Assembly: GCF_003070885.1 (NCBI RefSeq)
Contig: NZ_CP028913.1
Coordinates: forward strand, 434,001-498,000
Length of the DNA stretch: 64,000 nt
Direction: 5' to 3'
From: Agromyces badenianii
GTDB lineage: Bacteria; Actinomycetota; Actinomycetes; Actinomycetales; Microbacteriaceae
A program made the position numbers and the translations under genes. How positions within the stretch are numbered: the first letter of the stretch is position 1; every line of letters starts with the position of its first letter. Under the pieces are notes generated by a model that made no database searches, had not been told where the DNA came from, and saw nothing but the letters and a program-made list of their open reading frames with translations. Below, one piece after another: positions 1 to 64,000 of this stretch.

Positions 1-648
1 CTGGCGGTGCGCCGCGACGGCGCGCATGATCGCCAGGTCGTGCGCCGCGACATCCGCCCGCGCCTGCTCGCCGTCGAGACCGAGCAGCAGCAGCGGGCCG
101 AACTCGGCCTGCAGGCGGATCTGCTCGTGCACGAGCCTGGCCGACTGGCTGAGCACGGCCAGCTCGAGGAAGAAGCCGCCCTGATTGGTGCGAGCGGATG
201 CCGCTGCGCCGAAGTCGGCGGCGGCGAGCCAGCTCGTGAGCCGCTCGGCGTCGGAGTCCGAGGCGCGCTCGGCGGCCCGCTCGACGATGCCCGCGAGGAT
301 CACCCCGAAGTACACGGCCATGTCGCTGAGTTCGACCTGGGCGAGGCCGCGCAGTCGCGTCGTGATGAGCGAGCGGTGGTCGGCGTCGTCGGCGACGACG
401 AAGCTGCCGCCGTCGCGGCCCCGGCGGGTCTCGACGAGTCCGGCCTCGCGCAGTATGCCGAGTCCCTCGCGCACGGTGATGAGGGCGACGCCGAAGCGAC
501 GGGCGAGGTCGGGTTCGCTCGGCAGGCGCTCACCCGCGCCGAGCACGATGCCGTCGGTGAGGCGCTGCGCGACCTGCTCGGCTCGGCCTGTGTCGGAGAG
601 CTGGGCGAACACGGCTTCGCGTGCCCCTGGTCCCACCCTCGATTCCAT
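1..648 (-). CDS. GntR/FadR-family transcriptional regulator (partial, C-terminus off window)
   Basis: 216 codons are present, reading from the ATG at 648 off the left edge. The N-terminal winged helix (about residues 20-85) has the GntR signature LPSEPDLARRFGV followed by a VREGLGILREAGLV recognition-helix region and a wing (TRRGRDGGSFV). The rest is helical, matching an FCD-type ligand-binding domain. The family consists of cytoplasmic dimeric DNA-binding proteins that respond to small organic acids. It is divergent from the glutarate operon at 760, so it is the likely local regulator of that operon. The start is supported by a TAGCCT -10 box six bases upstream (leaderless). Ligand and full length cannot be seen. 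Confidence 0.9.
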   Translation of the reverse strand, partial: MESRVGPGAREAVFAQLSDTGRAEQVAQRLTDGIVLGAGERLPSEPDLARRFGVALITVREGLGILREAGLVETRRGRDGGSFVVADDADHRSLITTRLRGLAQVELSDMAVYFGVILAGIVERAAERASDSDAERLTSWLAAADFGAAASARTNQGGFFLELAVLSQSARLVHEQIRLQAEFGPLLLLGLDGEQARADVAAHDLAIMRAVAAHRQ

Positions 649-654
649 GCGTTC

Positions 655-660
655 AGGCTA
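655..660 (-). promoter_or_regulatory. -10 box of leaderless promoter for the GntR gene
   Basis: On the minus strand TAGCCT lies exactly 6 bases before the ATG at 648. That spacing puts transcription start at or next to the A of ATG. No Shine-Dalgarno sequence lies between. Confidence 0.5.
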
Positions 661-700
661 GTCGAGCGGGCGGGCCGGGATGGCGGCGCACGCGGAAATC

Positions 701-718
701 ATTCAAGATAGGATGAAT
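701..718. promoter_or_regulatory. Inverted repeat, candidate GntR operator
   Basis: ATTCA-N8-TGAAT lies between the divergent GntR gene and the CoA-transferase operon. It is an A/T-rich island in a GC-rich intergenic region. Size and place fit a FadR/GntR operator. This is inference only. Confidence 0.4.
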
Positions 719-759
719 CGGAGCGGCGAAGCGGCCGCCGACATGCGAAGGCGGATGGG

Positions 760-1962
760 ATGCACGCGCGGCGTAGCGACGACGAGGCAGCCGTCTCCTC
801 CGGCGCGTCGGCCGGGGTGCTCGCCGGAGTGCGCGTCGCCGACTTCTCGAGGGTGCTCGCCGGCCCCTACGCCACGATGATGCTCGCCGACTTCGGCGCC
901 GACGTCGTGAAGATCGAGTCGCCCGCGGGCGACGACACCCGGCACTGGCGCCCGCCCGTCGACGCGAGCGGCCGGGCCACGTACTTCGGCAGCGTCAACC
1001 GCAACAAACGGTCGGTCGCACTCGACCTGACGGACGCGGCGGGGCTCGCCGAGGCGCGTCGGCTCGCGGCATCCGCAGATGTCGTCATCGAGAACTTCCG
1101 GCCCGGAGTGATGGATCGCTTCGGACTCTCGTACGACGAGGTCCGGGCGTCGAACCCGGGCGTCGTCTACTGCTCGATCACGGGCTTCGGCACGGGGGAG
1201 GGCGCCGCGCTCGCCGGCTACGACCTGCTCGTGCAGGCCGTCGGCGGGCTGATGTCGATCACGGGCGCCCCCGGCGGTGAGCCCGCGAAGGCTGGCGTCG
1301 CGCTCGTCGACGTGCTCACGGGGCAGAACGCGGTGACCGGCATCCTGCTCGCGCTCCGCGAGTGCGAACGCACCGGGCACGGCCAGCGCGTCGAGGTGAA
1401 CCTCTTGCACGGGCTGCTCTCGGCGCTCACGAACCAGGCCGCATCGACGCTCGCGACCGGCACCCCGCCCCCGCGCCTCGGCAACGCGCACCCGAGCATC
1501 GCGCCCTACGCGGTCTTCCACGCGGACGACCGCGAGCTCGTGATCGCCGTGGGCAACGACAAGCAGTTCCGGGCGCTCGCGGGGGTGCTCGGCGTCCCGA
1601 CGCTCGCCGACGACGCGCGGTTCGCGGGCAACGTCGACCGCGTCGCGCATCGCGCCGAGCTCACGGCGCTCATCGAGGAGCGGCTCGCCGGGGCATCCGC
1701 TGCGCACTGGGTCGAGGCGCTCAGCAGCGCCGGCGTGCCCGCGGGCCTCGTGAACGACGTCGCCGAGGCGATCGCGTTCGGCGAGGCGCTCGGCCTCGAG
1801 CCCGTCGCCGAGATCGGGGCAGGCGCCGCCACGAGCCGCACGATCGCGAATCCGATCGGCCTCTCGGCGAGCCCCGCCGTCTACCGCACCCCGCCGCCCG
1901 CGCTCGACGAGCATGCGGGGGCAGACTGGCATCCGACCCCTTCGAAAGGACCGCACCCGTGA
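760..1962 (+). CDS. CaiB/BaiF-family CoA-transferase (probable glutarate CoA-transferase)
   Basis: 400-residue class III CoA-transferase of normal family length. It has the N-terminal signature VRVADFSRVLAGPYATMMLA with GADVVKIE (residues 25-53), RNKRSVALDL (81-90), and the block GYDLLVQA in which Asp155 is the expected acyl-carrying residue. These enzymes move CoA between carboxylic acids in the cytoplasm. The gene overlaps the following glutaryl-CoA dehydrogenase gene by 4 bases (GTGA). Linkage to gcdH is known for glutarate CoA-transferases (SUGCT/C7orf10 type), so glutarate activation to glutaryl-CoA is the likely reaction. Substrate is inferred from context only. The start ATG 760 follows a GAAGGCGG ribosome site. 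Confidence 0.88.
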   Translation: MHARRSDDEAAVSSGASAGVLAGVRVADFSRVLAGPYATMMLADFGADVVKIESPAGDDTRHWRPPVDASGRATYFGSVNRNKRSVALDLTDAAGLAEARRLAASADVVIENFRPGVMDRFGLSYDEVRASNPGVVYCSITGFGTGEGAALAGYDLLVQAVGGLMSITGAPGGEPAKAGVALVDVLTGQNAVTGILLALRECERTGHGQRVEVNLLHGLLSALTNQAASTLATGTPPPRLGNAHPSIAPYAVFHADDRELVIAVGNDKQFRALAGVLGVPTLADDARFAGNVDRVAHRAELTALIEERLAGASAAHWVEALSSAGVPAGLVNDVAEAIAFGEALGLEPVAEIGAGAATSRTIANPIGLSASPAVYRTPPPALDEHAGADWHPTPSKGPHP

Positions 1963-3155
1963 CCCACGCTCCCACGATCGACGCCGTGTTCGACCTCGAC
2001 GCGCTGCTCAGCGCCGAGGAGCGCGAGTGGCAGCAGCGGGCCCGCGCGTTCGCGCAGGAGCGACTGCTGCCGGTCATCGAGGAGGACTTCGAGGCCGGGC
2101 ACTTCCGCCGCGAGTTCGTGAAGGAGCTCGGCGACTCCGGCTTTCTCGGCATGCACCTGCAGGGCTACGGATGCGCCGGCGCCGGCGCCGTCTCGTACGG
2201 CCTCGTGTGCCTCGAGCTCGAGGCCGCCGACTCGGGCTGGCGCACCTTCGTCTCGGTGCAGGGCTCGCTCGCGATGAGCGCGATCCACAAGTACGGCTCG
2301 GAGGAGCAGAAGCAGCAGTGGCTGCCCGGCATGGCCGCGGGCGACCTCGTCGGATGCTTCGCGCTCACCGAGCCGCAGGGCGGCTCGGACCCCGCGGGCA
2401 TGACGACGACCGCGCGCCGCGACGGCGACGGCTGGGTGATCGACGGCGCGAAACGCTGGATCGGCCTCGCGTCGCTCGCCGACGTCGCCGTCGTCTGGGC
2501 GAAGGTCGACGACCCGTCGTTCGCGGGCGGCGACGGCGGGCGCGCGGTGCGCGGGTTCCTCGTGCCGACCTCGACGCCGGGCTTCACGGCGACGCCGATC
2601 GACGGCAAGCTCTCGATGCGCGCCTCGGTGCAGTGCGACGTCGCACTCGAGGGCGTGCGGGTCGGCGACGACGCGATCCTGCCGGGTGCGAAGGGCCTCT
2701 CGGGGCCGTTCGGCTGCCTGAACGAGGCCCGCTACGGCATCGTCTGGGGGGCGATGGGCGCCGCGCGGTCGTGCCTCGAGGCGGCGATCTCGCGTTCGGT
2801 CGACCGCGAGGTGTTCGGCAAGCCGATCGGCGCGAACCAGCTCATCCAGGCGAAGCTCGCCGACATGTTCCTCGAGGTCGAGAAGGGCATCCTCCTCGCC
2901 CTGCACCTCGGCCGGCTCAAGGAGCGCGGCGCGCTCACCCCGGCGCAGATCTCGGTCGGCAAGCTCAACAGCGTGCGCGAGGCCCTCGCGATCGCGCACG
3001 AGGCGCGTGCGATCCTCGGCGGCGACGGCATCACGAACGCGTGGCCGGTCATGCGGCACGCGGCGAACCTCGAGTCGGTGCGCACCTACGAGGGCACCGA
3101 CGAGATCCACCAGTTGATCCTCGGCCGCGAGCTCACGGGATTGAATGCGTTCTGA
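1959..3155 (+). CDS. gcdH: Glutaryl-CoA dehydrogenase
   Basis: 398 residues, the usual size of acyl-CoA dehydrogenases. The FAD-binding block CFALTEPQGGSDPAGM is followed by GAKRWIGLAS, REVFGKPIGANQLIQAKLAD, and the C-terminal TYEGTDEIHQLILGRELTG, where Glu378 is the catalytic base in the position used by glutaryl-CoA dehydrogenases. The reaction is oxidative decarboxylation of glutaryl-CoA to crotonyl-CoA, passing electrons to ETF. The GTG start at 1959 overlaps the upstream stop (GTGA) and has AAAGGA upstream, so translation is coupled to the CoA-transferase. A 20-bp inverted repeat lies 68 bases downstream. Confidence 0.92.
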   Translation: MTHAPTIDAVFDLDALLSAEEREWQQRARAFAQERLLPVIEEDFEAGHFRREFVKELGDSGFLGMHLQGYGCAGAGAVSYGLVCLELEAADSGWRTFVSVQGSLAMSAIHKYGSEEQKQQWLPGMAAGDLVGCFALTEPQGGSDPAGMTTTARRDGDGWVIDGAKRWIGLASLADVAVVWAKVDDPSFAGGDGGRAVRGFLVPTSTPGFTATPIDGKLSMRASVQCDVALEGVRVGDDAILPGAKGLSGPFGCLNEARYGIVWGAMGAARSCLEAAISRSVDREVFGKPIGANQLIQAKLADMFLEVEKGILLALHLGRLKERGALTPAQISVGKLNSVREALAIAHEARAILGGDGITNAWPVMRHAANLESVRTYEGTDEIHQLILGRELTGLNAF

Positions 3156-3223
3156 AGCCGTTCCCGCTCTCGACGTCCTTCCCGAGTCTCGACTCGCCCC
3201 GACTCTCGGTCTCAATTACGAGT

Positions 3224-3279
3224 CGATCCGTCGATCTTCGCCCTTCGATGGCGCGCATGGGGCGAAGATCGACGGATCG
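3224..3279. repeat. Perfect 20-bp inverted repeat (stem-loop) between gcdH and aldehyde dehydrogenase
   Basis: CGATCCGTCGATCTTCGCCC (3224-3243) is exactly complementary to 3260-3279, with a 16-base loop. There is no T run after it. It can act as a transcription block or mRNA stabiliser after gcdH, or as a site of another kind. Confidence 0.7.
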
Positions 3280-3344
3280 CGGGTGGTGGGACTCTGATGG
3301 ACGGGTGGGGTTCCGAATGAACGGCGCCGACGTGGGAGGACGAC

Positions 3345-4880
3345 ATGGCTGAGACGAACAGGGCAGCGGATGCCGCGGGCATCGCGCCGCGCGATGAGGC
3401 GCGACGCGCCGACGACCCGATCGTGACGGATGCCGCGACCGACGTCGACATCGCGGTGCGGCTCGCCGCGGCATCCGGCTTCGAGCGCTCGCTACGCGCC
3501 GACCGCGCTCGCTGGCTGACCGCGCTCGCGGAGGCCCTCGAGGCGCACCGCCAGGAGCTCGTCGCCCTCGCCGCCGAGGAGACGCAGCTCAGCGCGGCAC
3601 GCCTGACCGGCGAGGTGACGCGCACCGTCTCCCAGCTCCGGTTCTTCGCGGGCGTCGCCGTCGAGGGCTCCTACGTCGAGGCGACGCTCGACTCCCCAGA
3701 CGACTCCCTCACCCCGCCGCGCCCCGATCTGCGGCGCATGCTCCGCCCGCTCGGAGTCGTCGCGGTCTTTGCGGCCTCGAACTTCCCGTTCGCGTTCTCG
3801 GTGCTCGGCACCGACACCGCCTCGGCGCTCGCCGCGGGCTGCCCGGTCGTGGTGAAGGCGCATCCCGGGCATCCGCGGCTGTCGCGGCGGGTCGCCGAAC
3901 TCGGCCGCGCGGCTCTCGCGGCGGTGGGCGCCCCGGCGTCGGCGCTCGCCCTGGTCGACGGGTTCGACGCGGGCGCCGAGCTCGTGCGGCATCCGCTCGT
4001 CTCGGCCGTCGGGTTCACCGGCTCGACCCGCGGCGGGCGAGCGCTCTTCGACCTCGCCGCGGCTCGGCCGGCACCGATCCCGTTCTACGGCGAACTCGGC
4101 TCGATCAACCCCGTCGTGGTGACCGCGGCAGCGGCGGCAGCGGATGCCTCGGGCATCGCGTCGGGCCTCGCCGGCTCGTTCACCCGCGACGGCGGCCAGT
4201 ACTGCACGAAGCCCGGGCTCGTGTTCGTGCCCGAGGTCGCGGGCTTCGAGGCCGCCCTCGTCGGCGCGCTCGCCGAGGCGCCGAGCCAGGCGCTGCTCAC
4301 CGACGGCATCGCGAGCGCCTTCGACGCGGGGTCGGCGGCGCTCGTCGCGCGCGATGACGTCGAACTCGTCTTCGCAGGCGAGCGGGCCCCGGATGCCGCG
4401 GTAGTCGCGGCTCCCGTCGTCGTCGCGACGTCGATCGAGGCCTTCACGGCCGCCCGGGAGGTGTTCCTCGAGGAGTGCTTCGGGCCGCTCACCGTGCTCG
4501 TGCGCTACGCCGACGAGGGCGCGCTCGCCGTGGCGCTCGCGGCGATCGAGGGCTCCCTGACCGGCACGATCCAGCACGCGCCGGGCGAGGACGTGGCCGA
4601 GCTGACGGCCGCGCTCGGCCGTGTGGCCGGCCGCGTCGTGTTCAACGGCTGGCCGACGGGCGTCGCCATCGCGTGGGCGCAGCATCACGGCGGCTCGTGG
4701 CCGGCGACCACCGCGTCGGTGCACAGCTCGGTGGGCGCGACCGCGATCCGGCGCTGGCTCACGCCCATCGCCTACCAGGACGCACCGGCCGGAGTGCTGC
4801 CGCCCGAACTCGCCGACGGCAACCCGCTCGGCATCCCGCGCCGCGAAGACGGCCTGCTCGTCACCGGGCCGACCGGGTAG
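3345..4880 (+). CDS. Aldehyde dehydrogenase, 2,5-dioxovalerate (alpha-ketoglutaric semialdehyde) type
   Basis: 511 residues. The blocks VVAVFAASNFPFAFSVLGTD, GCPVVVKAHPGHP, VGFTGSTRGGRALF, FYGELGSINPVVV and RDGGQYCTKPGLVF are those of the NAD(P)-dependent ketoglutaric-semialdehyde dehydrogenase family. The catalytic Glu is in GELGS and the Cys in GQYCTKPG. Members oxidise 2,5-dioxopentanoate to 2-oxoglutarate in sugar-acid or amino-acid breakdown. Placement 190 bases after gcdH suggests a C5 semialdehyde substrate, possibly glutarate semialdehyde, but this is inference. The ATG start follows GGGAGGA at 3334-3340. It can be transcribed separately from gcdH because a stem-loop intervenes. Confidence 0.85.
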   Translation: MAETNRAADAAGIAPRDEARRADDPIVTDAATDVDIAVRLAAASGFERSLRADRARWLTALAEALEAHRQELVALAAEETQLSAARLTGEVTRTVSQLRFFAGVAVEGSYVEATLDSPDDSLTPPRPDLRRMLRPLGVVAVFAASNFPFAFSVLGTDTASALAAGCPVVVKAHPGHPRLSRRVAELGRAALAAVGAPASALALVDGFDAGAELVRHPLVSAVGFTGSTRGGRALFDLAAARPAPIPFYGELGSINPVVVTAAAAAADASGIASGLAGSFTRDGGQYCTKPGLVFVPEVAGFEAALVGALAEAPSQALLTDGIASAFDAGSAALVARDDVELVFAGERAPDAAVVAAPVVVATSIEAFTAAREVFLEECFGPLTVLVRYADEGALAVALAAIEGSLTGTIQHAPGEDVAELTAALGRVAGRVVFNGWPTGVAIAWAQHHGGSWPATTASVHSSVGATAIRRWLTPIAYQDAPAGVLPPELADGNPLGIPRREDGLLVTGPTG

Positions 4881-4896
4881 CCGGGCTCAGTACACG

Positions 4897-4930
4897 ATGA
4901 AGGGGCGGCCCGCACGGGCCGCCCCTTCAT
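4897..4930. terminator. Bidirectional terminator-like hairpin
   Basis: Perfect 16-bp stem ATGAAGGGGCGGCCCG / CGGGCCGCCCCTTCAT with a tiny loop, between the convergent aldehyde dehydrogenase (+) and small membrane protein (-). It ends in AAG/CTT rather than a long U tract. Confidence 0.7.
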
Positions 4931-4948
4931 GTGAATGCCTCAGAACGC

Positions 4949-5278
4949 TCAGTTGATGCCGGGGATGACGAGCCAGCGGTTGACGAGGATCAGCCACACG
5001 GCGACGAGCACGATCGCGGCGATCGTCAGCGACACTCCGGTGCGGCCGCGGGTGATGAGGGCGACCACCAGCACTACGAGCGTCGCGATGCCGAGCACGA
5101 TCGAACCGAACGGGATACCCGGCAGGAACAGCGACAACACGAACAGTGCGGCGACGATCACCTCGATGATGCCGACGACCGTCGAGCCGCCGCGGCCGCG
5201 CAGCCGCCGGATGCCGTCGATGAGGGCGAGGGCGCCGCCGATGAGGGCGATGAAGAGGAGCCAGGACAGGGTGATCAC
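4949..5278 (-). CDS. Small four-helix membrane protein of unknown function
   Basis: 109 residues, GTG start, with four hydrophobic segments at about residues 3-22, 32-54, 58-75 and 83-99 and short basic loops (RRLRGRGG, TRGRTG). No enzyme or transport motif is visible. A GGAAGGA ribosome site lies rather far upstream of the GTG. It faces the aldehyde dehydrogenase gene and is divergent from the amino-acid ABC importer. Family not recognised. Confidence 0.65.
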   Translation of the reverse strand: MITLSWLLFIALIGGALALIDGIRRLRGRGGSTVVGIIEVIVAALFVLSLFLPGIPFGSIVLGIATLVVLVVALITRGRTGVSLTIAAIVLVAVWLILVNRWLVIPGIN

Positions 5279-5406
5279 GGCTGGGGGAGTCCTTCCGATC
5301 GGTGTGGGTGCACCACGGCGACGGAGCGGGTCTCCATCGCCGCGGCCAGCCTATCGACGGCAACACCGGGAGCGGGAGGGCTTGCGCGAGGCGCCTTCGG
5401 CACGGT

Positions 5407-5502
5407 ATGCCGCGAACGGCATGCAACCGGGGCCCGGCGAATCCGCCGGCTCCGGAATGAAGCGCGGGGTAACTCCGTTCTCATCACGGGCGGGCCCGTG
5501 AT
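5407..5502 (+). other. Structured leader upstream of the amino-acid ABC operon
   Basis: Three perfect stem-loops follow each other: ATGCCG-CGAA-CGGCAT (5407-5422), CCGGCG-AATC-CGCCGG (5434-5449) and ATCACGGGC-GG-GCCCGTGAT (5483-5502). They sit in the 287-base region before the TTG start of the binding-protein gene. A cis-regulatory RNA is possible. I do not recognise a known riboswitch core. The rest of 5279-5565 shows nothing else. Confidence 0.4.
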
Positions 5503-5565
5503 GGACTCGACCCGGCGCACACGACGTCGCCGCACAGCCGCACCTCCCCACGAACGGAGCTTCAC

Positions 5566-6384
5566 TTGTCTCGTACACCCCGGGTTCGCACCCTGCTCGG
5601 CCTCGCCGCGGCATCCGTCACGGTCGTCGCCCTCGCCGCCTGCTCGAGCGGGGCTCCGGCCTCGAGCGACGCCGCGGCCGAGGACGAGTACGGGCTCGTG
5701 AAGGCCGGGACGCTCACGGTCGCGACCGAGGGCACGTACCGTCCGTTCAGCTTCCACGACGGCGGCGCGGGCGAGCTCGTGGGCTACGACGTCGAGGTCG
5801 CCGAGGCGGTCGCCGAGAAGCTCGGCCTCGAGATCGAGTTCCAGGAGACCCAGTGGGATGCGATCTTCGCCGGTCTCGACGCGGGGCGCTTCGACGTCAT
5901 CGCGAACCAGGTGTCGATCAACCCCGAGCGCGAGGAGCAGTACCTCTTCAGTGAGGCGTACACGGTCTCGCCGGGCGTCATCGTCGTCAAGGAGGGTGAC
6001 ACCTCGATCTCGGGATTCGGCGACCTCGCCGGCAAGACGACCGCTCAGTCGCTCACGAGCAACTGGTACACCCTCGCCCAGGAGTCGGGCGCGAACGTCG
6101 AGGCCGTCGAGGGGTGGGCCCAGGCCGTCGCACTGCTCCAGCAGGGCCGCGTCGACGCGACCATCAACGACAAGCTCACCTACCTCGACGACGTGAAGAC
6201 CAACGGCCAGTCGGGCATCGAGGTCGCCGCGGAGACCGACGACCCCTCGCTCAGCGCGCTCGCCTTCACGAAGGACAAGACCGACCTCGCCGCCGCGGTC
6301 GACGCCGCGCTCGCCGAGCTCCGCGCCGAGGGCGTGCTCGCCGAGCTCGGCGAAAAGTACTTCGGCGAAGACGTCTCCGAGTAG
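5566..6384 (+). CDS. Amino-acid ABC transporter substrate-binding lipoprotein (cystine/polar amino acid type)
   Basis: 272 residues. The signal peptide ends in a lipobox (VALAAC, Cys26), so the mature protein is anchored outside the membrane. The SBP_bac_3 fold shows GTLTVATEGTYRPFSFHD, GYDVEVAEAVAEKLGLEIEF, WDAIFAGLDAGRFDVIANQV and GKTTAQSLTSNWYTLA. This layout resembles cystine-binding FliY/TcyA proteins. The TTG start at 5566 is supported by CGGAG seven bases upstream and by the signal peptide beginning there. It is the first gene of a three-gene importer operon with the permease and ATPase that follow. Confidence 0.9.
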   Translation: MSRTPRVRTLLGLAAASVTVVALAACSSGAPASSDAAAEDEYGLVKAGTLTVATEGTYRPFSFHDGGAGELVGYDVEVAEAVAEKLGLEIEFQETQWDAIFAGLDAGRFDVIANQVSINPEREEQYLFSEAYTVSPGVIVVKEGDTSISGFGDLAGKTTAQSLTSNWYTLAQESGANVEAVEGWAQAVALLQQGRVDATINDKLTYLDDVKTNGQSGIEVAAETDDPSLSALAFTKDKTDLAAAVDAALAELRAEGVLAELGEKYFGEDVSE

Positions 6385-6417
6385 CGTCGTCCTGCAACGG
6401 ACGAAGGCGGTGAGGCG

Positions 6418-7080
6418 TTGAGCGGCTGGCAGCTGTTCCTCGAATCCTTCTGGCCGATCGTGTGGGGCGGGGTGAGCGGCACCATCCCGCTCGCCCTCGC
6501 CTCCTTCGCGATCGGCCTCGTGCTCGCGCTCGGCGTGGCACTCATGAGGCTGTCGACCAACCGCGTGCTCTCGAACGTCGCGCGGTTCTACATCTCGGTG
6601 ATCCGCGGTACGCCGCTGCTCGTGCAGCTCTTCGTGATCTTCTACGGGCTGCCCTCCCTCGGCCTCACCATCGACCCGTGGCCGAGCGCGATCATCGCGT
6701 TCTCGCTCAACGTCGGCGGCTACGCCGCCGAGGTGATCCGGGCCGCGATCCTCTCGGTGCCGAAGGGGCAGTGGGAGGCCGGGTACACGATCGGCATGTC
6801 GCACGCCACGACACTGCGCCGAGTCATCCTGCCGCAGGCCGCTCGGGTGTCGGTGCCGCCGCTCTCGAACACCTTCATCTCGCTCGTGAAGGACACCTCG
6901 CTCGCCTCGCTCATCCTCGTGACCGAGTTGTTCCGCGTCGCGCAGCAGATCGCCGCGTTCAGTCAGGAGTTCATGCTGCTCTACCTCGAGGCTGCGCTCG
7001 TCTACTGGCTCTTCTGCCTCGTGCTCTCGAGCGGGCAGGGCCTTCTGGAGAAGAGGTTGGATCGCTATGTCGCACACTGA
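6418..7080 (+). CDS. Amino-acid ABC transporter permease
   Basis: 220 residues with about five membrane helices and the His/Glu/Gln-type permease signature: the N-terminal block [20 protein letters not shown] and the ATPase-contact loop [20 protein letters not shown]. It acts as a homodimer with the ATPase encoded next. TTG start at 6418 with GAAGGCGGTGAGG upstream; the 33-base gap from the binding-protein gene and the 14-base overlap with the ATPase gene indicate one operon. Confidence 0.9.
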
Positions 7081-7867
7081 CCCGCTCGCCCCGGCGGGGG
7101 AGCCCGACGACACGGTGCTGCTCGCGTCGCGGGGCATCCGCAAGTCGTTCGGCGACAACGAGGTGCTGCGCTCGATCGACCTCGAAGTGCGGCGCGGCGA
7201 GGTCGTCGTGCTCATCGGCCCGAGCGGCTCGGGCAAGACCACGGTGCTTCGCTCGCTGAACGGACTCGAGACGCCCGACGGCGGCACGATCGACTTCGCG
7301 GGCGGTCCGTCGCTCGACTTCGCCGAGCCGGTCTCGAAGGCCCAGCGTTTCGCACTGCGCGACCGCTCGGCGATGGTCTTCCAGCAGCACAACCTGTTCC
7401 CGCACATGACGGTCATCGAGAACGTCATCGAGGGGCCGGTGCGTGTGCAACGCGTGCCGAAGGCGCGGGCGATCGCCGAGGCATCCGCTCTGCTCGACCG
7501 CGTCGGACTCGCCGAGAAGCGCGACGCGTACCCGTTCGAGCTCTCGGGCGGGCAGCAGCAGCGGGTCGGCATCGTGCGCGCCCTCGCGCTGAAGCCGCAG
7601 TTGCTGCTCTTCGACGAACCGACGAGCGCACTCGACCCCGAGCTCGTGGGCGAGGTGCTGCAGGTCATCAAGGAGCTCGCCGACGAGGGCTGGACCATGG
7701 TCGTCGTCACCCACGAGCTGAGCTTCGCGCGGCAGGCCGCCGACGAGGTGCTCTTCATGGACGACGGCGTCGTCGTCGAACGCGGTGCGCCGGGCGCGAT
7801 CTTCACGAACCCGACGCACGAGCGCACCCGCCGGTTCCTCGATCGGATTCTTCGGCCGCTCGACTGA
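7067..7867 (+). CDS. Amino-acid ABC transporter ATP-binding protein
   Basis: 266 residues. Walker A is GPSGSGKTT (about residues 54-62), Q-loop region [14 protein letters not shown], signature LSGGQQQRV, Walker [14 protein letters not shown] and switch His in VVVTHEL. This is the polar amino-acid (GlnQ/TcyN-like) class. The gene overlaps the permease gene by 14 bases and has GAAGAGG upstream of its ATG. It completes the importer encoded at 5566-7867. Confidence 0.93.
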
Positions 7868-7871
7868 GGCG

Positions 7872-7892
7872 GCGCGCATCTCGGGTGCGCGC
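7872..7892 (+). terminator. GC-rich hairpin after the ABC operon
   Basis: GCGCGCA-N7-TGCGCGC, starting 4 bases after the ATPase stop. No T run. Likely a weak terminator or 3' stabiliser. Confidence 0.4.
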
Positions 7893-7926
7893 GCCGACGC
7901 TCGGCTCCTCGACCCGTGCGGGCGGC

Positions 7927-7932
7927 TAGCGT
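7927..7932 (+). promoter_or_regulatory. -10 box of leaderless promoter
   Basis: TAGCGT followed by exactly 6 bases and then the ATG at 7939. No Shine-Dalgarno sequence is present. Confidence 0.5.
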
Positions 7933-7938
7933 TGAAGC

Positions 7939-8694
7939 ATGCCCGGCTCGCGACGCACCAGCGCTGACGACGCGCAGCAGGTGCGGGCCCGGCGGGCGCT
8001 CGGCGTCTTCCGGCTGCTGATCGCGGCACTCGAGATCGTCGCGCTGATCGGCAACTTCCAGTACGTGCTCGGCTTCCGGCTCTTCGCGACGGCCAATTTC
8101 TTCAGCTACTTCACCGTGCAGTCGGCCTTCGCGGCGGTCGTGACGCTCGGCATCGCGGCGGCGTTCGCGCTCTTCGCACCGCGCGACCCGGCTTGGCTCG
8201 GCATCATCCGCACCATGGTCACGGTGTACGTGCTCGTCTCGGGCATCGTGTTCGCGATCATCGTCGCGCAGGCCTCGACGCGCGACTACCGCATGGAGGT
8301 GCCGTGGTCGGACACCGTGCTGCACTTCGTGGTGCCGGCGCTCGCCGCGATCGCCTGGACGGCCGACAGCGTCATGGCCGTGAACCCTCGAGTGCCGTGG
8401 TCGACGATCGGCTGGGTGCTCGTGTTCCCCTCGATCTGGCTCGTCTACACGCTCTTCCGCGGCGCCGACATCGGCTGGTACCCGTACTTCTTCCTCGACG
8501 AGGCGCAGGTCGGCGGCATGCTCGGGGTCGGACTGTACTGCCTGCTCGTGCTCGTGATCTTCGTCGCCGTGACGGCCGGACTCGTCGCCGTCAACCGGGC
8601 GTTGTGGCGAAGGGCACGAGGGCGTCGAGCACGGCGGCCTGGAACGCCTGATCGTCGAGCGCCTCGAGTCGAATCGCCTGCGCTGCAGCGATGA
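7939..8694 (+). CDS. Pr6Pr-family-like integral membrane protein
   Basis: 251 residues with about six transmembrane segments. Characteristic blocks are FSYFTVQS, an extracellular-type DYRMEVPWSDTVLHFVVP, and YPYFFLDEAQVGGMLGVG. These match the bacterial Pr6Pr (FAR-17a/AIG1-like) membrane proteins, whose function is not established. The last 30 or so residues are an Arg-rich tail that lies over the 3' end of the opposite amine-oxidase gene (104-bp overlap), so this tail is probably a late extension after loss of an earlier stop. The start is fixed by a leaderless -10 box (7927-7932). Confidence 0.75.
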   Translation: MPGSRRTSADDAQQVRARRALGVFRLLIAALEIVALIGNFQYVLGFRLFATANFFSYFTVQSAFAAVVTLGIAAAFALFAPRDPAWLGIIRTMVTVYVLVSGIVFAIIVAQASTRDYRMEVPWSDTVLHFVVPALAAIAWTADSVMAVNPRVPWSTIGWVLVFPSIWLVYTLFRGADIGWYPYFFLDEAQVGGMLGVGLYCLLVLVIFVAVTAGLVAVNRALWRRARGRRARRPGTPDRRAPRVESPALQR

Positions 8695-10114
8695 TGCCGA
8701 CGAGGATCGGCTCGCCGGAGTCGATCCCGGCGTCGATCCAGGCGGCGACCGGCGAGAGCTCGCCGACGACCGTCAGCACGTTCGCAGCGGGGGCCGGCTC
8801 GGTGCCGGGTGCCACGCCCGGGGCATCCGCATCATCCGGGGCATCCGCATCATCCGGTGCATCCGCTCGCCAGAACGCCTCCTCGAACCGCAGCCACACG
8901 GTGTCGACGACCCCCATGCCGAGCAGCGAGATCGCGCGCTGGTGCATGAGCGGCAGCGCCGGGCTGAACCGCACGGTGTCGGTCTTCAGCACGCCGAGCG
9001 GCACGGTGACGATCGCCCGGTCGGCGTTGAGCGATTCGCCGGAGTCGAGCCGCAGGCTCACCCGCCGGTCGTTGTAGGCGATGCTCGTGACCACGCTCGA
9101 CACGGCGATGTCGAGCGGCTCGGCGAGCTCGTCGATGTAGTCGGAGAGCCGACCGGTGATGAGCTCGCCGAGATGTTCGAGACGCGTGGGGTCGTACTGG
9201 ATGGCAGAGATGACCGCGGTCGCCGCACCCGTCGACGGCGCGACGCCGCTGTTGATGGTGTGCGCGAGCCAGTCGGCGGGGCTCACGCCGTCGGCACCGG
9301 GTTCGGCCGGGAGGGGCGCCGCGCCCGAATCCGCGAGCGCCGCCGCGAGCGAGACGTCGCGGGGCTGGGTGCTCGCCCAGTGCTTCGCCGTCGCGATCGC
9401 CTCGGCGCCGGTCGGCGGGATCGGCACCCGAAGCCCGGCCGTGGTCGCCGCCGCGACCTCGGCGGCGAACGGCACGGTGTCGACGGATGCCTCGTGCAGC
9501 GCGTCGATCATGGCCTCATCGTCGCCCGTGAACACGGCGCCGAGCTCGACGGGGCGCTCGAACCCCGTCGCCGCCACGGAGTGGGCTCGCCCGCCCAGCC
9601 GATCGCGCGCTTCGATCACCACGACCTCGAACCCGGCGTCGACGAGATCTCGGGCCGCGGTGAGCCCGGCGACGCCGGCGCCGATGACGGCGACCCGTTC
9701 GCCGGCCTCGCCGAGCCGCGCGATGTCGGCGGCGGCGCGCGTTCCCGAGGCGCGAGCGCCTGCGAGGCTTCCCGGATTCTCGGCGTCGGTCGCCTCGCCG
9801 GCGATGACGAGACGACCGCCGACCGGCTGCCCGAGCGCCCGGCGCAGCTCGGGTGTGGTGCCGACGGCATCGAAGCTGAAGGCGCCGCGGGAGAACGGGT
9901 CGGCGCCCCACCGCGAGCGGCGCATCGCCGTCGGCGCCGGCACGCCGTTCGTCGGCGCGGGCGGCGCCGTGGTCGCGGGGGCCGAACTCGGCACCGGGCT
10001 CGGGCTCGGCTCGGGCCAGGTGCAACTCGCGAGCACGACCGTCGCGATGCCCGAGAGCGAGGCGGCGAGGAAGGTTCGCCGGGCCATGCCGCCCGGCGCT
10101 CCCCGTGATTCCAT
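8591..10114 (-). CDS. Tat-type lipoprotein FAD-dependent amine oxidase with circularly permuted domain order
   Basis: 507 residues. The start of the protein has a twin-arginine motif ARRTFLAAS and lipobox VLASC (Cys31), then a Pro/Ser/Thr linker. Residues 68-132 (RWGADPFSRGAFSF, RLVIAGEATDAENPGS, ARASGTRAAADI) are the block that normally ends flavin monoamine oxidases and closes over the flavin. It is followed, not preceded, by the FAD Rossmann motif VAVIGAGVAGLTAARDLVDA with EARDRLGGR (141-176). The protein ends at DALVPFATTPG, where a normal family member would begin the RWGxDPF block. A DAPDDADAPDDADAPG insert is encoded by GGCATCC repeats. A secreted flavin enzyme oxidising amines is likely. 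The start at 10114 is supported by a leaderless -10 box; ATG 10087 (MARRTF) is the alternative. Confidence 0.85.
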   Translation of the reverse strand: MESRGAPGGMARRTFLAASLSGIATVVLASCTWPEPSPSPVPSSAPATTAPPAPTNGVPAPTAMRRSRWGADPFSRGAFSFDAVGTTPELRRALGQPVGGRLVIAGEATDAENPGSLAGARASGTRAAADIARLGEAGERVAVIGAGVAGLTAARDLVDAGFEVVVIEARDRLGGRAHSVAATGFERPVELGAVFTGDDEAMIDALHEASVDTVPFAAEVAAATTAGLRVPIPPTGAEAIATAKHWASTQPRDVSLAAALADSGAAPLPAEPGADGVSPADWLAHTINSGVAPSTGAATAVISAIQYDPTRLEHLGELITGRLSDYIDELAEPLDIAVSSVVTSIAYNDRRVSLRLDSGESLNADRAIVTVPLGVLKTDTVRFSPALPLMHQRAISLLGMGVVDTVWLRFEEAFWRADAPDDADAPDDADAPGVAPGTEPAPAANVLTVVGELSPVAAWIDAGIDSGEPILVGIIAAAQAIRLEALDDQAFQAAVLDALVPFATTPG

Positions 10115-10120
10115 GGGATC

Positions 10121-10126
10121 AGGCTA
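10121..10126 (-). promoter_or_regulatory. -10 box of leaderless promoter for the amine oxidase
   Basis: Minus-strand TAGCCT, then GATCCC (6 bases), then ATG at 10114. It is the same arrangement as at 655-660. Confidence 0.5.
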
Positions 10127-10144
10127 GCCGACGGCCCGGCGCGC

Positions 10145-11350
10145 TCACCCGGTTCCCGGCGCGCCTGCCGCGCGGAAGGCGGCCGCGAAGCGGGGCAGGC
10201 TCGCCTCGATCGTCTCCATCGTCGCGGTCAGGCAGATGCGGAAGAACCCCGGGGTCTCGAACATGCGCCCGGGCAGCACGAGCACGCCCTCGCGGTCGAG
10301 CGCTGCGGCGAACGCGGCGTCGTCGGCGATCGGCGACTCGGGGAAGAGGTAGAACGTGGCCTCCGGCACCGTGACGCGGTACCCGATCTCCCTGAGGCCC
10401 GCGACCATGACGTCGCGCTTGCGCTGGAAGAGCGGGATGTCGAACTCCAACGTCTCGAGACGGGGCAGCGCGTACTGCATCGACGCGTTGGGGAAGAGCC
10501 ATCCACCGGTGATCTGGATCGCCTCGATCGCATCGCGGAGCGGCTCGCGGTCGGGCATCGTCGGGGGCACCGCGAGGTAGCCGATGCGCTCGCCCGGCGA
10601 GAGCAGGGTCTTGCCGTAGCTGTAGGCGAGGAAGCTCCAGGGGTAGAACTCGACCGGGCTGCGGAACCGAGCACCGTCGAACACGATGCGGTTGTAGGCC
10701 TCGTCGGAGATGAGGAAGATGCGCCGTCCGTTCCGGGTCGACGCCTCATCGAGCAGGGCGGCGAGGCGTTCGAGCGTCGACACTGGGTAGATGCGGCCGG
10801 TGGGGTTGTTCGGGCTGTTGACGATCACGATGCGGGTGCGCGGCGTGATGGCCGCTGCGATCGCATCGAGGTCGAGGTCGAACGTCGTGCGGTCGATCGA
10901 CACCTTCACCGGCAGCAGGCCCGCCTCGCGGATGAGTCCTTCGTACAGGAACCACGGCGGGAGGCTGTAGACGACCTCGTCGCCGGCGTCGCCGACGATC
11001 TTCAGGGCGGTCGAGATCGCCGCGAACCCGCCCGTGGTGAGGTGCACGTCGGCCGTCTCGAACGGGATGCCGACATGCCGTCGCAGTGCCTCGGTCGCGG
11101 CCGCGATCGCCGTCGCGTCGCCGAAGTTGTAGGCGAACCAGAGCTCGTGCTGCGGGATCAGCGAGTCGCGGAGGATCTCGACGTAGGCGCTCGACGGCGG
11201 GTCGTGCGGGTCGCCGAAGGTGAAGTCGAGCACGCCTGGTTCATGGCGTCGCCGCTCGTAGCCCGAGAGCCGGTAGAACTCGTAGAGCAGGTGGAACGGC
11301 GTCGCGTCTTGCACGTCCGCGACGCGATCGGAAGTGAGTCGGTCATCCAT
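10145..11350 (-). CDS. Pyridoxal-phosphate aminotransferase, class I/II
   Basis: 401 residues, fold type I. Visible blocks are LTTGGFAAISTALKIVGDAG, the substrate-face NSPNNPTG, ISDEAYNRIVFDG, and SYGKTLLSPGERIGYLAVP, in which the Lys forms the internal aldimine. The C-terminal FRICLTATMETIE carries the carboxylate-binding Arg. The reaction is transfer of an amino group from an amino acid to a 2-oxo acid; the substrate cannot be told. It lies 30 bases upstream of the amine-oxidase gene on the same strand, which has its own promoter. A hairpin separates it from the class III aminotransferase upstream. Confidence 0.88.
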   Translation of the reverse strand: MDDRLTSDRVADVQDATPFHLLYEFYRLSGYERRRHEPGVLDFTFGDPHDPPSSAYVEILRDSLIPQHELWFAYNFGDATAIAAATEALRRHVGIPFETADVHLTTGGFAAISTALKIVGDAGDEVVYSLPPWFLYEGLIREAGLLPVKVSIDRTTFDLDLDAIAAAITPRTRIVIVNSPNNPTGRIYPVSTLERLAALLDEASTRNGRRIFLISDEAYNRIVFDGARFRSPVEFYPWSFLAYSYGKTLLSPGERIGYLAVPPTMPDREPLRDAIEAIQITGGWLFPNASMQYALPRLETLEFDIPLFQRKRDVMVAGLREIGYRVTVPEATFYLFPESPIADDAAFAAALDREGVLVLPGRMFETPGFFRICLTATMETIEASLPRFAAAFRAAGAPGTG

Positions 11351-11418
11351 GAGCGCTTCCCTCGGGATCTGGGACGCTCCGTCGACACGGAGATCCCGTG
11401 AATGCCGCCATGGTACTC

Positions 11419-11470
11419 CGCAGCGGGGGCCCGCGCCTCGGGCAATTCCCGGACGCGGCCCCCGACTGCG
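11419..11470. terminator. Large hairpin downstream of the class III aminotransferase
   Basis: CGCAG-CGGGGGCC...GCG pairs with CGCGGCCCCCGACTGCG, with single-base bulges. A nested CGGG-CAATT-CCCG stem lies in the loop. It starts 16 bases beyond the stop of the minus-strand gene at 11486, so it can end the mmsA operon. Confidence 0.5.
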
Positions 11471-11485
11471 GTTCGCTCGGTGTCG

Positions 11486-12901
11486 CTACGCGGCGACGTG
11501 CCCATCGGCGATCGTGAGCGCCGCGTCGATGATGTCGAGCCCGCGCACGAGCTCGTCTTCGGTGATGACGAGCGGCGGTGCCACGTGCATGCGGTTGAAG
11601 TGCACGAACGGCCAGAGGCCGGCCTGCTTGCAGGCGGCGGCGACGGCGGCCATCGGCGCGGCATCCGCCCCGCTCGCATTGAACGGCACGAGGGGTTCGC
11701 GGGTCTCGGCGTCGCGCACGAGCTCGATCGCCCAGAAGAGCCCGCGACCGCGAACCTCGCCGACCGAGGGGTGCGTCGCCGCGATCTCGCGAAGCCGCGG
11801 CTCGACGACGCGCTCGCCGAGGTCGCGCACTCGCTCGAGGATGCCGTCGCGTTCGAACACCTCGAACGTCGCGACCCCGGCGGCGCAGGCGAGCGGATGT
11901 CCCGAATACGTGAGCCCGCCGGCGAACGCCACCGTGTCGAAGTGCGCGGCGATGCGCTGCGAGATGACGACGCCGCCGAGCGGCACGTAGCCCGAGTTCA
12001 CGCCCTTCGCGAAGGTGATCAGGTCGGGCACGACGTCGAAGGCGTTGACCGCGAACCATTCGCCGACCCGGCCGAAGCCGACCATGACCTCGTCGGCGAT
12101 GTAGACGATGCCGTAGCGGTCGCAGAGCTCGCGCACGCCGGCGAGGTAGCCGGGCGGCGGCACGAGCACGCCGTTGGTGCCGACGATCGTCTCGATGATG
12201 ATCGCCGCGATCGTGCCGGCGCCTTCGAGCGTGATGACCTGTTCGAGGTGGGCGAGCGCCCGCACGGTCTCCTGCTCGGCGGAGTCGGCGTGGAACGACG
12301 AACGGTACGGGTAGGGCCCGAGGAAGTGGGCGACGCTGCCGTCGCTCGGCTCGTTGGGCCAGCGTCGCGGGTCGCCCGTCAGCGAGATCGCGGTCGCCGT
12401 GCCGCCGTGGTAGCTGCGGTACATCGACAGCACCTTGCGTCGTCCGGTGACCGCGCGGGCGAGACGCACGGCGTACTCGTTGGCGTCGGCGCCGCCGTTG
12501 GTGAAGAACACCTTGTCGAGGTCGCCGGGTGCGACATCGGCGATGCGCCGGGCGAGTTCGCCGCGCACGTCGCTCGCCATCGAGGGCTGGATCGTCGCGA
12601 GCCGCCCGGCCTGCTGCTGGATCGCCGCGACGAGGTCGGGGTGCTGATGCCCGAGGTTCAGGTTCACGAGCTGGCTCGAGAAATCGAGGTAGGCGTTGCC
12701 CTGGTAGTCCCAGAACGTCGAGCCCCGGCCGGCCGCGATGGGCAGCGGGTCGATGAGCGCCTGCGCGCTCCACGAGTGGAACACATGGGCTCGGTCGTCG
12801 GCGCGCACCTGCGCCTCGGCAGCGGCATCGGGCAGCGGATGCCGCGTGCCGAAGCGGTCGGCGAAGACCGCTTCGGTTCCGGTGGTGATGGTGTCGGTCA
12901 T
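11486..12901 (-). CDS. Class III aminotransferase (omega-amino acid / aspartate aminotransferase family)
   Basis: 471 residues. Blocks: FWDYQGNAYLDFSSQLVNLN, KVFFTNGGADANEYAVRLAR, SMYRSYHGGTATAIS, EVMVGFGRVGEWFAVN, and LITFAKGVNSGYVPLGGVVI with the PLP Lys in FAKG. This is the beta-alanine/GABA:pyruvate or 2-oxoglutarate class. It makes a semialdehyde that the neighbouring acylating dehydrogenase can use (malonate semialdehyde from beta-alanine fits best). The ATG at 12901 has AAGGAGG about ten bases upstream. It lies 32 bases after mmsA in one operon under the divergent PucR regulator. Substrate is inferred. Confidence 0.88.
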   Translation of the reverse strand: MTDTITTGTEAVFADRFGTRHPLPDAAAEAQVRADDRAHVFHSWSAQALIDPLPIAAGRGSTFWDYQGNAYLDFSSQLVNLNLGHQHPDLVAAIQQQAGRLATIQPSMASDVRGELARRIADVAPGDLDKVFFTNGGADANEYAVRLARAVTGRRKVLSMYRSYHGGTATAISLTGDPRRWPNEPSDGSVAHFLGPYPYRSSFHADSAEQETVRALAHLEQVITLEGAGTIAAIIIETIVGTNGVLVPPPGYLAGVRELCDRYGIVYIADEVMVGFGRVGEWFAVNAFDVVPDLITFAKGVNSGYVPLGGVVISQRIAAHFDTVAFAGGLTYSGHPLACAAGVATFEVFERDGILERVRDLGERVVEPRLREIAATHPSVGEVRGRGLFWAIELVRDAETREPLVPFNASGADAAPMAAVAAACKQAGLWPFVHFNRMHVAPPLVITEDELVRGLDIIDAALTIADGHVAA

Positions 12902-12933
12902 GTCGGATGCCTCCTTCAAGTGGTTGCCGGGAC

Positions 12934-14499
12934 TCAGTGGTTCTGGGGGAAGCCCAAGTTGATGCCGCCGTGCGCGGCGTCGTTGCGCGTGGCCGGGTCG
13001 ATCCAGCGGCTGGTGACGGCCTTCTCGCGGGTGAAGAAATCGAAGCCGTGTGCGCCGTAGGCCTTCGCATCGCCGAACAGCGACTGCTTCCACCCGCCGA
13101 ACGAGTGGTAGGCGACGGGCACCGGAATCGGCACGTTGATGCCGATCATGCCGACCTGCACCTCGTTCTGGAAGCGGCGTGCGGCGCCGCCGTCGTTGGT
13201 GAAGATCGCGGTGCCGTTGCCGAACTGGCCCCCGTTGATGAGGTCGAGACCCTCGTCGTAGGTGCTCACGCGAACGACCGAGAGCACCGGGCCGAAGATC
13301 TCCTCCGTGTACGCCCGCGAGGTGGTGGGCACGCCGTCGATCAGGGTCGGACCGAAGAAGAAGCCGCTTTCGTGGTCGTCGACGGTGAACCCGCGGCCGT
13401 CGACCACGATCGTCGCCCCGTCTGCCTCGGCGATGTCGACGTAGGAGGCGACCTTGTCGCGGTGCGCGCCGGTGATGAGCGGGCCCATGTCGGGCTCGAC
13501 TCCGTCGACGCCTGCGCCGTTGCCGATCTTCAGCTTCGCGATGCGCTCGCTGATCTTGCCGATGAGCTCGTCGGCGACCGGCTCGACCGCGAGCACGACC
13601 GAGATCGCCATGCACCGCTCGCCGGCGGCGCCGTACCCGGCGTTCACCGCCTGGTCGGCGACGAGGTCGAGGTCGGCGTCGGGCAGCACGAGCATGTGGT
13701 TCTTGGCCCCGCCGAGCGCCTGAACGCGCTTGCCGTGCTTCGACGCGGTCTCGTAGATGTACTGGGCGATCGGGGTCGATCCGACGAACGAGATCGACTG
13801 CACCACCGGCGAGGTGAGGAGACCGTCGACGGCGAGCTTGTCACCCTGCAGCACGGTGAACACGCCGTCGGGCAGGCCGGCCTCCTTCCAGAGCTGGGCG
13901 AGCCAGAGCGCCGCCGAGGGGTCCTTCTCGCTCGGCTTCAAGACGACGGCGTTGCCGGCGGCGATCGCGATGGGGAAGAACCACATCGGAACCATGGCCG
14001 GGAAGTTGAACGGGCTGATGATGCCGACCACGCCGAGCGGCTGCTTCAGCGAGTACACGTCGATGCCGGTCGAGACGTTCTCGGAGAAGGCGCCCTTGAT
14101 CAGGTTCGGGAACCCGGTGGCGAGTTCGACCACCTCCTGGCCGCGCAGGATCTCGCCCATCGAGTCGGAGACGACCTTGCCGTGCTCGGCGGTGATGATG
14201 GCCGCGAGCTCGCCCTTGCGCGAGTTCAGCAGCTCGCGGAACGCGAACAGCACGTTCTGCCGCTTCGCGATCGAGTAGCCGCTCCACACCTCGAAGCCGG
14301 CCTGCGCAGACGCGATCGCCGCGTCGATCTCGGCCTGGTCGGCCAGCGCGACGTCGGCCTGCACGGCGCCGGTGGCGGGGTTGTACACCGGGGCCGTGCG
14401 GCCCGAGGCCGACGGGCGCAGTGCGCCGTCGACCCAGTGTCCGATGAGTGGCACACCGGGGGCCGATGCGGAAGGGGAAGCGGTCTCGGTGATGCTCAT
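12934..14499 (-). CDS. mmsA: CoA-acylating methylmalonate-semialdehyde dehydrogenase
   Basis: 521 residues. Aldehyde-dehydrogenase fold with the MmsA-specific blocks GVVGIISPFNFPAMVPMWFF, SISFVGSTPIAQYIYETASK, ALGGAKNHMLVLPDADLD, GYGAAGERCMAISV (catalytic Cys in ERCMA) and GQFGNGTAIFT. MmsA converts malonate or methylmalonate semialdehyde to acetyl- or propionyl-CoA with NAD and CoA, losing CO2. The true start is ATG 14499 with AAGGA upstream; the GTG at 14514 overlaps that ribosome site and is not used. First gene of an operon with the class III aminotransferase, divergent from pucR. Confidence 0.92.
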   Translation of the reverse strand: MSITETASPSASAPGVPLIGHWVDGALRPSASGRTAPVYNPATGAVQADVALADQAEIDAAIASAQAGFEVWSGYSIAKRQNVLFAFRELLNSRKGELAAIITAEHGKVVSDSMGEILRGQEVVELATGFPNLIKGAFSENVSTGIDVYSLKQPLGVVGIISPFNFPAMVPMWFFPIAIAAGNAVVLKPSEKDPSAALWLAQLWKEAGLPDGVFTVLQGDKLAVDGLLTSPVVQSISFVGSTPIAQYIYETASKHGKRVQALGGAKNHMLVLPDADLDLVADQAVNAGYGAAGERCMAISVVLAVEPVADELIGKISERIAKLKIGNGAGVDGVEPDMGPLITGAHRDKVASYVDIAEADGATIVVDGRGFTVDDHESGFFFGPTLIDGVPTTSRAYTEEIFGPVLSVVRVSTYDEGLDLINGGQFGNGTAIFTNDGGAARRFQNEVQVGMIGINVPIPVPVAYHSFGGWKQSLFGDAKAYGAHGFDFFTREKAVTSRWIDPATRNDAAHGGINLGFPQNH

Positions 14500-14546
14500 T
14501 GGCAGTTCCTTCACTGGATGTGCGGCGGTCGCGTCGGTGTCGAGAT

Positions 14547-14575
14547 CGGACAGAATGACCGAAGTCGGCTAGGCT
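14547..14575 (+). promoter_or_regulatory. Putative promoter of the PucR-type gene
   Basis: CGGACA (14547-14552), 17 bases, TAGGCT (14570-14575), about 40 bases before the GTG start. It lies in the 115-bp divergent region shared with mmsA. Confidence 0.4.
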
Positions 14576-14614
14576 TCGATTTCCGAGTGTGACAGAGGAA
14601 GAAGGGCGATTCCG

Positions 14615-16279
14615 GTGGCAGATCGTCGCGAAGATGACGTGAACCAGACGAACCGTCCGGCGCTCGATCCGGCCGATGACGGACTCCCGACCGTGCGCGA
14701 GATCCTGACGATCCCGGCCGTCGCGCAGGGGCTGCCCGAGGTGCTCTCCGGTGGTGATGCCCTCGATGCGCACGTGCGCTGGGCCCACGTCTCCGACAGT
14801 GCGGGCGTCGCCCGTCTGCTCAACGGCGGCGAGCTGCTGCTCACCACGGGATCGGGCTGGCCCACGGATCCGGCCGAGCTGACCTCGTTCATCGCCGGCC
14901 TCGTCGACGCGGGCCTGGCCGGCCTCGTGCTCGAGCTCGGCGTGCACTATCGGTACGTGCCGGCGGTCGTCGAATCGGCGGCACGCGAGCACGGGCTCGC
15001 CCTCGTCGCCCTGCACCGCGAGGTGAAGTTCGTCGCCCTCACCGAGGCCGTGCACGGTCGCATCATCTCGGAGCAGACGGCGGCGCTGCGCGCCCGCGAC
15101 GAGGTGCGCGAGCGGTTCACGGCGCTCGCCCTGCGCGGGTCGCCGCCCGACTTCATCGTGGAGCAGCTGGCGCAGACCCTCGGTGCTGCCGTCGTGCTCG
15201 AGAACCTCGCCCACGAGGTCGTGGCCGCCGAGGTGCCGCTCGCCGCCGAAGGGGAGCTCTTCACGGGGTGGGAGGTGCGGTCGCGCCGCGCGCATCGGCA
15301 GCACGAGCAGCAGCGACGGGGACTCGGCGTCGCGCCGGACGAGTGGCTCATCGTGCCGGTCGAGGCCAGGGGCATCCGATGGGGCCATCTCATCGCCCTG
15401 CCGGGGCCGGCGCACCCGGCGGGGCGCACGAGCGTGCTCGAGCAGGGCGCGATCGCGCTCGCGCTGGGCCGGCTCGCCGACGGGGCTGTCGACGAGTGGG
15501 TACGCCTCGGTCGGCAGCGCCTCGTCGACGGCTTGCTCGACGGCAGGTTCGCGGGCCTCGCCGCAGCGTCGTCACGCGTCGAGGCGGCCGGGCTGCCGAT
15601 CGACGGCGCGCGGCTCTTCGGGGTCGTCGTGACGGGGGCCCCGGTCGCGCCCGAGGCAGCGGATGCCGCGGCTCGCGGGCTCGGCGGGCGGGCCATCGCC
15701 GGCGGCATCCGCGACGGTGCCTTCGCCGTGCCGGCGACGCTCATGCTCCTCTCGCTGCCGGCCTCGCGAGCGTTCGACGACGCCACGGCGCGACGGTTCG
15801 CCCGCGCCCTCGTCGCGGTCGACTCCGCGGTGCTCGATAGGATCGTGCTGTCGGTCGGCTCCGAGGCAGACGGCCTCAATGCCCTGCTCGGCTCGGCGCA
15901 GGAGGCGATCGACCTGGCTCGCGGTCCGGCGCGCGCGACCCGCGGCCCCGTCGTGCAACGATCCGACGATCGACCCCTCATGCGGCTCGTCACCTCGCTG
16001 CGCGACGACCACCGCCTGCTCGAGCACGGCGAGCGCATGCTCGAGCCGCTCATCGACTACGACCTCGCGCGCCGGGGCGATCTGCTCGACGTGCTCGGTG
16101 CGGTGCTCGCGCATCCGGGCAATCGCACGGCCGCGGCATCCGCTTCGCACCTCTCTCGTTCGGTCTTCTATCAGCGGCTCGGCCTCATCGGCGACCTGCT
16201 CGGCACCGACCTCGACGACGGCGAGACCCTCACGGCCCTGCACCTGGCGCTCCTCGTGCGGCGGAGCGTCGTGCGGTAG
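14615..16279 (+). CDS. PucR-family transcriptional regulator
   Basis: 554 residues. The N-terminal PucR ligand domain (about 25-150: TVREILTIPAVAQGLPEVLSG, LLNGGELLLTTGSGW, GLAGLVLELG) is followed by a GGDEF-like CdaR middle region and a C-terminal PucR helix-turn-helix (HPGNRTAAASASHLSRSVFY, about 505-525). Members activate purine, amino-acid or polyamine catabolic genes. It is divergent from the mmsA-aminotransferase operon and is its likely regulator. GTG start at 14615 follows GAAGAAGGG. The effector is unknown; the enzyme context suggests an omega-amino acid or its semialdehyde. Confidence 0.9.
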   Translation: MADRREDDVNQTNRPALDPADDGLPTVREILTIPAVAQGLPEVLSGGDALDAHVRWAHVSDSAGVARLLNGGELLLTTGSGWPTDPAELTSFIAGLVDAGLAGLVLELGVHYRYVPAVVESAAREHGLALVALHREVKFVALTEAVHGRIISEQTAALRARDEVRERFTALALRGSPPDFIVEQLAQTLGAAVVLENLAHEVVAAEVPLAAEGELFTGWEVRSRRAHRQHEQQRRGLGVAPDEWLIVPVEARGIRWGHLIALPGPAHPAGRTSVLEQGAIALALGRLADGAVDEWVRLGRQRLVDGLLDGRFAGLAAASSRVEAAGLPIDGARLFGVVVTGAPVAPEAADAAARGLGGRAIAGGIRDGAFAVPATLMLLSLPASRAFDDATARRFARALVAVDSAVLDRIVLSVGSEADGLNALLGSAQEAIDLARGPARATRGPVVQRSDDRPLMRLVTSLRDDHRLLEHGERMLEPLIDYDLARRGDLLDVLGAVLAHPGNRTAAASASHLSRSVFYQRLGLIGDLLGTDLDDGETLTALHLALLVRRSVVR

Positions 16280-16293
16280 GCGAGCTCGTGTCT

Positions 16294-16328
16294 ACTTGCT
16301 ATTGACAAGTGCACTTGCAAAGAGCAAG
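16294..16328. promoter_or_regulatory. Nested palindromes, candidate HxlR operator
   Basis: Three overlapping inverted repeats: ACTTG-N7-CAAGT (16294-16310), the perfect 12-mer CAAGTGCACTTG (16306-16317) and CTTGC-N5-GCAAG (16314-16328). All share the half-site CTTGC/ACTTG. TTGACA at 16302-16307 lies inside, but no well-spaced -10 box was found. It precedes the VOC-hxlR gene pair by about 50 bases. Confidence 0.55.
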
Positions 16329-16375
16329 CTGACATACAACATCCGAAGACCAGTGACGATCCCTCGGAGGCGATC

Positions 16376-16828
16376 ATGACCGCAACCAGCATTTTCGTAA
16401 ACCTGCCCACCACCGACCTCGAGCGCTCGAAGAGCTTCTACGAGGCGCTCGGGTTCAGCATCAACCCGCTCTTCACCGACGAGAACGCCGCGTGCGTCGT
16501 GCTCAGCGACACCATCTACTTCATGGTGCTCACGCGCGAGTACCTCGGCACGTTCACCGACAAGCAGATCATCGACCCGAAGACGCAGGCGCAGGTGTCC
16601 ATCGCGCTGAGCCGCGACTCCCGTGAATCGGTCGACGACGTGCTTGCGAAGGGCCTCGCCGCAGGCGGCAGCGAGCCGCGCGAGGCGCAGGACTACGGCT
16701 TCATGTACTCGCGCGACCTCGACGACCCCGACGGCAACAACCTCTCCTTCCTCTTCATGGAGCCCGCCGCAGCCGAGAAGGGCCCCGAGGCGTACATGGC
16801 CGAGCAGGGCGCCGCTGCGACGGCCTGA
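16376..16828 (+). CDS. VOC (glyoxalase/bleomycin-resistance fold) protein
   Basis: 150 residues with the two beta-alpha-beta-beta-beta halves of the VOC fold: FVNLPTTDLERSKSFYEALGF (21-mer shortened here to its core LERSKSFYEALGF) at the start and RDLDDPDGNNLSFLFMEP near the end. These small metalloproteins act as dimers in isomerisation, thiol transfer or ring cleavage, and the exact reaction cannot be read. ATG follows CGGAGG. It is 11 bases upstream of an HxlR-type regulator and shares its promoter, suggesting a stress or detoxification role under that regulator. Confidence 0.85.
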   Translation: MTATSIFVNLPTTDLERSKSFYEALGFSINPLFTDENAACVVLSDTIYFMVLTREYLGTFTDKQIIDPKTQAQVSIALSRDSRESVDDVLAKGLAAGGSEPREAQDYGFMYSRDLDDPDGNNLSFLFMEPAAAEKGPEAYMAEQGAAATA

Positions 16829-16839
16829 CCCGCGACCGC

Positions 16840-17547
16840 ATGGCCTCACGCGGCGTGCGCGGCTTCGGCCAGTACGGCGGAGCGGCCCGGGCACTCGAGC
16901 GGGTCGGGGATCGATGGGCGCTGCTCATCGTCCGCGACCTGCTCGTCGGCCCCCGCCGCTACGGCGACCTGAAGGCCTCGTTGCCCAGAATCCCGACCAA
17001 CATCCTGAGCGACCGGCTCAAGGAGCTGCAGGAGTCCGGCGTGCTGCGCCGGGTGCCCACCGTGCGCGGCGGGTACGAACTCACCGCGCTCGGTCGCGGG
17101 CTCGAGCCGGTCGTGCTCGCCCTCGAACGCTGGGGCTGGTCGGTGCTCGGCGAGCCCGGCATCGGCGAGACGGTCGGCGCCGATGCGCTCGCGGTCTCGT
17201 TGCGTGCGGCATTCCGGCCGGATGCCGCGGCGTCGCTGCCGCCGACCGAGTACGTGCTGCACGTGGGTGACGTCTCACTCTCGGCGATCGTGGTGGGCGG
17301 CACGCTCGACATCGTGCCGATCGGGGCGGGAGCGTTGCCGCAACCGAGGCGGCGTTCGGCGTTCGAGCCGGTGCCGGAGGCGGTGCTCGAACTCGAGCTG
17401 ACGCCCGTCGCGCTCCGCGAGCTGCTGTCGGGTGACGTGGGCACGCACTTCGACGGCGACCAGGAGCTGCTCGACCGCTTCACGCGGACCTTCCGCATCG
17501 AGCCAGGGGAACCCGAATCCGGCGCGGCGGGCGCGGCGGTCGCCTAG
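16840..17547 (+). CDS. HxlR-family winged-helix regulator with C-terminal extension
   Basis: 235 residues. The N-terminal HxlR domain (about 10-100) shows ALERVGDRWALLIVRDLLVG, RYGDLKASLPRIPTNILSDR and LKELQESGVLRRVP. After residue 120 there is a second alpha/beta region resembling an SCP2-like ligand pocket, which is longer than minimal HxlR proteins (about 110 residues). HxlR proteins respond to aldehydes, thiol stress or other signals. The gene follows the VOC gene by 11 bases and probably regulates the pair through the palindromes at 16294-16328. No clear ribosome site precedes the ATG. Confidence 0.88.
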   Translation: MASRGVRGFGQYGGAARALERVGDRWALLIVRDLLVGPRRYGDLKASLPRIPTNILSDRLKELQESGVLRRVPTVRGGYELTALGRGLEPVVLALERWGWSVLGEPGIGETVGADALAVSLRAAFRPDAAASLPPTEYVLHVGDVSLSAIVVGGTLDIVPIGAGALPQPRRRSAFEPVPEAVLELELTPVALRELLSGDVGTHFDGDQELLDRFTRTFRIEPGEPESGAAGAAVA

Positions 17548-17647
17548 GGCTGTTACACAAGCGAGACGCAGAAGTCGTCCCCGGGGTGGCTCCGGGCGTT
17601 AGCGTGGTGACCGCGGTTCCCCCGCACATTCTCAAACGGAGGAGACC

Positions 17648-18286
17648 ATGTCCCGGATCCGCCTGCTCGCCGCGAAGTCCGCCGTCCTTGGTTTGGCGTC
17701 GCTCACCGTTCTCGGCTTCGCCGGGTGCGCGTCGCCCGGAGGTGCCGTCACGAACGCACCGACCACGGCGGCGTCGCAATCGCCCACGCCCTCACCGACG
17801 CCGACGGCGGTCGCCGCTGATCCCGACGACGTGAGCACATGGGTGATCACCACCGACGGCATCGGGCCGATCGAGCGCGGCGCCCCTTACCAGGAGGTGG
17901 TCGCGGGGCTGCCGGCGTTCGAGACGTCGGAATGGTGCCCGTGGGTGGTCGAGCTCTCGACCGAGGGGGCGGCGTCGTTGCTCCTGACGCATCCGGAGGG
18001 CGGCGATGAGGTCGCCTCGGTGTGGGTCATGGGGCGCGCCGACGAAGCAGGGGTTGTTCCGGCGTCACCGACGACCGAGGCGGGCATTCGGCTCGGGTCT
18101 GCGCTCGACGAGCTCACTGCCGCATACCCCGGCCTGCAGCAGGTGAACCAGACCGCAGCGGACTCGTTCGGCTACGCCGTCGGAGACGATACCGAAGGGT
18201 ACGTCGACTTCGTCGTCGAAGACGACGTCGTCGTGCTCATCGGCGTGCAGGAGGTCGCCGGCGTTCCGAAGGAGTTCTGCGGCTGA
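17648..18286 (+). CDS. Hypothetical secreted lipoprotein
   Basis: 212 residues. Signal peptide with lipobox GFAGC (Cys27), then a Thr/Pro/Ser linker (SPTPSPTPT) and a compact acidic domain with conserved-looking Trp-Cys-Pro-Trp (EWCPWVVEL) and a C-terminal Cys (KEFCG), which could form a disulfide. Comparable actinobacterial lipoproteins have no known function. ATG follows GGAGGA. A TAGCGT -10-like box lies at 17600-17605. Confidence 0.8.
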   Translation: MSRIRLLAAKSAVLGLASLTVLGFAGCASPGGAVTNAPTTAASQSPTPSPTPTAVAADPDDVSTWVITTDGIGPIERGAPYQEVVAGLPAFETSEWCPWVVELSTEGAASLLLTHPEGGDEVASVWVMGRADEAGVVPASPTTEAGIRLGSALDELTAAYPGLQQVNQTAADSFGYAVGDDTEGYVDFVVEDDVVVLIGVQEVAGVPKEFCG

Positions 18287-18327
18287 TCGTGGCACGGGCC
18301 GCTGCAGCTTCGACGTCTGCATGAGAC

Positions 18328-18350
18328 CGTGAGCACGCTACTCGCTCACG
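18328..18350. terminator. Small hairpin between convergent genes
   Basis: CGTGAGC-N9-GCTCACG lies between the lipoprotein (+) and the FAD oxidoreductase (-) and overlaps the last codons of the latter. Confidence 0.35.
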
Positions 18351-19794
18351 AGTCGAACCCCAGTCCGAGGGCGTCGAGGGTCTTCAGCAGCAGGTTGCGC
18401 CTGCCGCGGTTGTGGTCGGCGCGGTCGAGCGACCAGCGCGTCGCGTTGATGCCGATCGATGCGGCGGGCTCGGGCGGGAAGGGCAGCGGGCGCTTGCGCA
18501 CCATCTCGAGCGAGGTGCGCTCGTTGTCGCGGCCCTCGAGCAGGTCGAGCATGACCTCGGCCGCGAATCGGGTCGATCCGACGCCGAGCCCCGTGAACCC
18601 TGCCGCGTAGGCGACGCGGTCGTCGCGCGCGGTGCCGAAGAACGCCGTGAACTGCGTGCTCGTGTCGATCGCACCCGCCCACTGGTGGCTGAACCGCAGG
18701 CCCTCGAGCTGCGGGAAGGTCGTGAAGAAGTGGCTCGCGAGCCGCTGCCAGGTCTCGGGGCGGTTCTCGTACTCCGAACGCACCTTGCGGCCGTAGTGGT
18801 AGATCGCGTCGTACCCGCCGAACAGGATGCGGTGGTCTTTCGAGAGTCGGTAGTAGTGGAACTGGTTCGCCAGGTCGCCGATGCCCTGGCGATCGCCCCA
18901 GCCGATGTCGGCGAGCTGCCGTGGCGAGAGCGGCTCGGTCATGAGCACGTAGTCGTAGACCGGCACGGTCATCAGGCGATTGCGCTTCACGAGCGACGGG
19001 AAGACGTTCGTCGCGAGCACGGCGCGCTCCGCGTCGACCCTGCCGTCGTCGGTGATCATCGAGACGGCACCGGTCGAACCCGGGGTGTCGAGCCGCTTCA
19101 CGGGGGAGTGCTCGAAGATCTCGACGCCGAGCTCTTCGGCGACCCGCGCGAGCTCCGACGCCAGGCGTGCCGGGTGCAGCATGCCGTTCGTGCGTTGCTC
19201 CCAGACCGCGGCGAGGTACGTCGGGGAGGCGACGGCCGCCTGCGCCTCGTGCTCGTCGAGGTAGACGACGCCTTCCTCGCCGCGTTCCGTCGCCTCTGCG
19301 TGCCACTCGCGCAACCACTCCACCTGGTGCTCTTCGACCGCCGGCGCCAGCTGGCCCGTGCGTTCGAAGTGGAAGTCCATGCCGTAGTCGGCCTCTGCCG
19401 CCTCGATCGCGTCGAGATTCGCCAGGCCGAGCCGGTCGAGCGTCGCCATCTCCTTCGGCCAGCGCGCCATGCCGTTCTCTTGCCCGTGCGTGAGGCTCGC
19501 CTCGCAGAAGCCGCCGTTGCGCCCGGACGCCGCCCAGCCGATCGACTTCGCCTCGACGAGCACGACTCGGGCGTTCGGATTGCGGCGCTTGGCGAGCACC
19601 GCGCTCCAGAGGCCGGTGTAGCCGCCGCCGACGATGACGAGGTCGGCGACACGGTGGCCCGCGAGCTTCGGACGCCCGCCCACTGCTCCCGCGGGCAGGT
19701 CGTCGAGCCAGAACACCGACCGCGCCGTGCGCTCGAGCGAATGGCTGACGACGGATGCCGGTGGCCGGCGTCGTTCGAAGACGGTCGTTCCCAC
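18346..19794 (-). CDS. FAD-dependent amine/amino-acid oxidase (DAO family, PuuB-like)
   Basis: 482 residues. FAD-binding motif VADLVIVGGGYTGLWSAVLA (about 50-70), then EAKSIGWAASGRNGGF typical of DadA/gamma-glutamylputrescine oxidase enzymes, DYVLMTEPLSPRQL and the C-terminal GAIDTSTQFTAFFG with AAGFTGLGVGSTR closing the flavin site. The reaction is oxidation of a primary or secondary amine to aldehyde or ketone with H2O2 release. Start: GTG 19794 has GGAG eight bases upstream; GTG 19803, three codons earlier, overlaps that site and is less likely. The nearby aminotransferase/MmsA operon is consistent with polyamine or omega-amino acid use. Substrate is not proven. Confidence 0.83.
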   Translation of the reverse strand: MGTTVFERRRPPASVVSHSLERTARSVFWLDDLPAGAVGGRPKLAGHRVADLVIVGGGYTGLWSAVLAKRRNPNARVVLVEAKSIGWAASGRNGGFCEASLTHGQENGMARWPKEMATLDRLGLANLDAIEAAEADYGMDFHFERTGQLAPAVEEHQVEWLREWHAEATERGEEGVVYLDEHEAQAAVASPTYLAAVWEQRTNGMLHPARLASELARVAEELGVEIFEHSPVKRLDTPGSTGAVSMITDDGRVDAERAVLATNVFPSLVKRNRLMTVPVYDYVLMTEPLSPRQLADIGWGDRQGIGDLANQFHYYRLSKDHRILFGGYDAIYHYGRKVRSEYENRPETWQRLASHFFTTFPQLEGLRFSHQWAGAIDTSTQFTAFFGTARDDRVAYAAGFTGLGVGSTRFAAEVMLDLLEGRDNERTSLEMVRKRPLPFPPEPAASIGINATRWSLDRADHNRGRRNLLLKTLDALGLGFDS

Positions 19795-19869
19795 GGGGAT
19801 CACTCCGATGCGGTTGTGGTGGTCCCATCCTGCCGCGCAGGCATCGGCCGCCGCCAGAGGCGCCGCGTC

Positions 19870-19920
19870 CCGACATCCGCTCGCCGGCGGAACGGTCGGC
19901 GGGAGCAGAGCGGATGTCGG
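19870..19920. repeat. 13-bp inverted repeat in a divergent intergenic region
   Basis: CCGACATCCGCTC (19870-19882) and GAGCGGATGTCGG (19908-19920) are exact complements with a 25-base loop. They lie between the FAD oxidase (-) and the GH16-like gene (+), close to both starts. Candidate operator for both genes or a leader hairpin. Confidence 0.5.
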
Positions 19921-19943
19921 TGGGGCCGGGCAGTATCGGGAGC

Positions 19944-20732
19944 ATGCCGTTCCTCACGCCGCTCCCGTCGGAGTCGCTCGAGTTCGACGCCGACTTCTCC
20001 GGCCCAGACCTCGACCCGAAGCAGTGGTTGCCGGTCTATCTGCCGCAATGGTCGAGCCGTGAGCGCACGCGCGCCCGGTACGACATCGGCGACGGGGTGC
20101 TGCGGTTGCGGGTCGATGCCGATCAGCCGGCGTGGTCGCCCGAGTTCGACGGCGTCACCCGGGTGTCGAACCTGCAGACGGCCGTGCGATCAGGGGCGGT
20201 CGGGTCGATGTCGGGGCAGCATCCGTTTCGCGATGGCCTCGTGGTGCGCGAGGCGCAGCCCGACGTGCGACTGTACACACCGAGGTTCGGGCGCATCGAG
20301 GTCGTCGCGGCGGTCGACGGCATCGACGAGCACGCCATGGCGGCGCTGTGGTTGATCGGCGTCGAAGACGAACCAGAGCAATCCGCCGAGATCTGCGTGT
20401 TCGAGATCTTCGGCCGTGACATTCGCGACGATGGCAGCGCCCTCGTCGGGCTGGGCGTCCACCCGTTCCGCGACCCCGCGATCGTCGACGATTTCGAGCG
20501 GGTGCCGTTCGCCGGCGACGTGCGCGAGCCGCACCGCTATGCGGTCGAGTGGCGGGCCGACGGCATCGTCTTCGCGATCGACGACGAGGTCGTGAAGCGC
20601 GTCGTGCAGTCACCGCAGTACCCGATGCAGCTCATGCTCGACGTGTTCGCCTTCCCGCCCGAGCAGCCCGAGCGAGCGGCGTATCCCGAATCGTTCGCGG
20701 TGCACGCCGTGCGCGGGTGGCGGCTCGACTGA
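19944..20732 (+). CDS. Cytoplasmic GH16-like concanavalin-A-fold protein with altered catalytic motif
   Basis: 262 residues, beta-rich, without a signal peptide. It follows family 16 glycoside hydrolases: YTPRFGRIEVVAAVDG, AALWLIGVEDEP, then AEICVFEIFG, and a closing HRYAVEWRADGIVFAIDDEV. In GH16 the catalytic motif is E-x-D-x-x-E. Here it reads E149-I-C151-V-F-E154, with Cys replacing the middle Asp. The nucleophile and acid/base positions are retained. A beta-glucan or related substrate is possible, but an intracellular location and the Cys make the function unclear. ATG with CGGGAG upstream. Confidence 0.75.
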   Translation: MPFLTPLPSESLEFDADFSGPDLDPKQWLPVYLPQWSSRERTRARYDIGDGVLRLRVDADQPAWSPEFDGVTRVSNLQTAVRSGAVGSMSGQHPFRDGLVVREAQPDVRLYTPRFGRIEVVAAVDGIDEHAMAALWLIGVEDEPEQSAEICVFEIFGRDIRDDGSALVGLGVHPFRDPAIVDDFERVPFAGDVREPHRYAVEWRADGIVFAIDDEVVKRVVQSPQYPMQLMLDVFAFPPEQPERAAYPESFAVHAVRGWRLD

Positions 20733-20768
20733 CCGAGAGCTCGTCGCAGCGACCGGTGCTCGCTGCGA

Positions 20769-22286
20769 TCAGTGCGGCGCGTGCGCCTCGAGGAACTGGT
20801 ACACCTCGGTCTGGTCAACGCCCGGGAAGGTGCCGGTAGGCAGCGCCGCGAGCAGGCTCGTCGGGGTGCGCGCGGCGGGCCACGAGGCATCCGCCCATCG
20901 CTCGGCGAGGCCGGCGGGCGCCTGGCAACAGGCGGGATCGGGGCAGCGCGACACCGCACGATGGGATGTCTCGCGGCCGCGGAACCACTTCACGTGCTCG
21001 AACGGCACGCCGACCGACACCGAGTACTCGCCCTCCTTCGCCTTCTCGATGCGGGAGGTGCACCAGAAGGTGCCCGATGGCGTGTCGGTGTACTGGTACC
21101 ACGGGCTGAAGCGGTCCTCGACGTCGAAGACGGTGCGGGCGGTCCAGTTGCGGCAGACCGTGGTGCCCTCGACGGCGCCCAGCGCGTCGGAGGGGAATCG
21201 CACGCGGTCGTTCTCGTAGGCCTTGATGATGGTGCCCGACTCGTGCACCTTCATGAAGTGCACGGGGATGTCGAGGCGGGCCGTCGCGAGGTTCGTGAAG
21301 CGGTGCGCCGCGGTCTCGTACGAGACGGCGAACGCGTCGCGCAGCTCTTCCATCGAGATGCGGCGCAGGTTCTTCGCTTCGCTGAGGAAGCGCACCGCGG
21401 CCTGTTCGGGCAGCAGGATCGCGGCCGTGAGGTAGTTGGTCTCGATGCGCTGGCGCAGGAAGTCGGCGTAGCCGCGCGGCTCCTCGTGGCCGAGCAGGTG
21501 GCTCGCGAGCGCCTGCAGGATGGGCGAGCGCGAGTCGCGCGACGGCGACTGCTGGGTCGGCAGGTAGATGCGCCCGTTGCGCTTGTCGGTCACCGTGCGG
21601 GTCGAGTGCGGCAGGTCGCCGACGTAGTGCAGCGAATACCCGAGGTGGCTCGCCATGTCGGCCACGAGCTGGTGCGAGACCGGCCCTCCCGTGTGGCCCA
21701 CCGCCTCGAGCAGCTCCGCTGCCTTCGTCTCGAGCTCGGCGTAGAAGTTGTCGCGACCGCGCATCTCGGCGCGCAGCTGGGCGTTGGCCCGGCGGGCCTC
21801 CTCGGGCGTCGCGGCACGCTCGCGGTGCAGCCGATCGATCTCGTTGTGCAGGCTCAGGATGGTCTGCAGGGTCTGGTCGTTCATGCCCTTCGCGACACGG
21901 AAGGGCGGGAGTCCGAGAGCGGCGAAGACCGGGCCGCGCTGGGCGCGTTCGACGGCGATCTCGAGGGCCGCGCGCTCCGACGGGGCATCCGTTCGGAGCA
22001 GTTCGTCGACGGTCGTGCCGAGCGCGAGGGCGATCGTGCGCAGCATCGAGAGCCGGGGCTCGCGCTTGCCGTTCTCGATCGCGGAGACCTGGGACGGCGC
22101 CCGGTCGATCGCCGAGGCGAGTTCGCCGAGGGTCATGCCGCGGGCGGTGCGGTGCTCGCGGATGCGGCGTCCGAGCGTGAGCGAGTCGACGTCGTCTGAA
22201 GCCGGCTCGACGGTGTCGGCGCCGGTGGCGGGCGCATCGAGTGCGGCGGTGCGTGCCGCCGAACCCGTTCGATCCGCGATGACCAT
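20769..22286 (-). CDS. ramB: RamB-like XRE/short-chain-acyl regulator of acetate and glyoxylate metabolism
   Basis: 505 residues. N-terminal XRE helix-turn-helix (about 38-95: LGRRIREHRTARGMTLGELA, APSQVSAIENGKREPRLSML), central IrrE/ImmA-like domain (RIETNYLTAAILLPEQAAVR, SYETAAHRF) and C-terminal short-chain fatty acyl regulator domain ending in a Cys cluster (RCPDPACCQAP). This order is that of RamB of Corynebacterium, a repressor of acetate activation and the glyoxylate cycle, and of PrpC-type regulators. aceA and aceB lie just downstream on the other side of one gene, which fits. The promoter at 22293-22321 carries a palindrome, suggesting autoregulation. ATG 22286 appears leaderless. 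Confidence 0.88.
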   Translation of the reverse strand: MVIADRTGSAARTAALDAPATGADTVEPASDDVDSLTLGRRIREHRTARGMTLGELASAIDRAPSQVSAIENGKREPRLSMLRTIALALGTTVDELLRTDAPSERAALEIAVERAQRGPVFAALGLPPFRVAKGMNDQTLQTILSLHNEIDRLHRERAATPEEARRANAQLRAEMRGRDNFYAELETKAAELLEAVGHTGGPVSHQLVADMASHLGYSLHYVGDLPHSTRTVTDKRNGRIYLPTQQSPSRDSRSPILQALASHLLGHEEPRGYADFLRQRIETNYLTAAILLPEQAAVRFLSEAKNLRRISMEELRDAFAVSYETAAHRFTNLATARLDIPVHFMKVHESGTIIKAYENDRVRFPSDALGAVEGTTVCRNWTARTVFDVEDRFSPWYQYTDTPSGTFWCTSRIEKAKEGEYSVSVGVPFEHVKWFRGRETSHRAVSRCPDPACCQAPAGLAERWADASWPAARTPTSLLAALPTGTFPGVDQTEVYQFLEAHAPH

Positions 22287-22292
22287 GCTTCG

Positions 22293-22325
22293 ATGGTCAC
22301 ACGAGAACCCGTTTGCGGCAAACGG
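22293..22325 (-). promoter_or_regulatory. ramB promoter with overlapping palindrome
   Basis: Minus strand: TTGCCG (22316-22321), 17 bases, GACCAT (22293-22298), then 6 bases to the ATG at 22286. The perfect palindrome CCGTTTG-CGG-CAAACGG (22309-22325) covers the -35 box. The TTTGC half-sites resemble the published RamB box (AA/GAACTTTGCAAA, from memory). Confidence 0.5.
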
Positions 22326-22390
22326 AACAACCCAGATGTTTCCGTCGATTCCGCAAGGATCGCGAGCGTCGGGCCGGTCGTTCGCGGCTC

Positions 22391-22430
22391 CGTTTCCTTC
22401 GGTGAAGTTTCGTTTCCCTCGGTGAAGTGT
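22391..22430. repeat. Two 20-bp tandem direct repeats
   Basis: CGTTTCCTTCGGTGAAGTTT and CGTTTCCCTCGGTGAAGTGT follow each other directly, with 2 mismatches, then a partial third start CGTTGGAG. The 20-bp period is about two helical turns. They lie upstream of the SDR gene and may bind a regulator. Confidence 0.6.
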
Positions 22431-22455
22431 CGTTGGAGCAACGGGTTCCGAATCC

Positions 22456-23331
22456 ATGACGATTGCGCTCATGCGAATTCTCCTCACCGGTGGAACCGGG
22501 TACATCGGCTCGTCCCTGCTCGACACCCTGGTCGCCTCGGGGCATGAGGTCGTCGCCGTCGTGCGCAGCGCCGACGCGGCCGCCCGAGTTCGTGCACAGG
22601 GCGCCGCCCCGCTCGAAGGCGAGGTGACGGATGCCGCGTGGTTCGGTTCCGCGCTCGACGACGTCGACGCGGCGGTGCACACGGCGGCGCCCGAGACGGG
22701 TGCCGAGGCGTTCAACTCGGCCGTCGTCGACACGGTCATCGAGCACTTCGGCGGTACCGGCAAGCGATTCGTGCTCACGAGCGGCATCTGGGAGTTCGGG
22801 GCGGGTGAGGCGATCGACGACGACGGGCCGCTCGGCCCCACCGCGCTGGTCGTCTGGCGCCTGCCCATCGAGGAGCGGCTGCTCGCGTCATCCGTCGACG
22901 CGACGATCGTCGCGCCCGGGGTCGTCTACGGCCACGGCCGGGGTCTCGCGAGCCTCATCACCGACGCGCCCCGCACCGAGGCCGGCGAGCTGCGGCTCAT
23001 CGGCGACGGCCGCCAGCACTGGACCTGGGTTCACGCCGACGACCTCGCGCGGCTCTTCGAGCTCGCCCTGACGCACGACTCCCCGCTCGGCCGCCTCATC
23101 GGCAGCGACGGCAACCCGACCGCCGTGCGCGCGCTCGCCGAAGCGGTCGCGGGCGGGGCAGGAGTCGCCGCCGAGCCCGTCGAGGCCACGCGCAACCGGT
23201 TCGGCGCCGCGTTCGCCGACGCGCTCCTGCTCGATCAGCGAGCCTTCGGCGGCAAGGCCCGCGCCCTCGGATGGGCGCCGGCGCACACGAGCGTGATCGA
23301 AGAGGAGCTCGCCCGGGCCTCCGCCGTGTGA
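22456..23331 (+). CDS. Atypical NAD-dependent epimerase/dehydratase (extended SDR)
   Basis: 291 residues. The nucleotide-binding motif [19 protein letters not shown] is intact, and [11 protein letters not shown] holds the usual Ser. The expected active-site YxxxK is not visible: the region reads [20 protein letters not shown]. So this is an atypical SDR, perhaps a nucleotide-sensing or isomerase-like form. It sits between ramB and aceA, divergent from ramB. The start is either ATG 22456 or ATG 22471 (MRILLTGG, the usual family N-terminus); neither has a clear ribosome site. Confidence 0.8.
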
Positions 23332-23357
23332 ACAGTCGGGTGCCGTAACCCGGGTTG

Positions 23358-23372
23358 TTCTGCGGTGCAGAA
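23358..23372. promoter_or_regulatory. Palindrome upstream of aceA, candidate RamB or other operator
   Basis: TTCTGC-GGT-GCAGAA, about 145 bases before the aceA ATG. It shares the TGCGG centre with the ramB palindrome. Otherwise 23332-23515 shows no clear -35/-10 pair. Confidence 0.35.
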
Positions 23373-23515
23373 AGAGTGGGAAAGTTCACCCCCGAGATCG
23401 TCGTGGTGCAGGGGTCGGCCGGGCGCAGAGTGGATGTACAGACCACCGCACGGCGTCGAAGCAGACGCCGAACGGCCACACCGAAGCATCCGCTCAGCAC
23501 CACTCGGAGGACACC

Positions 23516-24835
23516 ATGAGCACCACGAACCGCCCCGGCGACCAGACCCAGACCGCAGCCGAGCTGCAGCTCGAGTGGGACGCGAACCCCCGGTGGAGCG
23601 ACGTCAGCCGCGACTACACCGCCGAAGACGTCATCGCCCTCCGCGGCCCCGTTCGTGAGGAGCGCACGCTCGCGAAGCGCGGCGCCGAGAAGCTCTGGAA
23701 CGACATCCAGCAGAACACCGGCACGGCCTTCGCCCCTCAGGCGGAGCCCCAGTGGTCGGCCGCCCTCGGCGCCCTCACCGGAAACCAGGCCGTGCAGCAG
23801 GTGCGCGCCGGCCTCAAGGCGATCTACCTCTCGGGCTGGCAGGTCGCGGCCGACGCGAACCTCTCGGGCCAGACCTACCCCGACCAGTCGCTCTACCCCG
23901 CGAACTCGGTGCCGGCGGTCGTGCGTCGCATCAACAACGCGCTGCTGCGCGCCGGCCAGATCGAGCAGGGCACCGACGACCGTGACTGGATGGCCCCGAT
24001 CGTCGCCGACGCCGAGGCCGGCTTCGGCGGACCGCTGAACGCCTACGAGCTCATGCACCAGATGATCGAGGCCGGCGCGGCGGGCGTGCACTGGGAAGAC
24101 CAGCTCGCGAGCGAGAAGAAGTGCGGCCACATGGGCGGCAAGGTGCTGGTTCCCACGGGCCAGCACATCCGCACCATCAACGCGGCCCGACTCGCGGCGG
24201 ATGTCGCCGGCGTGCCGTCGATCATCATCGCCCGCACCGACGCGCTCGCCGCGACCCTGCTCACGAGCGACCACGACGAGCGCGACAAGCCCTTCGTCTC
24301 GGGGGAGCGCACCGCCGAGGGCTTCTACGAGGTGCAGAACGGCATCGAGCCGGTCATCGCCCGCGGCCTCGCCTACGCCGAGTACGCCGACCTGCTCTGG
24401 GTCGAGTCGGCCGAGCCCGACCTCGACCTCGCCCGCCGCTTCGCCGAGGCCGTGCACGAGAAGTTCCCGGGCAAGCGCCTGAGCTACAACTGCTCGCCCT
24501 CGTTCAACTGGAAGCGCCACCTCGACGACGACCAGATCGCGAAGTTCCAGCGCGAGCTCGCCTCGATGGGCTACGCGTTCCAGTTCATCACCCTCGCGGG
24601 CTTCCACGCCCTCAACCACTCCATGTTCACGCTCGCCAAGGACTACAACGAGCGGCACATGAGCGCCTACGTCGAACTCCAGGAGGCGGAATTCGCCTCG
24701 GAGAAGCACGGCTACACCGCAACGCGCCACCAGCGCGAGGTCGGCACCGGCTACTTCGACCAGATCGCCACGGCGCTGAACCCCAACAGCGCAACGCTCG
24801 CACTCGTCGGATCGACCGAGGAAGAACAGTTCTGA
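23516..24835 (+). CDS. aceA: Isocitrate lyase
   Basis: 439 residues, normal length. Signature [14 protein letters not shown] (catalytic Cys in KKCGH), metal and substrate blocks [35 protein letters not shown] and [13 protein letters not shown], and C-terminal [15 protein letters not shown]. It splits isocitrate to glyoxylate and succinate, the first step of the glyoxylate shunt for growth on C2 units. ATG follows GGAGG at about -12. The malate synthase gene begins 63 bases after its stop, so the two form an operon. A RamB-like regulator is encoded nearby. Confidence 0.96.
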
Positions 24836-24898
24836 CTCATCAGTCGGTCGAGGTGGCGCTCCGCGCCCCTCGACCGACCATCTGAAGGAGACACGATC

Positions 24899-26590
<1,692 letters not shown>

Positions 26591-26600
26591 GGCCGAGCCC

Positions 26601-26662
26601 GAAGGGGCCGTCCCGACCGCATCCGGTGATCCCGGAAGGTGCACCGGTCGGGCGGCCCCTTC
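26601..26662. terminator. Hairpin terminator between convergent aceB and HerA-like gene
   Basis: GAAGGGGCCGTCCCGACCG pairs with CGGTCGGGCGGCCCCTTC (one bulged base), leaving a loop of about 25 bases. It starts 11 bases after the aceB stop. Confidence 0.65.
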
Positions 26663-26698
26663 GTTGCGGGCAGCCCGCTCCTCGGCCGTCGCACGAGC

Positions 26699-28087
26699 TC
26701 AGCGCAGCGGCACGCCCACGTCGCTCCCGCCCTCGGGGGTGAGCCTCGCGTTCATCGCGAGCAGCGTCGGCGCGGGCACGAAGCCGCCGGCGAAGAGCGC
26801 CTCGCCCTGCCGGAACCACGGCGACCGCGCGATGAGCGCCGCCGGCGCGTAGCCGAAGTACGTCGCGAGCCCGTCGAGATCGACGGGCGAGCTCATCTTC
26901 ATGAGGGCGAGGTTGTCGCACTGGGAGATGATGCCGGGGTGCACCTTCGACGGTCGCTGCGTCGAGAGCAGCAGCCACAGGCCGAACTTCCGCCCCTCGG
27001 CGGCGATCTGGATGATGCGCTCGCGTACCGCGACCGCGAGCGGTGACGACAGCTCGGGCGAACAGAGGTTGTGGGCCTCGTCGATCACGAGCAGCACCGG
27101 CCGCCGCTCCTCGCGTCGGGTCCAGAGCTCGTCGAGCACCGAGAGCGCGACGACGAGGTGCTGGTCGGGCGTCGAGAAGCCGCCGAGGTCGAGCACCGTG
27201 GCATCCGCTCGCTCGTCGATCACGAGCGTCGCCTCGCGATCGCGGCCCGCCCAGACCTCCCAGCTCAGCAGGCCCATGTTCTCGATGCGGAGTCCGAGGG
27301 CGCGCCGCACCGGGTCGTCGGAGCCGAGCAGTTCGGGCAGCAGCACTCCCGGATCGACCTCGCTGAGCGTCTCGCGGAGGTGCACGGCGGCGTTGAACTC
27401 CTCACGGTCGACGACCGGATCGAGTCGGAGCACTGCCGCCTTCGCCTCGGCCGTCATCGCCGTGAACCGGGCGCGAAGCGGGTCGGCGCCCGCCGTGTTC
27501 GGGCGCAGCACACGGATGTCGCGGTGCCGCAGCAGCTCGGCACCGGGCCCGCTCGCGTCGGGGTTCAGCTCGCCGAGTCGCACGAAGTCGGAGTTCGGGT
27601 CGAAGACGACCACGGGCAGCGCCGTGTGCGCGATGAGCTGCTCGAGCACCACGCCGAGCGCATACGTCTTGCCGGAGCCGCTCTGACCGCACCAGAAGGT
27701 GTGCCGGTTGAAGCGGTGGGCGAGCAGTCGCGCCGGCCTGATCGGCGGGCTGAGGTTCACCCCGACCTCGAGGGTGGCGCCGAGCGCCGCGTGCACGAGG
27801 TCGATCGTCTCGGCGTCGGCGGCCTCGACCGCTGCGTCCGCGAAGGGGTGGCTGGCTCGCGGGTCGAAACGGTCGCCCTCGATCGCACCGAGCAGGCGTC
27901 CGTGCAGCGCCTCGGGCGCACCGGGCGCAGCCGTCTCGCGAGCTTCGACGAGGGCGAGCTGGCGACCCTGCCCCGTGGTGACGAGCAGCAGGGTGCCCGC
28001 GATGAACGGCGTGCCCGCGGCATCCGGAACCGTGAACGATCGTCCGTCGTCGGAGTGGGCCGGAAGCGGCGTGCTGGGCTCGGTCAT
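26699..28087 (-). CDS. HerA/DUF87-type hexameric ATPase
   Basis: 462 residues. N-terminal HAS-barrel-like beta region (TPFIAGTLLLVTTGQGRQLA), Walker A FWCGQSGSGKTYALGVVLEQ (about 132-151), PVVVFDPNSDFVRLGE, Walker B RPVLLVIDEAHNLCSP, sensor LLLSTQRPSKVHPGIISQCD. HerA-like ATPases are DNA translocases usually paired with NurA nuclease in end resection, or used in mobile defence systems. Here no nuclease or partner adjoins it; neighbours are aceB (convergent) and an MFS gene upstream. The start at 28087 has a CATGAT -10 box six bases before it (leaderless). Role unknown. Confidence 0.83.
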   Translation of the reverse strand: MTEPSTPLPAHSDDGRSFTVPDAAGTPFIAGTLLLVTTGQGRQLALVEARETAAPGAPEALHGRLLGAIEGDRFDPRASHPFADAAVEAADAETIDLVHAALGATLEVGVNLSPPIRPARLLAHRFNRHTFWCGQSGSGKTYALGVVLEQLIAHTALPVVVFDPNSDFVRLGELNPDASGPGAELLRHRDIRVLRPNTAGADPLRARFTAMTAEAKAAVLRLDPVVDREEFNAAVHLRETLSEVDPGVLLPELLGSDDPVRRALGLRIENMGLLSWEVWAGRDREATLVIDERADATVLDLGGFSTPDQHLVVALSVLDELWTRREERRPVLLVIDEAHNLCSPELSSPLAVAVRERIIQIAAEGRKFGLWLLLSTQRPSKVHPGIISQCDNLALMKMSSPVDLDGLATYFGYAPAALIARSPWFRQGEALFAGGFVPAPTLLAMNARLTPEGGSDVGVPLR

Positions 28088-28093
28088 GCGCCG

Positions 28094-28099
28094 ATCATG
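28094..28099 (-). promoter_or_regulatory. -10 box of leaderless promoter for the HerA-like gene
   Basis: Minus-strand CATGAT, six bases, then the ATG at 28087. Confidence 0.4.
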
Positions 28100-28150
28100 C
28101 CACGCAGGCCTCGCGGTGCGACAGGGTGGCGAGGGATGCGTCGGTGTGTC

Positions 28151-28200
28151 GCGCTATGCCGAGGCGGCCTCGGCGGCGCTATGCCGAGGCGGCCTCGGCG
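28151..28200. repeat. Exact 25-bp tandem duplication covering a stop codon
   Basis: 28151-28175 and 28176-28200 are identical (begin GCGCTATGCC). The second copy contains the TAG stop and last five codons of the minus-strand MFS gene; the first copy repeats them downstream. Each copy holds the hairpin GCCGAGG-CGG-CCTCGGC. Confidence 0.85.
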
Positions 28201-29552
28201 GTGCGCGCCGCACGCCGGGCGAGCCAGCGGATGCCGAGGCCCGAGGCGAGGAAGATCGCGGCGAGCGCGACCCAGCCCGAGAACCCGTGCGAGATCGCCG
28301 TGGCGTTGACGACGAGGGGCGCGGCGAGGGCTCCGACCGTGTAGCCCATGCCGAACACGCCCTGATAGCTGCCCGCCCGCGCCGGGTCGGCGAGCTCGAA
28401 GCTGAGCCCCCACCCGCCCGCCTGCGAGAGCACCTCGGCGAAGGCGTGGGTGATCGCGGCGACGACGAGCACCGCGATCGCGAAACCGACGGGCAGCCCG
28501 GCTGCCGAGGCGTACACGAGGCACGCGGCGGCCATCAGCCACGCGGCGATGCCCGAGACGCGGGCGGCGGCGCGCAGGTCGTGCGTGCCGCGCGAGAGCG
28601 GCACCTGGAAGATCACCACGATCACGGTGTTGAGGATGAGGAGCGCCGCGACGACGGCTTCGGGGGCGGCGGTCTCGCGCGCGATCCAGAGCGGCACCCC
28701 GAGCTCAGCGACGCCGAACTGCATGCCGAACACGGCGCTGAGGGCGGTGAGCACGAGGTAGCGCGGGTCGCGCCAGGGCGAGTGCCGGCGCCATGCGCGC
28801 CGTTCGGCGACGGCGGCTTCCGCGCTCGCCGCGGCGTCGACGGAGCCGGTCGCCGTCGTCACGGGGGCTGCAGCCGTGCGCGACTGGGCGTCGACCCGGG
28901 ATGGAAGGCGCACGAGCTGGATGAGTCCGAGCAGGTAGAGCGCACCGGCCCCGGCGATGAGCGTGCGATACGCCTCCGCCGTGCCGAGGGCCAGGGCGAG
29001 CGCGCCGAGCCCCGAGCCCGCGGCGATGGCCACGTTCGTGACGGCGCGGAGCACGGCACGGGCGTGCACGCGTCCCTCGCCCTCGAAGCCGCGGGCGATG
29101 ATCGCCGACCGGGTCGAGTTCGCGGCCTGCTCGAAGAAGCCGCAGACGACGGCGATCACGAGGGCGGTGACGAAGTCGCCGGCGAAGACGTAGGTGATGA
29201 GCGCGACGCCCTCGATGGCGGTGAAGACGATGAGGAGGCGTTTGGCGCTGAATCGGTCGGCGAGCCAGCCGCCCGCGAGGGAGGCGACCACGCCCGCCGC
29301 ACTCGCGGCGGCGAGCACGATCGCGACCTCGTGCGGCGCGAGGCCGACGATGAAGGTGAAGTAGAGCACCGTCACGGTGAGGAAGATGCCGCGTCCCACG
29401 CGGGAGATGAGGGTCGCGCCGACGAGGATTCGCAGCACCGGATCGGAGACGGATGCCGCGAGGCGGGCGAAGAGCGACGGCGTGCCGGGCGTCTCTGGGG
29501 CGATCGTCGGCACGGTTCCCGTGTCGGGTGTCGTCGGGGAGGGAGGGCTCAC
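28179..29552 (-). CDS. Major facilitator superfamily transporter
   Basis: 457 residues, about 12 hydrophobic segments in two halves joined by a cytoplasmic linker (about 215-260, Ala-rich with RRAWRRHSPWRD). The MFS A-motif is visible as GGWLADRFSAKRLLIV. Substrate unknown; the form resembles actinobacterial drug or metabolite exporters. GTG start at 29552; no good ribosome site is seen. Divergent from an ArsR-type regulator (29609), only 56 bases apart, which probably controls it. Confidence 0.85.
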   Translation of the reverse strand: MSPPSPTTPDTGTVPTIAPETPGTPSLFARLAASVSDPVLRILVGATLISRVGRGIFLTVTVLYFTFIVGLAPHEVAIVLAAASAAGVVASLAGGWLADRFSAKRLLIVFTAIEGVALITYVFAGDFVTALVIAVVCGFFEQAANSTRSAIIARGFEGEGRVHARAVLRAVTNVAIAAGSGLGALALALGTAEAYRTLIAGAGALYLLGLIQLVRLPSRVDAQSRTAAAPVTTATGSVDAAASAEAAVAERRAWRRHSPWRDPRYLVLTALSAVFGMQFGVAELGVPLWIARETAAPEAVVAALLILNTVIVVIFQVPLSRGTHDLRAAARVSGIAAWLMAAACLVYASAAGLPVGFAIAVLVVAAITHAFAEVLSQAGGWGLSFELADPARAGSYQGVFGMGYTVGALAAPLVVNATAISHGFSGWVALAAIFLASGLGIRWLARRAARTAEAASA

Positions 29553-29594
29553 TCGTACAGTTCTCGCAGACCCGTCGGTGCCGAGAAATTGATG

Positions 29595-29606
29595 TAGCGT
29601 TGCGCT
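29595..29606 (+). promoter_or_regulatory. -10 box and small palindrome before the ArsR-type gene
   Basis: TAGCGT (29595-29600) lies eight bases before the ATG at 29609. The inverted repeat AGCG-TTG-CGCT (29596-29606) overlaps it and could be an operator shared with the divergent MFS gene. Confidence 0.35.
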
Positions 29607-29608
29607 TC

Positions 29609-30568
29609 ATGTTGCGATACGTGCTCACCGAGGGCGACGTCGCGTCCGTGCGCTTCGGCATCTCGCCGCTCTGCGAACTCGGGCTGTCGCTGCGAGCCAT
29701 CGACGATCCGGCACGGTTCCCCCTCCAGCTGCCGTGGCTGCGCCGCACCGAGGCGGCGCGCGCCGACCTCGACGTCGAGGCGCTGCACGGCCTCATCGAT
29801 GACCGGCTGTGGACGCCCGACTTCCTGAACCCCCGCCCCGAGTCGCCGCTCACCCGGCTCGACGACGAGTTCGAGCAGCTGCTCGCGACACCCTCGCAGA
29901 CCTTCATCCGCGACCTGGTGGCGGTGCACGGGCACGTGCCGGCGGTGTTCGCCGGTTCGCCGAAGACGGCCATCCGACGCATCGTGCGCGCGTTGCAAGA
30001 GCTCTGGGATGCCTCCTTCGCGCCCTACTGGCCGCGCATGCGGGCGGTGCTCGAGGCCGACGTCGTCTACCGTGGACGCCAGATCGCCCAGAGCGGGCTC
30101 TCGACCATGCTGAACGGCATCTCCTCGACGGTCGACTATGCCGACGGCGTCGTATCGGTGCGGCTGAGAGACCCGAACGACCGCCGGCACCGCATCGACG
30201 GTCTCGGGCTCACGCTCCTGCCGACGATGTTCACGCGGCGAGGCTCGGCACCGGTCGGCGACGGCCCGCCGATGATCATGTACCCGGCGCGCGGGCAGGG
30301 CGCGCTCTGGGAGACGGAGCAGGTGGCCAACCCCGCCGCGGTCGCCGCGATTCTCGGCGAGACCCGGGCGAGCCTGCTCTCAGCCCTCGGCGACCCGGCG
30401 TCGTCGACGGAACTCGGGGTGCGCTTCGGCGTCACGCCGTCGGCGGTGAACCAGCACCTGCGGGCGCTGCGCGATGCCGGCCTGCTCGTCTCGACGCGGT
30501 ACGGCCACAGCGTGCTCTACCTGCGCAGCGAGCTGGGCAGCGCACTGCTCGACGCGCGGGCGGGGTGA
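29609..30568 (+). CDS. ArsR-type winged-helix regulator with N-terminal DUF5937-like domain
   Basis: 319 residues. The N-terminal domain starts MLRYVLTEGDVASVRFGISP, typical of the DUF5937/ArsR actinobacterial family. The C-terminal winged helix (about 250-315: SSTELGVRFGVTPSAVNQHL, RALRDAGLLVSTRYGHSVLY) binds DNA. Divergent from the MFS transporter at 29552, so it likely represses or activates that gene. No metal-binding Cys pair of classic ArsR is visible. The start is chosen at the conserved N-terminus; the transcript may be leaderless. Confidence 0.83.
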   Translation: MLRYVLTEGDVASVRFGISPLCELGLSLRAIDDPARFPLQLPWLRRTEAARADLDVEALHGLIDDRLWTPDFLNPRPESPLTRLDDEFEQLLATPSQTFIRDLVAVHGHVPAVFAGSPKTAIRRIVRALQELWDASFAPYWPRMRAVLEADVVYRGRQIAQSGLSTMLNGISSTVDYADGVVSVRLRDPNDRRHRIDGLGLTLLPTMFTRRGSAPVGDGPPMIMYPARGQGALWETEQVANPAAVAAILGETRASLLSALGDPASSTELGVRFGVTPSAVNQHLRALRDAGLLVSTRYGHSVLYLRSELGSALLDARAG

Positions 30569-30596
30569 CGCGGGCCGTCGCCACTGCGGCGCCCGC

Positions 30597-30630
30597 GGCG
30601 CTCAGGCGGGGTGGGCGCTCAGGCAGGGTC
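30597..30630. repeat. 17-bp tandem duplication covering a stop codon
   Basis: GGCGCTCAGGCGGGGTG (30597-30613) and GGCGCTCAGGCAGGGTC (30614-30630) differ at two positions. The second contains the TGA stop of the minus-strand oxidoreductase gene (30619-30621). It lies between convergent genes. Confidence 0.75.
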
Positions 30631-31581
30631 GGGCGCGACCCGCAGCACCACCTTGCCGCGCACATGGCCGGCCTCGATCAGCCGGTGCGCCTCGGCACCG
30701 TCTTCGAGCGGCAGCTCTCGGTCGAGGTGCACGCGCACGGCGCCGTCGTCGATGAGACGGGTGATCACCGAGAGCGTGCGGGCATCGGGTGCGACCGAGT
30801 AGCCGGTGGCGCGGATGCCCCGGGCGGCCGCCTCCTCGTCCATCGTCGGCCATGACCCCGTTGGCACCGTCACGATCAGCCCGGCCGGACGCAGCGCTTC
30901 GAGCGAGCGCGTGCCCGTGTCATCCTTCGCATTGCCGATCAGGTCGATGACGACGTCTTGACCGGTGACGACCTCTTCGAAGCGCTCGCTCGTGTAGTCG
31001 ATCACTCGGCGTGCACCGAGCCCGCGCACGAAGTCGGCGTTGCGGGCCGACGCGGTCGCGGTGACGACAGCGCCGAAGTAGGCGGCGAACTGCACCGCGA
31101 AGTGACCGACGCCGCCGGCGGCCGCGTGGATGAGCACGCGCTGCCCGTCGTGCACCCGGGCCGTGTCGACGACCGCTCCCCATGCCGTGAGCGCGGCGAG
31201 CGGCACGGCCGCCGCCTCGGCGAACGTCAGGGTGGCCGGCATGCGCGTGAGACTCAGCGAACTCACCGAGATGAGCTCGGCGTAGCTGCCGCCCGCCCGG
31301 GGCACTCGGCCCATGCCGTAGACCCGGTCGCCCGGCTGCAGCGGATGAGCCGAGTAGGGCACCGCCTCGACGACTCCGGCGAAGTCGCCGCCGAGCACGA
31401 CCGGGAAAGCGGGGATCGCCTTCGCGACGCCCCGCCCGGCCCGGGTCTTCGCGTCGATCGGGTTCACGCCGGCCGCCATGACCCGCACGAGCACCTCGTC
31501 GCTGACGCGGATCGGATCGGGCACCTCGGCGATGTGCAGCTCTTCAGCCCCGCCCGTCTGATCGATCACCAATGCCCGCAT
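30619..31581 (-). CDS. Zinc-free NADP-dependent oxidoreductase (quinone oxidoreductase-like MDR)
   Basis: 320 residues. Medium-chain dehydrogenase fold with VMAAGVNPIDAKTRAGRG, FPVVLGGDFAGVVEAV, the NADP motif VLIHAAAGGVGHFAVQFAAY and C-terminal IEAGHVRGKVVLRV. Zinc ligands are absent, as in quinone oxidoreductase/zeta-crystallin enzymes. It reduces quinones or activated enones in the cytoplasm. ATG 31581 has GGGAGGG eight to nine bases upstream; GTG 31587 is too close to that site. Confidence 0.87.
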   Translation of the reverse strand: MRALVIDQTGGAEELHIAEVPDPIRVSDEVLVRVMAAGVNPIDAKTRAGRGVAKAIPAFPVVLGGDFAGVVEAVPYSAHPLQPGDRVYGMGRVPRAGGSYAELISVSSLSLTRMPATLTFAEAAAVPLAALTAWGAVVDTARVHDGQRVLIHAAAGGVGHFAVQFAAYFGAVVTATASARNADFVRGLGARRVIDYTSERFEEVVTGQDVVIDLIGNAKDDTGTRSLEALRPAGLIVTVPTGSWPTMDEEAAARGIRATGYSVAPDARTLSVITRLIDDGAVRVHLDRELPLEDGAEAHRLIEAGHVRGKVVLRVAPDPA

Positions 31582-31766
31582 CGACACACCCTCCCGAGAT
31601 CGTCCATTGCACAGTATCCGTCCTCGCTATGATCGCACCGACCCCGGGTGGCCGGTGGTGTCGCCGACGAGGGGCTTCACGATCCTCTCTCCGGAGCGCG
31701 CCGACGCCGCCGACCCCATCGAGCGACCGCGCATCCAGTTGCGCCGCGCGCAGGAGTTCTTCGCGC

Positions 31767-32567
31767 TCAGGCCCGTGTGTGCTGCAGCCAGCGGGCCACA
31801 CCCTCGCGCAGCAGCGCCGTCTGCGCGGGCAGCCCGTCGTCGCGAGCCGGAAGTTCGACGAGCGGCGCGTCGAGGGCGGCCGCCCACCGCTCGGCGAGCG
31901 GATAGGGGTGCACCGGGTCGCGCCGAGCGCCGATGACGAGCGAGCGGATGCCGCGGCCCGCGAGCCCGCCGAGTTCGGCGTCGGCCGTGAACGCGCGGTT
32001 GCGCGGGATCTCGACGAGGCGCATGGCCCGCCGCGCGGCATCGGGCGTCGTGAACTGGGCCAGGAGCGCCCGCCCGCCCGTCGGTGACTCCGAGACGATG
32101 CGCTGGAAGATCGCCCGCTCGCGGAATTCCTCGGTGCCCGCAGGGCCGGCGTCGGCGAGGATCTGCCCGATCACCGGGAAGACCCGCAGGTGCTCGGGCA
32201 GCGGGCGGTCGTCGAACGAGGGTCGCACGAAGATCGCGCGTTCGATCGGCAGCAGCTCGTCGAGCGCGAGCCGCAGTGCGAGCGCTGCGCCGAGCGAGAT
32301 GCCGATCACGGTGAGCGGGGCGGATGCCTCGGGCGGCGGGCCGCCGGCCTCGGAGATCGTCTCCCGCACGCTCTGAGCGACCTCGGCGGCGAGCCGGTCG
32401 ATGTCGAAGTCTGCGGGCTCGCCCACCGTGAGGAACCCGCCGTGGGCCCGGACGTCTGGCGCGACGATGAGCTCGTCGGCGCCGACTGCGGCGTGCACGG
32501 CGGGGGTGAGGAGATCGAGGGGCTGACGCCGGTCGGCGCCCAGACCGTGCAGGAGGACAGTCGTCAT
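31767..32567 (-). CDS. Alpha/beta-hydrolase fold protein
   Basis: 266 residues. It starts directly with the oxyanion-type strand TTVLLHGLGADRR, has the nucleophile elbow VIGISLGAALA (Ser in G-I-S-L-G) and IRSLVIGARRDPVHPYPLAE, which should hold the acid residue. A C-terminal His (LQHTRA) is possible but not in the usual context, so the triad is not fully assigned. ATG has GGGAGGAA upstream. The substrate is unknown. The 31582-31766 stretch between it and the oxidoreductase shows no convincing gene. Confidence 0.8.
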   Translation of the reverse strand: MTTVLLHGLGADRRQPLDLLTPAVHAAVGADELIVAPDVRAHGGFLTVGEPADFDIDRLAAEVAQSVRETISEAGGPPPEASAPLTVIGISLGAALALRLALDELLPIERAIFVRPSFDDRPLPEHLRVFPVIGQILADAGPAGTEEFRERAIFQRIVSESPTGGRALLAQFTTPDAARRAMRLVEIPRNRAFTADAELGGLAGRGIRSLVIGARRDPVHPYPLAERWAAALDAPLVELPARDDGLPAQTALLREGVARWLQHTRA

Positions 32568-32626
32568 CTGGTGGTTCCTCCCGACAGTTGGGTGCTAAGC
32601 GAGTGGGTGAAGCGAGGTGAGGACCA

Positions 32627-33277
32627 TCACGAGCGCCGCCCCGAGAGCTCGGCGATGAGCTCGTCGGCCAGTCTCACGAGGATCGCGATCTGGTCGTCGT
32701 CGCGATCGACCCAACGGTACTCGGGCTCGTCGCGAATCGGCACGAAGTCGTCGTGCTGCTCCCAGACGACGAGCGTGCGGTCGGCGCCGAGCACGTACTG
32801 CTGCCACCAGACCTGGCGCAGGTAGCTTCGGGGGATGCCGCGCCACGGCCGAGACGTGGTCTTGATCTCGCAAAGCTCGAGGGCGCCGACGGGGGTCACC
32901 CGCAGGCCGTCGGGGGTGGCGAGGTGCCGGTGCTCGGTCTCAGCGTGGAAGAGCAGGCTCGACGGTTCGATGTCGTGGCTTCGGCGCACCCAGTCGGCGA
33001 TGACGGGTTCGCGGGCCTTGCCGTGGTCGGTGTACCGGCTGCCGCCGAACGAGCTGCCGTGCCGCTTCTCCCATGCGGCCGAGCGAACCGAGGCGAACGA
33101 GGCGAGCTTCGCGGCATCCGTCGCCGTGATGCCGCGGGAGCGGGCCCGGAGCCACGCGACCCGATCGCTCGAATCCGCCACGACGCGCGAGTGGCACGCA
33201 TGCCGCGGGCGCTCGTCGACCGCGACCGCCATCGCCGCATCTTCGAGGTCGAAGAGGGCGAAGGGGGTGTCGGGCAC
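32627..33277 (-). CDS. YqaJ-type (lambda-exonuclease-like) nuclease
   Basis: 216 residues. YqaJ fold: SDRVAWLRARSRGITATDAA at the substrate end, HGKAREPVIADWV (Glu), ATPDGL (Asp), LELCEIKTT (the E-x-K of the PD-(D/E)XK core) and YLRQVWWQQYVLG (Gln/Tyr). All catalytic positions of a PD-(D/E)XK 5'-3' exonuclease are present. Relatives are mostly phage recombination nucleases paired with RecT; none is near, and similar chromosomal copies occur in actinobacteria. Start: GTG 33277, preceded by TACGCT and six bases (leaderless). Confidence 0.82.
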   Translation of the reverse strand: MPDTPFALFDLEDAAMAVAVDERPRHACHSRVVADSSDRVAWLRARSRGITATDAAKLASFASVRSAAWEKRHGSSFGGSRYTDHGKAREPVIADWVRRSHDIEPSSLLFHAETEHRHLATPDGLRVTPVGALELCEIKTTSRPWRGIPRSYLRQVWWQQYVLGADRTLVVWEQHDDFVPIRDEPEYRWVDRDDDQIAILVRLADELIAELSGRRS

Positions 33278-33283
33278 CCTTCG

Positions 33284-33289
33284 AGCGTA
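33284..33289 (-). promoter_or_regulatory. -10 box of leaderless promoter for the YqaJ gene
   Basis: Minus-strand TACGCT, six bases, GTG at 33277. This supports GTG as the start. Confidence 0.4.
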
Positions 33290-33333
33290 CCCTTCCCACC
33301 CGTCTTCCGGCCGAGGCCGTGCGCGCGCCCGCG

Positions 33334-34521
33334 TCAGCGCGCGGCGAGGGCGTCGATGCCCTCGGGCGAGAGCGCGTGGTGGATCGCGAGCATGCTCGCC
33401 CCGAGCACGGCGGCGTTCTCCGCGGCGGCGGACTGCACGATCGCGAGGTGCTCGGTGGCGAGTGGCATCGAGCGCGTGTAGACGACCTCTCGCACCCCGG
33501 CGATGAGGTGCTCGCCGGCCCGCGCCATCGATCCGCCGATCGCGACGACCGAGGGGTTCACGAGGCTGACGCAGGCGGTCAGCACCTCGCCGATGTCCCG
33601 GCCGGCCTGGCGCACGGCCTGGATCGCGTCGATGTCGCCGCGCTTGACGAGCTCGACGACGTCGTTGCCCGAGTTCGCCGCGACGCCCTGCTCGCGAAGC
33701 GCCCTGGCGATCGCGGGGCCCGAGGCGAGGGCCTCGAGGCATCCGCGGTTGCCGCAGTGGCAGGGCACGTCGCTGCCGCGCGCGACCCGCACGTGGCCGA
33801 TGTCGCCGGCGATGCCCTGTGCACCCCGTTGCAGGAGCCCGCCCGAGATGATGCCGGAGCCGATGCCGGTGGCGACCTTCACGAACATGAGGTGCTCGAC
33901 CTGCGGCCAGGCGAGGGCGCGTTCGCCGAGCGCCATGATGTTCACGTCGTTGTCGACGAGCACGGGCACCTCGAGGTGCTGCTGCACCCAGCCCGGCACG
34001 TCGAAGCGATCCCAGCCTGGCATGATCGGCGGGTTCACCGGGCGGCCACTGGAGTGCTCGACCGGGCCGGGCACGCCGATGCCGATCGCGGCGAGCTCGT
34101 GCCGATCGCGGCCGAGCCCGTCGATGAGGGCGAGGCCGGTGTCGACCATCCAGCCGAGCACGGACTCCGGCCCCTGGGCGATGTCCATGGGTTCACCGTG
34201 CTCGGCGAGCACGGTGCCCGAGAGATCGGTGACGGCGATCGTGGCGTGCGAGGCGCCGAGGTCGGCGGCGAGCACGATGCGGGCCGAGGGGTTCAGGGCG
34301 AACTGCGACGGCGGCCGGCCGCCGGTCGACGCGGCGTCGGCGACGGGGGAGACCAGCCCGAGCCGCATGAGCTCGTCGACGCGCGCCGCGATGGTCGATC
34401 GGGCGAGACCGGTGCTGGCCGCGAGTGAGGCGCGGGTGCGGGGGGCGCCGTCGCGAAGCAGCTGGAAGAGCTCACTCGCCCCCGAGCTGCCGAGTGCCGA
34501 GCCCCGGCTGATGTCGACCAT
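33334..34521 (-). CDS. ROK-family transcriptional repressor
   Basis: 395 residues. N-terminal winged helix (about 10-70: SELFQLLRDGAPRTRASLAA, STGLARSTIAARVDEL), then the ROK sugar-binding fold: VLAADLGASHATIAVTD, GIGVPGPVEHSSGRPVNPP, VLVDNDVNIMALGE, and the zinc/ROK signature HVRVARGSDVPCHCGNRGCL with the Cys-x-Cys-x4-Cys ligands. It should repress the divergent sugar operon (34629-42882) until an inducer sugar binds. The ATG at 34521 is preferred; an in-frame ATG at 34548 adds nine non-conserved residues. Confidence 0.9.
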   Translation of the reverse strand: MVDISRGSALGSSGASELFQLLRDGAPRTRASLAASTGLARSTIAARVDELMRLGLVSPVADAASTGGRPPSQFALNPSARIVLAADLGASHATIAVTDLSGTVLAEHGEPMDIAQGPESVLGWMVDTGLALIDGLGRDRHELAAIGIGVPGPVEHSSGRPVNPPIMPGWDRFDVPGWVQQHLEVPVLVDNDVNIMALGERALAWPQVEHLMFVKVATGIGSGIISGGLLQRGAQGIAGDIGHVRVARGSDVPCHCGNRGCLEALASGPAIARALREQGVAANSGNDVVELVKRGDIDAIQAVRQAGRDIGEVLTACVSLVNPSVVAIGGSMARAGEHLIAGVREVVYTRSMPLATEHLAIVQSAAAENAAVLGASMLAIHHALSPEGIDALAAR

Positions 34522-34585
34522 GCACTGAGTAAAGCACACCAACTTCACCCGCAGATAAATCTCGAAGATGTAACGACTTCTGCAA

Positions 34586-34609
34586 CTTTTGACGAAAGAC
34601 TAGCAAAAG
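34586..34609. promoter_or_regulatory. Inverted repeat, candidate ROK operator
   Basis: CTTTTG-N12-CAAAAG, in an unusually A/T-rich stretch between the ROK gene and the sugar operon. It contains TTGACG (34589-34594), a possible -35 box. Confidence 0.45.
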
Positions 34610-34628
34610 ATGCTGCGACTGTGTCAGC

Positions 34629-35744
34629 ATGGCGACCATGACAACGGACGTCATCGCCCCGGCCCGCACACTTCGTGCCGGCTTCGTCGGCGGCGGTTTC
34701 ATGGCCGCCGTGCACTCCCGGGCTGCTCGCGCCGCTCGCGCCGATCTCACGGGCGGTGCGTCCTCCTCGGCTGATCGAGCTCGCGACGCCGCCCTACGGC
34801 TCGGGCTCTCGGCCGCATTCGACTCGGTCGACGAGCTGCTCGCCGACCCCGACATCGACGTCGTGCACATCTGCACGCCGAACACGACGCACGCGGCGAT
34901 CGCGATGGCCGCGCTCGAAGCCGGCAAGCACGTCATCTGCGAGAAGCCGCTCGCGACCTCGGCGACGGATGCCGCGGCGCTGACCGCGCTCGCCGACGAC
35001 CGGGGCCTCGTGGCCGCGGTGCCGTTCGTCTACCGCTTCCACCCCATGGCGCGCGAGGCCAGGGCCCGCATCGCCCGCGGCGAGACCGGCCGGCTGCTCA
35101 GCGTGCAGGGCGCCTACCTGCAGGACTGGCTCGCGGCACCGCACGACGACGACTGGCGCGTCGACGCGGCGCTCGGCGGTCCGTCGCGCGCGTTCGCCGA
35201 CATCGGCTCGCACCTCGTCGACCTGCTCGAGTTCGTCTCGGGCGAGCGCATCGTTCGCCTCAGCGCCTCGACGCGCACCGTGTACGAGGCCCGCGCCCGG
35301 CACGACGACATCGCCACCGAAGACCTCGTCGCCGTCGTCGTCGAGCTCACCTCGGGCGCCGTCGGCACATTGCTCGTGTCGCAGGTGGCGCCCGGGCGCA
35401 AGAACGCCCTCTCGATCGAGCTCGCCGGCACGGCGGCGAGCGTGCGCTTCGAGCAGGAGCGGCCCGACACGCTCTGGCTCGGCCGCACCGATGCGTCGAG
35501 CGTCATCGTGCGCGACCCGGCACGGCTCGCCGGCGACGCGGCACGGCTATCGCTCGTGCCGGCGGGGCATCCGATGGGGTACCAAGACGCGTTCAACGCC
35601 TTCGTCGCCGATGCCTACGCCGCGATCGGCGGCGCGTCGCCCGAGGGGCTGCCGCGGTTCCGCGACGGCCTGCGCGCGGTGCGCGTGACCGAGGCGGTAC
35701 TGGAGTCCGCGGCGAGCGGCACTTGGGTGGAGGTGGTGGCATGA
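34629..35744 (+). CDS. Gfo/Idh/MocA-family oxidoreductase
   Basis: 371 residues. N-terminal Rossmann domain (RAGFVGGGFMAAVHSRAARA), IDVVHICTPNTTHAAIAMAA, then the family EKP motif in HVICEKPLATSATDAAAL and the substrate domain YRFHPMAREARARIARGETG, where LGGPSRAFADIGSHLVDLLE holds the expected Asp/His pair. It oxidises or reduces a cyclic polyol or sugar with NAD(P). First gene of the sugar operon, and its stop overlaps the ATPase start (ATGA). The specific sugar cannot be read. Confidence 0.88.
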   Translation: MATMTTDVIAPARTLRAGFVGGGFMAAVHSRAARAARADLTGGASSSADRARDAALRLGLSAAFDSVDELLADPDIDVVHICTPNTTHAAIAMAALEAGKHVICEKPLATSATDAAALTALADDRGLVAAVPFVYRFHPMAREARARIARGETGRLLSVQGAYLQDWLAAPHDDDWRVDAALGGPSRAFADIGSHLVDLLEFVSGERIVRLSASTRTVYEARARHDDIATEDLVAVVVELTSGAVGTLLVSQVAPGRKNALSIELAGTAASVRFEQERPDTLWLGRTDASSVIVRDPARLAGDAARLSLVPAGHPMGYQDAFNAFVADAYAAIGGASPEGLPRFRDGLRAVRVTEAVLESAASGTWVEVVA

Positions 35745-37408
35745 CCACGCAGCAGCCGCAGACCGGAGCCGGCCGCAGCGCCGTGCACGACGCCGAGCCG
35801 GTGCTCGTGGCCACCGGCCTCGAGAAGTCCTTCTTCGGCGTCACCGTGCTGCGCGGCGTGGGGCTCACGCTCCACCCCGGCGAGGTGCACGGCCTCGTCG
35901 GCGAGAACGGCGCAGGCAAGTCGACCTTCATGAAGATCCTCGCCGGCGTCTACGAGCGGGATGCCGGCACCATCGCCCTCGGCGGCACCGAGGTGGCGTT
36001 CAGCCACCCCGTCGAGGCCGCCCGCGCCGGCCTCGCCACCGTCTTCCAGGAGTTCAACCTGCTGCCCGAGCGCACCGTCGCGCAGAACGTCTTCCTCGGC
36101 CGTGAGCCGCGCCGCGGCGGCTTCGTCGACAAGAAGGCCATGCTCGCAGAGACGCGCGCACTGCTCGACGACCTCGGCATCGACACGATCGACGCGGATG
36201 CCCCGGTGCGCACGCTCACGGTCGCCGAGCAGCAGATCGTCGAGATCGTGAAGGCGCTGTCGGTCGACGCCCGGGTCATCCAGATGGACGAGCCCACCGC
36301 AGCGCTCGCCGACCACGAGGTCGAGCTGCTCTACACGATCGTGCGCCGGCTCGCCGAGCGCGGCGTCGCCATTCTCTACGTCTCGCACCGGCTGAAGGAG
36401 ATCTTCGACCTCTGCGACACGATCACGGTGCTGAAAGACGGCGCACTCGTCTCGAGCGGGCCCGCGGGCGAGCTCGACACCGACGAGCTCGTGCGCCGCA
36501 TGGTCGGCCGGCCGATCTCGGCCTACTTCCCGGCCGCCGACGAGGGCACGGTCGTGGGGGAGCCGAGGCTCGAACTGCACGGCGCGGGCAACGCCTACGT
36601 CGACGACATCGACCTCGAGCTCCGCGCCGGCGAGATCGTCGGCGTCGCGGGCCTGCAGGGTTCGGGGCGCACCGAGCTCGTCGAGGCGCTGTTCGGCATC
36701 GCGCCGTTCACCCGCGGCGAGTTGCGTCTCGACGGGCAGCCCGTGCACATGACCTCGGCGCGGCAGGCCGTCATGGCGGGCATCGCCCTCATCACCGAGG
36801 ACCGCAAGGCCCAGGGCCTCGCCCTGAACCAGTCGGTCGGCGACAACGCGCTGCTCGTCATCCGCTCCGTCTTCGCGCGCCGCACGTCCGAGGCGCGGCG
36901 AGAGCTGCCGGGCGTGCTCTCTTCGCTCGAGGTCTCCTCGCGGGGTGTCGACCAAGAGGTGCAGTACCTCTCGGGCGGCAACCAGCAGAAGGTCGTGCTC
37001 GCGAAGTGGCTCGCCACGAAGCCGCGCGTGGTGCTGCTCGACGAGCCGACCCGCGGCATCGACGTCGGCGCGAAGGTCGCCGTCTACACGCTCATGCGAC
37101 GGCTCGCGAGAGAAGGGGTCGCCATGCTCATGATCTCCTCCGAACTGCCCGAGGTGATCGGCATGTCCGACCGCATCATCGTCATGCACGACGGCCGGGC
37201 CTCGGCCGAGCTCCCCGCGCGCAGCGACGAGACCACGATCCTCTCGGCGGCGACCGGCACGCTCAAGATCGGCGGGGCGAAGGTCGTCGGCATGGCCGAT
37301 CCTGAGCCCGCCGCTGCCGCGACGGAGGGCATCGCGAACTCGGATGCCTCCTCGAATGCCTCTTCGGATGCCTCTTCGGATGCCTCGGAAGAGGAGGCCG
37401 GCCGATGA
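35741..37408 (+). CDS. Sugar ABC transporter ATP-binding protein (RbsA/MglA type)
   Basis: 555 residues with two tandem ABC domains. First: Walker A GLVGENGAGKSTFMKILAGV, signature LTVAEQQIVEIVKAL, Walker B VIQMDEPTAAL. Second: degenerate P-loop GLQGSGRTELVEALFG, LSGGNQQKVVLAKWL, VVLLDEPTRGIDVGAK. This is the usual ribose/galactose-class layout with one weak site. The C-terminal tail is a Ser/Ala/Asp repeat (NSDASSNASSDASSDAS) encoded by GGATGCCTCTTC units, unlike normal family ends. ATG overlaps the previous stop and the next gene starts inside its stop (ATGA). Confidence 0.92.
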   Translation: MTTQQPQTGAGRSAVHDAEPVLVATGLEKSFFGVTVLRGVGLTLHPGEVHGLVGENGAGKSTFMKILAGVYERDAGTIALGGTEVAFSHPVEAARAGLATVFQEFNLLPERTVAQNVFLGREPRRGGFVDKKAMLAETRALLDDLGIDTIDADAPVRTLTVAEQQIVEIVKALSVDARVIQMDEPTAALADHEVELLYTIVRRLAERGVAILYVSHRLKEIFDLCDTITVLKDGALVSSGPAGELDTDELVRRMVGRPISAYFPAADEGTVVGEPRLELHGAGNAYVDDIDLELRAGEIVGVAGLQGSGRTELVEALFGIAPFTRGELRLDGQPVHMTSARQAVMAGIALITEDRKAQGLALNQSVGDNALLVIRSVFARRTSEARRELPGVLSSLEVSSRGVDQEVQYLSGGNQQKVVLAKWLATKPRVVLLDEPTRGIDVGAKVAVYTLMRRLAREGVAMLMISSELPEVIGMSDRIIVMHDGRASAELPARSDETTILSAATGTLKIGGAKVVGMADPEPAAAATEGIANSDASSNASSDASSDASEEEAGR

Positions 37409-38478
37409 GCGCCGTCACCGCGACATCCGCACGCCGGGGCCGGCGTCGCCGCCTTGACGCGAGTCTCATCGTGGGCATCGCCCTCGTCGGCGTGATCATC
37501 ATCGGCGCCGTGCTCGTGGCGAGCGTCGGCCGCAACTTCTTCAGCGCCGGCAACATCCGCGACATCCTCACCGGCATGAGCGTGCTCGGGTTCGTCGCGA
37601 TCGGCCAGACGCTCGTGATCCTGTGCGCCTCGCTCGACCTGTCGGTGCCCTACGTCGTGAGCCTGTCGAGCCTCATCGCCGCCGACCTGATGGCGGGCAA
37701 CCCGGCGAACATCCCCGTCGCCGTGCTCGCGGTGCTCGTCGTCGCCGCCCTCATCGGCCTCGCCAACGGACTCATCGTCACGAAGCTCAAGGTCAACGGC
37801 TTCATCGCGACGCTCGGCACCGGGCTCATCATCAAGGGCTACCTCGACACGAACTACAAGGGCACGAGCGGCGAGGTGCCGTGGGAGTTCCAGCTCATCG
37901 GCGCGACCGGTGTGGGGCCAGTGCCCGTCTCGACCCTCATCATGCTCGTCGTCGCGCTCGCCGGGGCGTTCTTCCTCGCCCGCACCCGGGTCGGCAACCA
38001 CATGTTCGCGGTCGGCGGCAACGAGCTGGTCGCGCGCCTCTCGGGCATCCGCACCGCCCGGCCGGTGATCGTCGCGCACATGCTGTGCTCCATCACGGCA
38101 GCGCTCGCCGGGCTCCTGCTCGCGAGCCGGCTCGGCGTCGGCAGCCCCACCGTGGGCACCCAGGGCGGCTACGACCTGCTCTCGATCGCCGCGGTCGTGC
38201 TCGGCGGCACCCTGCTCATGGGCGGCCGCGGCTCGATCTGGGGCACGATCGGCGGCGTCGCGATCTTCGCCGTGGTCGACAACGTGATGAGCGTCATGCA
38301 GGTGAACCCGTTCCTGAAAGACGTCGTTCGCGGGGTCGTCATCGTCGCCGCGGTCGCCGTGTACACGAGCCGCTCGCTCGACCGCAGGCGGCCGCGTTTC
38401 GGCACCGGGTCGCAGGCGCCCGGGTCGGATGCCGCCGGACCACCGATCGCCGAGCACGAGAAGGAGGCCTCGGCATGA
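37405..38478 (+). CDS. Sugar ABC transporter permease (ribose class)
   Basis: 357 residues, about nine to ten hydrophobic segments. Family blocks: GFVAIGQTLVILCASLDLSV, GLANGLIVTKLKVNGFIATL, the loop RTRVGNHMFAVGGNELVARL with SGIRTARPVIVAHML, and DLLSIAAVVLGGTLLMGGRG. It forms the channel with the permease encoded next. Overlaps both neighbours by four bases. Confidence 0.92.
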   Translation: MSAVTATSARRGRRRRLDASLIVGIALVGVIIIGAVLVASVGRNFFSAGNIRDILTGMSVLGFVAIGQTLVILCASLDLSVPYVVSLSSLIAADLMAGNPANIPVAVLAVLVVAALIGLANGLIVTKLKVNGFIATLGTGLIIKGYLDTNYKGTSGEVPWEFQLIGATGVGPVPVSTLIMLVVALAGAFFLARTRVGNHMFAVGGNELVARLSGIRTARPVIVAHMLCSITAALAGLLLASRLGVGSPTVGTQGGYDLLSIAAVVLGGTLLMGGRGSIWGTIGGVAIFAVVDNVMSVMQVNPFLKDVVRGVVIVAAVAVYTSRSLDRRRPRFGTGSQAPGSDAAGPPIAEHEKEASA

Positions 38479-39674
38479 GCACCGCGACATCCGTTCAGCC
38501 CACCGTCGGCCAGCGCCTCGCCGGACTCGGCCGCACGCTCGTCAGCCCCCGCGGCGCCGTGTTCCTGCTGCTCGTCGTGCTGCTCGTGGCGATCACCGTG
38601 CTGAACCCCGCGTTCGCCGAGCCCTCGCAGTTCATCCGCTTCATCCAGCGCGTCGCGCCCGTCGCGATCGTCGCGATCGGCCAGTACTTCGTGATCGTCG
38701 GCGGCGAGTTCGACCTCTCGATGGGCTCGGTCGTGACGGCACAGGTCGTGATCGCCGGCAACCTCATCGGCCAGGACGAGGCGAAGTCGCTGCCCGTGCT
38801 CGCGTTCATGCTCGCGTTCGGCGCCTTCATCGGGCTCATCAACGGCCTCATCGTCACCCTGCTCAAGGTGCCGAGCTTCATCGTGACGCTCGGCATGATG
38901 CTCGCCCTGCTCGGCGCCACCCTCTACTGGACCGGTGGCGCGGCGACCGGCAACCCGGCCGACGGCTTCCGCGAGATCGGCCGCGGCGGCATCCGGGGCC
39001 TCCCGGTCATCGAGATCCTGCCGTGGTCGGTCATCGTGCTCGCGGTGGTGCTCGCGATCGCGATCTGGTTCGCGCGCCGTCCGTTCGGGCGCACCATCAT
39101 CGCCCTCGGCGACAACCCGACGACGGCGCGCTACTCGGGCGCCCGCAACTGGTGGGTGAAGACCTCGACCTTCATGATCTCCTCGCTCTCGGCGACCGTC
39201 GCCGGCGTGCTGCTCGTCGGATACGCGGGCGTGCACCCGAGCGTCGGGCGCGGCTACGAGTTCACCGCGATCACCGCGGTCGTGCTCGGCGGCGTCGTGC
39301 TCGGCGGCGGCCGGGGCTGGGTCGTCGCTGCGGCGGCCGGAGCCTTCGCCCTCGAAGCGCTCTTCACCCTGCTGAACTTCGCGGGGGTGCCCTCGACCTA
39401 CCGTGATGCCGTGCAGGGCGCGATCATCATCCTCGCCGTCGCCTACGCGGCCACCACGATCCGGGCACGACGAAAGGGCCGGGCCCTCGAGGCGCCGGTC
39501 GCGCCGCTGTCACCTGCGCCCCACGCGCCGAACCCGGCGCCCACGATCTCGCCCGAGTCGGCGACCAAGACTTCGCCGGCACCGGCGGAGGAGCAGGATG
39601 CCGCGGCATCCGCTCGCCCTGCACCCATTCCCTCGACGCAGAGGGCTGACAACGAAACCAAGGGAGGTTCGTGA
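38475..39674 (+). CDS. Sugar ABC transporter permease (ribose class), second subunit
   Basis: 399 residues. Homologous to the preceding permease: VAIVAIGQYFVIVGGEFDLS, GLINGLIVTLLKVPSFIVTL, RRPFGRTIIALGDNPTTARY and AITAVVLGGVVLGGGRGWVV. A hydrophilic C-terminal tail of about 60 Pro/Ala-rich residues follows the last helix (PLSPAPHAPNPAPTISPES). Having two different permeases suggests a heterodimer. The start ATG 38475 overlaps the stop of the first permease gene. Confidence 0.92.
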   Translation: MSTATSVQPTVGQRLAGLGRTLVSPRGAVFLLLVVLLVAITVLNPAFAEPSQFIRFIQRVAPVAIVAIGQYFVIVGGEFDLSMGSVVTAQVVIAGNLIGQDEAKSLPVLAFMLAFGAFIGLINGLIVTLLKVPSFIVTLGMMLALLGATLYWTGGAATGNPADGFREIGRGGIRGLPVIEILPWSVIVLAVVLAIAIWFARRPFGRTIIALGDNPTTARYSGARNWWVKTSTFMISSLSATVAGVLLVGYAGVHPSVGRGYEFTAITAVVLGGVVLGGGRGWVVAAAAGAFALEALFTLLNFAGVPSTYRDAVQGAIIILAVAYAATTIRARRKGRALEAPVAPLSPAPHAPNPAPTISPESATKTSPAPAEEQDAAASARPAPIPSTQRADNETKGGS

Positions 39675-40879
39675 TGCGACGCAGGTATGCAGTGGCATCC
39701 GCCATGGTCGGCGCTCTTGCGCTGTTCGCGCTGGCCGGATGTACCACCGACCCGAACGTGGCCGCGCCGTCGGATGACGCCGGAGCCACGGAAGAAGCGG
39801 TCGAGTGGTTCGACCAGGAGCTCTACGACAAGCAGTACGCCGAACGGTCCGTCGTGCCCGAGGGGCCCGAGGGGCAGCCGTGGTTGCAGTACATCAACGC
39901 CGAGATGACCGACACGGCGCAGTACGCAGGCACCGGAGCGAAGAAGGCGTGCTTCGCGAACGCCTCGATCTCCAACCCGTGGCGGCAGACCGGCTGGATC
40001 ACCATGAACCAGCAGCTGAAGGTGCTGCAGGACGCGGGCGTCATCTCCGAGATGGAGACCCGCGACGCGCAGGACTCGGATGACACGCAGATCGCCGACA
40101 TCGACTACTTCATCGGTGAGGGCGACTGCGACATCTTCATCATCTCGCCGAACTCCACGGCGGCCATGACCCCGGCCGTCGAGCGGGCGTGCGACACCGG
40201 CAAGCCCGTCGTGGTCTTCGACCGCGGCGTGCAGACCGACTGCCCCGTCACGTTCATCCATCCCATCGGCGGATTCGCGTGGGGCATCGACACCGCCGAG
40301 TTCCTGATCGAGGAGCTCGAACCGGGCTCGAAGGTCGTGGCACTGCGGATCCTCCCCGGTGTCGACGTGCTCGAGCAGCGCTGGGCCGCGGCCGAGAAGC
40401 TCTTCGAGGAGAACGACATCGAGGCGGTCGACTACTTCACGGGAGCCGACCCCGCCGAGATCAAGAAGATCATCTCCGACGAGCTCGCCAAGGGCGATGT
40501 CGACGGCATCTGGATGGACGCCGGTGACGGCGCCGTCGCCGCCATCGAGGCGTTCGAGGATGCCGGCGTCGATTACCCCGTGATGACGGGCGAAGACGAG
40601 ATGAGCTTCCTGCGCAAGTGGAAGGAGACGGGGCTCACGGGTCTTGCACCGGTGTACTCCAACTTCCAGTGGCGCACGCCGCTGCTCGCCGCGCAGAAGA
40701 TCTTCGCGGGCGAGCAGATCCCGAAGGAGTGGGTGCTGCCGCAGTCGCCGATCACTGCTGAAGAGGTCGACCAGTACCTCGAGGCGAACGACGGCATGCC
40801 CGACGGCCACTACGCGAAGTTCGGTGGCGAAGACCTGCCGGGCTACCCGCAGGTGTGGCAGGACCGAGTGATCCCGTAA
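39674..40879 (+). CDS. Sugar ABC transporter substrate-binding lipoprotein
   Basis: 401 residues. Lipobox ALAGC (Cys23). Periplasmic-binding-protein type 1 fold: KKACFANASISNPWRQTGWI, GDCDIFIISPNSTAAMTPAV, PVVVFDRGVQTDCPVTFIHP, DVDGIWMDAGDGAVAAIEAF. Typical ribose/inositol class but with an insert before the first domain. ATG 39674 lies on the last base of the previous stop (TGATG), with GGGAGG six bases upstream; GTG 39671 is too close to it. A stem-loop 31 bases after the stop may protect this mRNA segment. Confidence 0.9.
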   Translation: MRRRYAVASAMVGALALFALAGCTTDPNVAAPSDDAGATEEAVEWFDQELYDKQYAERSVVPEGPEGQPWLQYINAEMTDTAQYAGTGAKKACFANASISNPWRQTGWITMNQQLKVLQDAGVISEMETRDAQDSDDTQIADIDYFIGEGDCDIFIISPNSTAAMTPAVERACDTGKPVVVFDRGVQTDCPVTFIHPIGGFAWGIDTAEFLIEELEPGSKVVALRILPGVDVLEQRWAAAEKLFEENDIEAVDYFTGADPAEIKKIISDELAKGDVDGIWMDAGDGAVAAIEAFEDAGVDYPVMTGEDEMSFLRKWKETGLTGLAPVYSNFQWRTPLLAAQKIFAGEQIPKEWVLPQSPITAEEVDQYLEANDGMPDGHYAKFGGEDLPGYPQVWQDRVIP

Positions 40880-40910
40880 GGGTGATCGAGCGAACGACGG
40901 CCTAATCTGG

Positions 40911-40943
40911 TCGGGCGGCGGCGGGTCTCCCTCCGCCGCCCGA
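40911..40943 (+). terminator. Intercistronic hairpin after the sugar-binding protein gene
   Basis: TCGGGCGGCGG / CCGCCGCCCGA, a perfect 11-bp stem with an 11-base loop, between the binding-protein gene and the isomerase gene. It probably adjusts relative expression rather than stopping all transcription. Confidence 0.5.
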
Positions 40944-40966
40944 TCGCACGCTCGCAAGGAGGCAGC

Positions 40967-41836
40967 ATGCGCCGCATCATCGGTGTGAACACCTGGGTCT
41001 GGACCTCGCCGCTCGACGACGAATCGCTCGCCGAGATCGCGGCGAAGGCTGCGGGACTAGGCTTCGGCGCGATCGAGCTGCCGGTCGAGAGCCCTGGCGA
41101 CTGGTCGCCGGATGCCGCGGCGGAGATGCTGCGCGACCACCGGCTCGCCCCCGTGGTGATCGGCGCGATGGGCCCGGGCCGAAACCTCATCGCCGCTCCG
41201 GGCTCCGAGGTCGTGGCGACCCAGAACTACCTCGTGCACTGCGTCGGCGTCGCCGAGCGGCTGGGCGCCCGCATCGTCGCCGGCCCGTTCACCGCGGCCA
41301 CCGGCCGTGCCTGGCGCATGGACGCCGAAGAGCGCGTCGCCCGCTACCGCGAACTGCAGGCGAGCCTCGGCCCGGTCGTGCGGGCGGCGGAGCGCAGCGG
41401 CATCCGGCTCGCGGTCGAACCGCTGAACCGCTACGAGACGAGCCTCGTCAACACCGTCGAGCAGGCGCTCGAGGCACTCGGGCCGTTGCTCGGGCCCGGC
41501 CTCGGCCTCGCGCTCGACAGCTACCACCTGAACATCGAGGAGAAGCACGTCGGCGACGCGATCCGCCTGGCGGGGGAGCACCTCGCCTACGTGCAGGTCT
41601 GCGGCAACGACCGCGGCGCGGTGGGCGACGACCACACCGACTGGCCGGCCTTCCTCGACGCCCTCGACGACGTGGGCTACAGCGGCCCCCTCGGCCTCGA
41701 GAGCTTCACCGGCGACAACGACACCATCGCGGTCGCCGCCTCGGTCTGGCGACCGCTCGCGGCATCGCAAGACGAACTCGCGGCACGGAGCATCCGCTAC
41801 CTGACCGCCCTGCAAGACGAACGGGAGCGACGATGA
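40967..41836 (+). CDS. TIM-barrel sugar 3-epimerase/isomerase (tagatose/allulose epimerase-like)
   Basis: 289 residues. AP-endonuclease-2-like TIM barrel with metal ligands in AVEPLNRYETSLVNT (Glu), ALDSYHLNIEEKHVGDAI (Asp, His), VQVCGNDRGAVGDDHTDW and GLESF (Glu). This pattern is that of D-tagatose 3-epimerase and related ketose epimerases. It would epimerise the imported sugar or its oxidised form in the cytoplasm. ATG follows AAGGAGG, and the next gene overlaps its stop. Exact substrate unknown. Confidence 0.85.
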   Translation: MRRIIGVNTWVWTSPLDDESLAEIAAKAAGLGFGAIELPVESPGDWSPDAAAEMLRDHRLAPVVIGAMGPGRNLIAAPGSEVVATQNYLVHCVGVAERLGARIVAGPFTAATGRAWRMDAEERVARYRELQASLGPVVRAAERSGIRLAVEPLNRYETSLVNTVEQALEALGPLLGPGLGLALDSYHLNIEEKHVGDAIRLAGEHLAYVQVCGNDRGAVGDDHTDWPAFLDALDDVGYSGPLGLESFTGDNDTIAVAASVWRPLAASQDELAARSIRYLTALQDERERR

Positions 41837-42882
41837 GCGACCAGCAGCACGCGGGCGAGACGGATGCCGCGGCATCCGCGACCCGGCCCGTCACCCTCTT
41901 CACCGGTCAGTGGGCAGACCTGCCCTTCGCGGAGGTCGCGCGCCTCGCCGCGGAGTGGGGCTACGACGGCCTCGAGATCGCCTGCTCTGGAGACCACCTC
42001 GACCTGAAGCTCGCCGAGGAGGAGCCCGGCTACCTCGACGAACGGCGCGAGATCCTGAAGCGCCACGGCTTGCAGGTGCACGCGATCTCCAACCACCTCA
42101 CGGGCCAGGCCGTGTGCGACGACCCCATCGACTTCCGGCACGAGGCCATCGTGCGGTCCTACACGTGGGGCGACGGAGACGCCGAGGGGGTCAGGCAGCG
42201 TGCCGCCGACGACATGAAGCGGGCGGCGAGGGTCGCCCGGTCGCTCGGCGTCGACACGGTGGTCGGGTTCACCGGCTCGGCCATCTGGCCGTTCGTGGCG
42301 ATGTTCCCGCCCGTGCCCGGCTCGGTGATCGATGCCGGATACGAGGACTTCGCGACGCGGTGGAACCCCATCCTCGACGTGTTCGACGCCGAGGGCGTGC
42401 GGTTCGCGCACGAGGTGCACCCGGGCGAGATCGCCTACGACTACTGGAGCTCGGTGCGCGCACTCGAGGCGATCGGCCATCGGGAGGCCTTCGGCTTCAA
42501 CTGGGATCCCTCGCACATGATGTGGCAGCAGATCGACCCGGTGGGATTCATCCTCGACTTCCAGGACCGCATCTACCACGTCGACTGCAAGGACATTCGC
42601 TTGCGTCCGGCCAACGGCCGGGCGGGCGTGCTCGGCTCGCACCTGCCGTGGGGCGACCCGCGCCGCGGCTGGGACTTCGTCTCCACCGGTCACGGCGACG
42701 TGCCGTGGGAGGATTCCTTCCGCGCGCTCGATGCGATCGGCTACACGGGGCCGATCTCGGTCGAGTGGGAGGATGCCGGCATGGACCGCCTGCACGGCGC
42801 GGCCGAGGCGGTCGGATTCATCCGCTCGCTGCTCTGGCCGAAGCCGACCGCGTCGTTCGACGCGGCGTTCTCGAACCAGTAG
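41833..42882 (+). CDS. TIM-barrel sugar phosphate isomerase/epimerase
   Basis: 349 residues. Same fold, different subgroup: WGYDGLEIACSGDHLDLKL, RFAHEVHPGEIAYDYW (metal Glu), FNWDPSHMMWQQIDP (Asp/His), IYHVDCKDIRLRP (His), and GPISVEWEDAGMDRLHGAAE (Glu). This subgroup is often found beside Gfo/Idh/MocA dehydrogenases in inositol or keto-sugar pathways. Overlaps the upstream epimerase gene (ATGA). It is the last gene of the sugar operon. The N-terminus has a DAAAS stretch coded by the GGATGCCGCGGCATCC word. Confidence 0.86.
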   Translation: MSDQQHAGETDAAASATRPVTLFTGQWADLPFAEVARLAAEWGYDGLEIACSGDHLDLKLAEEEPGYLDERREILKRHGLQVHAISNHLTGQAVCDDPIDFRHEAIVRSYTWGDGDAEGVRQRAADDMKRAARVARSLGVDTVVGFTGSAIWPFVAMFPPVPGSVIDAGYEDFATRWNPILDVFDAEGVRFAHEVHPGEIAYDYWSSVRALEAIGHREAFGFNWDPSHMMWQQIDPVGFILDFQDRIYHVDCKDIRLRPANGRAGVLGSHLPWGDPRRGWDFVSTGHGDVPWEDSFRALDAIGYTGPISVEWEDAGMDRLHGAAEAVGFIRSLLWPKPTASFDAAFSNQ

Positions 42883-42892
42883 CCGGGCTCCG

Positions 42893-43612
42893 CTACTCGG
42901 GGATGCTCCAGTAGTACGCGACCCCGCCGGGGTGCAGCTCGGTGATCGCGTAGTCGACCGATCGGTCCCAGGTCGGGTCGGTGTGGCCGGCGTAGAGGAT
43001 CGTGACCGAGCCGTCGGCATCCGTCTCGACCGACGTCACGACGCCGGTGTGGTCGCGGTCGCCCGAGTCGTCCCAGTCGAACTGCACGACGTCGCCGACC
43101 TTCACCGAGGCGCGCTCGGCGTCGGTCAGCGCCGTCGCCCGCTCGGGGTGCTCCTCGAGGTAGTCGCGCATCGCCGTCGAGCTGATCCAGGCGTCGGCGT
43201 GGCCGTAGGCGTCGCCCGACTCGTCGAACCACCACTCCTCGTCTTCGACCCACCCTCGCGCGAGCAGGGTCTGGCTCGTGAAGTTGACGCAGTCGTTCTC
43301 GTCGAGGTAGCCGTAGGTGTCGCTCTCGGTGTCGTCCCAGTGCTTGTGGGCGTAGGTGAGCTGCGCGGCGATGCCGGGGCTCAGTGAACTCGTGTCGAGC
43401 TCTGCGACCGGGGTGCCGTCGGCGCCGTCGCCCGCGGCACGCTCGTCGGCCGACGCCGAGTCGGCGGCTTCGTCCGTCACGGGCCCGCCGGCCCCTTGCC
43501 CAAGCGACCACGCGATGGTCGCCCCTCCGGTCACGAGCAGCACGGCGGCGATCGCACCGACGATCAGAGCGCGACGGCGGCGGAATACACGGGTCTCGAC
43601 GGGATGGGGCAT
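42893..43612 (-). CDS. Membrane-anchored amidase-domain protein (PF12671-like Cys hydrolase)
   Basis: 239 residues. A basic N-terminus and one membrane helix (about 12-32, RRRALIVGAIAAVLLVTGGA) put the rest outside the cell. The C-terminal domain has YGYLDENDCVNFTSQTLLAR (Cys nucleophile), VGDVVQFDWDDSGDRDHTGV (His) and ILYAGHTDP, as in the putative amidase domain related to NlpC/P60. Peptidoglycan or peptide hydrolysis is likely but unproven. ATG 43612 has TACGGT seven bases upstream, and GGTGG could be a ribosome site. Confidence 0.83.
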   Translation of the reverse strand: MPHPVETRVFRRRRALIVGAIAAVLLVTGGATIAWSLGQGAGGPVTDEAADSASADERAAGDGADGTPVAELDTSSLSPGIAAQLTYAHKHWDDTESDTYGYLDENDCVNFTSQTLLARGWVEDEEWWFDESGDAYGHADAWISSTAMRDYLEEHPERATALTDAERASVKVGDVVQFDWDDSGDRDHTGVVTSVETDADGSVTILYAGHTDPTWDRSVDYAITELHPGGVAYYWSIPE

Positions 43613-43619
43613 TCGATCC

Positions 43620-43625
43620 ACCGTA
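43620..43625 (-). promoter_or_regulatory. -10 box before the amidase-domain gene
   Basis: Minus-strand TACGGT, then seven bases to ATG 43612. Fits a leaderless transcript. Confidence 0.35.
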
Positions 43626-43679
43626 TGGACCCTGCCTGAGCATCTCCCGAACGGGGTGCGGCGTGGGAGGAACGGCCTC

Positions 43680-43719
43680 CGAAGATGGCCCGAACCGGCC
43701 ATCCGAAGGTGGCCCGAAC
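43680..43719. repeat. 16-bp direct repeat in a divergent promoter region
   Basis: CGAAGATGGCCCGAAC (43680-43695) and CGAAGGTGGCCCGAAC (43704-43719), 24-bp period, one mismatch. They lie between the amidase-domain gene and the small winged-helix gene and may bind a regulator. Confidence 0.5.
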
Positions 43720-43806
43720 GCGCGATGCCCTCGGTCGGCGGTGGGGGTGGAATCGGAGGTGTCCGCTCGCCCCGCACGGGGCCGGAAATCCAATCAGGGA
43801 GTCATC

Positions 43807-44160
43807 ATGTCGACGAACGCCAGAGCCTCGATCGCCTTCGGCCGCAAGCGCTGCCTCTACCGCGTGCTGTTCGACGCCGGCCCGGTGGATGCCGCGACCT
43901 TCGCCGCGCTGTCGGGAGTGTCCGAGAGCAGCGCGCGCGTCTGGCTCGATGAACAGCTCGATGCCGGAGTGCTGCGCGTCGTGCCTGCGCCCACGGGTGA
44001 TCGCGAGGAGCTGCTGCTGCCGGGCGAGTACGTGCCGATCCTCCTCGGCGATCACGGCGAGGCCGAACTCGACGGTGCTCGGCGGCTCCTCGCCGAGCAT
44101 CGCGGCGAGCTGCCGCAAGTGCTGGTGGAAGAGCGGGAGCCGGCCGCAGCCTTCCGTTGA
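43807..44160 (+). CDS. Small stand-alone winged-helix protein
   Basis: 117 residues. The fold AALSGVSESSARVWLDEQLD, AGVLRVVP, LLLPGEYVPILLGD resembles the N-terminal winged-helix domain that precedes class I methyltransferases of the Rv2258c type (YVREWL...YxLPxE pattern), but no methyltransferase domain follows. The gene stops ten bases before the hydrolase-LuxR gene, so they are co-transcribed. ATG follows CAGGGAG. It may be a regulatory remnant or dimerisation partner. Function not established. Confidence 0.72.
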   Translation: MSTNARASIAFGRKRCLYRVLFDAGPVDAATFAALSGVSESSARVWLDEQLDAGVLRVVPAPTGDREELLLPGEYVPILLGDHGEAELDGARRLLAEHRGELPQVLVEEREPAAAFR

Positions 44161-44168
44161 GGTGGGCG

Positions 44169-45275
44169 GTGGATCAGACTTGGGGCGTGGAACCCGAGGA
44201 CCAGATCGTCCGCTACACGGAGCACGGCGGGGCGTCCATCGCGTGGTCGGCCGTCGGCCGGGGCCCGCCGCTCGTCATCGGCGGCTGGTGGTCGAGCCAC
44301 CTCGAGCTCGACTGGCGCAACGCCGGGTTCCGACGCTTCGTCGGGTCGCTCGCCCGGCATCGCACCGTCATCCGCTACGACCGGCCTGGCACGGGACTCT
44401 CCGATCGTGACGCGCCGCCCGCCCGCTCGCTCGATGAGGAGCTCACCACCCTCGAGGAGCTCGTCGCGGAGGCGACGCCGGGGGCCGCACCGATCGCGCT
44501 CTTCGGTGCATCCTCGGGCGGGGGAGTCGCGTCGCTCTTCGCCGCGCGGCATCCCGAACGTGTCGAGCGACTCGTCTTGTACGGCGCCTACGCCCGCGGC
44601 GTCGACCTCGCGCCGCCCGAGGCGCGAGCGGCGATGCTCGCGATCATCGACCGGCACTGGGGGCTCGGCTCGCGCGTGCTCGCCGAGCTGTTCCTGCCCG
44701 ACGCGACCGCAGAGGAGCGCGCCGAGTTCGTCGAGTTCCAGCGACGATCGGCATCACGCGAGGTCGCCCTCGCCTCCCTCCGCGCCGTCTACGACTTCGA
44801 CGCGACCGAGCATCTCGGCGAGGTGCTCGCGCCCGCGCTCGTGCTGCACCGCCGCGACGATCGCGCCATCCCGTTCGCCCTCGGCAAGGATCTGGCCGGC
44901 CGCATCCGCAATGCCCGGTTCGTCGCGCTCGACGGCGTCGATCACTTCCCGTGGCGGGGCGACTCGCGCGGGGTCGTGCGCGAGACCCTCGCCTTCCTCG
45001 GTGTTCCGGCCGAGGCGGCTGAGGCGGCCGAGGCCGGGAGCGCGTCGGGCGCGGTGAGCGCGGTGAGCGCGGTGAGCGGGCCGACCCGGCTCACCGACCG
45101 CGAGCGCGAGGTGCTGCGGCTCGTCGCCGCCGGTCGGACCGACGCTGAGATCGCCGCGCACCTCGTGCTCTCGCCGCACACCGTGCATCGGCACATCGCC
45201 AACATCCGTACGAAGCTCGGCGTGCCGTCGCGCGCCGCGGCCGCGGCACTGGCGCTTCGCAACGGCCTCATCTGA
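44169..45275 (+). CDS. Alpha/beta-hydrolase fused to LuxR-type DNA-binding domain
   Basis: 368 residues. Residues about 1-275 form a hydrolase: IRYDRPGTGLSDRD, nucleophile FGASSGGGVASLFAARHPER (Ser), LVLHRRDDRAIP (Asp) and DGVDHFPW (His), so the triad looks intact. A short Ala/Val/Ser linker made by three GCGGTGAGC copies leads to a LuxR helix-turn-helix: LTDREREVLRLVAAGRTDAE, IAAHLVLSPHTVHRHIANIR. The hydrolase part probably senses or cleaves a small ligand to control DNA binding. GTG 44169 has GAGGTGG upstream; GTG 44187 is an alternative. Confidence 0.85.
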   Translation: MDQTWGVEPEDQIVRYTEHGGASIAWSAVGRGPPLVIGGWWSSHLELDWRNAGFRRFVGSLARHRTVIRYDRPGTGLSDRDAPPARSLDEELTTLEELVAEATPGAAPIALFGASSGGGVASLFAARHPERVERLVLYGAYARGVDLAPPEARAAMLAIIDRHWGLGSRVLAELFLPDATAEERAEFVEFQRRSASREVALASLRAVYDFDATEHLGEVLAPALVLHRRDDRAIPFALGKDLAGRIRNARFVALDGVDHFPWRGDSRGVVRETLAFLGVPAEAAEAAEAGSASGAVSAVSAVSGPTRLTDREREVLRLVAAGRTDAEIAAHLVLSPHTVHRHIANIRTKLGVPSRAAAAALALRNGLI

Positions 45276-45747
45276 GCGCCCACTCGCTGCTCCTGTCCGC
45301 CCGAGAGCTCGCCGGGCACCTGCGCCGTGCCGATGTTCCGCTCATGCATGGCGCGGGCACTGCCGATGCCATCCCGGGGCGACGTCGTTGCGCGTTCTCC
45401 GTGCAGCCTGCAGGGGATTTCGGCCCATGGGGCTTCCTGGCCACTCATACTCGTGATTCCCCTGCATCGGGGCGAGGGGCGAGGGATGCAGGGTGAGGGG
45501 TGCAGGGCGAGGGAAGCAGGGTGAGGGGTGAGGGGTGAGGGGTGAGGGTGAGGGCGAGGGGCGAGGGGCGAGGGGCGAGGGGCGAGGGGCGAGGGGCGAA
45601 GGGCGAGGGGCGAGGGACGAACGGCGTGGGGGATGCATCGCGGATGCGATGGGCGCGATGCATCGTGCGGTGCGGTCGGCGAGGGACACGAGGCATCCGC
45701 TCATCGTTGTCATAGGAAACGCATAGCTCCGCGCGGATACTGGAGAC
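45276..45747. other. 472-bp region without a gene
   Basis: After the LuxR-fusion stop there is unremarkable sequence to about 45468, then the G-rich minisatellite (45469-45617), then about 130 bases leading to the response regulator. TTGTCA at 45707-45712 could be a -35 box, but a well-spaced -10 box is not obvious. ORFs here in any frame have repeat-derived composition and are rejected. Confidence 0.7.
45469..45617 (+). repeat. G-rich 7-bp minisatellite
   Basis: About 150 bases almost without pyrimidine runs on the plus strand, built from GGGGCGA and GGGGTGA/GGGTGCA variants. 45558-45599 is six perfect copies of GGGGCGA. With G runs every seven bases it can form G-quadruplexes, and the purine bias allows triplex structures. 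It stands 130 bases before the two-component operon. Confidence 0.9.
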
Positions 45748-46497
45748 ATGAGCATGAGCACCACGCCACCACCGAACCGCGCGCCGGCGATCGCGAAGAG
45801 CGACGGTTCGATGGTGCGCGTGCTCGTGGTCGACGACGAGCACTCGCTCACCGAACTGCTCAGAATGGCCCTGAAGTACGAGGGGTGGGACGTGCGCACC
45901 GCGGGCGACGGCCTCTCGGCTGTGAAGATCGCCCGTGAGTTCCGCCCCGATGCGATCGTGCTCGACATCATGCTGCCCGACATCGACGGCCTCGAGGTGC
46001 TGCAGCGCGTTCGCGCCGACGGCACCGAGACACCCGTGCTCTTCCTCACCGCGAAGGATTCGCTCGACGACCGCATCGCCGGGCTCACCGCGGGCGGCGA
46101 CGACTACGTCACCAAGCCGTTCAGCCTCGAGGAGGTCGTCGCTCGCCTGCGCGGCCTCATCCGTCGCTCGACCCTCACGCTCGCGCAGGCGAAGGACCCG
46201 GTGCTCGTCGTCGGCGACCTGACCCTCGACGAGGACTCCTATGAGGTGGCGCGCGGCGGCACCCCCATCGAGCTGACCGCCACCGAATTCGAGCTGCTGC
46301 GCTTCCTCATGCGCAACCCGCGGCGCGTGCTCTCGAAGGCGCAGATCCTCGACCGGGTCTGGTCGTACGACTTCGGCGGCAAGGAGTCGGTCGTCGAGCT
46401 CTACATCTCGTACCTGCGCAAGAAGATCGATGCTGGCCGCGAACCGATGATCCACACCGTTCGCGGCGCCGGCTACATGCTGAAGGCCGCCGGATGA
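45748..46497 (+). CDS. OmpR/PhoB-family response regulator
   Basis: 249 residues. Receiver domain about 23-135: VRVLVVDDEHSLTELLRMAL, phospho-acceptor Asp73 in IVLDIMLPDIDGL, switch Thr in LFLTAKDS and Lys in YVTKPFSLEE. C-terminal winged helix about 150-245 (ELTATEFELLRFLMRNPRRV, SYLRKKIDAGREPMIHTVRG). It pairs with the histidine kinase whose ATG overlaps its stop (ATGA). It is close to the actinobacterial MprA/TcrA-like class. Target genes unknown. ATG 45748 follows TGGAGA. Confidence 0.93.
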   Translation: MSMSTTPPPNRAPAIAKSDGSMVRVLVVDDEHSLTELLRMALKYEGWDVRTAGDGLSAVKIAREFRPDAIVLDIMLPDIDGLEVLQRVRADGTETPVLFLTAKDSLDDRIAGLTAGGDDYVTKPFSLEEVVARLRGLIRRSTLTLAQAKDPVLVVGDLTLDEDSYEVARGGTPIELTATEFELLRFLMRNPRRVLSKAQILDRVWSYDFGGKESVVELYISYLRKKIDAGREPMIHTVRGAGYMLKAAG

Positions 46498-48152
46498 CCC
46501 GGCCGGGCGATCCCGGCCACGCGGCCTCGGCCCGGGCGGCGCGCACGGCATCCCGCACCGAACCGACTCATTCGGACGGCGACACGCCCCCGGCCGCGGA
46601 CGCGCCCACCGCCTCGCCCACTGCCTCGGCCACGGCCCCGGCCGAGGGCGCCGAGCGCGCCGAGCCGCCCCGACGCACACCGAGGACCCTTCGCCGCCGA
46701 CTGCTCGTGATCCTCACGACACTGCTCGTGGCCGTCTCGGCGCTCGTGGGCGTCGCGAGCATCGCGGTGTTCCACACCTCCTCGGTCGAGCGACTCGACG
46801 TGAGCCTGCGCTCGGCGGCCGATCGCGCGACGCTCGCCCAGGAGCAGTCCGAGGCGCAGGGGCTGCCGACCGACCCCGCCGCAGTTCCCGACCTCTTCCT
46901 CAGGGTGCCCGGCCAGCCGGCGGGCACGCTCGCGGCGATCATCACGCCCGACGATCGCGTCTTCGCGAGCTACATCGGGGCGAGCGGAGCCGTGCCGCGG
47001 CTCGATGCGAAGGCGCGCGCCGCGCTCGCCGAAGTGCCCCGCGACGCTTCACTGCACAGCATCACGGTCGGAGCGTTCGGCGACTACCGCGCGCTCGCCG
47101 TTCCGGTCGATCAGTACACCGCGGTGTTCGCGCTGCCGCTCGCCGACGTCAACGCCCAGACCTCGCAGCTCGCCTTCACGATCACCGCGATCGCACTCGC
47201 CGGGCTCGCCGTCGCCCTCGCCGCCGGCTGGATCGTGGTCACCCGCGCCCTGGCCCCGCTCGCCCGGGTCACCTCGACGGCGCAGCGCGTCTCAGAGCTG
47301 CCGCTCGATCGCGGCGAGGTCGACCTCACCGAGCGGGTCGCCGACGTCGACGAGCGCACCGAGGTCGGCCGGCTCGGCGGTGCCTTCAACCGCATGCTCG
47401 GCCATGTGGCATCCGCCCTGTCGGCGCGTGAGCAGAGCGAGCAGAAGGTGCGACGCTTCGTCGCCGATGCCTCGCACGAGCTCCGGACCCCGCTCGCCTC
47501 GATCCGCGGCTACGCGGAGCTCACTCGGATGCACGGCGGAGAGCTGCCGCCCGACGTCATGCACGCGATCGGCCGAATCGAGTCGGAGTCGGTGCGCATG
47601 ACCGAACTCGTCGAGGACCTGCTGCTGCTCGCCCGGCTCGATGAAGGGCGGGAACTGGCCGCGCGTCCCGTCGACCTCGGCCGAGTCGTGGTCGAGGCGC
47701 TCGGCGATGCGCAGGCCGCCGGCCCCGATCACGAGTGGGAGGTGCGACTGCCGGATGCCCCGGTGATCGTCAGCGGCGACGAGTCGCGGCTGCGCCAGGT
47801 CGTGACGAACCTGCTCGCGAACGCCCGCGTGCACACACCGGCCGGCACCGCCGTGGTGGCGTCGCTCGAGCACGATGGCGACGACGTGGTGCTCACGGTG
47901 GACGACGACGGTCCCGGCATCCCGCCGGCACTCGCCGACTCCCTCTTCGAGCGCTTCGCACGAGGTGACTCCTCGCGTTCGCGCGTTGCGGGCAGCACCG
48001 GTCTCGGACTCGCGATCGTGCGCGCGGTGACGCTGGCGCATGGCGGCACGGTCGAGGTCGAGAGTGAGCCCGGTCGTACGCGGTTCGCCGTGCGGCTGCC
48101 CGCCGCGCCGCTGCCCGCCGTGCGGCCTGCGCCCGACGTGCCCGCCCGGTAG
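46494..48152 (+). CDS. Membrane sensor histidine kinase
   Basis: 552 residues. A long Pro/Ala-rich cytoplasmic N-tail (1-60) precedes membrane helix 1 (about 70-93), then an external sensor region, helix 2 (about 222-245), HAMP, and the DHp domain RRFVADASHELRTPLASIRG with phospho-His328. The ATPase domain has RLRQVVTNLLANARVHTPAG (N box), DDDGPGIPPALADSLFERFA and GSTGLGLAIV. Partner of the response regulator encoded just before. The external signal is unknown. A large three-copy hairpin begins 17 bases after the stop. Confidence 0.93.
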   Translation: MTRPGDPGHAASARAARTASRTEPTHSDGDTPPAADAPTASPTASATAPAEGAERAEPPRRTPRTLRRRLLVILTTLLVAVSALVGVASIAVFHTSSVERLDVSLRSAADRATLAQEQSEAQGLPTDPAAVPDLFLRVPGQPAGTLAAIITPDDRVFASYIGASGAVPRLDAKARAALAEVPRDASLHSITVGAFGDYRALAVPVDQYTAVFALPLADVNAQTSQLAFTITAIALAGLAVALAAGWIVVTRALAPLARVTSTAQRVSELPLDRGEVDLTERVADVDERTEVGRLGGAFNRMLGHVASALSAREQSEQKVRRFVADASHELRTPLASIRGYAELTRMHGGELPPDVMHAIGRIESESVRMTELVEDLLLLARLDEGRELAARPVDLGRVVVEALGDAQAAGPDHEWEVRLPDAPVIVSGDESRLRQVVTNLLANARVHTPAGTAVVASLEHDGDDVVLTVDDDGPGIPPALADSLFERFARGDSSRSRVAGSTGLGLAIVRAVTLAHGGTVEVESEPGRTRFAVRLPAAPLPAVRPAPDVPAR

Positions 48153-48168
48153 GGGCCGCCCGAGTCCA

Positions 48169-48238
48169 CGTCGGAGTGAACGAATCGCGTCGGAGGGAGC
48201 GAATCCGCTGCCTCCGACACGATTCGTTCACTCCGACG
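48169..48238. repeat. Large hairpin with three copies of an 18-mer
   Basis: Arms 48169-48196 and 48211-48238 pair in 27 of 28 positions, with a 14-base loop. The word CGTCGGAGTGAACGAATC occurs at 48169-48186, with two changes at 48188-48205 (direct), and exactly at 48221-48238 (inverted). It lies between the convergent histidine kinase and MarR genes. It may terminate both transcripts or be a repeat-family element. Confidence 0.8.
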
Positions 48239-48295
48239 GATGCCGCGGGGCGGTACCGCGTGGGATGCCGCGGGGGCGGCGTGGTGCCCGCGCGC

Positions 48296-48790
48296 TCAGT
48301 CGCTGAGGCGGCCGAGCAGTTCGGCGAACTGCCGGATCTCGTGCGGCTCCCAGGTGGCGAGCCGCTCGTAGAGCTCCGCCTGGCTCTCCGCCCGGATCTC
48401 GGCCACCCGTGCGGCCGCCTCGGGCGTCGCGGCGAGCACCCGCGCGCGGGCATCGTGTTCGTCGACGTGCGACTCGATGAGCTCGAGTTCTTCGAGCATG
48501 CGGATCTGGCGGCTCAACACGCTCTTGTCGACGTGCAGTTCCTCGGCGAGGGCGCCCGCATGTGCGGGCCCCCTCGCGGCGAGCGTCGAGACGACCTTGT
48601 AGCCGAGCGGGGGCAGATCGGGATGCAGCTTGGAGGCGTAGAGCTTCCAGTTCGCGCGCACCCGGTGGAAGAGCCGGCCGAACTGCAGCTCGACGGCGGC
48701 GATGGCGCTCGAGGCGTCGCTCGAAGCGGCGCTCGAGCCATCGTTCGCGGCCCGGTCGTCGAGCGCGGGTTCGGCGGTCATGCCGACCAT
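48296..48790 (-). CDS. MarR-family transcriptional regulator
   Basis: 164 residues. Winged helix about 45-135: PPLGYKVVSTLAARGPAHAG, ALAEELHVDKSVLSRQIRML, ESHVDEHDARARVLAATPEA. Cytoplasmic dimeric repressor released by small lipophilic compounds. It follows the DHA2 efflux gene with the stop and start almost touching (TAAAATG), so translation is coupled and both come from the promoter at 50583-50611, which has two matching palindromes. It most likely represses its own operon. Confidence 0.9.
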   Translation of the reverse strand: MVGMTAEPALDDRAANDGSSAASSDASSAIAAVELQFGRLFHRVRANWKLYASKLHPDLPPLGYKVVSTLAARGPAHAGALAEELHVDKSVLSRQIRMLEELELIESHVDEHDARARVLAATPEAAARVAEIRAESQAELYERLATWEPHEIRQFAELLGRLSD

Positions 48791-48791
48791 T

Positions 48792-50552
48792 TTAAGCGCG
48801 GCCGCCCTTCGGGCCCGCATCGGCGTCGACCGTGGGCAGCGCCGCGGTGACGGGCACCGCGACGGAGCCCTCCGCCACCTCGAACAGCTCTTCGCCCGCC
48901 TGCTCGAGCTCGCGCTCGAGCGGGGAGCCCGAGCGCTGCTCGGCCTTCGCACGCTGGATCGCGCTCTGCGTGCCGAGGTCGGCGTTCGGAAGGAAGATCA
49001 CCGCGATGAGCGTGATGATCGCGAGCGGAACCGCGGCCAGGAAGACGTTGCCGACACCCGTGCCGTAGGCCGATTCGACCACGACCCGCATGAAGTCGGG
49101 CAGTGCGCTGATCTGCGGGATCGACCCGGAGCCGAGGGACTGCACCGCTTCGGCCTGCTGCTCGGGCGGGAGCCCGGCGATGCCGGTCTTGATGTTCTCG
49201 GCCACGGCCGTGCCGAGGATCGAGCCCATCACCGAGACGCCGATCGTGCCGCCGAGGCTGCGGAAGAAGGTGACGGCGCTCGTGGCGACGCCCATGTTCT
49301 TCACCGCCGTGGTGTTCTGCACGACGAGCACGAGGTTCTGCATGACCATGCCGACGCCGGCGCCGAGCACGAACATCGAGATGCCCACGTACCAGAAGTC
49401 GGTGTCGTAGTGCAGGCGCGAGAGCAGCAGCACGCCGGCGGTCAGCATCACGCTGCCCACGATCATGAAGGACTTCCACTTGCCGTGACGGCTGATGAGC
49501 GCGCCGACGATGGTGGAGGAGATGAGCACGCCCGCCATCATCGGGATCGTCAGCAGGCCCGACTCGGTCGGCGTGGCGCCGCGTGCGAGCTGCATGTACT
49601 GGCTGAGGAACACCGAGGTGCCGAACATCGCGACGCCGACCGAGAGCGAGGCGACGACCGAGAGGGTGAAGGTGCGGCTCTTGAAGAGCGTGAGCGGAAT
49701 CACCGGCTCCTTCACCTTCAGTTCGACGATGACCGCGACGACGAGCAGCAGCGCGGCCGCGCCCACCATGAGGAGGCTCGGTGCGGAGATCCACTCGAAC
49801 TCGTTGCCCGCGAAGGTGACCCACAGCAGCAGCAGCGAGACGCCCGCCGAGATGAGCACGATGCCGAAGTAGTCGATCGAGACCTTGGTCTTCGGCCGCT
49901 TCGGGAGGTGGAGGGTGCGCTGCAGCAGGATGAGTGCGGCGACCGCGATCGGCAGTCCGACGAAGAAGTTCCAGCGCCAGCCGAGGGTGTCGGTGATGAC
50001 GCCGCCGAGCAGAGGGCCGCCGACGGTCGCGACGGCCATCACCGCGCCGAACAGACCGGCGTACTTGCCGCGCTCGCGGGGGCTGATGATGTCGGCCATC
50101 ACGATCTGGCTGAGGGCGGCGAGGCCACCCGCGCCGAGCCCCTGGAAGACGCGCATCGTGATGAGGGTGCCCGCATCTTGGGAGAAGCCGGCGAGCGCCG
50201 AGGCGACGACGAAGATCACGAGGGCGAGCTGCAGCAGCAGCTTGCGGTTGAAGAGGTCGGCGAGCTTGCCCCAGATGGGCGTGGAGACCGTCGTGGCGAG
50301 CAGGGTCGCCGTGACGACCCAGGTGAACGCCGACTGGTCGCCGCCGAGGTCGGAGATGATGACGGGCAACGAGCTGCCGACGACCGTGGAGGCGATCATC
50401 GAGACGAACATGCCGAGCAGCAGGCCGGAGAGGGCGGTGAGCACCTCGCGGTGGGTCATGCCGCTTTCGGTCAGTTCAGCGGATGCCGCGGTGCCGGAGC
50501 CCTTCTCCGGTGCGGACTTCTTGGGCGCGCGATTGCGCGAGGCGAGTGCCAT
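48792..50552 (-). CDS. DHA2-family (EmrB/QacA-type, 14-TM) drug efflux transporter
   Basis: 586 residues with about 14 hydrophobic segments. The MFS A-motif is WGKLADLFNRKLLLQLALVI, the DHA2 motif C region is GAVMAVATVGGPLLGGVITD, and SSLPVIISDLGG lies in helix 1. Proton-driven export of toxic or lipophilic compounds is expected. ATG 50552 follows CAGGAG. First gene of an operon with the MarR repressor gene. A long acidic cytoplasmic tail (about 530-586) follows the last helix. Confidence 0.92.
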   Translation of the reverse strand: MALASRNRAPKKSAPEKGSGTAASAELTESGMTHREVLTALSGLLLGMFVSMIASTVVGSSLPVIISDLGGDQSAFTWVVTATLLATTVSTPIWGKLADLFNRKLLLQLALVIFVVASALAGFSQDAGTLITMRVFQGLGAGGLAALSQIVMADIISPRERGKYAGLFGAVMAVATVGGPLLGGVITDTLGWRWNFFVGLPIAVAALILLQRTLHLPKRPKTKVSIDYFGIVLISAGVSLLLLWVTFAGNEFEWISAPSLLMVGAAALLLVVAVIVELKVKEPVIPLTLFKSRTFTLSVVASLSVGVAMFGTSVFLSQYMQLARGATPTESGLLTIPMMAGVLISSTIVGALISRHGKWKSFMIVGSVMLTAGVLLLSRLHYDTDFWYVGISMFVLGAGVGMVMQNLVLVVQNTTAVKNMGVATSAVTFFRSLGGTIGVSVMGSILGTAVAENIKTGIAGLPPEQQAEAVQSLGSGSIPQISALPDFMRVVVESAYGTGVGNVFLAAVPLAIITLIAVIFLPNADLGTQSAIQRAKAEQRSGSPLERELEQAGEELFEVAEGSVAVPVTAALPTVDADAGPKGGRA

Positions 50553-50569
50553 GAGACTCCTGAAATTGA

Positions 50570-50611
50570 TTGACTATTGTCAACTATAACAAGATAGTGG
50601 ACATTCGTCAA
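50570..50611 (-). promoter_or_regulatory. Efflux operon promoter with two MarR-type operators
   Basis: Minus strand: TTGACG (50606-50611), 17 bases, TATAGT (50583-50588). Palindrome 1 TTGAC-TATT-GTCAA (50570-50583) touches the -10 and start-site side. Palindrome 2 TGGAC-ATTC-GTCAA (50598-50611) covers the -35 box. Their centres are 28 bp apart. Confidence 0.75.
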
Positions 50612-50631
50612 CTAATGTCAGCGTCGGCGCA

Positions 50632-51021
50632 TCACTCGATGACCGCGGTCGCCTCGAGTTCGACGAGGGCGTCGGGTCGGCCGAGCGCGGCGACGATCAG
50701 CACTGTCAGTGCGGTCGGATGCGGCCCCCACACGCGCGCCGACGCGGCGTACCCGTCGTCGACCGATTGCCCCGCCGCCAGGTACACCGCCAGTCGCACC
50801 ACGTTCCTCTGGTCGGCACCGACCTCGGCGAGCACGGCGAGCACGTTCTTCAGTGCCTGCTCGGTCTGCGGGCCGAGGCCGCCCGGAACGATCGCACCCA
50901 GGGCATCCGTGCCGTTCTGGCCGCCGATGTGCAGGGTGCGGTGCGCGCCGCTCACCAGCACTCCCTGGCTGAAGGCCGGATTGGAGTGCAGCGAATCGGG
51001 GTTCAGGTGTGTGATCTCCAT
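50632..51021 (-). CDS. RidA/YjgF-family protein
   Basis: 129 residues, the normal length. NPAFSQGVLVSGAHRTLHIG, GGLGPQTEQALKNVLAVLAE, NVVRLAVYLAAGQSVDDGYA, and PHPTALTVLIVAALGRPDAL match the trimeric Rid fold, including the conserved acidic C-terminus (VELEATAVIE). The usual catalytic Arg is not in its classic context (IRVYL or SRxxVEV is absent), so this is one of the Rid subgroups with uncertain imine-deaminase activity. ATG has AGGAGAAG upstream. Divergent from the ribosomal operon. Confidence 0.85.
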   Translation of the reverse strand: MEITHLNPDSLHSNPAFSQGVLVSGAHRTLHIGGQNGTDALGAIVPGGLGPQTEQALKNVLAVLAEVGADQRNVVRLAVYLAAGQSVDDGYAASARVWGPHPTALTVLIVAALGRPDALVELEATAVIE

Positions 51022-51081
51022 GCTGCGAGTCTTCTCCTGTCCGCCGACATCGGCCAGCCCGCTTCGGCTGGGGGCCGCGAT

Positions 51082-51110
51082 TTGCGAGGGGCCGGGGCAT
51101 CCGTTAGCCT
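51082..51110 (+). promoter_or_regulatory. Promoter of the rplJL operon
   Basis: TTGCGA (51082-51087), 17 bases, TAGCCT (51105-51110). It precedes a leader of about 215 bases before the rplJ ATG. Confidence 0.55.
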
Positions 51111-51114
51111 GTAC

Positions 51115-51258
51115 GGAGCCGAAGACCGCTGGTTGTCGTGCGCCTCGCAAGAAGCTCACGACCGAAGTCTTGCGAAAGCAAGGGCCCGCGCAGGTGTGAC
51201 GAAGACTTCCGAGTGATCGGGCCGAGCTCCGCGCAACTGCGCCGGAGCTTTTTTCTTT
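51115..51258 (+). ncRNA. Ribosomal protein L10 leader
   Basis: The leader contains a GACCGCTGGTT segment, CGACCGAAGTCTTGCG, a GCCCGCGCAGGTG segment and then the stem AGCTCCGCGCA / TGCGCCGGAGCT followed by TTTTTTCTTTT (51225-51258). This is the order expected of the L10 leader, where L10(L12)4 binds the mRNA for feedback, with an intrinsic attenuator at the end. It is the only strong U-tract terminator in the window. Confidence 0.75.
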
Positions 51259-51330
51259 TCCCACGAACGTTCCAGCGCTCCAGGCCGTGCACCGCTTCCG
51301 CGATGCACGTTGAAGACACAAGGAGTGGCC

Positions 51331-51846
51331 ATGGCGAACAAGGAAGCCTCGGTTGCCGAACTCACGAACCTGTTCGAGAGCTCGACCGCCGTTCTGCTGA
51401 CCGAATACCGCGGCCTCACTGTTGCCCAGCTCAAGACGCTGCGCAAGTCCATCAGTGAGGACGCGAGCTACGCCGTGGTGAAGAACACGCTGACCAAGAT
51501 CGCAGCGAACAAGGCCGGAATCTCGTCGTTCGACGACGAGCTCGCCGGTCCGTCCGCGATCGCATTCGTGCACGGTGACCCGGTCGCCGTCGCGAAGGCC
51601 CTGCGTGACTTCGCCAAGGCGAACCCCCTCCTCGTGGTCAAGGGCGGCTATTTCGATGGCAAGCCCCTGACCGCAGAAGAGGTAGGCAAGCTCGCCGACC
51701 TCGAGTCCCGCGAAGTGCTGCTGGCGAAGCTCGCCGGTGCCTTCAAGGCCTCGCTGTTCGGAGCCGCATATCTGTTCAACGCACCGCTGTCGAAGGCCGT
51801 TCGCACGGTCGACGCGCTGCGTGAGAAGCAGGAGTCCGCTGCGTAG
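51331..51846 (+). CDS. rplJ: 50S ribosomal protein L10
   Basis: 171 residues. [57 protein letters not shown], and the C-terminal helix that carries L7/L12 dimers ([12 protein letters not shown]). It builds the stalk base on 23S rRNA and autoregulates through the leader upstream. ATG 51331 follows AGGAG. rplL begins 50 bases after its stop. Confidence 0.97.
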
Positions 51847-51896
51847 GCGCGAGCCTCTCAAGCGGTGAGTAACCAAAGAATCTAAGGAGAAGAATC

Positions 51897-52286
51897 ATGG
51901 CGAAGCTGTCCACTGAAGAGCTGCTCGAGCAGTTCAAGGGCCTGACCCTCATCGAGCTCTCGGAGTTCGTCAAGGCATTCGAGGAGACCTTCGAGGTCAC
52001 CGCGGCTGCCCCCGTCGCCGTTGCCGGCCCCGCTGCCGCAGGCGGCGGCGCTGCTGCTGAAGAGGCCGAGGAGAAGGACTCCTTCGACGTCGTGCTCGAG
52101 GCTGCAGGCGAGAAGAAGATCCAGGTCATCAAGGTCGTCCGCGAGCTCACCTCGCTCGGCCTCGGCGAGGCCAAGGCCGTCGTCGACGGTGCTCCCAAGG
52201 CCGTGCTCGAGGGCGCGAACAAGGAGACCGCCGAGAAGGCGAAGGCTGCCCTCGAGGAAGCCGGCGCAACCGTCACCCTCAAGTAA
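51897..52286 (+). CDS. rplL: 50S ribosomal protein L7/L12
   Basis: 129 residues. N-terminal dimerisation domain ([20 protein letters not shown]), Ala/Gly hinge ([20 protein letters not shown]) and the factor-binding C-terminal domain ([40 protein letters not shown]). Stalk protein that recruits translation GTPases. ATG follows AAGGAGAAG. The operon ends in the 18-bp hairpin at 52341-52378. Confidence 0.98.
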
Positions 52287-52340
52287 TCGCCGCCCTCGCG
52301 AGAGGGTCGCAGCTTGAGGTGACTCGCGTCACCTGAACAC

Positions 52341-52378
52341 ACGGATGCCCCGTGGCTCACGAGCCACGGGGCATCCGT
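52341..52378. terminator. Perfect 18-bp hairpin terminator after rplL
   Basis: ACGGATGCCCCGTGGCTC pairs fully with GAGCCACGGGGCATCCGT, with a 2-base loop. It stands between convergent rplL and the DUF805 gene. The stem contains the GGATGCC word. Confidence 0.75.
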
Positions 52379-52390
52379 CGTCTCACGCCG

Positions 52391-52837
52391 TCAGCGGTCG
52401 AAGCGCGCGCCCGCCGGGTCGGAGGGCAGCAGGAAGAACACGAGCAGGATGATGCCGCCGATGAACGGCACGAGGCCGATGAAGTACCACCCGCCCGAGC
52501 GGTTCGTGTCGTGCAGGCGACGCCAGGCGAGGGCCAGCCACGGAATGAACGTCGCGAGCGCCCAGATCGAATAGGGGATCACGGCGACTGCGAACCCCGG
52601 GCCCGGCACGATCATGCCGTTGTCCGAGACGGTCGAGCCCGCGGCCCCGGCCGCGGCTGCGATGCCGTAGAGCACGCCCGCGACGATCGTGTTGATGAGG
52701 AACCACCACCAGAACTCGCTGCGGCTGGCTCGGCCCGAGAACGTGGCGTACTTCTTGAAGAACCTGCTGATCGCCTGCCCGAAGGATGCTCCGTAGAGCG
52801 GTGCTGACAGGGGAGCTGCTGAGATGTTGACGGTCAT
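52391..52837 (-). CDS. DUF805 membrane protein
   Basis: 148 residues. The DUF805 pattern is clear: ISRFFKKYATFSGRASRSEF, WWWFLINTIVAGVLYGIAAA, LATFIPWLALAWRRLHDTNR, SGGWYFIGLVPFIGGIILLV. Four membrane helices. The family is widespread and of unknown function; in some bacteria it accompanies stress or phage-derived genes. ATG has GAAGGAG upstream. Convergent with rplL. Confidence 0.92.
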   Translation of the reverse strand: MTVNISAAPLSAPLYGASFGQAISRFFKKYATFSGRASRSEFWWWFLINTIVAGVLYGIAAAAGAAGSTVSDNGMIVPGPGFAVAVIPYSIWALATFIPWLALAWRRLHDTNRSGGWYFIGLVPFIGGIILLVFFLLPSDPAGARFDR

Positions 52838-52918
52838 GTGACTCCTTCGATGGATGGTTCCAGGTGCGGGGTGCGCCGGCGGGTGGCGGCGAGCCCGTTC
52901 GCCGTCTCGGTGCGCCGT

Positions 52919-52952
52919 CGAGGTGCGCCGTCGAGGTGCGCCTCGTCAGCGA
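52919..52952. repeat. 13-bp tandem repeat
   Basis: GGTGCGCCGTCGA at 52919-52931 and 52932-52944, then a partial third copy to 52952. It lies in the 203-bp divergent region between the DUF805 and MarR genes. Confidence 0.8.
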
Positions 52953-53008
52953 CATCCTGTCGGCGATCGCGGGATCGGCGCGGGGGGCGCGCCGATGCGT
53001 CGGACGAA

Positions 53009-53033
53009 TATGTATAGCCGGGCTATGTATAAT
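53009..53033 (+). promoter_or_regulatory. Leaderless MarR promoter with palindrome and TATGTATA repeats
   Basis: Consensus TATAAT at 53028-53033 lies seven bases before the ATG at 53041, so the transcript is almost certainly leaderless. The 8-mer TATGTATA occurs at 53009-53016 and 53024-53031. The palindrome ATAGC-CGG-GCTAT (53014-53026) fits a MarR operator overlapping the -10 box. No good -35 box is seen. Confidence 0.65.
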
Positions 53034-53040
53034 TCAACTC

Positions 53041-53499
53041 ATGACGCAGCACGAACTCCCCACGGTGCTCGGAGACCTCGTCTTCGTGACCCACCGACTC
53101 ACCCGCCTCGCCGCCGCCGTCACCGGAAGCACCGAGTCGCCCGCAGTGTGGCGCACACTCGGCGTGCTGCGCGACCTCGGGCCGATGCGCCTCGGCGAGC
53201 TCGCCCGGGTCAGCCGAGTCACCCAGCCGACCATGACGAAGATCGTGAACGCCCTCGACGAGCGGGGCTGGATCCGCCGCATCGCCGACTCGAGCGACGC
53301 CCGTGCCTGGCTCATCTCCGCCGACCAGCGAGGGCTCGCGGCGCTCGACGCCTGGCGCGCAGAGCTGGGCCGCGCCCTCGCCCCGACCTTCGCCGACCTC
53401 GACGACACCGAACTCGACACCCTCGCCGACGCCGTCGAGATCGTGCGCGCCCGCCTCGAGCGTGCGGGCGACGCCGCGAGCACCGGGGTCGTCGCGTGA
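53041..53499 (+). CDS. MarR-family transcriptional regulator
   Basis: 152 residues. MarR fold: TEVWRTLGVL-like helix (SPAVWRTLGVLRDLGPMRLG), recognition helix LARVSRVTQPTMTKIVNALD, wing RIADSSDARAWLISADQRGL, and C-terminal dimer helices. It overlaps the following MFS gene by GTGA, so the two are translated together and the regulator likely controls that transporter. No ribosome site; leaderless -10 box (53028-53033). Confidence 0.9.
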   Translation: MTQHELPTVLGDLVFVTHRLTRLAAAVTGSTESPAVWRTLGVLRDLGPMRLGELARVSRVTQPTMTKIVNALDERGWIRRIADSSDARAWLISADQRGLAALDAWRAELGRALAPTFADLDDTELDTLADAVEIVRARLERAGDAASTGVVA

Positions 53500-54743
53500 G
53501 CGCCGGCCGCGGCGCGTCCCCCTCGATCCTGAAGCAGCCGAAAGCCGTCTGGGCGGTCGCGGCCGCGAGCGCGATCGCGTTCATGGGCATCGGTCTCGTC
53601 GACCCGATCCTGCCCGCGATCGCCGAGAGCCTCGAGGCCACGCCCACCGAGACCGAGATGCTCTTCACGAGCTACCTGCTCGTCACCGGGCTCGCGATGT
53701 TCGGCACGAGCTGGGTGTCGAGTCGCCTCGGCGCGAAGAAGACCCTGCTCATCGGTCTCGGCATCATCGTGGTGTTCGCGGCCGCGGCCGGCCTCTCGCA
53801 GAACGTCGAGTCGATCATCGGCTTCCGCGCGGGCTGGGGCCTCGGCAACGCGCTCTTCATCTCCACCGCACTCGCGACGATCGTCGGCGCGGCGGCCGGC
53901 GGATCCGCTTCGGCGATCATCCTCTACGAAGCGGCGCTCGGTCTCGGCATCGCGATCGGGCCGCTCCTCGGCGGGCTGCTCGGTCACCTCAGCTGGCGAG
54001 GGCCGTTCCTCGGCACGGCCGCGCTCATGGCGGTCGGGCTCATCGCCATCATCGTCTTCCTGAACGACGACGCGGATGCCTCGGGCGCCGGGCGACCCGA
54101 GCCCACGCGGCTCTCGGCGCCGCTGCGCGCCCTCCGCCAACCCGCTCTCGCCGTGCTCGCCGGTGCATCGCTCTTCTACAACATCGGCTTCTTCGTGCTG
54201 CTCGCCTACTCGCCGTTCCCGCTCGGCTTCGACGCCCTCGGCCTCGGCTTCACCTTCTTCGGGTGGGGCGTCGCGCTCGCGGTCACCTCGGTCTTCCTGG
54301 CGCCGGCGCTGACGGCACGAATGCGGCGCACCACCGTGCTGGGCATCGCGCTGCCGACCCTCGCCGCCGTGCTCGTGGCGGGCGGATTCGCGATCGACGA
54401 ACCGGGCTGGCTCGTCGTGTGCATCGTGGTGGGCGGACTCGTGCTCGGCGTGCTCAACACCGTGCTGACCGAGTGCGTCATGGAGGCGACCGACCTGCAG
54501 CGCTCGGTCGCGTCGAGCGCCTACTCCGCGGTGCGGTTCCTCGGCGGGGCCGTCGCGCCGCCCGCCGCCGCCGAGCTCGCGCGGCTCATCGCGCCCTCGG
54601 CGCCGTACTTCGCGGCGGCCGGTTCGGTGCTCGTGGCGTTCCTCATCGTGCTGTTCGGGCACCGGGCGCTTCGCCGAGTGAACGGCGCACCCGAACCCGC
54701 GGCCGTCGAGGCAGAGGCGATCACGGTCGGCGACGCGGCCTGA
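53496..54743 (+). CDS. MFS transporter, multidrug-type 12-TM
   Basis: 415 residues, about 12 hydrophobic segments. MFS motifs: FMGIGLVDPILPAIAESLEA (helix 1), SWVSSRLGAKKTLLIGLGII (A-motif), ALGLGIAIGPLLGGLLGHLS (motif C), FFVLLAYSPFPLGFDALGLG. The form is that of drug:H+ antiporters (DHA1). GTG start inside the MarR stop codon (GTGA). Regulated by the leaderless MarR promoter upstream. Confidence 0.9.
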   Translation: MSAGRGASPSILKQPKAVWAVAAASAIAFMGIGLVDPILPAIAESLEATPTETEMLFTSYLLVTGLAMFGTSWVSSRLGAKKTLLIGLGIIVVFAAAAGLSQNVESIIGFRAGWGLGNALFISTALATIVGAAAGGSASAIILYEAALGLGIAIGPLLGGLLGHLSWRGPFLGTAALMAVGLIAIIVFLNDDADASGAGRPEPTRLSAPLRALRQPALAVLAGASLFYNIGFFVLLAYSPFPLGFDALGLGFTFFGWGVALAVTSVFLAPALTARMRRTTVLGIALPTLAAVLVAGGFAIDEPGWLVVCIVVGGLVLGVLNTVLTECVMEATDLQRSVASSAYSAVRFLGGAVAPPAAAELARLIAPSAPYFAAAGSVLVAFLIVLFGHRALRRVNGAPEPAAVEAEAITVGDAA

Positions 54744-54795
54744 GGCATCCGCTCCAACGCACGCCGCCGGCCGACACGCGCTCGACGGCGGCCTC

Positions 54796-54831
54796 GTCGA
54801 TCGGGCTGTCGATCGGGCCCTCGATCGGGCT
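54796..54831. repeat. Three 12-bp tandem repeats at the lacI-type gene end
   Basis: Units with the core TCGATCGGGC run from 54796 to 54831, with small differences at the ends. They end at the stop codon of the minus-strand LacI gene (54831-54833), between convergent genes. Confidence 0.7.
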
Positions 54832-55853
54832 CAGCGCGGGGCGGCCGTGGAGCTCGCGCGCACCACGAGGCGCGTCGGCATCGGGGCGCCCGAGTCGGGC
54901 AGCGGGTCGGCCTCGGCGCCGTCGCCGAGCAGCCGCAGCACCACGTCGACCACCGCACGGCCCTGCTCGCCGGGGTACTGCTCGACGGTCGTGAGGTCGA
55001 ACATCTCGGCGTACTCGTGCCCGTCGACGCCCACGATCGAGAGCTCGCGGGGCACTGCGATGCCGAGCCGTTCCGCCGCGCGCATCGCTCCGAAGGCCAC
55101 CTCGTCGGATGCCGCGAACAGCGCCGTCGGGCGAGGCCCGGGATGCCCGAGCAACTGCAGCGCGGCGCGGTAGCCGCCCGGCATGCTCATCTCGGTCTCG
55201 ACGACGTCGGCCGGTGAGGGGGTGAGTCCCGCGGCGGCCATGGCCTCGAAGAACCCGAGCTGCCGCCGGCCCGGTACCGTGGCCGGGGCCTCGCCCGCCC
55301 CGGTGCCGGCGAGGTGCGCGATGCGCGTGTGGCCGAGGTGCAGCAGGTGCTCGGTCGCGAGCTGGCCGACCGCCCGGTCGTCGACGGCGAGCCGTGCCGC
55401 AGCTCCGCCGCTGCCGCCGAGGCACACGAGCGGCTTCTCCCGGAGCTCGAGCGCGGACACCTCGTGCTCGGAGAGGTCGACGCCGACGGCGATCACGGCG
55501 TCGACCCGCTTGCGGGCGAGGAAGAACTCGAACACCCGATTGCGCTCCGGGCCCGAATGGGCGAGGTTGTAGAGCGTCAGGTCGTAGCCGGCGGCGAGGA
55601 GAGCGCGCTCGATGCCCTCGAGCACCTCTCCGAAGAACCACCGGTTCACGAAGGGGATCACCACGCCGACGTTCTTCGTGCGCCCGGTCACGAGGCCCGC
55701 GGCATCGGGTGAGGCGATGTAGCCGATCGTCGCCGCGGCGGCCACGACGCGCTCCCTCGTGTCGTCGGCCACGTACCCCCGGCCGCTGAGCGCCCGGGAC
55801 GCCGTCGCCTTGGAGACGCCGGCGAGGCGCGCGACATCGCTGATGGCCGCCAT
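54831..55853 (-). CDS. LacI-family transcriptional repressor
   Basis: 340 residues. N-terminal helix-turn-helix SDVARLAGVSKATASRALSG with hinge helix region SPDAAGLVTGRTKNVGVVIP, then the sugar-sensing periplasmic-binding fold (RPTALFAASDEVAFGAMRAA, PRELSIVGVDGHEYAEMFDL). It is divergent from an alpha-glucoside-type importer, and identical GGAACCGGTTCC palindromes stand before both genes, so it should repress itself and the importer. ATG 55853 follows GAAGGGAGG. Confidence 0.93.
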   Translation of the reverse strand: MAAISDVARLAGVSKATASRALSGRGYVADDTRERVVAAAATIGYIASPDAAGLVTGRTKNVGVVIPFVNRWFFGEVLEGIERALLAAGYDLTLYNLAHSGPERNRVFEFFLARKRVDAVIAVGVDLSEHEVSALELREKPLVCLGGSGGAAARLAVDDRAVGQLATEHLLHLGHTRIAHLAGTGAGEAPATVPGRRQLGFFEAMAAAGLTPSPADVVETEMSMPGGYRAALQLLGHPGPRPTALFAASDEVAFGAMRAAERLGIAVPRELSIVGVDGHEYAEMFDLTTVEQYPGEQGRAVVDVVLRLLGDGAEADPLPDSGAPMPTRLVVRASSTAAPR

Positions 55854-55912
55854 CAGCGCCTCCCTTCGTCGGGCTGCTCCGAGCAGAGTGTACTGCCACG
55901 ATCGGCGAATAT

Positions 55913-55924
55913 GGAACCGGTTCC
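55913..55924. promoter_or_regulatory. LacI operator 1 (autoregulation)
   Basis: Perfect palindrome GGAACCGGTTCC, 60 bases before the lacI-type ATG. Identical to operator 2 at 56071. Confidence 0.75.
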
Positions 55925-56033
55925 CGAATGACATCGCCGCGCGGACTCGCCGACACACGCCTCAATTGGGAGCGCTCTCCGCCAGTAGTGGCGGACTTCG
56001 ATCCTCAGTGGCCGAACCGTGACCTCTCGTTAC

Positions 56034-56082
56034 TTGTGAGGAGGGTCGCCGGTGTCATACCGTGGAGGCTGGAACCGGTTCC
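56034..56082 (+). promoter_or_regulatory. Importer promoter with LacI operator 2
   Basis: TTGTGA (56034-56039), 16 bases, CATACC (56056-56061). The palindrome GGAACCGGTTCC (56071-56082) follows immediately, over the start of transcription, the classic place for repression. Centre to centre it is 158 bp from operator 1. Confidence 0.7.
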
Positions 56083-56122
56083 CGGCTTCGCCTGCACCAC
56101 ATTCACTCAACGAGGAGATGAC

Positions 56123-57481
56123 ATGAGAATCAGACGGCATCGCCGTTGGATGGCCCCCGTGGTGGCGGCCGCGGCGGTTGGACTCGCCCTCACGGGCTGT
56201 ACCGGCGACATCGCCGGCGAAGACGCGGCCGACACCGACTGCGCCGACTACGAGGAGTACGGCACGTTCGACGACGCCGAGGTCACGGTGGCCGGAACGA
56301 TCCTCGACCTCGAAGCCGATCGGCTGAGCGAGTCGTGGGCCGATTTCGAGACCTGCACCGGCATCTCGGTCGATTACCAGGGCTCGAGCGAGTTCGAGGC
56401 CCAGATCGCGGTGCTCGCCGAGGGCGGCAACGCTCCCGACGTCGGCATCGTCCCGCAGCCGGGTCTGCTGAACCGACTCGCCGCGGGCGGGTGGCTCATT
56501 CCCGCGTCGCAGCCGGTCGTCGACAACATCGATGAGTGGTGGGACCCCATCTGGAAGGAGTACGCCACCGTCGACGGCGAGGTGTACGCCGCTCCGCTGA
56601 TGGCCAGCATCAAGGGCTACATCTGGTACTCGCCCGCCGAGTTCGAAGAGAACGGCTACGAGATTCCGGCGACGCTCGACGAGCTCACCGCCCTCTCCGA
56701 GCAGATCGCGTCCGACAGCGGTCGGCAGCCATGGTGCGTCGGGCTCGAGTCGGGTGACGCGACCGGATGGCCCGGCACCGACTGGATCGAGGACTACGTG
56801 CTGCGCCTGCACGGACCCGAGGTCTACGACCAGTGGGTCACGCACGGCATCCCGTTCAACGACCCGCAGATCGCTGAGGCCTTCGACGGCGTCGGCGCGT
56901 ACCTGAAGAACGAAGAGATGGTCAACGCCGGCATCGGCAACGTGTCGACACTGGTCACCGAGGCCTTCCAAACCGGCGGGCTGCCGATTCTCGACGGCGA
57001 GTGCTCGCTGCATCACCAGGCCTCGTTCTACGAGACGTTCTGGAACCCCGATGGCGGTGACGCCAACACGGTCGCCTCCGACGGCACGGTCTTCGCGTTC
57101 CTGCTCCCGCCCGAAGAGGCAGGCGGCGGTCTGCAGGTCACCGGCGGCGGCGAGTTCCCGGTCGCGTTCCGCGACGCCGAAGAGGTCGAGGCGTTCCGCC
57201 ACTACCTCTCGAGCGATCTCTGGGCGAACAACCGGGTCAGCCTCGGCGGCGTCATCAGCGCGAACAAGGGGCTCGACCCCGAGGTCGCGTCGAGTGAGCT
57301 GCTCGTGCAGTCGATCGAGATCCTGCAGAACCCCGAGACCACGTTCCGGTTCGACGGGTCCGACCTGATGCCCGGTGCCGTCGGCGCCGACTCCTTCTGG
57401 AAGGGCATCGTGGCCTGGGTCGGCGGTGAAGACACCGCTCAGGTGCTCGACACCATCGAAGCCAGCTGGCCGGCGAGCTAG
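56123..57481 (+). CDS. Carbohydrate ABC transporter substrate-binding lipoprotein (alpha-glucoside type)
   Basis: 452 residues. Lipobox LALTGC (Cys26). Family 1 solute-binding fold: FEAQIAVLAEGGNAPDVGIV, PQPGLLNRLAAGGWLIP, YAAPLMASIKGYIWYSPAEF, WCVGLESGDATGWPGTDWIE, and CSLHHQASFYETFWNPDGG. These blocks fit AglE-like alpha-glucoside binding proteins. ATG 56123 follows GAGGAG. A stem-loop lies between it and the permease genes, and repression by the LacI protein is expected. Confidence 0.88.
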   Translation: MRIRRHRRWMAPVVAAAAVGLALTGCTGDIAGEDAADTDCADYEEYGTFDDAEVTVAGTILDLEADRLSESWADFETCTGISVDYQGSSEFEAQIAVLAEGGNAPDVGIVPQPGLLNRLAAGGWLIPASQPVVDNIDEWWDPIWKEYATVDGEVYAAPLMASIKGYIWYSPAEFEENGYEIPATLDELTALSEQIASDSGRQPWCVGLESGDATGWPGTDWIEDYVLRLHGPEVYDQWVTHGIPFNDPQIAEAFDGVGAYLKNEEMVNAGIGNVSTLVTEAFQTGGLPILDGECSLHHQASFYETFWNPDGGDANTVASDGTVFAFLLPPEEAGGGLQVTGGGEFPVAFRDAEEVEAFRHYLSSDLWANNRVSLGGVISANKGLDPEVASSELLVQSIEILQNPETTFRFDGSDLMPGAVGADSFWKGIVAWVGGEDTAQVLDTIEASWPAS

Positions 57482-57511
57482 TAGCGCGCAGCGCGCCGCA
57501 CGCGGCATGAT

Positions 57512-57543
57512 CGAGGGGCGGGGTTGCGAAACCCCGCCCCTCG
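57512..57543 (+). terminator. Intercistronic hairpin with GNRA loop
   Basis: CGAGGGGCGGGGTT / AACCCCGCCCCTCG, a perfect 14-bp stem closed by GCGA, 30 bases after the binding-protein stop. It probably raises the binding-protein mRNA level over the permease part. Confidence 0.6.
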
Positions 57544-57595
57544 TCACCCGGTTTGAACGACGACTCGGTTCAGTGAAGAACCTTTGGGAGGCACG

Positions 57596-58561
57596 ATGAC
57601 TACCCCCGATCTCCTCGGCAAGATCCTGCAGGTGGTGATGGGCCTCGTGGTGCTGGCCGCGGTCGTCGGCCTGCTCATCTTCTTCATCGACAAGGCACCC
57701 AAGAAGGGCCGCGACTACTGGCAGCTCGCGTTGTTCCTGCTCCCGGCGATGCTCTTCGTCGCGATCGGCCTGGTCTATCCCGCCATTCGCACGAGCTTCC
57801 TCGCGTTCCAGAACAATGCCGGCGAATGGTCGCTCGACAACTTCATCTGGATGTTCACCCAGCCCGCCGCCATCCGCACGCTCATCAACACGGTCCTCTG
57901 GGTGGCGCTCGCCCCGGTCATCTCGACGGTGATCGGCCTGGCCTACGCGGTGTTCATCGACAAGTCGCGCGGTGAGAAGTACTACAAGGTGATCCTGTTC
58001 ATGCCGATCGCCATCTCGTTCGTCGGGGCGGGCGTCATCTGGGGCTTCGTCTACGACTACAACGGCGTCGGCGATCAGATCGGCTTGCTGAACGCGATCG
58101 TGGTCGCATTCGGCGGCGAACCGGTGCAATGGTTGCAGACCGACCCGATCAACACCATCCTGCTGATCGTCATCATGATCTGGATCCAGACCGGATTCGC
58201 GATGGTGCTGCTCAGCGCCGCCATCAAGGGCGTCCCCACCGAGCAGATCGAGGCGGCCGAACTCGACGGCACGAACGCCTGGCAACGGTTCATGAACGTG
58301 ACCGTGCCGGGCATCCGAGGCTCACTCGTGGTGGTGTTCACGACCATCTCGATCGCCACGCTGAAGGTCTTCGACATCGTCAGAACGATGACGGCGGGCA
58401 ACTTCAACACCAGCGTGGTCGCCAACGAGATGTACACCCAGGCCTTCCGCGCGAGCGAGATCGGGCGGGGGTCGGCCCTCGCGCTCATCCTGTTCGTATT
58501 CGTGCTCCCGATCGTCATCTACAACGTCAATGTGCTTCGCAAGCAGAGGGAGATCCGATGA
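57596..58561 (+). CDS. Carbohydrate ABC transporter permease (AglF-like)
   Basis: 321 residues with about eight hydrophobic segments, including an extra N-terminal helix (about 8-33) typical of AglF permeases. The EAA loop is EAAELDGTNAWQRFMNVTVP, and ALFLLPAMLFVAIGLVYPAI begins the core. ATG follows GGGAGG. Overlaps the next permease gene (ATGA). No ATPase gene is in the cluster. Confidence 0.9.
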   Translation: MTTPDLLGKILQVVMGLVVLAAVVGLLIFFIDKAPKKGRDYWQLALFLLPAMLFVAIGLVYPAIRTSFLAFQNNAGEWSLDNFIWMFTQPAAIRTLINTVLWVALAPVISTVIGLAYAVFIDKSRGEKYYKVILFMPIAISFVGAGVIWGFVYDYNGVGDQIGLLNAIVVAFGGEPVQWLQTDPINTILLIVIMIWIQTGFAMVLLSAAIKGVPTEQIEAAELDGTNAWQRFMNVTVPGIRGSLVVVFTTISIATLKVFDIVRTMTAGNFNTSVVANEMYTQAFRASEIGRGSALALILFVFVLPIVIYNVNVLRKQREIR

Positions 58562-59553
58562 GCAGCGTCGCCCCCGCCGACCTCCCGATCGACAAGGAAC
58601 TCGCCGATGGTGAGGCGGCCGAGCTCGCCGAGAGAGAGCCCGGCACGAAGGCAGCGCGCGTCAAGAAGCGCCTCACGTCGCGCACCGCGACGATCGCGTC
58701 GCTCGTCATCGCCGTGGTCTGGACGATCCCGACGTTCGGCCTGCTGGTCTCGTCGTTCCGCCCCGCCGAGCTCATCCGCACGACGGGCTGGTGGACGATC
58801 TTCCAGAACCCCGGCTTCACGCTCGAGAACTACGCCACCGTGCTCTTCTCGACGTCGTCGTCATCACCGCAGCTCGGCTCGTACCTCGTGAACTCGATCG
58901 CGATCACCCTGCTCGGCACGCTGATCACGTTGGTCTTCGCGGCGATGGCGGCCTACGCGTTCGCGTGGATCAGGTTCAAATGGGTGAACTGGTTGTTCAT
59001 CTTCGTGTTCGCGCTGCAGATCATCCCCCTGCAGATGTCGCTCGTGCCCCTGTTGCAGATCTTCTCCACGTGGCTGCGGCCGATGCAGGCATGGCTGCAC
59101 GACATCGTGCCGATCATTCCCGAGCAGAACTACCTTCCGCTCTGGCTCGCTCACGCGATGTTCGGCCTGCCGCTCGCCATCTTCCTGCTGCACAACTTCA
59201 TCTCCGATATCCCCGCCGACGTCATCGAAGCGGCGAAGGTCGACGGCGCGACGCACGGGCAGATCTTCTTCCGCATCGTGCTGCCGCTCGCGACCCCCGC
59301 GCTCGCGTCGTTCGCGATCTTCCAGTTCATCTGGGTCTGGAACGATCTGCTCGTCGCGCTCATCTTCTCGGGAGGCACGCAAGACGTCGCCCCGATCACC
59401 CAGCGATTGGCGGAGCTGGTCGGCACGAGAGGCCAGGAGTGGCAGTTGCTGACGGCCGCGGCATTCGTCTCGATCGTGATCCCGCTGATCGTGTTCTTCA
59501 GCCTGCAGAGATACTTCGTGCGCGGCCTGCTGGCCGGAGCCACGAAGGGGTAG
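58558..59553 (+). CDS. Carbohydrate ABC transporter permease (AglG-like)
   Basis: 331 residues. Six core helices after a hydrophilic 45-residue N-terminal tail. MAAYAFAWIRFKWVNWLFIF, QIIPLQMSLVPLLQIFSTWL, and the EAA loop EAAKVDGATHGQIFFRIVLP are those of the second maltose/alpha-glucoside permease. ATG lies in the previous stop. It needs a separately encoded multi-purpose ATPase (MsiK-like), as is common in actinobacteria. Confidence 0.9.
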   Translation: MSSVAPADLPIDKELADGEAAELAEREPGTKAARVKKRLTSRTATIASLVIAVVWTIPTFGLLVSSFRPAELIRTTGWWTIFQNPGFTLENYATVLFSTSSSSPQLGSYLVNSIAITLLGTLITLVFAAMAAYAFAWIRFKWVNWLFIFVFALQIIPLQMSLVPLLQIFSTWLRPMQAWLHDIVPIIPEQNYLPLWLAHAMFGLPLAIFLLHNFISDIPADVIEAAKVDGATHGQIFFRIVLPLATPALASFAIFQFIWVWNDLLVALIFSGGTQDVAPITQRLAELVGTRGQEWQLLTAAAFVSIVIPLIVFFSLQRYFVRGLLAGATKG

Positions 59554-59583
59554 GCCGCCCGCGCAGTAGACGGGCAGGGGGAT

Positions 59584-59616
59584 GCGGATGCCGCAGGCGG
59601 GAGCCGCGGCATCCGC
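59584..59616 (+). terminator. Hairpin made of the GGATGCC word after the importer operon
   Basis: GCGGATGCCGC-N11-GCGGCATCCGC, a perfect 11-bp stem, 31 bases after the permease stop. No T run. Confidence 0.6.
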
Positions 59617-59663
59617 CATGCAACCCATGGCAGTGTGCGGCGCAACACGGTAGAACGGGATGC

Positions 59664-61388
59664 ATGGCGGCCTCCCCACTGGTGCTCGGTCCGATGCTGC
59701 GGTTCGTCGACGAGACGTCCGCGAGCATCTGGGTCGAGACGCGAGCCGAGTGCCGCGTGACCGTCAACGCCGACGGTCGGTCCTGGCACTCCCGCAGCTT
59801 CGCCGTGCACGGTCATCACTATGCACTCGTCGAGGTCGACGGCCTCGAGCCGGGCGCGGCGCGACCCTACGACGTGCAGATCGACGGCCGGCGGGTCTGG
59901 CCCGAGGCGGATTCCGAATACCCGCCGCCGGTGATCGAGACACGCACGCCCGGGCGCCCGGTGCGGATCGCGTTCGGGTCGTGCCGCACGAGCATCTCCC
60001 ACGATCGGCACGGGAACCGCAGGCACGGCGTCGACACGCTGCGCGCGTTCGCCCTCGCCGTCGCCGAAGGCCGGGCCGACCGTCCCGACCTGCTCCTCTT
60101 CCTCGGCGACCAGGTGTACGCGGACTCGACCTCGAAGGAGATGCAGGACTTCATCCGGAGCCGGCGCGACATCCACGAGGAGCCGGGGAAGGAGCTCAAG
60201 GACTACGAGGAGTACGGGCATCTCTACGAGCTCGCGTGGTCCGACCCGGCCAATCGCTGGCTTCTGTCGACCCTTCCCAGCGCCATGATCTTCGACGACC
60301 ATGACATCCGCGACGACTGGAATGCCTCACTCGACTGGAAGCGGAAGATGGAGGCCACCTCGTGGTGGCACGGCCGCATCGTCGCCGGTCTGGCGTCGTA
60401 CTGGGTGTACCAACACCTCGGCAACCTGTCGCCCCGAGCACGAGCGGCCGACGAGGTGTGGCGCCGCATCATCGGCCACGACGCGGCCGCCGAACTCGAC
60501 CTCACCGACGTGCTCGACGAGTTCGCCGAGCGCTGCGACGCGGAGCCCGACGGCTACGGCTGGAGCTACTGCCGGGACTTCGACGACGTACGGCTGGTCG
60601 TCGTCGACTCGCGCGTCGCGAGGGACCTGACCCCGTCGGCTCGTGGACTGCTCGATGCCCAGGTGCTCGAATGGCTCGACGAACGCATGCGCGGTGGCTT
60701 CCGACACCTCCTCGTGGCAAGTTCGCTGCCATTCCTGTTGCCGATGGGTCTGCACCACGTCGAGGCCTGGGATGAGGCCGTCGCCCAGGGCGCGTGGGGC
60801 CGATCCGCCGCATGGGTCGGCGAACGCCTGCGCCAGGCGGTCGACCTCGAGCACTGGGCGGCCTTCCAGAACAGCTTCCAGGCCGTGGCCGGGATCGCGA
60901 CGGCGGTCGCCGACGGTGAGCGCGGCCCAGCGCCGCAGACCGTGACGTTCCTCTCGGGTGACGTGCATTACTCCTTCCTGGCGGAGGTGGAACGCGAGAC
61001 GGGAGGCCGCATCCTTCAAGCAGTCTGCTCGCCGGTGCGCAATCCGCTTCCGAGGCTGCTGCGTTGGTTCGCCGTCGTCATGTCGTACGGGGTGGTAACC
61101 CCGATCGGCGCGGCAGTTGCACGCTCGGCGAAGGTGCCCGACCCGCCGTTCCGTTGGCGCACCGTGAAGGGCCCCTGGTTCGACAACAATCTGGCGCTGC
61201 TCCGCGACGGTCCCGACGGGTTGACGATCACGTGGCACACGGGCGTGGTCGTCGACGGCGACGAGGCGCACCCCCGACTCGCGGACGTGGCATCCGTCGC
61301 CGTGCCGGCGAGGCGCGCGGCCGCACTGGTGTCGCACGGCGCGTTGTCGCGCCGGCCTCGACCATCGCGCAGGTCGATCACGCGCTGA
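59664..61388 (+). CDS. PhoD-like metallophosphatase (alkaline phosphatase D family), no signal peptide
   Basis: 574 residues. N-terminal beta domain (LVLGPMLRFVDETSASIWVE) then the PhoD metal core: RIAFGSCRTS, LLFLGDQVYADSTSKEM, MIFDDHDIRDDWNASLDW, VVVDSRVARDL, VTFLSGDVHYSFLAEVE. All metal-ligand motifs are present, so a phosphodiesterase/phosphatase with Fe/Ca or Mn is expected. Classical PhoD is exported by Tat, but this protein starts directly with the beta domain and has no signal. ATG 59664 has a TAGAAC box seven bases upstream. Confidence 0.87.
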   Translation: MAASPLVLGPMLRFVDETSASIWVETRAECRVTVNADGRSWHSRSFAVHGHHYALVEVDGLEPGAARPYDVQIDGRRVWPEADSEYPPPVIETRTPGRPVRIAFGSCRTSISHDRHGNRRHGVDTLRAFALAVAEGRADRPDLLLFLGDQVYADSTSKEMQDFIRSRRDIHEEPGKELKDYEEYGHLYELAWSDPANRWLLSTLPSAMIFDDHDIRDDWNASLDWKRKMEATSWWHGRIVAGLASYWVYQHLGNLSPRARAADEVWRRIIGHDAAAELDLTDVLDEFAERCDAEPDGYGWSYCRDFDDVRLVVVDSRVARDLTPSARGLLDAQVLEWLDERMRGGFRHLLVASSLPFLLPMGLHHVEAWDEAVAQGAWGRSAAWVGERLRQAVDLEHWAAFQNSFQAVAGIATAVADGERGPAPQTVTFLSGDVHYSFLAEVERETGGRILQAVCSPVRNPLPRLLRWFAVVMSYGVVTPIGAAVARSAKVPDPPFRWRTVKGPWFDNNLALLRDGPDGLTITWHTGVVVDGDEAHPRLADVASVAVPARRAAALVSHGALSRRPRPSRRSITR

Positions 61389-61442
61389 GCGAACGCCCAC
61401 GACAACGCCCTCGTCGGCGGGAGGCGGCGCCCGGGGGCGACG

Positions 61443-61448
61443 TAGGGT
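61443..61448 (+). promoter_or_regulatory. -10 box of leaderless promoter
   Basis: TAGGGT, six bases, ATG at 61455. No ribosome site between. Confidence 0.45.
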
Positions 61449-61454
61449 GAATCC

Positions 61455-63386
61455 ATGAGCATGCATGGGGGAGCGCCTCGCGGCGGCGGCGCAGCCGTCG
61501 CCGGCGGCCGCGGCGGCGGAGGCGGCGCCCGCCGGGTGTTCGCGGCCGACGAGGATGCGCAGCGCGCGGCGAACGCCGAGGCGCCGCGCGTGCCCAACCT
61601 GCTGCGCCGCATCGGCGAGCTGTTCGCGCCGCACAAGGCCGCGCTCATCACGACCGTCGTGCTCGTGCTCATCGGCGCCGCGCTCAGCGTCATCCCGCCC
61701 CTGCTCACCCAGCGGGCGTTCGACGACGGCCTGTTCCCGGTCGATGCGAGCGGCGAGGCGACCGGCCCGAACCTGCCGGTGCTGGCGTCGCTCGTCATCG
61801 CGATGATCGCGGTGTTCATCGTCTCGGCCCTGCTCGGCGTCTGGCAGACCTGGCTCACCGCGACGATCGGCAACAAGGTCATGGGCGCCCTGCGAGTGCG
61901 CCTCTTCACGCACCTGCAGGCGATGGAGCTCAGCTTCTTCACCCGCACGAAGACCGGTGTCATCCAGTCGCGATTGCAGAACGACGTCGGCGGCGTCGCC
62001 GGCGTGCTGACGAACACGGTCTCGAGCGTGCTCGGCAACACCGTGACGGTGATCTCGGCGTTCATCGCGATGCTCATCCTGAACTGGCAGCTGACGATCA
62101 TCGCGCTCGTGCTCATGCCGTTCATGGTCATCGCCCAGCGCCGGGTCGGCCAGGTGCGCGCCCGCATCGCGGGCAAGACGCAGGAGTCGCTGTCGGAGAT
62201 GACCGCGATCACCCAGGAGACGCTGTCGGTCTCCGGCATCCTGCTGTCGAAGAGCTTCACCCGGCAGAAGAGCGAGATCGAGCGCTACGCCGACGAGAAC
62301 CAGAACCAGATCGAGCTGCAGGTCAAGCAGCAGATGACCGGGCAGTGGTTCTTCGCGATGGTCAACATCTTCATGTCGTCGATCCCCGCGATCGTCTACC
62401 TGGTCGCGGGGTGGCTCGTCACCGGCGGCGCAGCGGATGTCACGGCGGGCACGATCGTCGCATTCACGACCGTGCAGGCGCGCCTGCTGTTCCCGCTCAT
62501 GGGGCTCATGCGCGTCGCCCTCGACCTGCAGACCTCGAGTGCCCTGTTCGCCCGCATCTTCGAGTACCTCGACCTGAAGCCCGCGATCACCGACACGCCC
62601 GTTGCCCGGCCGGTACCGACGGGGCCGGCGCTCGGGCGGGTCGAGTTCGACGAGGTGTCGTTCCGCTACCCCGATGCCGAAGACGAGTCGCGTCCGACGC
62701 TCGACGCGGTGAGCTTCACGATCGAGCCGGGGCAGTTCGCGGCGTTCGTCGGGCCCTCGGGGGCCGGCAAGACGACGGTCTCGTACCTCGTGCCTCGGCT
62801 CTACGAGGCATCCGCCGGCGCCGTGCGCTTCGCGGGCGTCGACGTGCGCGACCTCGACCAGGAGTCGCTCATCTCGCACATCGGCATCGTGAGTCAAGAG
62901 ACGTACCTCTTCCACGCCACGATCGGCGAGAACCTGCGGTACGCGAGGCCTGATGCCACCGACGCCGAGCTCGAGGCGGCGGCCCGCGCCGCGAACATCC
63001 ACGAGACGATCGCCTCCTTCCCCGACGGCTACGACACGGTCGTTGGCGAACGCGGCTACCGGCTCTCGGGCGGCGAGAAGCAGCGCATCGCGATCGCGCG
63101 GGTGCTGCTGAAGGACCCGGCGGTGCTCGTGCTCGACGAGGCGACGAGCGCGCTCGACACGATCTCCGAGCGGGTCGTGCAGCAGGCGCTCGACGATGCC
63201 GCGCGCGGCCGCACCACGATCGCGATCGCGCACCGCCTCTCGACGGTGGTCGCCGCCGACGTCATCTTCGTGGTCGTCGCCGGGCGCATCGTCGAGCAGG
63301 GCACGCACGCCGAGCTCGTCGGAGCCGAGGGCGTCTATGCCTCGCTCTACCGGCAGCAGGAGGAACGCCCGGTGCTCGAGGGCTGA
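61455..63386 (+). CDS. ABC exporter half-transporter (MsbA/LmrA type)
   Basis: 643 residues. Gly/Ala-rich cytoplasmic start (1-45), six-helix exporter domain (about 70-370: GIGxx-like LTATIGNKVMGALRVRLFTH, FFTRTKTGVIQSRLQNDVGG) and nucleotide-binding domain with Walker A GPSGAGKTTVSYLVPRLYEA, Q-loop IVSQETYLFHATIGENLRYA, signature RLSGGEKQRIAIARVLLKDP, Walker B VLVLDEATSALD and His in IAIAHRLSTV. Should dimerise and export lipids, drugs or peptides. Single gene with its own leaderless promoter. Confidence 0.93.
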   Translation: MSMHGGAPRGGGAAVAGGRGGGGGARRVFAADEDAQRAANAEAPRVPNLLRRIGELFAPHKAALITTVVLVLIGAALSVIPPLLTQRAFDDGLFPVDASGEATGPNLPVLASLVIAMIAVFIVSALLGVWQTWLTATIGNKVMGALRVRLFTHLQAMELSFFTRTKTGVIQSRLQNDVGGVAGVLTNTVSSVLGNTVTVISAFIAMLILNWQLTIIALVLMPFMVIAQRRVGQVRARIAGKTQESLSEMTAITQETLSVSGILLSKSFTRQKSEIERYADENQNQIELQVKQQMTGQWFFAMVNIFMSSIPAIVYLVAGWLVTGGAADVTAGTIVAFTTVQARLLFPLMGLMRVALDLQTSSALFARIFEYLDLKPAITDTPVARPVPTGPALGRVEFDEVSFRYPDAEDESRPTLDAVSFTIEPGQFAAFVGPSGAGKTTVSYLVPRLYEASAGAVRFAGVDVRDLDQESLISHIGIVSQETYLFHATIGENLRYARPDATDAELEAAARAANIHETIASFPDGYDTVVGERGYRLSGGEKQRIAIARVLLKDPAVLVLDEATSALDTISERVVQQALDDAARGRTTIAIAHRLSTVVAADVIFVVVAGRIVEQGTHAELVGAEGVYASLYRQQEERPVLEG

Positions 63387-63413
63387 ATCGGTGCGGGCGG
63401 TCGCGCTCGACGA

Positions 63414-64000
63414 TCAGCCGGCAGGTGCGTTCGGCGACGAGTCGGCGGGGGCCCGCTCGGCGAGCATGCCGGTCATGAGCTCGATCTCCGAGTTCTGGCT
63501 GGCGACGATCGAGGTCGCGAGCGCGACGACGACGCCGTTCGAGGAGCGGGCGAGCACGGCGTCCGCCATCTCGACCGCGCCGCGGTGGTGGGCGATCATG
63601 AGCTCGAGGAAGCGACGCTCGGCCTCGACGCCGGTGAGGGCGCGCAGCTCCTCGACCTGGGCGGGCGTCGCGAGCCCGGGCATGGGGGCGCCGGGCGTAT
63701 GGGTGCCGGGGGAGTGGCTGTCGGCGTCGGCGCCGTGCTCGCCGTGGGCGGCGGTGCCGTCGGATGCGGGCCGGGTCATCCACGTCATCGACGGCTCGGA
63801 GCCCGACTGCGAGAGGCCCCACTCGGCGAGCCAGCCGTACATCTGCCCGGCCTGCTGGGCCTGCGTCGTCGCGATGTCGTAGCCGAGCAGGCGCGCGGCG
63901 GGGTCGTCGGTCGCGTCGCGCACGATCATCGCGAGCTCGACGCCCTGCAGGTGGTGCACCTGCATGTCGCGGGCGAACCCGGCCTCGGCGCTCGTGTCGG
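63414..64000 (-). CDS. DUF305 protein (partial, N-terminus off window)
   Basis: 195 codons are visible; the start lies beyond the right edge. Two DUF305 ferritin-like helical halves with the paired His/Glu motifs: FARDMQVHHLQGVELAMIVR and RFLELMIAHHRGAVEMADAV. A His/Gly/Pro-rich link between them (HGEHGADADSHSPGTHTPG) could bind metal. Family members are usually secreted and linked to copper or other metal handling. The in-frame ATG at 63965 is internal, since conserved DTSAEAGFARD precedes it. Confidence 0.88.
   Translation of the reverse strand, partial: DTSAEAGFARDMQVHHLQGVELAMIVRDATDDPAARLLGYDIATTQAQQAGQMYGWLAEWGLSQSGSEPSMTWMTRPASDGTAAHGEHGADADSHSPGTHTPGAPMPGLATPAQVEELRALTGVEAERRFLELMIAHHRGAVEMADAVLARSSNGVVVALATSIVASQNSEIELMTGMLAERAPADSSPNAPAG

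Follow-up and report, generated by a model that had tools for sequence, protein, structure and literature searches.

A probable natural circular permutant among the flavin amine oxidases, encoded in the genome of Agromyces badenianii

Drug targets and much-studied enzymes, among them MAO-A and MAO-B, LSD1, and the polyamine oxidases, belong to the flavin amine oxidases, and in LSD1 and the polyamine oxidases a lysine holds a water molecule at the flavin N5. The best solved-structure relatives of the protein described here, by both sequence and fold, are the amine oxidase domains of LSD1 and LSD2 (KDM1A and KDM1B), with which it shares the aligned lysine of the GVLK motif and the FAD motifs. 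Different from the A. badenianii protein, LSD1 and LSD2 carry their last segment at the C terminus, whereas our protein is bacterial, bears an export signal and an Asn in the position of LSD1 Tyr761, and presumably lacks both the tower and the SWIRM domain. The canonical order is likewise found in the polyamine oxidases (maize PAO, 1b37; murine PAOX, 5lae; spermine oxidase, 7oxl) and in several bacterial oxidases (P0212, P0220, and P0234), which are among the nearest canonical sequences and which present an Arg-Arg (RR) motif before the Rossmann motif, but have the block at the C terminus. Natural circular permutation, in which fold and cofactor site are kept and the chain is cut elsewhere, also occurs in DNA/RNA methyltransferases (PMC1282579); the kind of event is the same, although fold and family are unrelated to those of the flavin amine oxidases. 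For the latter, no permuted member was found in the open-access literature searched, in line with the first-pass annotation of this DNA, which knew of none.

The window considered in this study is a stretch of 64,000 nucleotides of A. badenianii, whose genome is a single contig of 3.05 Mb, and the features of interest are collected in Table 1. The oxidase scores 171.7 bits against PF01593 (curated cut-off, 19.8), and both FAD-binding motifs of the family, GxGxxG and GGR (residues 174 to 176), are present together with the C-terminal FAD-binding segment (RW...GE...GA..SG), in which RWGADPF starts at residue 68, IAGEAT at 104, and GTRAAADI at 124. The usual linear order of these segments is not found, as the block precedes the core; segment order is no part of the Pfam cut-off, and membership of PF01593 by homology holds. 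For all of the best 25 of the 140 NCBIfam models listed, the protein falls below the cut-off. Its closest named relatives among the matches listed are proteins of Agromyces hippuratus and Agromyces cerinus (76% identity).

Table 1. Location of the permuted oxidase gene, its segments, and the neighbouring genes within the window
Feature	Position	Strand	Basis or remark
Permuted flavin amine oxidase gene	8591..10114	minus	507 aa plus stop, ATG start
Tat-lipoprotein-like signal, residues 1-31	10022..10114	minus	RR at 12-13, lipobox LASC, Cys31
Pro/Ser/Thr-rich linker, residues 32-57	9944..10021	minus	Predicted confidence mostly low
Block homologous to the C-terminal end of canonical flavin amine oxidases, residues 58-136	9707..9943	minus	LSD2 alignments, pLDDT
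Gly-Glu of the C-terminal FAD motif, residues 106-107	9794..9799	minus	Invariant in the 77-row alignment
Asn113, aligned with LSD1 Tyr761	9776..9778	minus	Residue counts in aligned rows
FAD Rossmann motif and substrate domain, residues 139-507	8594..9700	minus	Ends at the usual block start
GAGVAG dinucleotide-binding motif, residues 145-150	9665..9682	minus	Sequence
Lys377 in GVLK, aligned with the flavin-N5 lysine	8984..8986	minus	Row alignment
Pr6Pr family membrane protein gene	7939..8694	plus	NF038065, 107.7 bits (cut-off 30); convergent, overlaps the oxidase gene by 104 bp
Class I/II aminotransferase	10145..11350	minus	PF00155; 30 bp upstream of the oxidase gene, same strand
Class III aminotransferase	11486..12865	minus	PF00202; NF004718 above cut-off
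CoA-acylating methylmalonate-semialdehyde dehydrogenase	12934..14514	minus	TIGR01722 above cut-off; PF00171

When the protein was aligned to PF01593, positions 1 to 361 of the 443 in the profile corresponded to residues 148 to 499 (a second stretch is also reported, without its position), and since the match ends at position 361, the last 80 or so profile positions are absent from the C terminus. The phmmer comparison with PDB sequences matched residues 55 to 132 to positions 697 to 774 of LSD2, which are the end of that protein, and residues 139 to 177 and 318 to 418 to successive parts of LSD2 upstream of them. It follows that the order of the segments is signal, C-terminal block, FAD Rossmann motif, core, and stop. 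Thus, the placement of the block ahead of GAGVAG that the first-pass annotation had read from the letters was confirmed by the separate alignments, and its proposed bounds (residues 68 to 132) are better drawn at about 58 to 136. These alignments show that a segment of approximately 79 residues, normally found at the end of such enzymes, comes before the FAD Rossmann motif here, and that the chain stops where this segment would usually begin.

In particular, the profile built from 77 permuted proteins allowed us to locate the joint: its positions 126 to 466 correspond to LSD2 334 to 696 and its positions 45 to 123 to LSD2 697 to 775, so that the two swapped pieces abut at 696/697 with zero gap and zero overlap. 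In the permuted proteins, the spacing between the Gly-Glu of the block and the GxGxxG of the Rossmann motif has a median of 39 (5 to 95%, 37 to 50), and the chains stop a median of 3 residues past the core. A second complete C-terminal block, whose presence would have spoken for another explanation, was looked for in all rows and occurred in none of 337 proteins and in none of 406 permuted and 35 canonical rows; likewise, no two-block intermediate was seen among the matches listed (best 120 per protein search). The N-terminal block itself aligns to the end of the canonical oxidases. For 60 of the 94 matched PDB sequences, the best stretch begins at profile position 125 or later in each case, so that none of those 60 is seen to be permuted, and a viral structure library returned distant canonical-type amine oxidases and other flavoproteins. 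Two AlphaFold models predict that the core keeps the LSD/polyamine oxidase fold. The mean pLDDT per ten residues in the block is at least 94 from residue 61 onward, except for 84 at residues 71 to 80, and as judged from the scores rather than from coordinates, the block may take its canonical position: the pLDDT is high, and the pTM comes near the ordered fraction. Taken together, sequence, distribution, and structure prediction strongly support a circular permutation of the oxidase, as the first-pass annotation had suspected, and we assign a probability of roughly 0.85 to the joint reading of the protein as a natural circular permutant from the LSD/polyamine oxidase side of PF01593, which would be an exported FAD enzyme that originated by duplication and deletion.

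The permuted order is not a peculiarity of one strain. Among the nearest 121 proteins, the source protein included, 119 were permuted, and the 2 without the block were fragments starting inside; a second protein search yielded 108 permuted and 12 canonical proteins out of 120, and all 105 new hits of a third were permuted. Across the rows collected, the core sequences number 381 distinct ones with the permuted order and 35 with the canonical order. In the genus, a match at an E value of 5e-62 or better was present in 57 of 60 genomes, the exceptions (G010, G016, and G050) having matches of 2.5e-11 or worse only, and the order was permuted in all 30 loci taken from this search and in all 26 further ones taken from the family. 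In the family, where the first-pass annotation had proposed to look for the same order, 110 of 299 genomes and 33 of 85 genera were matched at an E value of 1e-20; the match was collinear, starting at query residues 1 to 11 and running through the block into the core, in 100 of the 110, and covered the core only in the remaining 10. Oxidases with the canonical order occur in the same family too, for example L002 in the source genome itself, L088, and L103.

The order also reaches further than the Microbacteriaceae. We could notice it in four loci from other families of the class (L072, L073, L075, and L087) and in four from other classes of Actinomycetota (L094, L095, L096, and L101), and in an even sample of the phylum, at least 8 of 296 genomes were permuted, four of the eight from the source's family, the figure being a lower bound because the best 5 candidates per genome were scored. 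Named sources include Euzebya rosea (Nitriliruptoria) and records of Acidimicrobiia, Ilumatobacter, and Iamia, and, among the Pseudomonadota, Granulosicoccus (Gammaproteobacteria), Hyphobacterium (Alphaproteobacteria), Maritalea, and Pikeienuella; a metagenome bin labelled Nonlabens among the matches listed was given no weight. One permuted subgroup (P0126, P0127, P0239, L087, and similar sequences) contains many proteins of only about 400 to 430 amino acids that are shortened in the middle of the core.

With regard to export, the RR motif, a hydrophobic stretch, and a lipobox Cys are present at the motif level in the source protein, in agreement with the Tat-type lipoprotein signal noted in the first-pass annotation, and R12, R13, F15, and C31 are invariant in the 77-row alignment. 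Both RR and lipobox, counted by regular expressions only, in groups set by search origin and in rows that are not dereplicated and often metagenomic, were found in 149 of 155 rows of the Agromyces group, 28 of 29 of other Microbacteriaceae, and 72 of 117 from elsewhere; among the last, 19 had RR alone and 26 had no RR motif, several of these 26 with short or cut starts. The conservation of both elements in the source's branch makes Tat export and lipid anchoring likely there. By the same regular expressions, the RR motif precedes the Rossmann motif also in 23 of the 35 canonical-order rows (16 with RR alone and 7 with RR and lipobox), and hence export and anchoring need no permutation. Therefore, the proposal that the permutation was advantageous in allowing membrane anchoring beside the flavin-capping segment was not borne out.

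Selected residues were compared in the same groups (set by search origin, rows not dereplicated, many metagenomic). None of the 301 permuted and 35 canonical rows departs from Glu107, Trp69, Gly145, or Arg176. The conserved lysine near the flavin N5 is kept in the source protein as Lys377, which aligns with LSD1 Lys661, presumably the corresponding flavin-N5 lysine; its position holds K in 116 of 155 Agromyces-group rows, 15 of 29 rows of other Microbacteriaceae (Q in the other 14), 48 of 117 rows from elsewhere (not K in 69), and 23 of 35 canonical rows (not K in 12). The aromatic cage residue of the C-terminal segment, which we take to be Tyr761 in LSD1, is absent, as Asn113 occupies this position, and the canonical rows are not uniform either. 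Among the residues listed for the Agromyces group, which account for 154 of 155 rows, none is Phe, Tyr, or Trp; of the 117 permuted rows from elsewhere, 57 have F or Y there. In all 155 Agromyces-group rows, moreover, the ELGAxW motif has F, L, V, or I in place of its Trp, which 116 of the 117 others keep. The conserved FAD residues, together with the altered cage and ELGAxW motif, suggest that the source's branch keeps the site of flavin chemistry in a remodelled pocket, and we infer from the sequence that the protein is exported and acts, with FAD, as an oxidase or dehydrogenase on a substrate of the amine type.

The one neighbour that recurs widely is Pr6Pr. Of 64 distinct genomes of the family covered by a profile search, 62 have it tail to tail with the permuted oxidase gene; one of the two loci without it ends 29 bases past the oxidase gene. 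The overlap of 104 bases is shared by most Agromyces loci. No Pr6Pr gene was seen beside any of 24 canonical loci or any of the 8 permuted ones from outside the family, in searches that mostly covered 0.4 to 1.5 kb of downstream sequence, extended to 5.6 to 6.7 kb for five of the eight. The name Pr6Pr was absent from the open-access literature searched. In one locus (L107), there are two Pr6Pr-like genes, one to either side of the permuted oxidase.

On the other side of the oxidase gene, positions 10145 to 16279 hold the aminotransferases, the dehydrogenase, and a PucR-type regulator divergent from these upstream genes, which has the appearance of a cluster for the breakdown of amines or amino acids with the oxidase gene at its end. 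When 23 neighbourhoods were clustered with our own gene calls (the oxidase being called in 22), the class III aminotransferase was confined to those of Agromyces; in other arrangements, L105 had both aldehyde dehydrogenase-like genes and a class I aminotransferase, and L121 had the former. The idea of a conserved operon that would name the substrate was thus discarded, as the other genera sampled lack this arrangement of aminotransferase and dehydrogenase genes. Further along, a DAO-family FAD oxidoreductase gene (18346 to 19803, minus strand) has the aminophosphonate oxidoreductase TIGR03329 as its best NCBIfam match, below the cut-off.

Different explanations can be considered for these data. 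That the order was rearranged in sequencing or assembly, or that a frameshift conceals a canonical C terminus, is so improbable that it can be set aside: the same order in hundreds of independent sequences excludes a rearrangement artefact, no stops lie inside the best-matching frames of the high-scoring relatives listed, and the source genome was assembled in one piece. A more serious alternative, which we nonetheless consider rather doubtful, holds that the fold is kept and that the protein is no amine oxidase, being instead an FAD-binding dehydrogenase, a sensor, or an inactive surface relative, perhaps acting with Pr6Pr. Q or R in many relatives at the position of Lys377, the nonaromatic cage position and the lost ELGAxW Trp in the Agromyces group, and the conserved Pr6Pr neighbour all fit such a protein; the source protein, however, keeps the Lys and the FAD-contacting residues tested, the Lys is absent from about a third of the canonical rows as well (12 of 35), and Pr6Pr was found with none of the 8 permuted loci searched outside the family.

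As to the origin of the permuted order, we favour an old tandem duplication, in frame, within the gene of a Tat-exported oxidase, followed by deletion. The duplicated gene would have read signal-core-block-core-block, and once the first core and the last block had been lost, signal-block-core would have been left with the original signal retained, an event that may have taken place once or a few times, long ago. The resulting chain is predicted to fold into the same flavoenzyme, with the old C-terminal helix joined to the first Rossmann strand by a short linker; it would be exported folded with its FAD by the Tat route, anchored by lipid at Cys31, and, with Lys377 adjoining the flavin N5, would act outside the cytoplasm as an FAD-dependent oxidase or dehydrogenase on an amine-type substrate. 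A single origin is possible and parsimonious. It is also possible to hypothesize, and in our view unlikely, that the order arose several times, or that the 3' end of a second oxidase was fused ahead of an oxidase which then lost its own end. Canonical and permuted rows were mixed in a FastTree pass, and in a quick tree of 76 of the 118 dereplicated rows, L072, L073, L075, and P0230 grouped with canonical actinobacterial rows. The careful tree of 74 rows, from which the long-branch canonical rows L091 and L100 were dropped, needs five changes of order (23 of 71 inner branches are well supported), and none of 200 bootstrap trees (0%) needs only one, so several origins or reversals come into consideration. 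On the other hand, constraining the permuted rows to one clade costs 16 log units and is not rejected (AU P = 0.311), and the cut points and the short linker are the same in the rows examined. Across 94 permuted rows, core and block distances are correlated (Mantel r = 0.69, a value that none of 500 shuffles reached), which bears on inheritance after the event rather than on the source of the event; the nearest canonical row by core is also the nearest by block in only 6 of the 94, and the block therefore need not share the core's ancestor.

Returning to the duplication and deletion, a more ambitious version can be put forward only tentatively, and we lean slightly against it as a whole: the proteins would form a large, undescribed permuted branch of the MAO/PAO/LSD family, spread over at least two phyla and derived from one ancient event in a Tat-exported ancestor, catalytically competent, with the block made first, and in the Microbacteriaceae it may pair functionally with Pr6Pr.

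The permuted proteins are annotated in their sources as flavin monoamine oxidase family protein, FAD-dependent oxidoreductase, polyamine oxidase, or hypothetical protein, and automatic annotation thus conceals a structural class under ordinary names. A natural permutant retained in two phyla or more would demonstrate that this fold tolerates the cutting and rejoining of its chain and would give enzyme engineers ready-made alternative termini. Moreover, it would represent a tractable case in which to study how natural circular permutation happens and whether it alters the folding or export of a cofactor-loaded Tat substrate.
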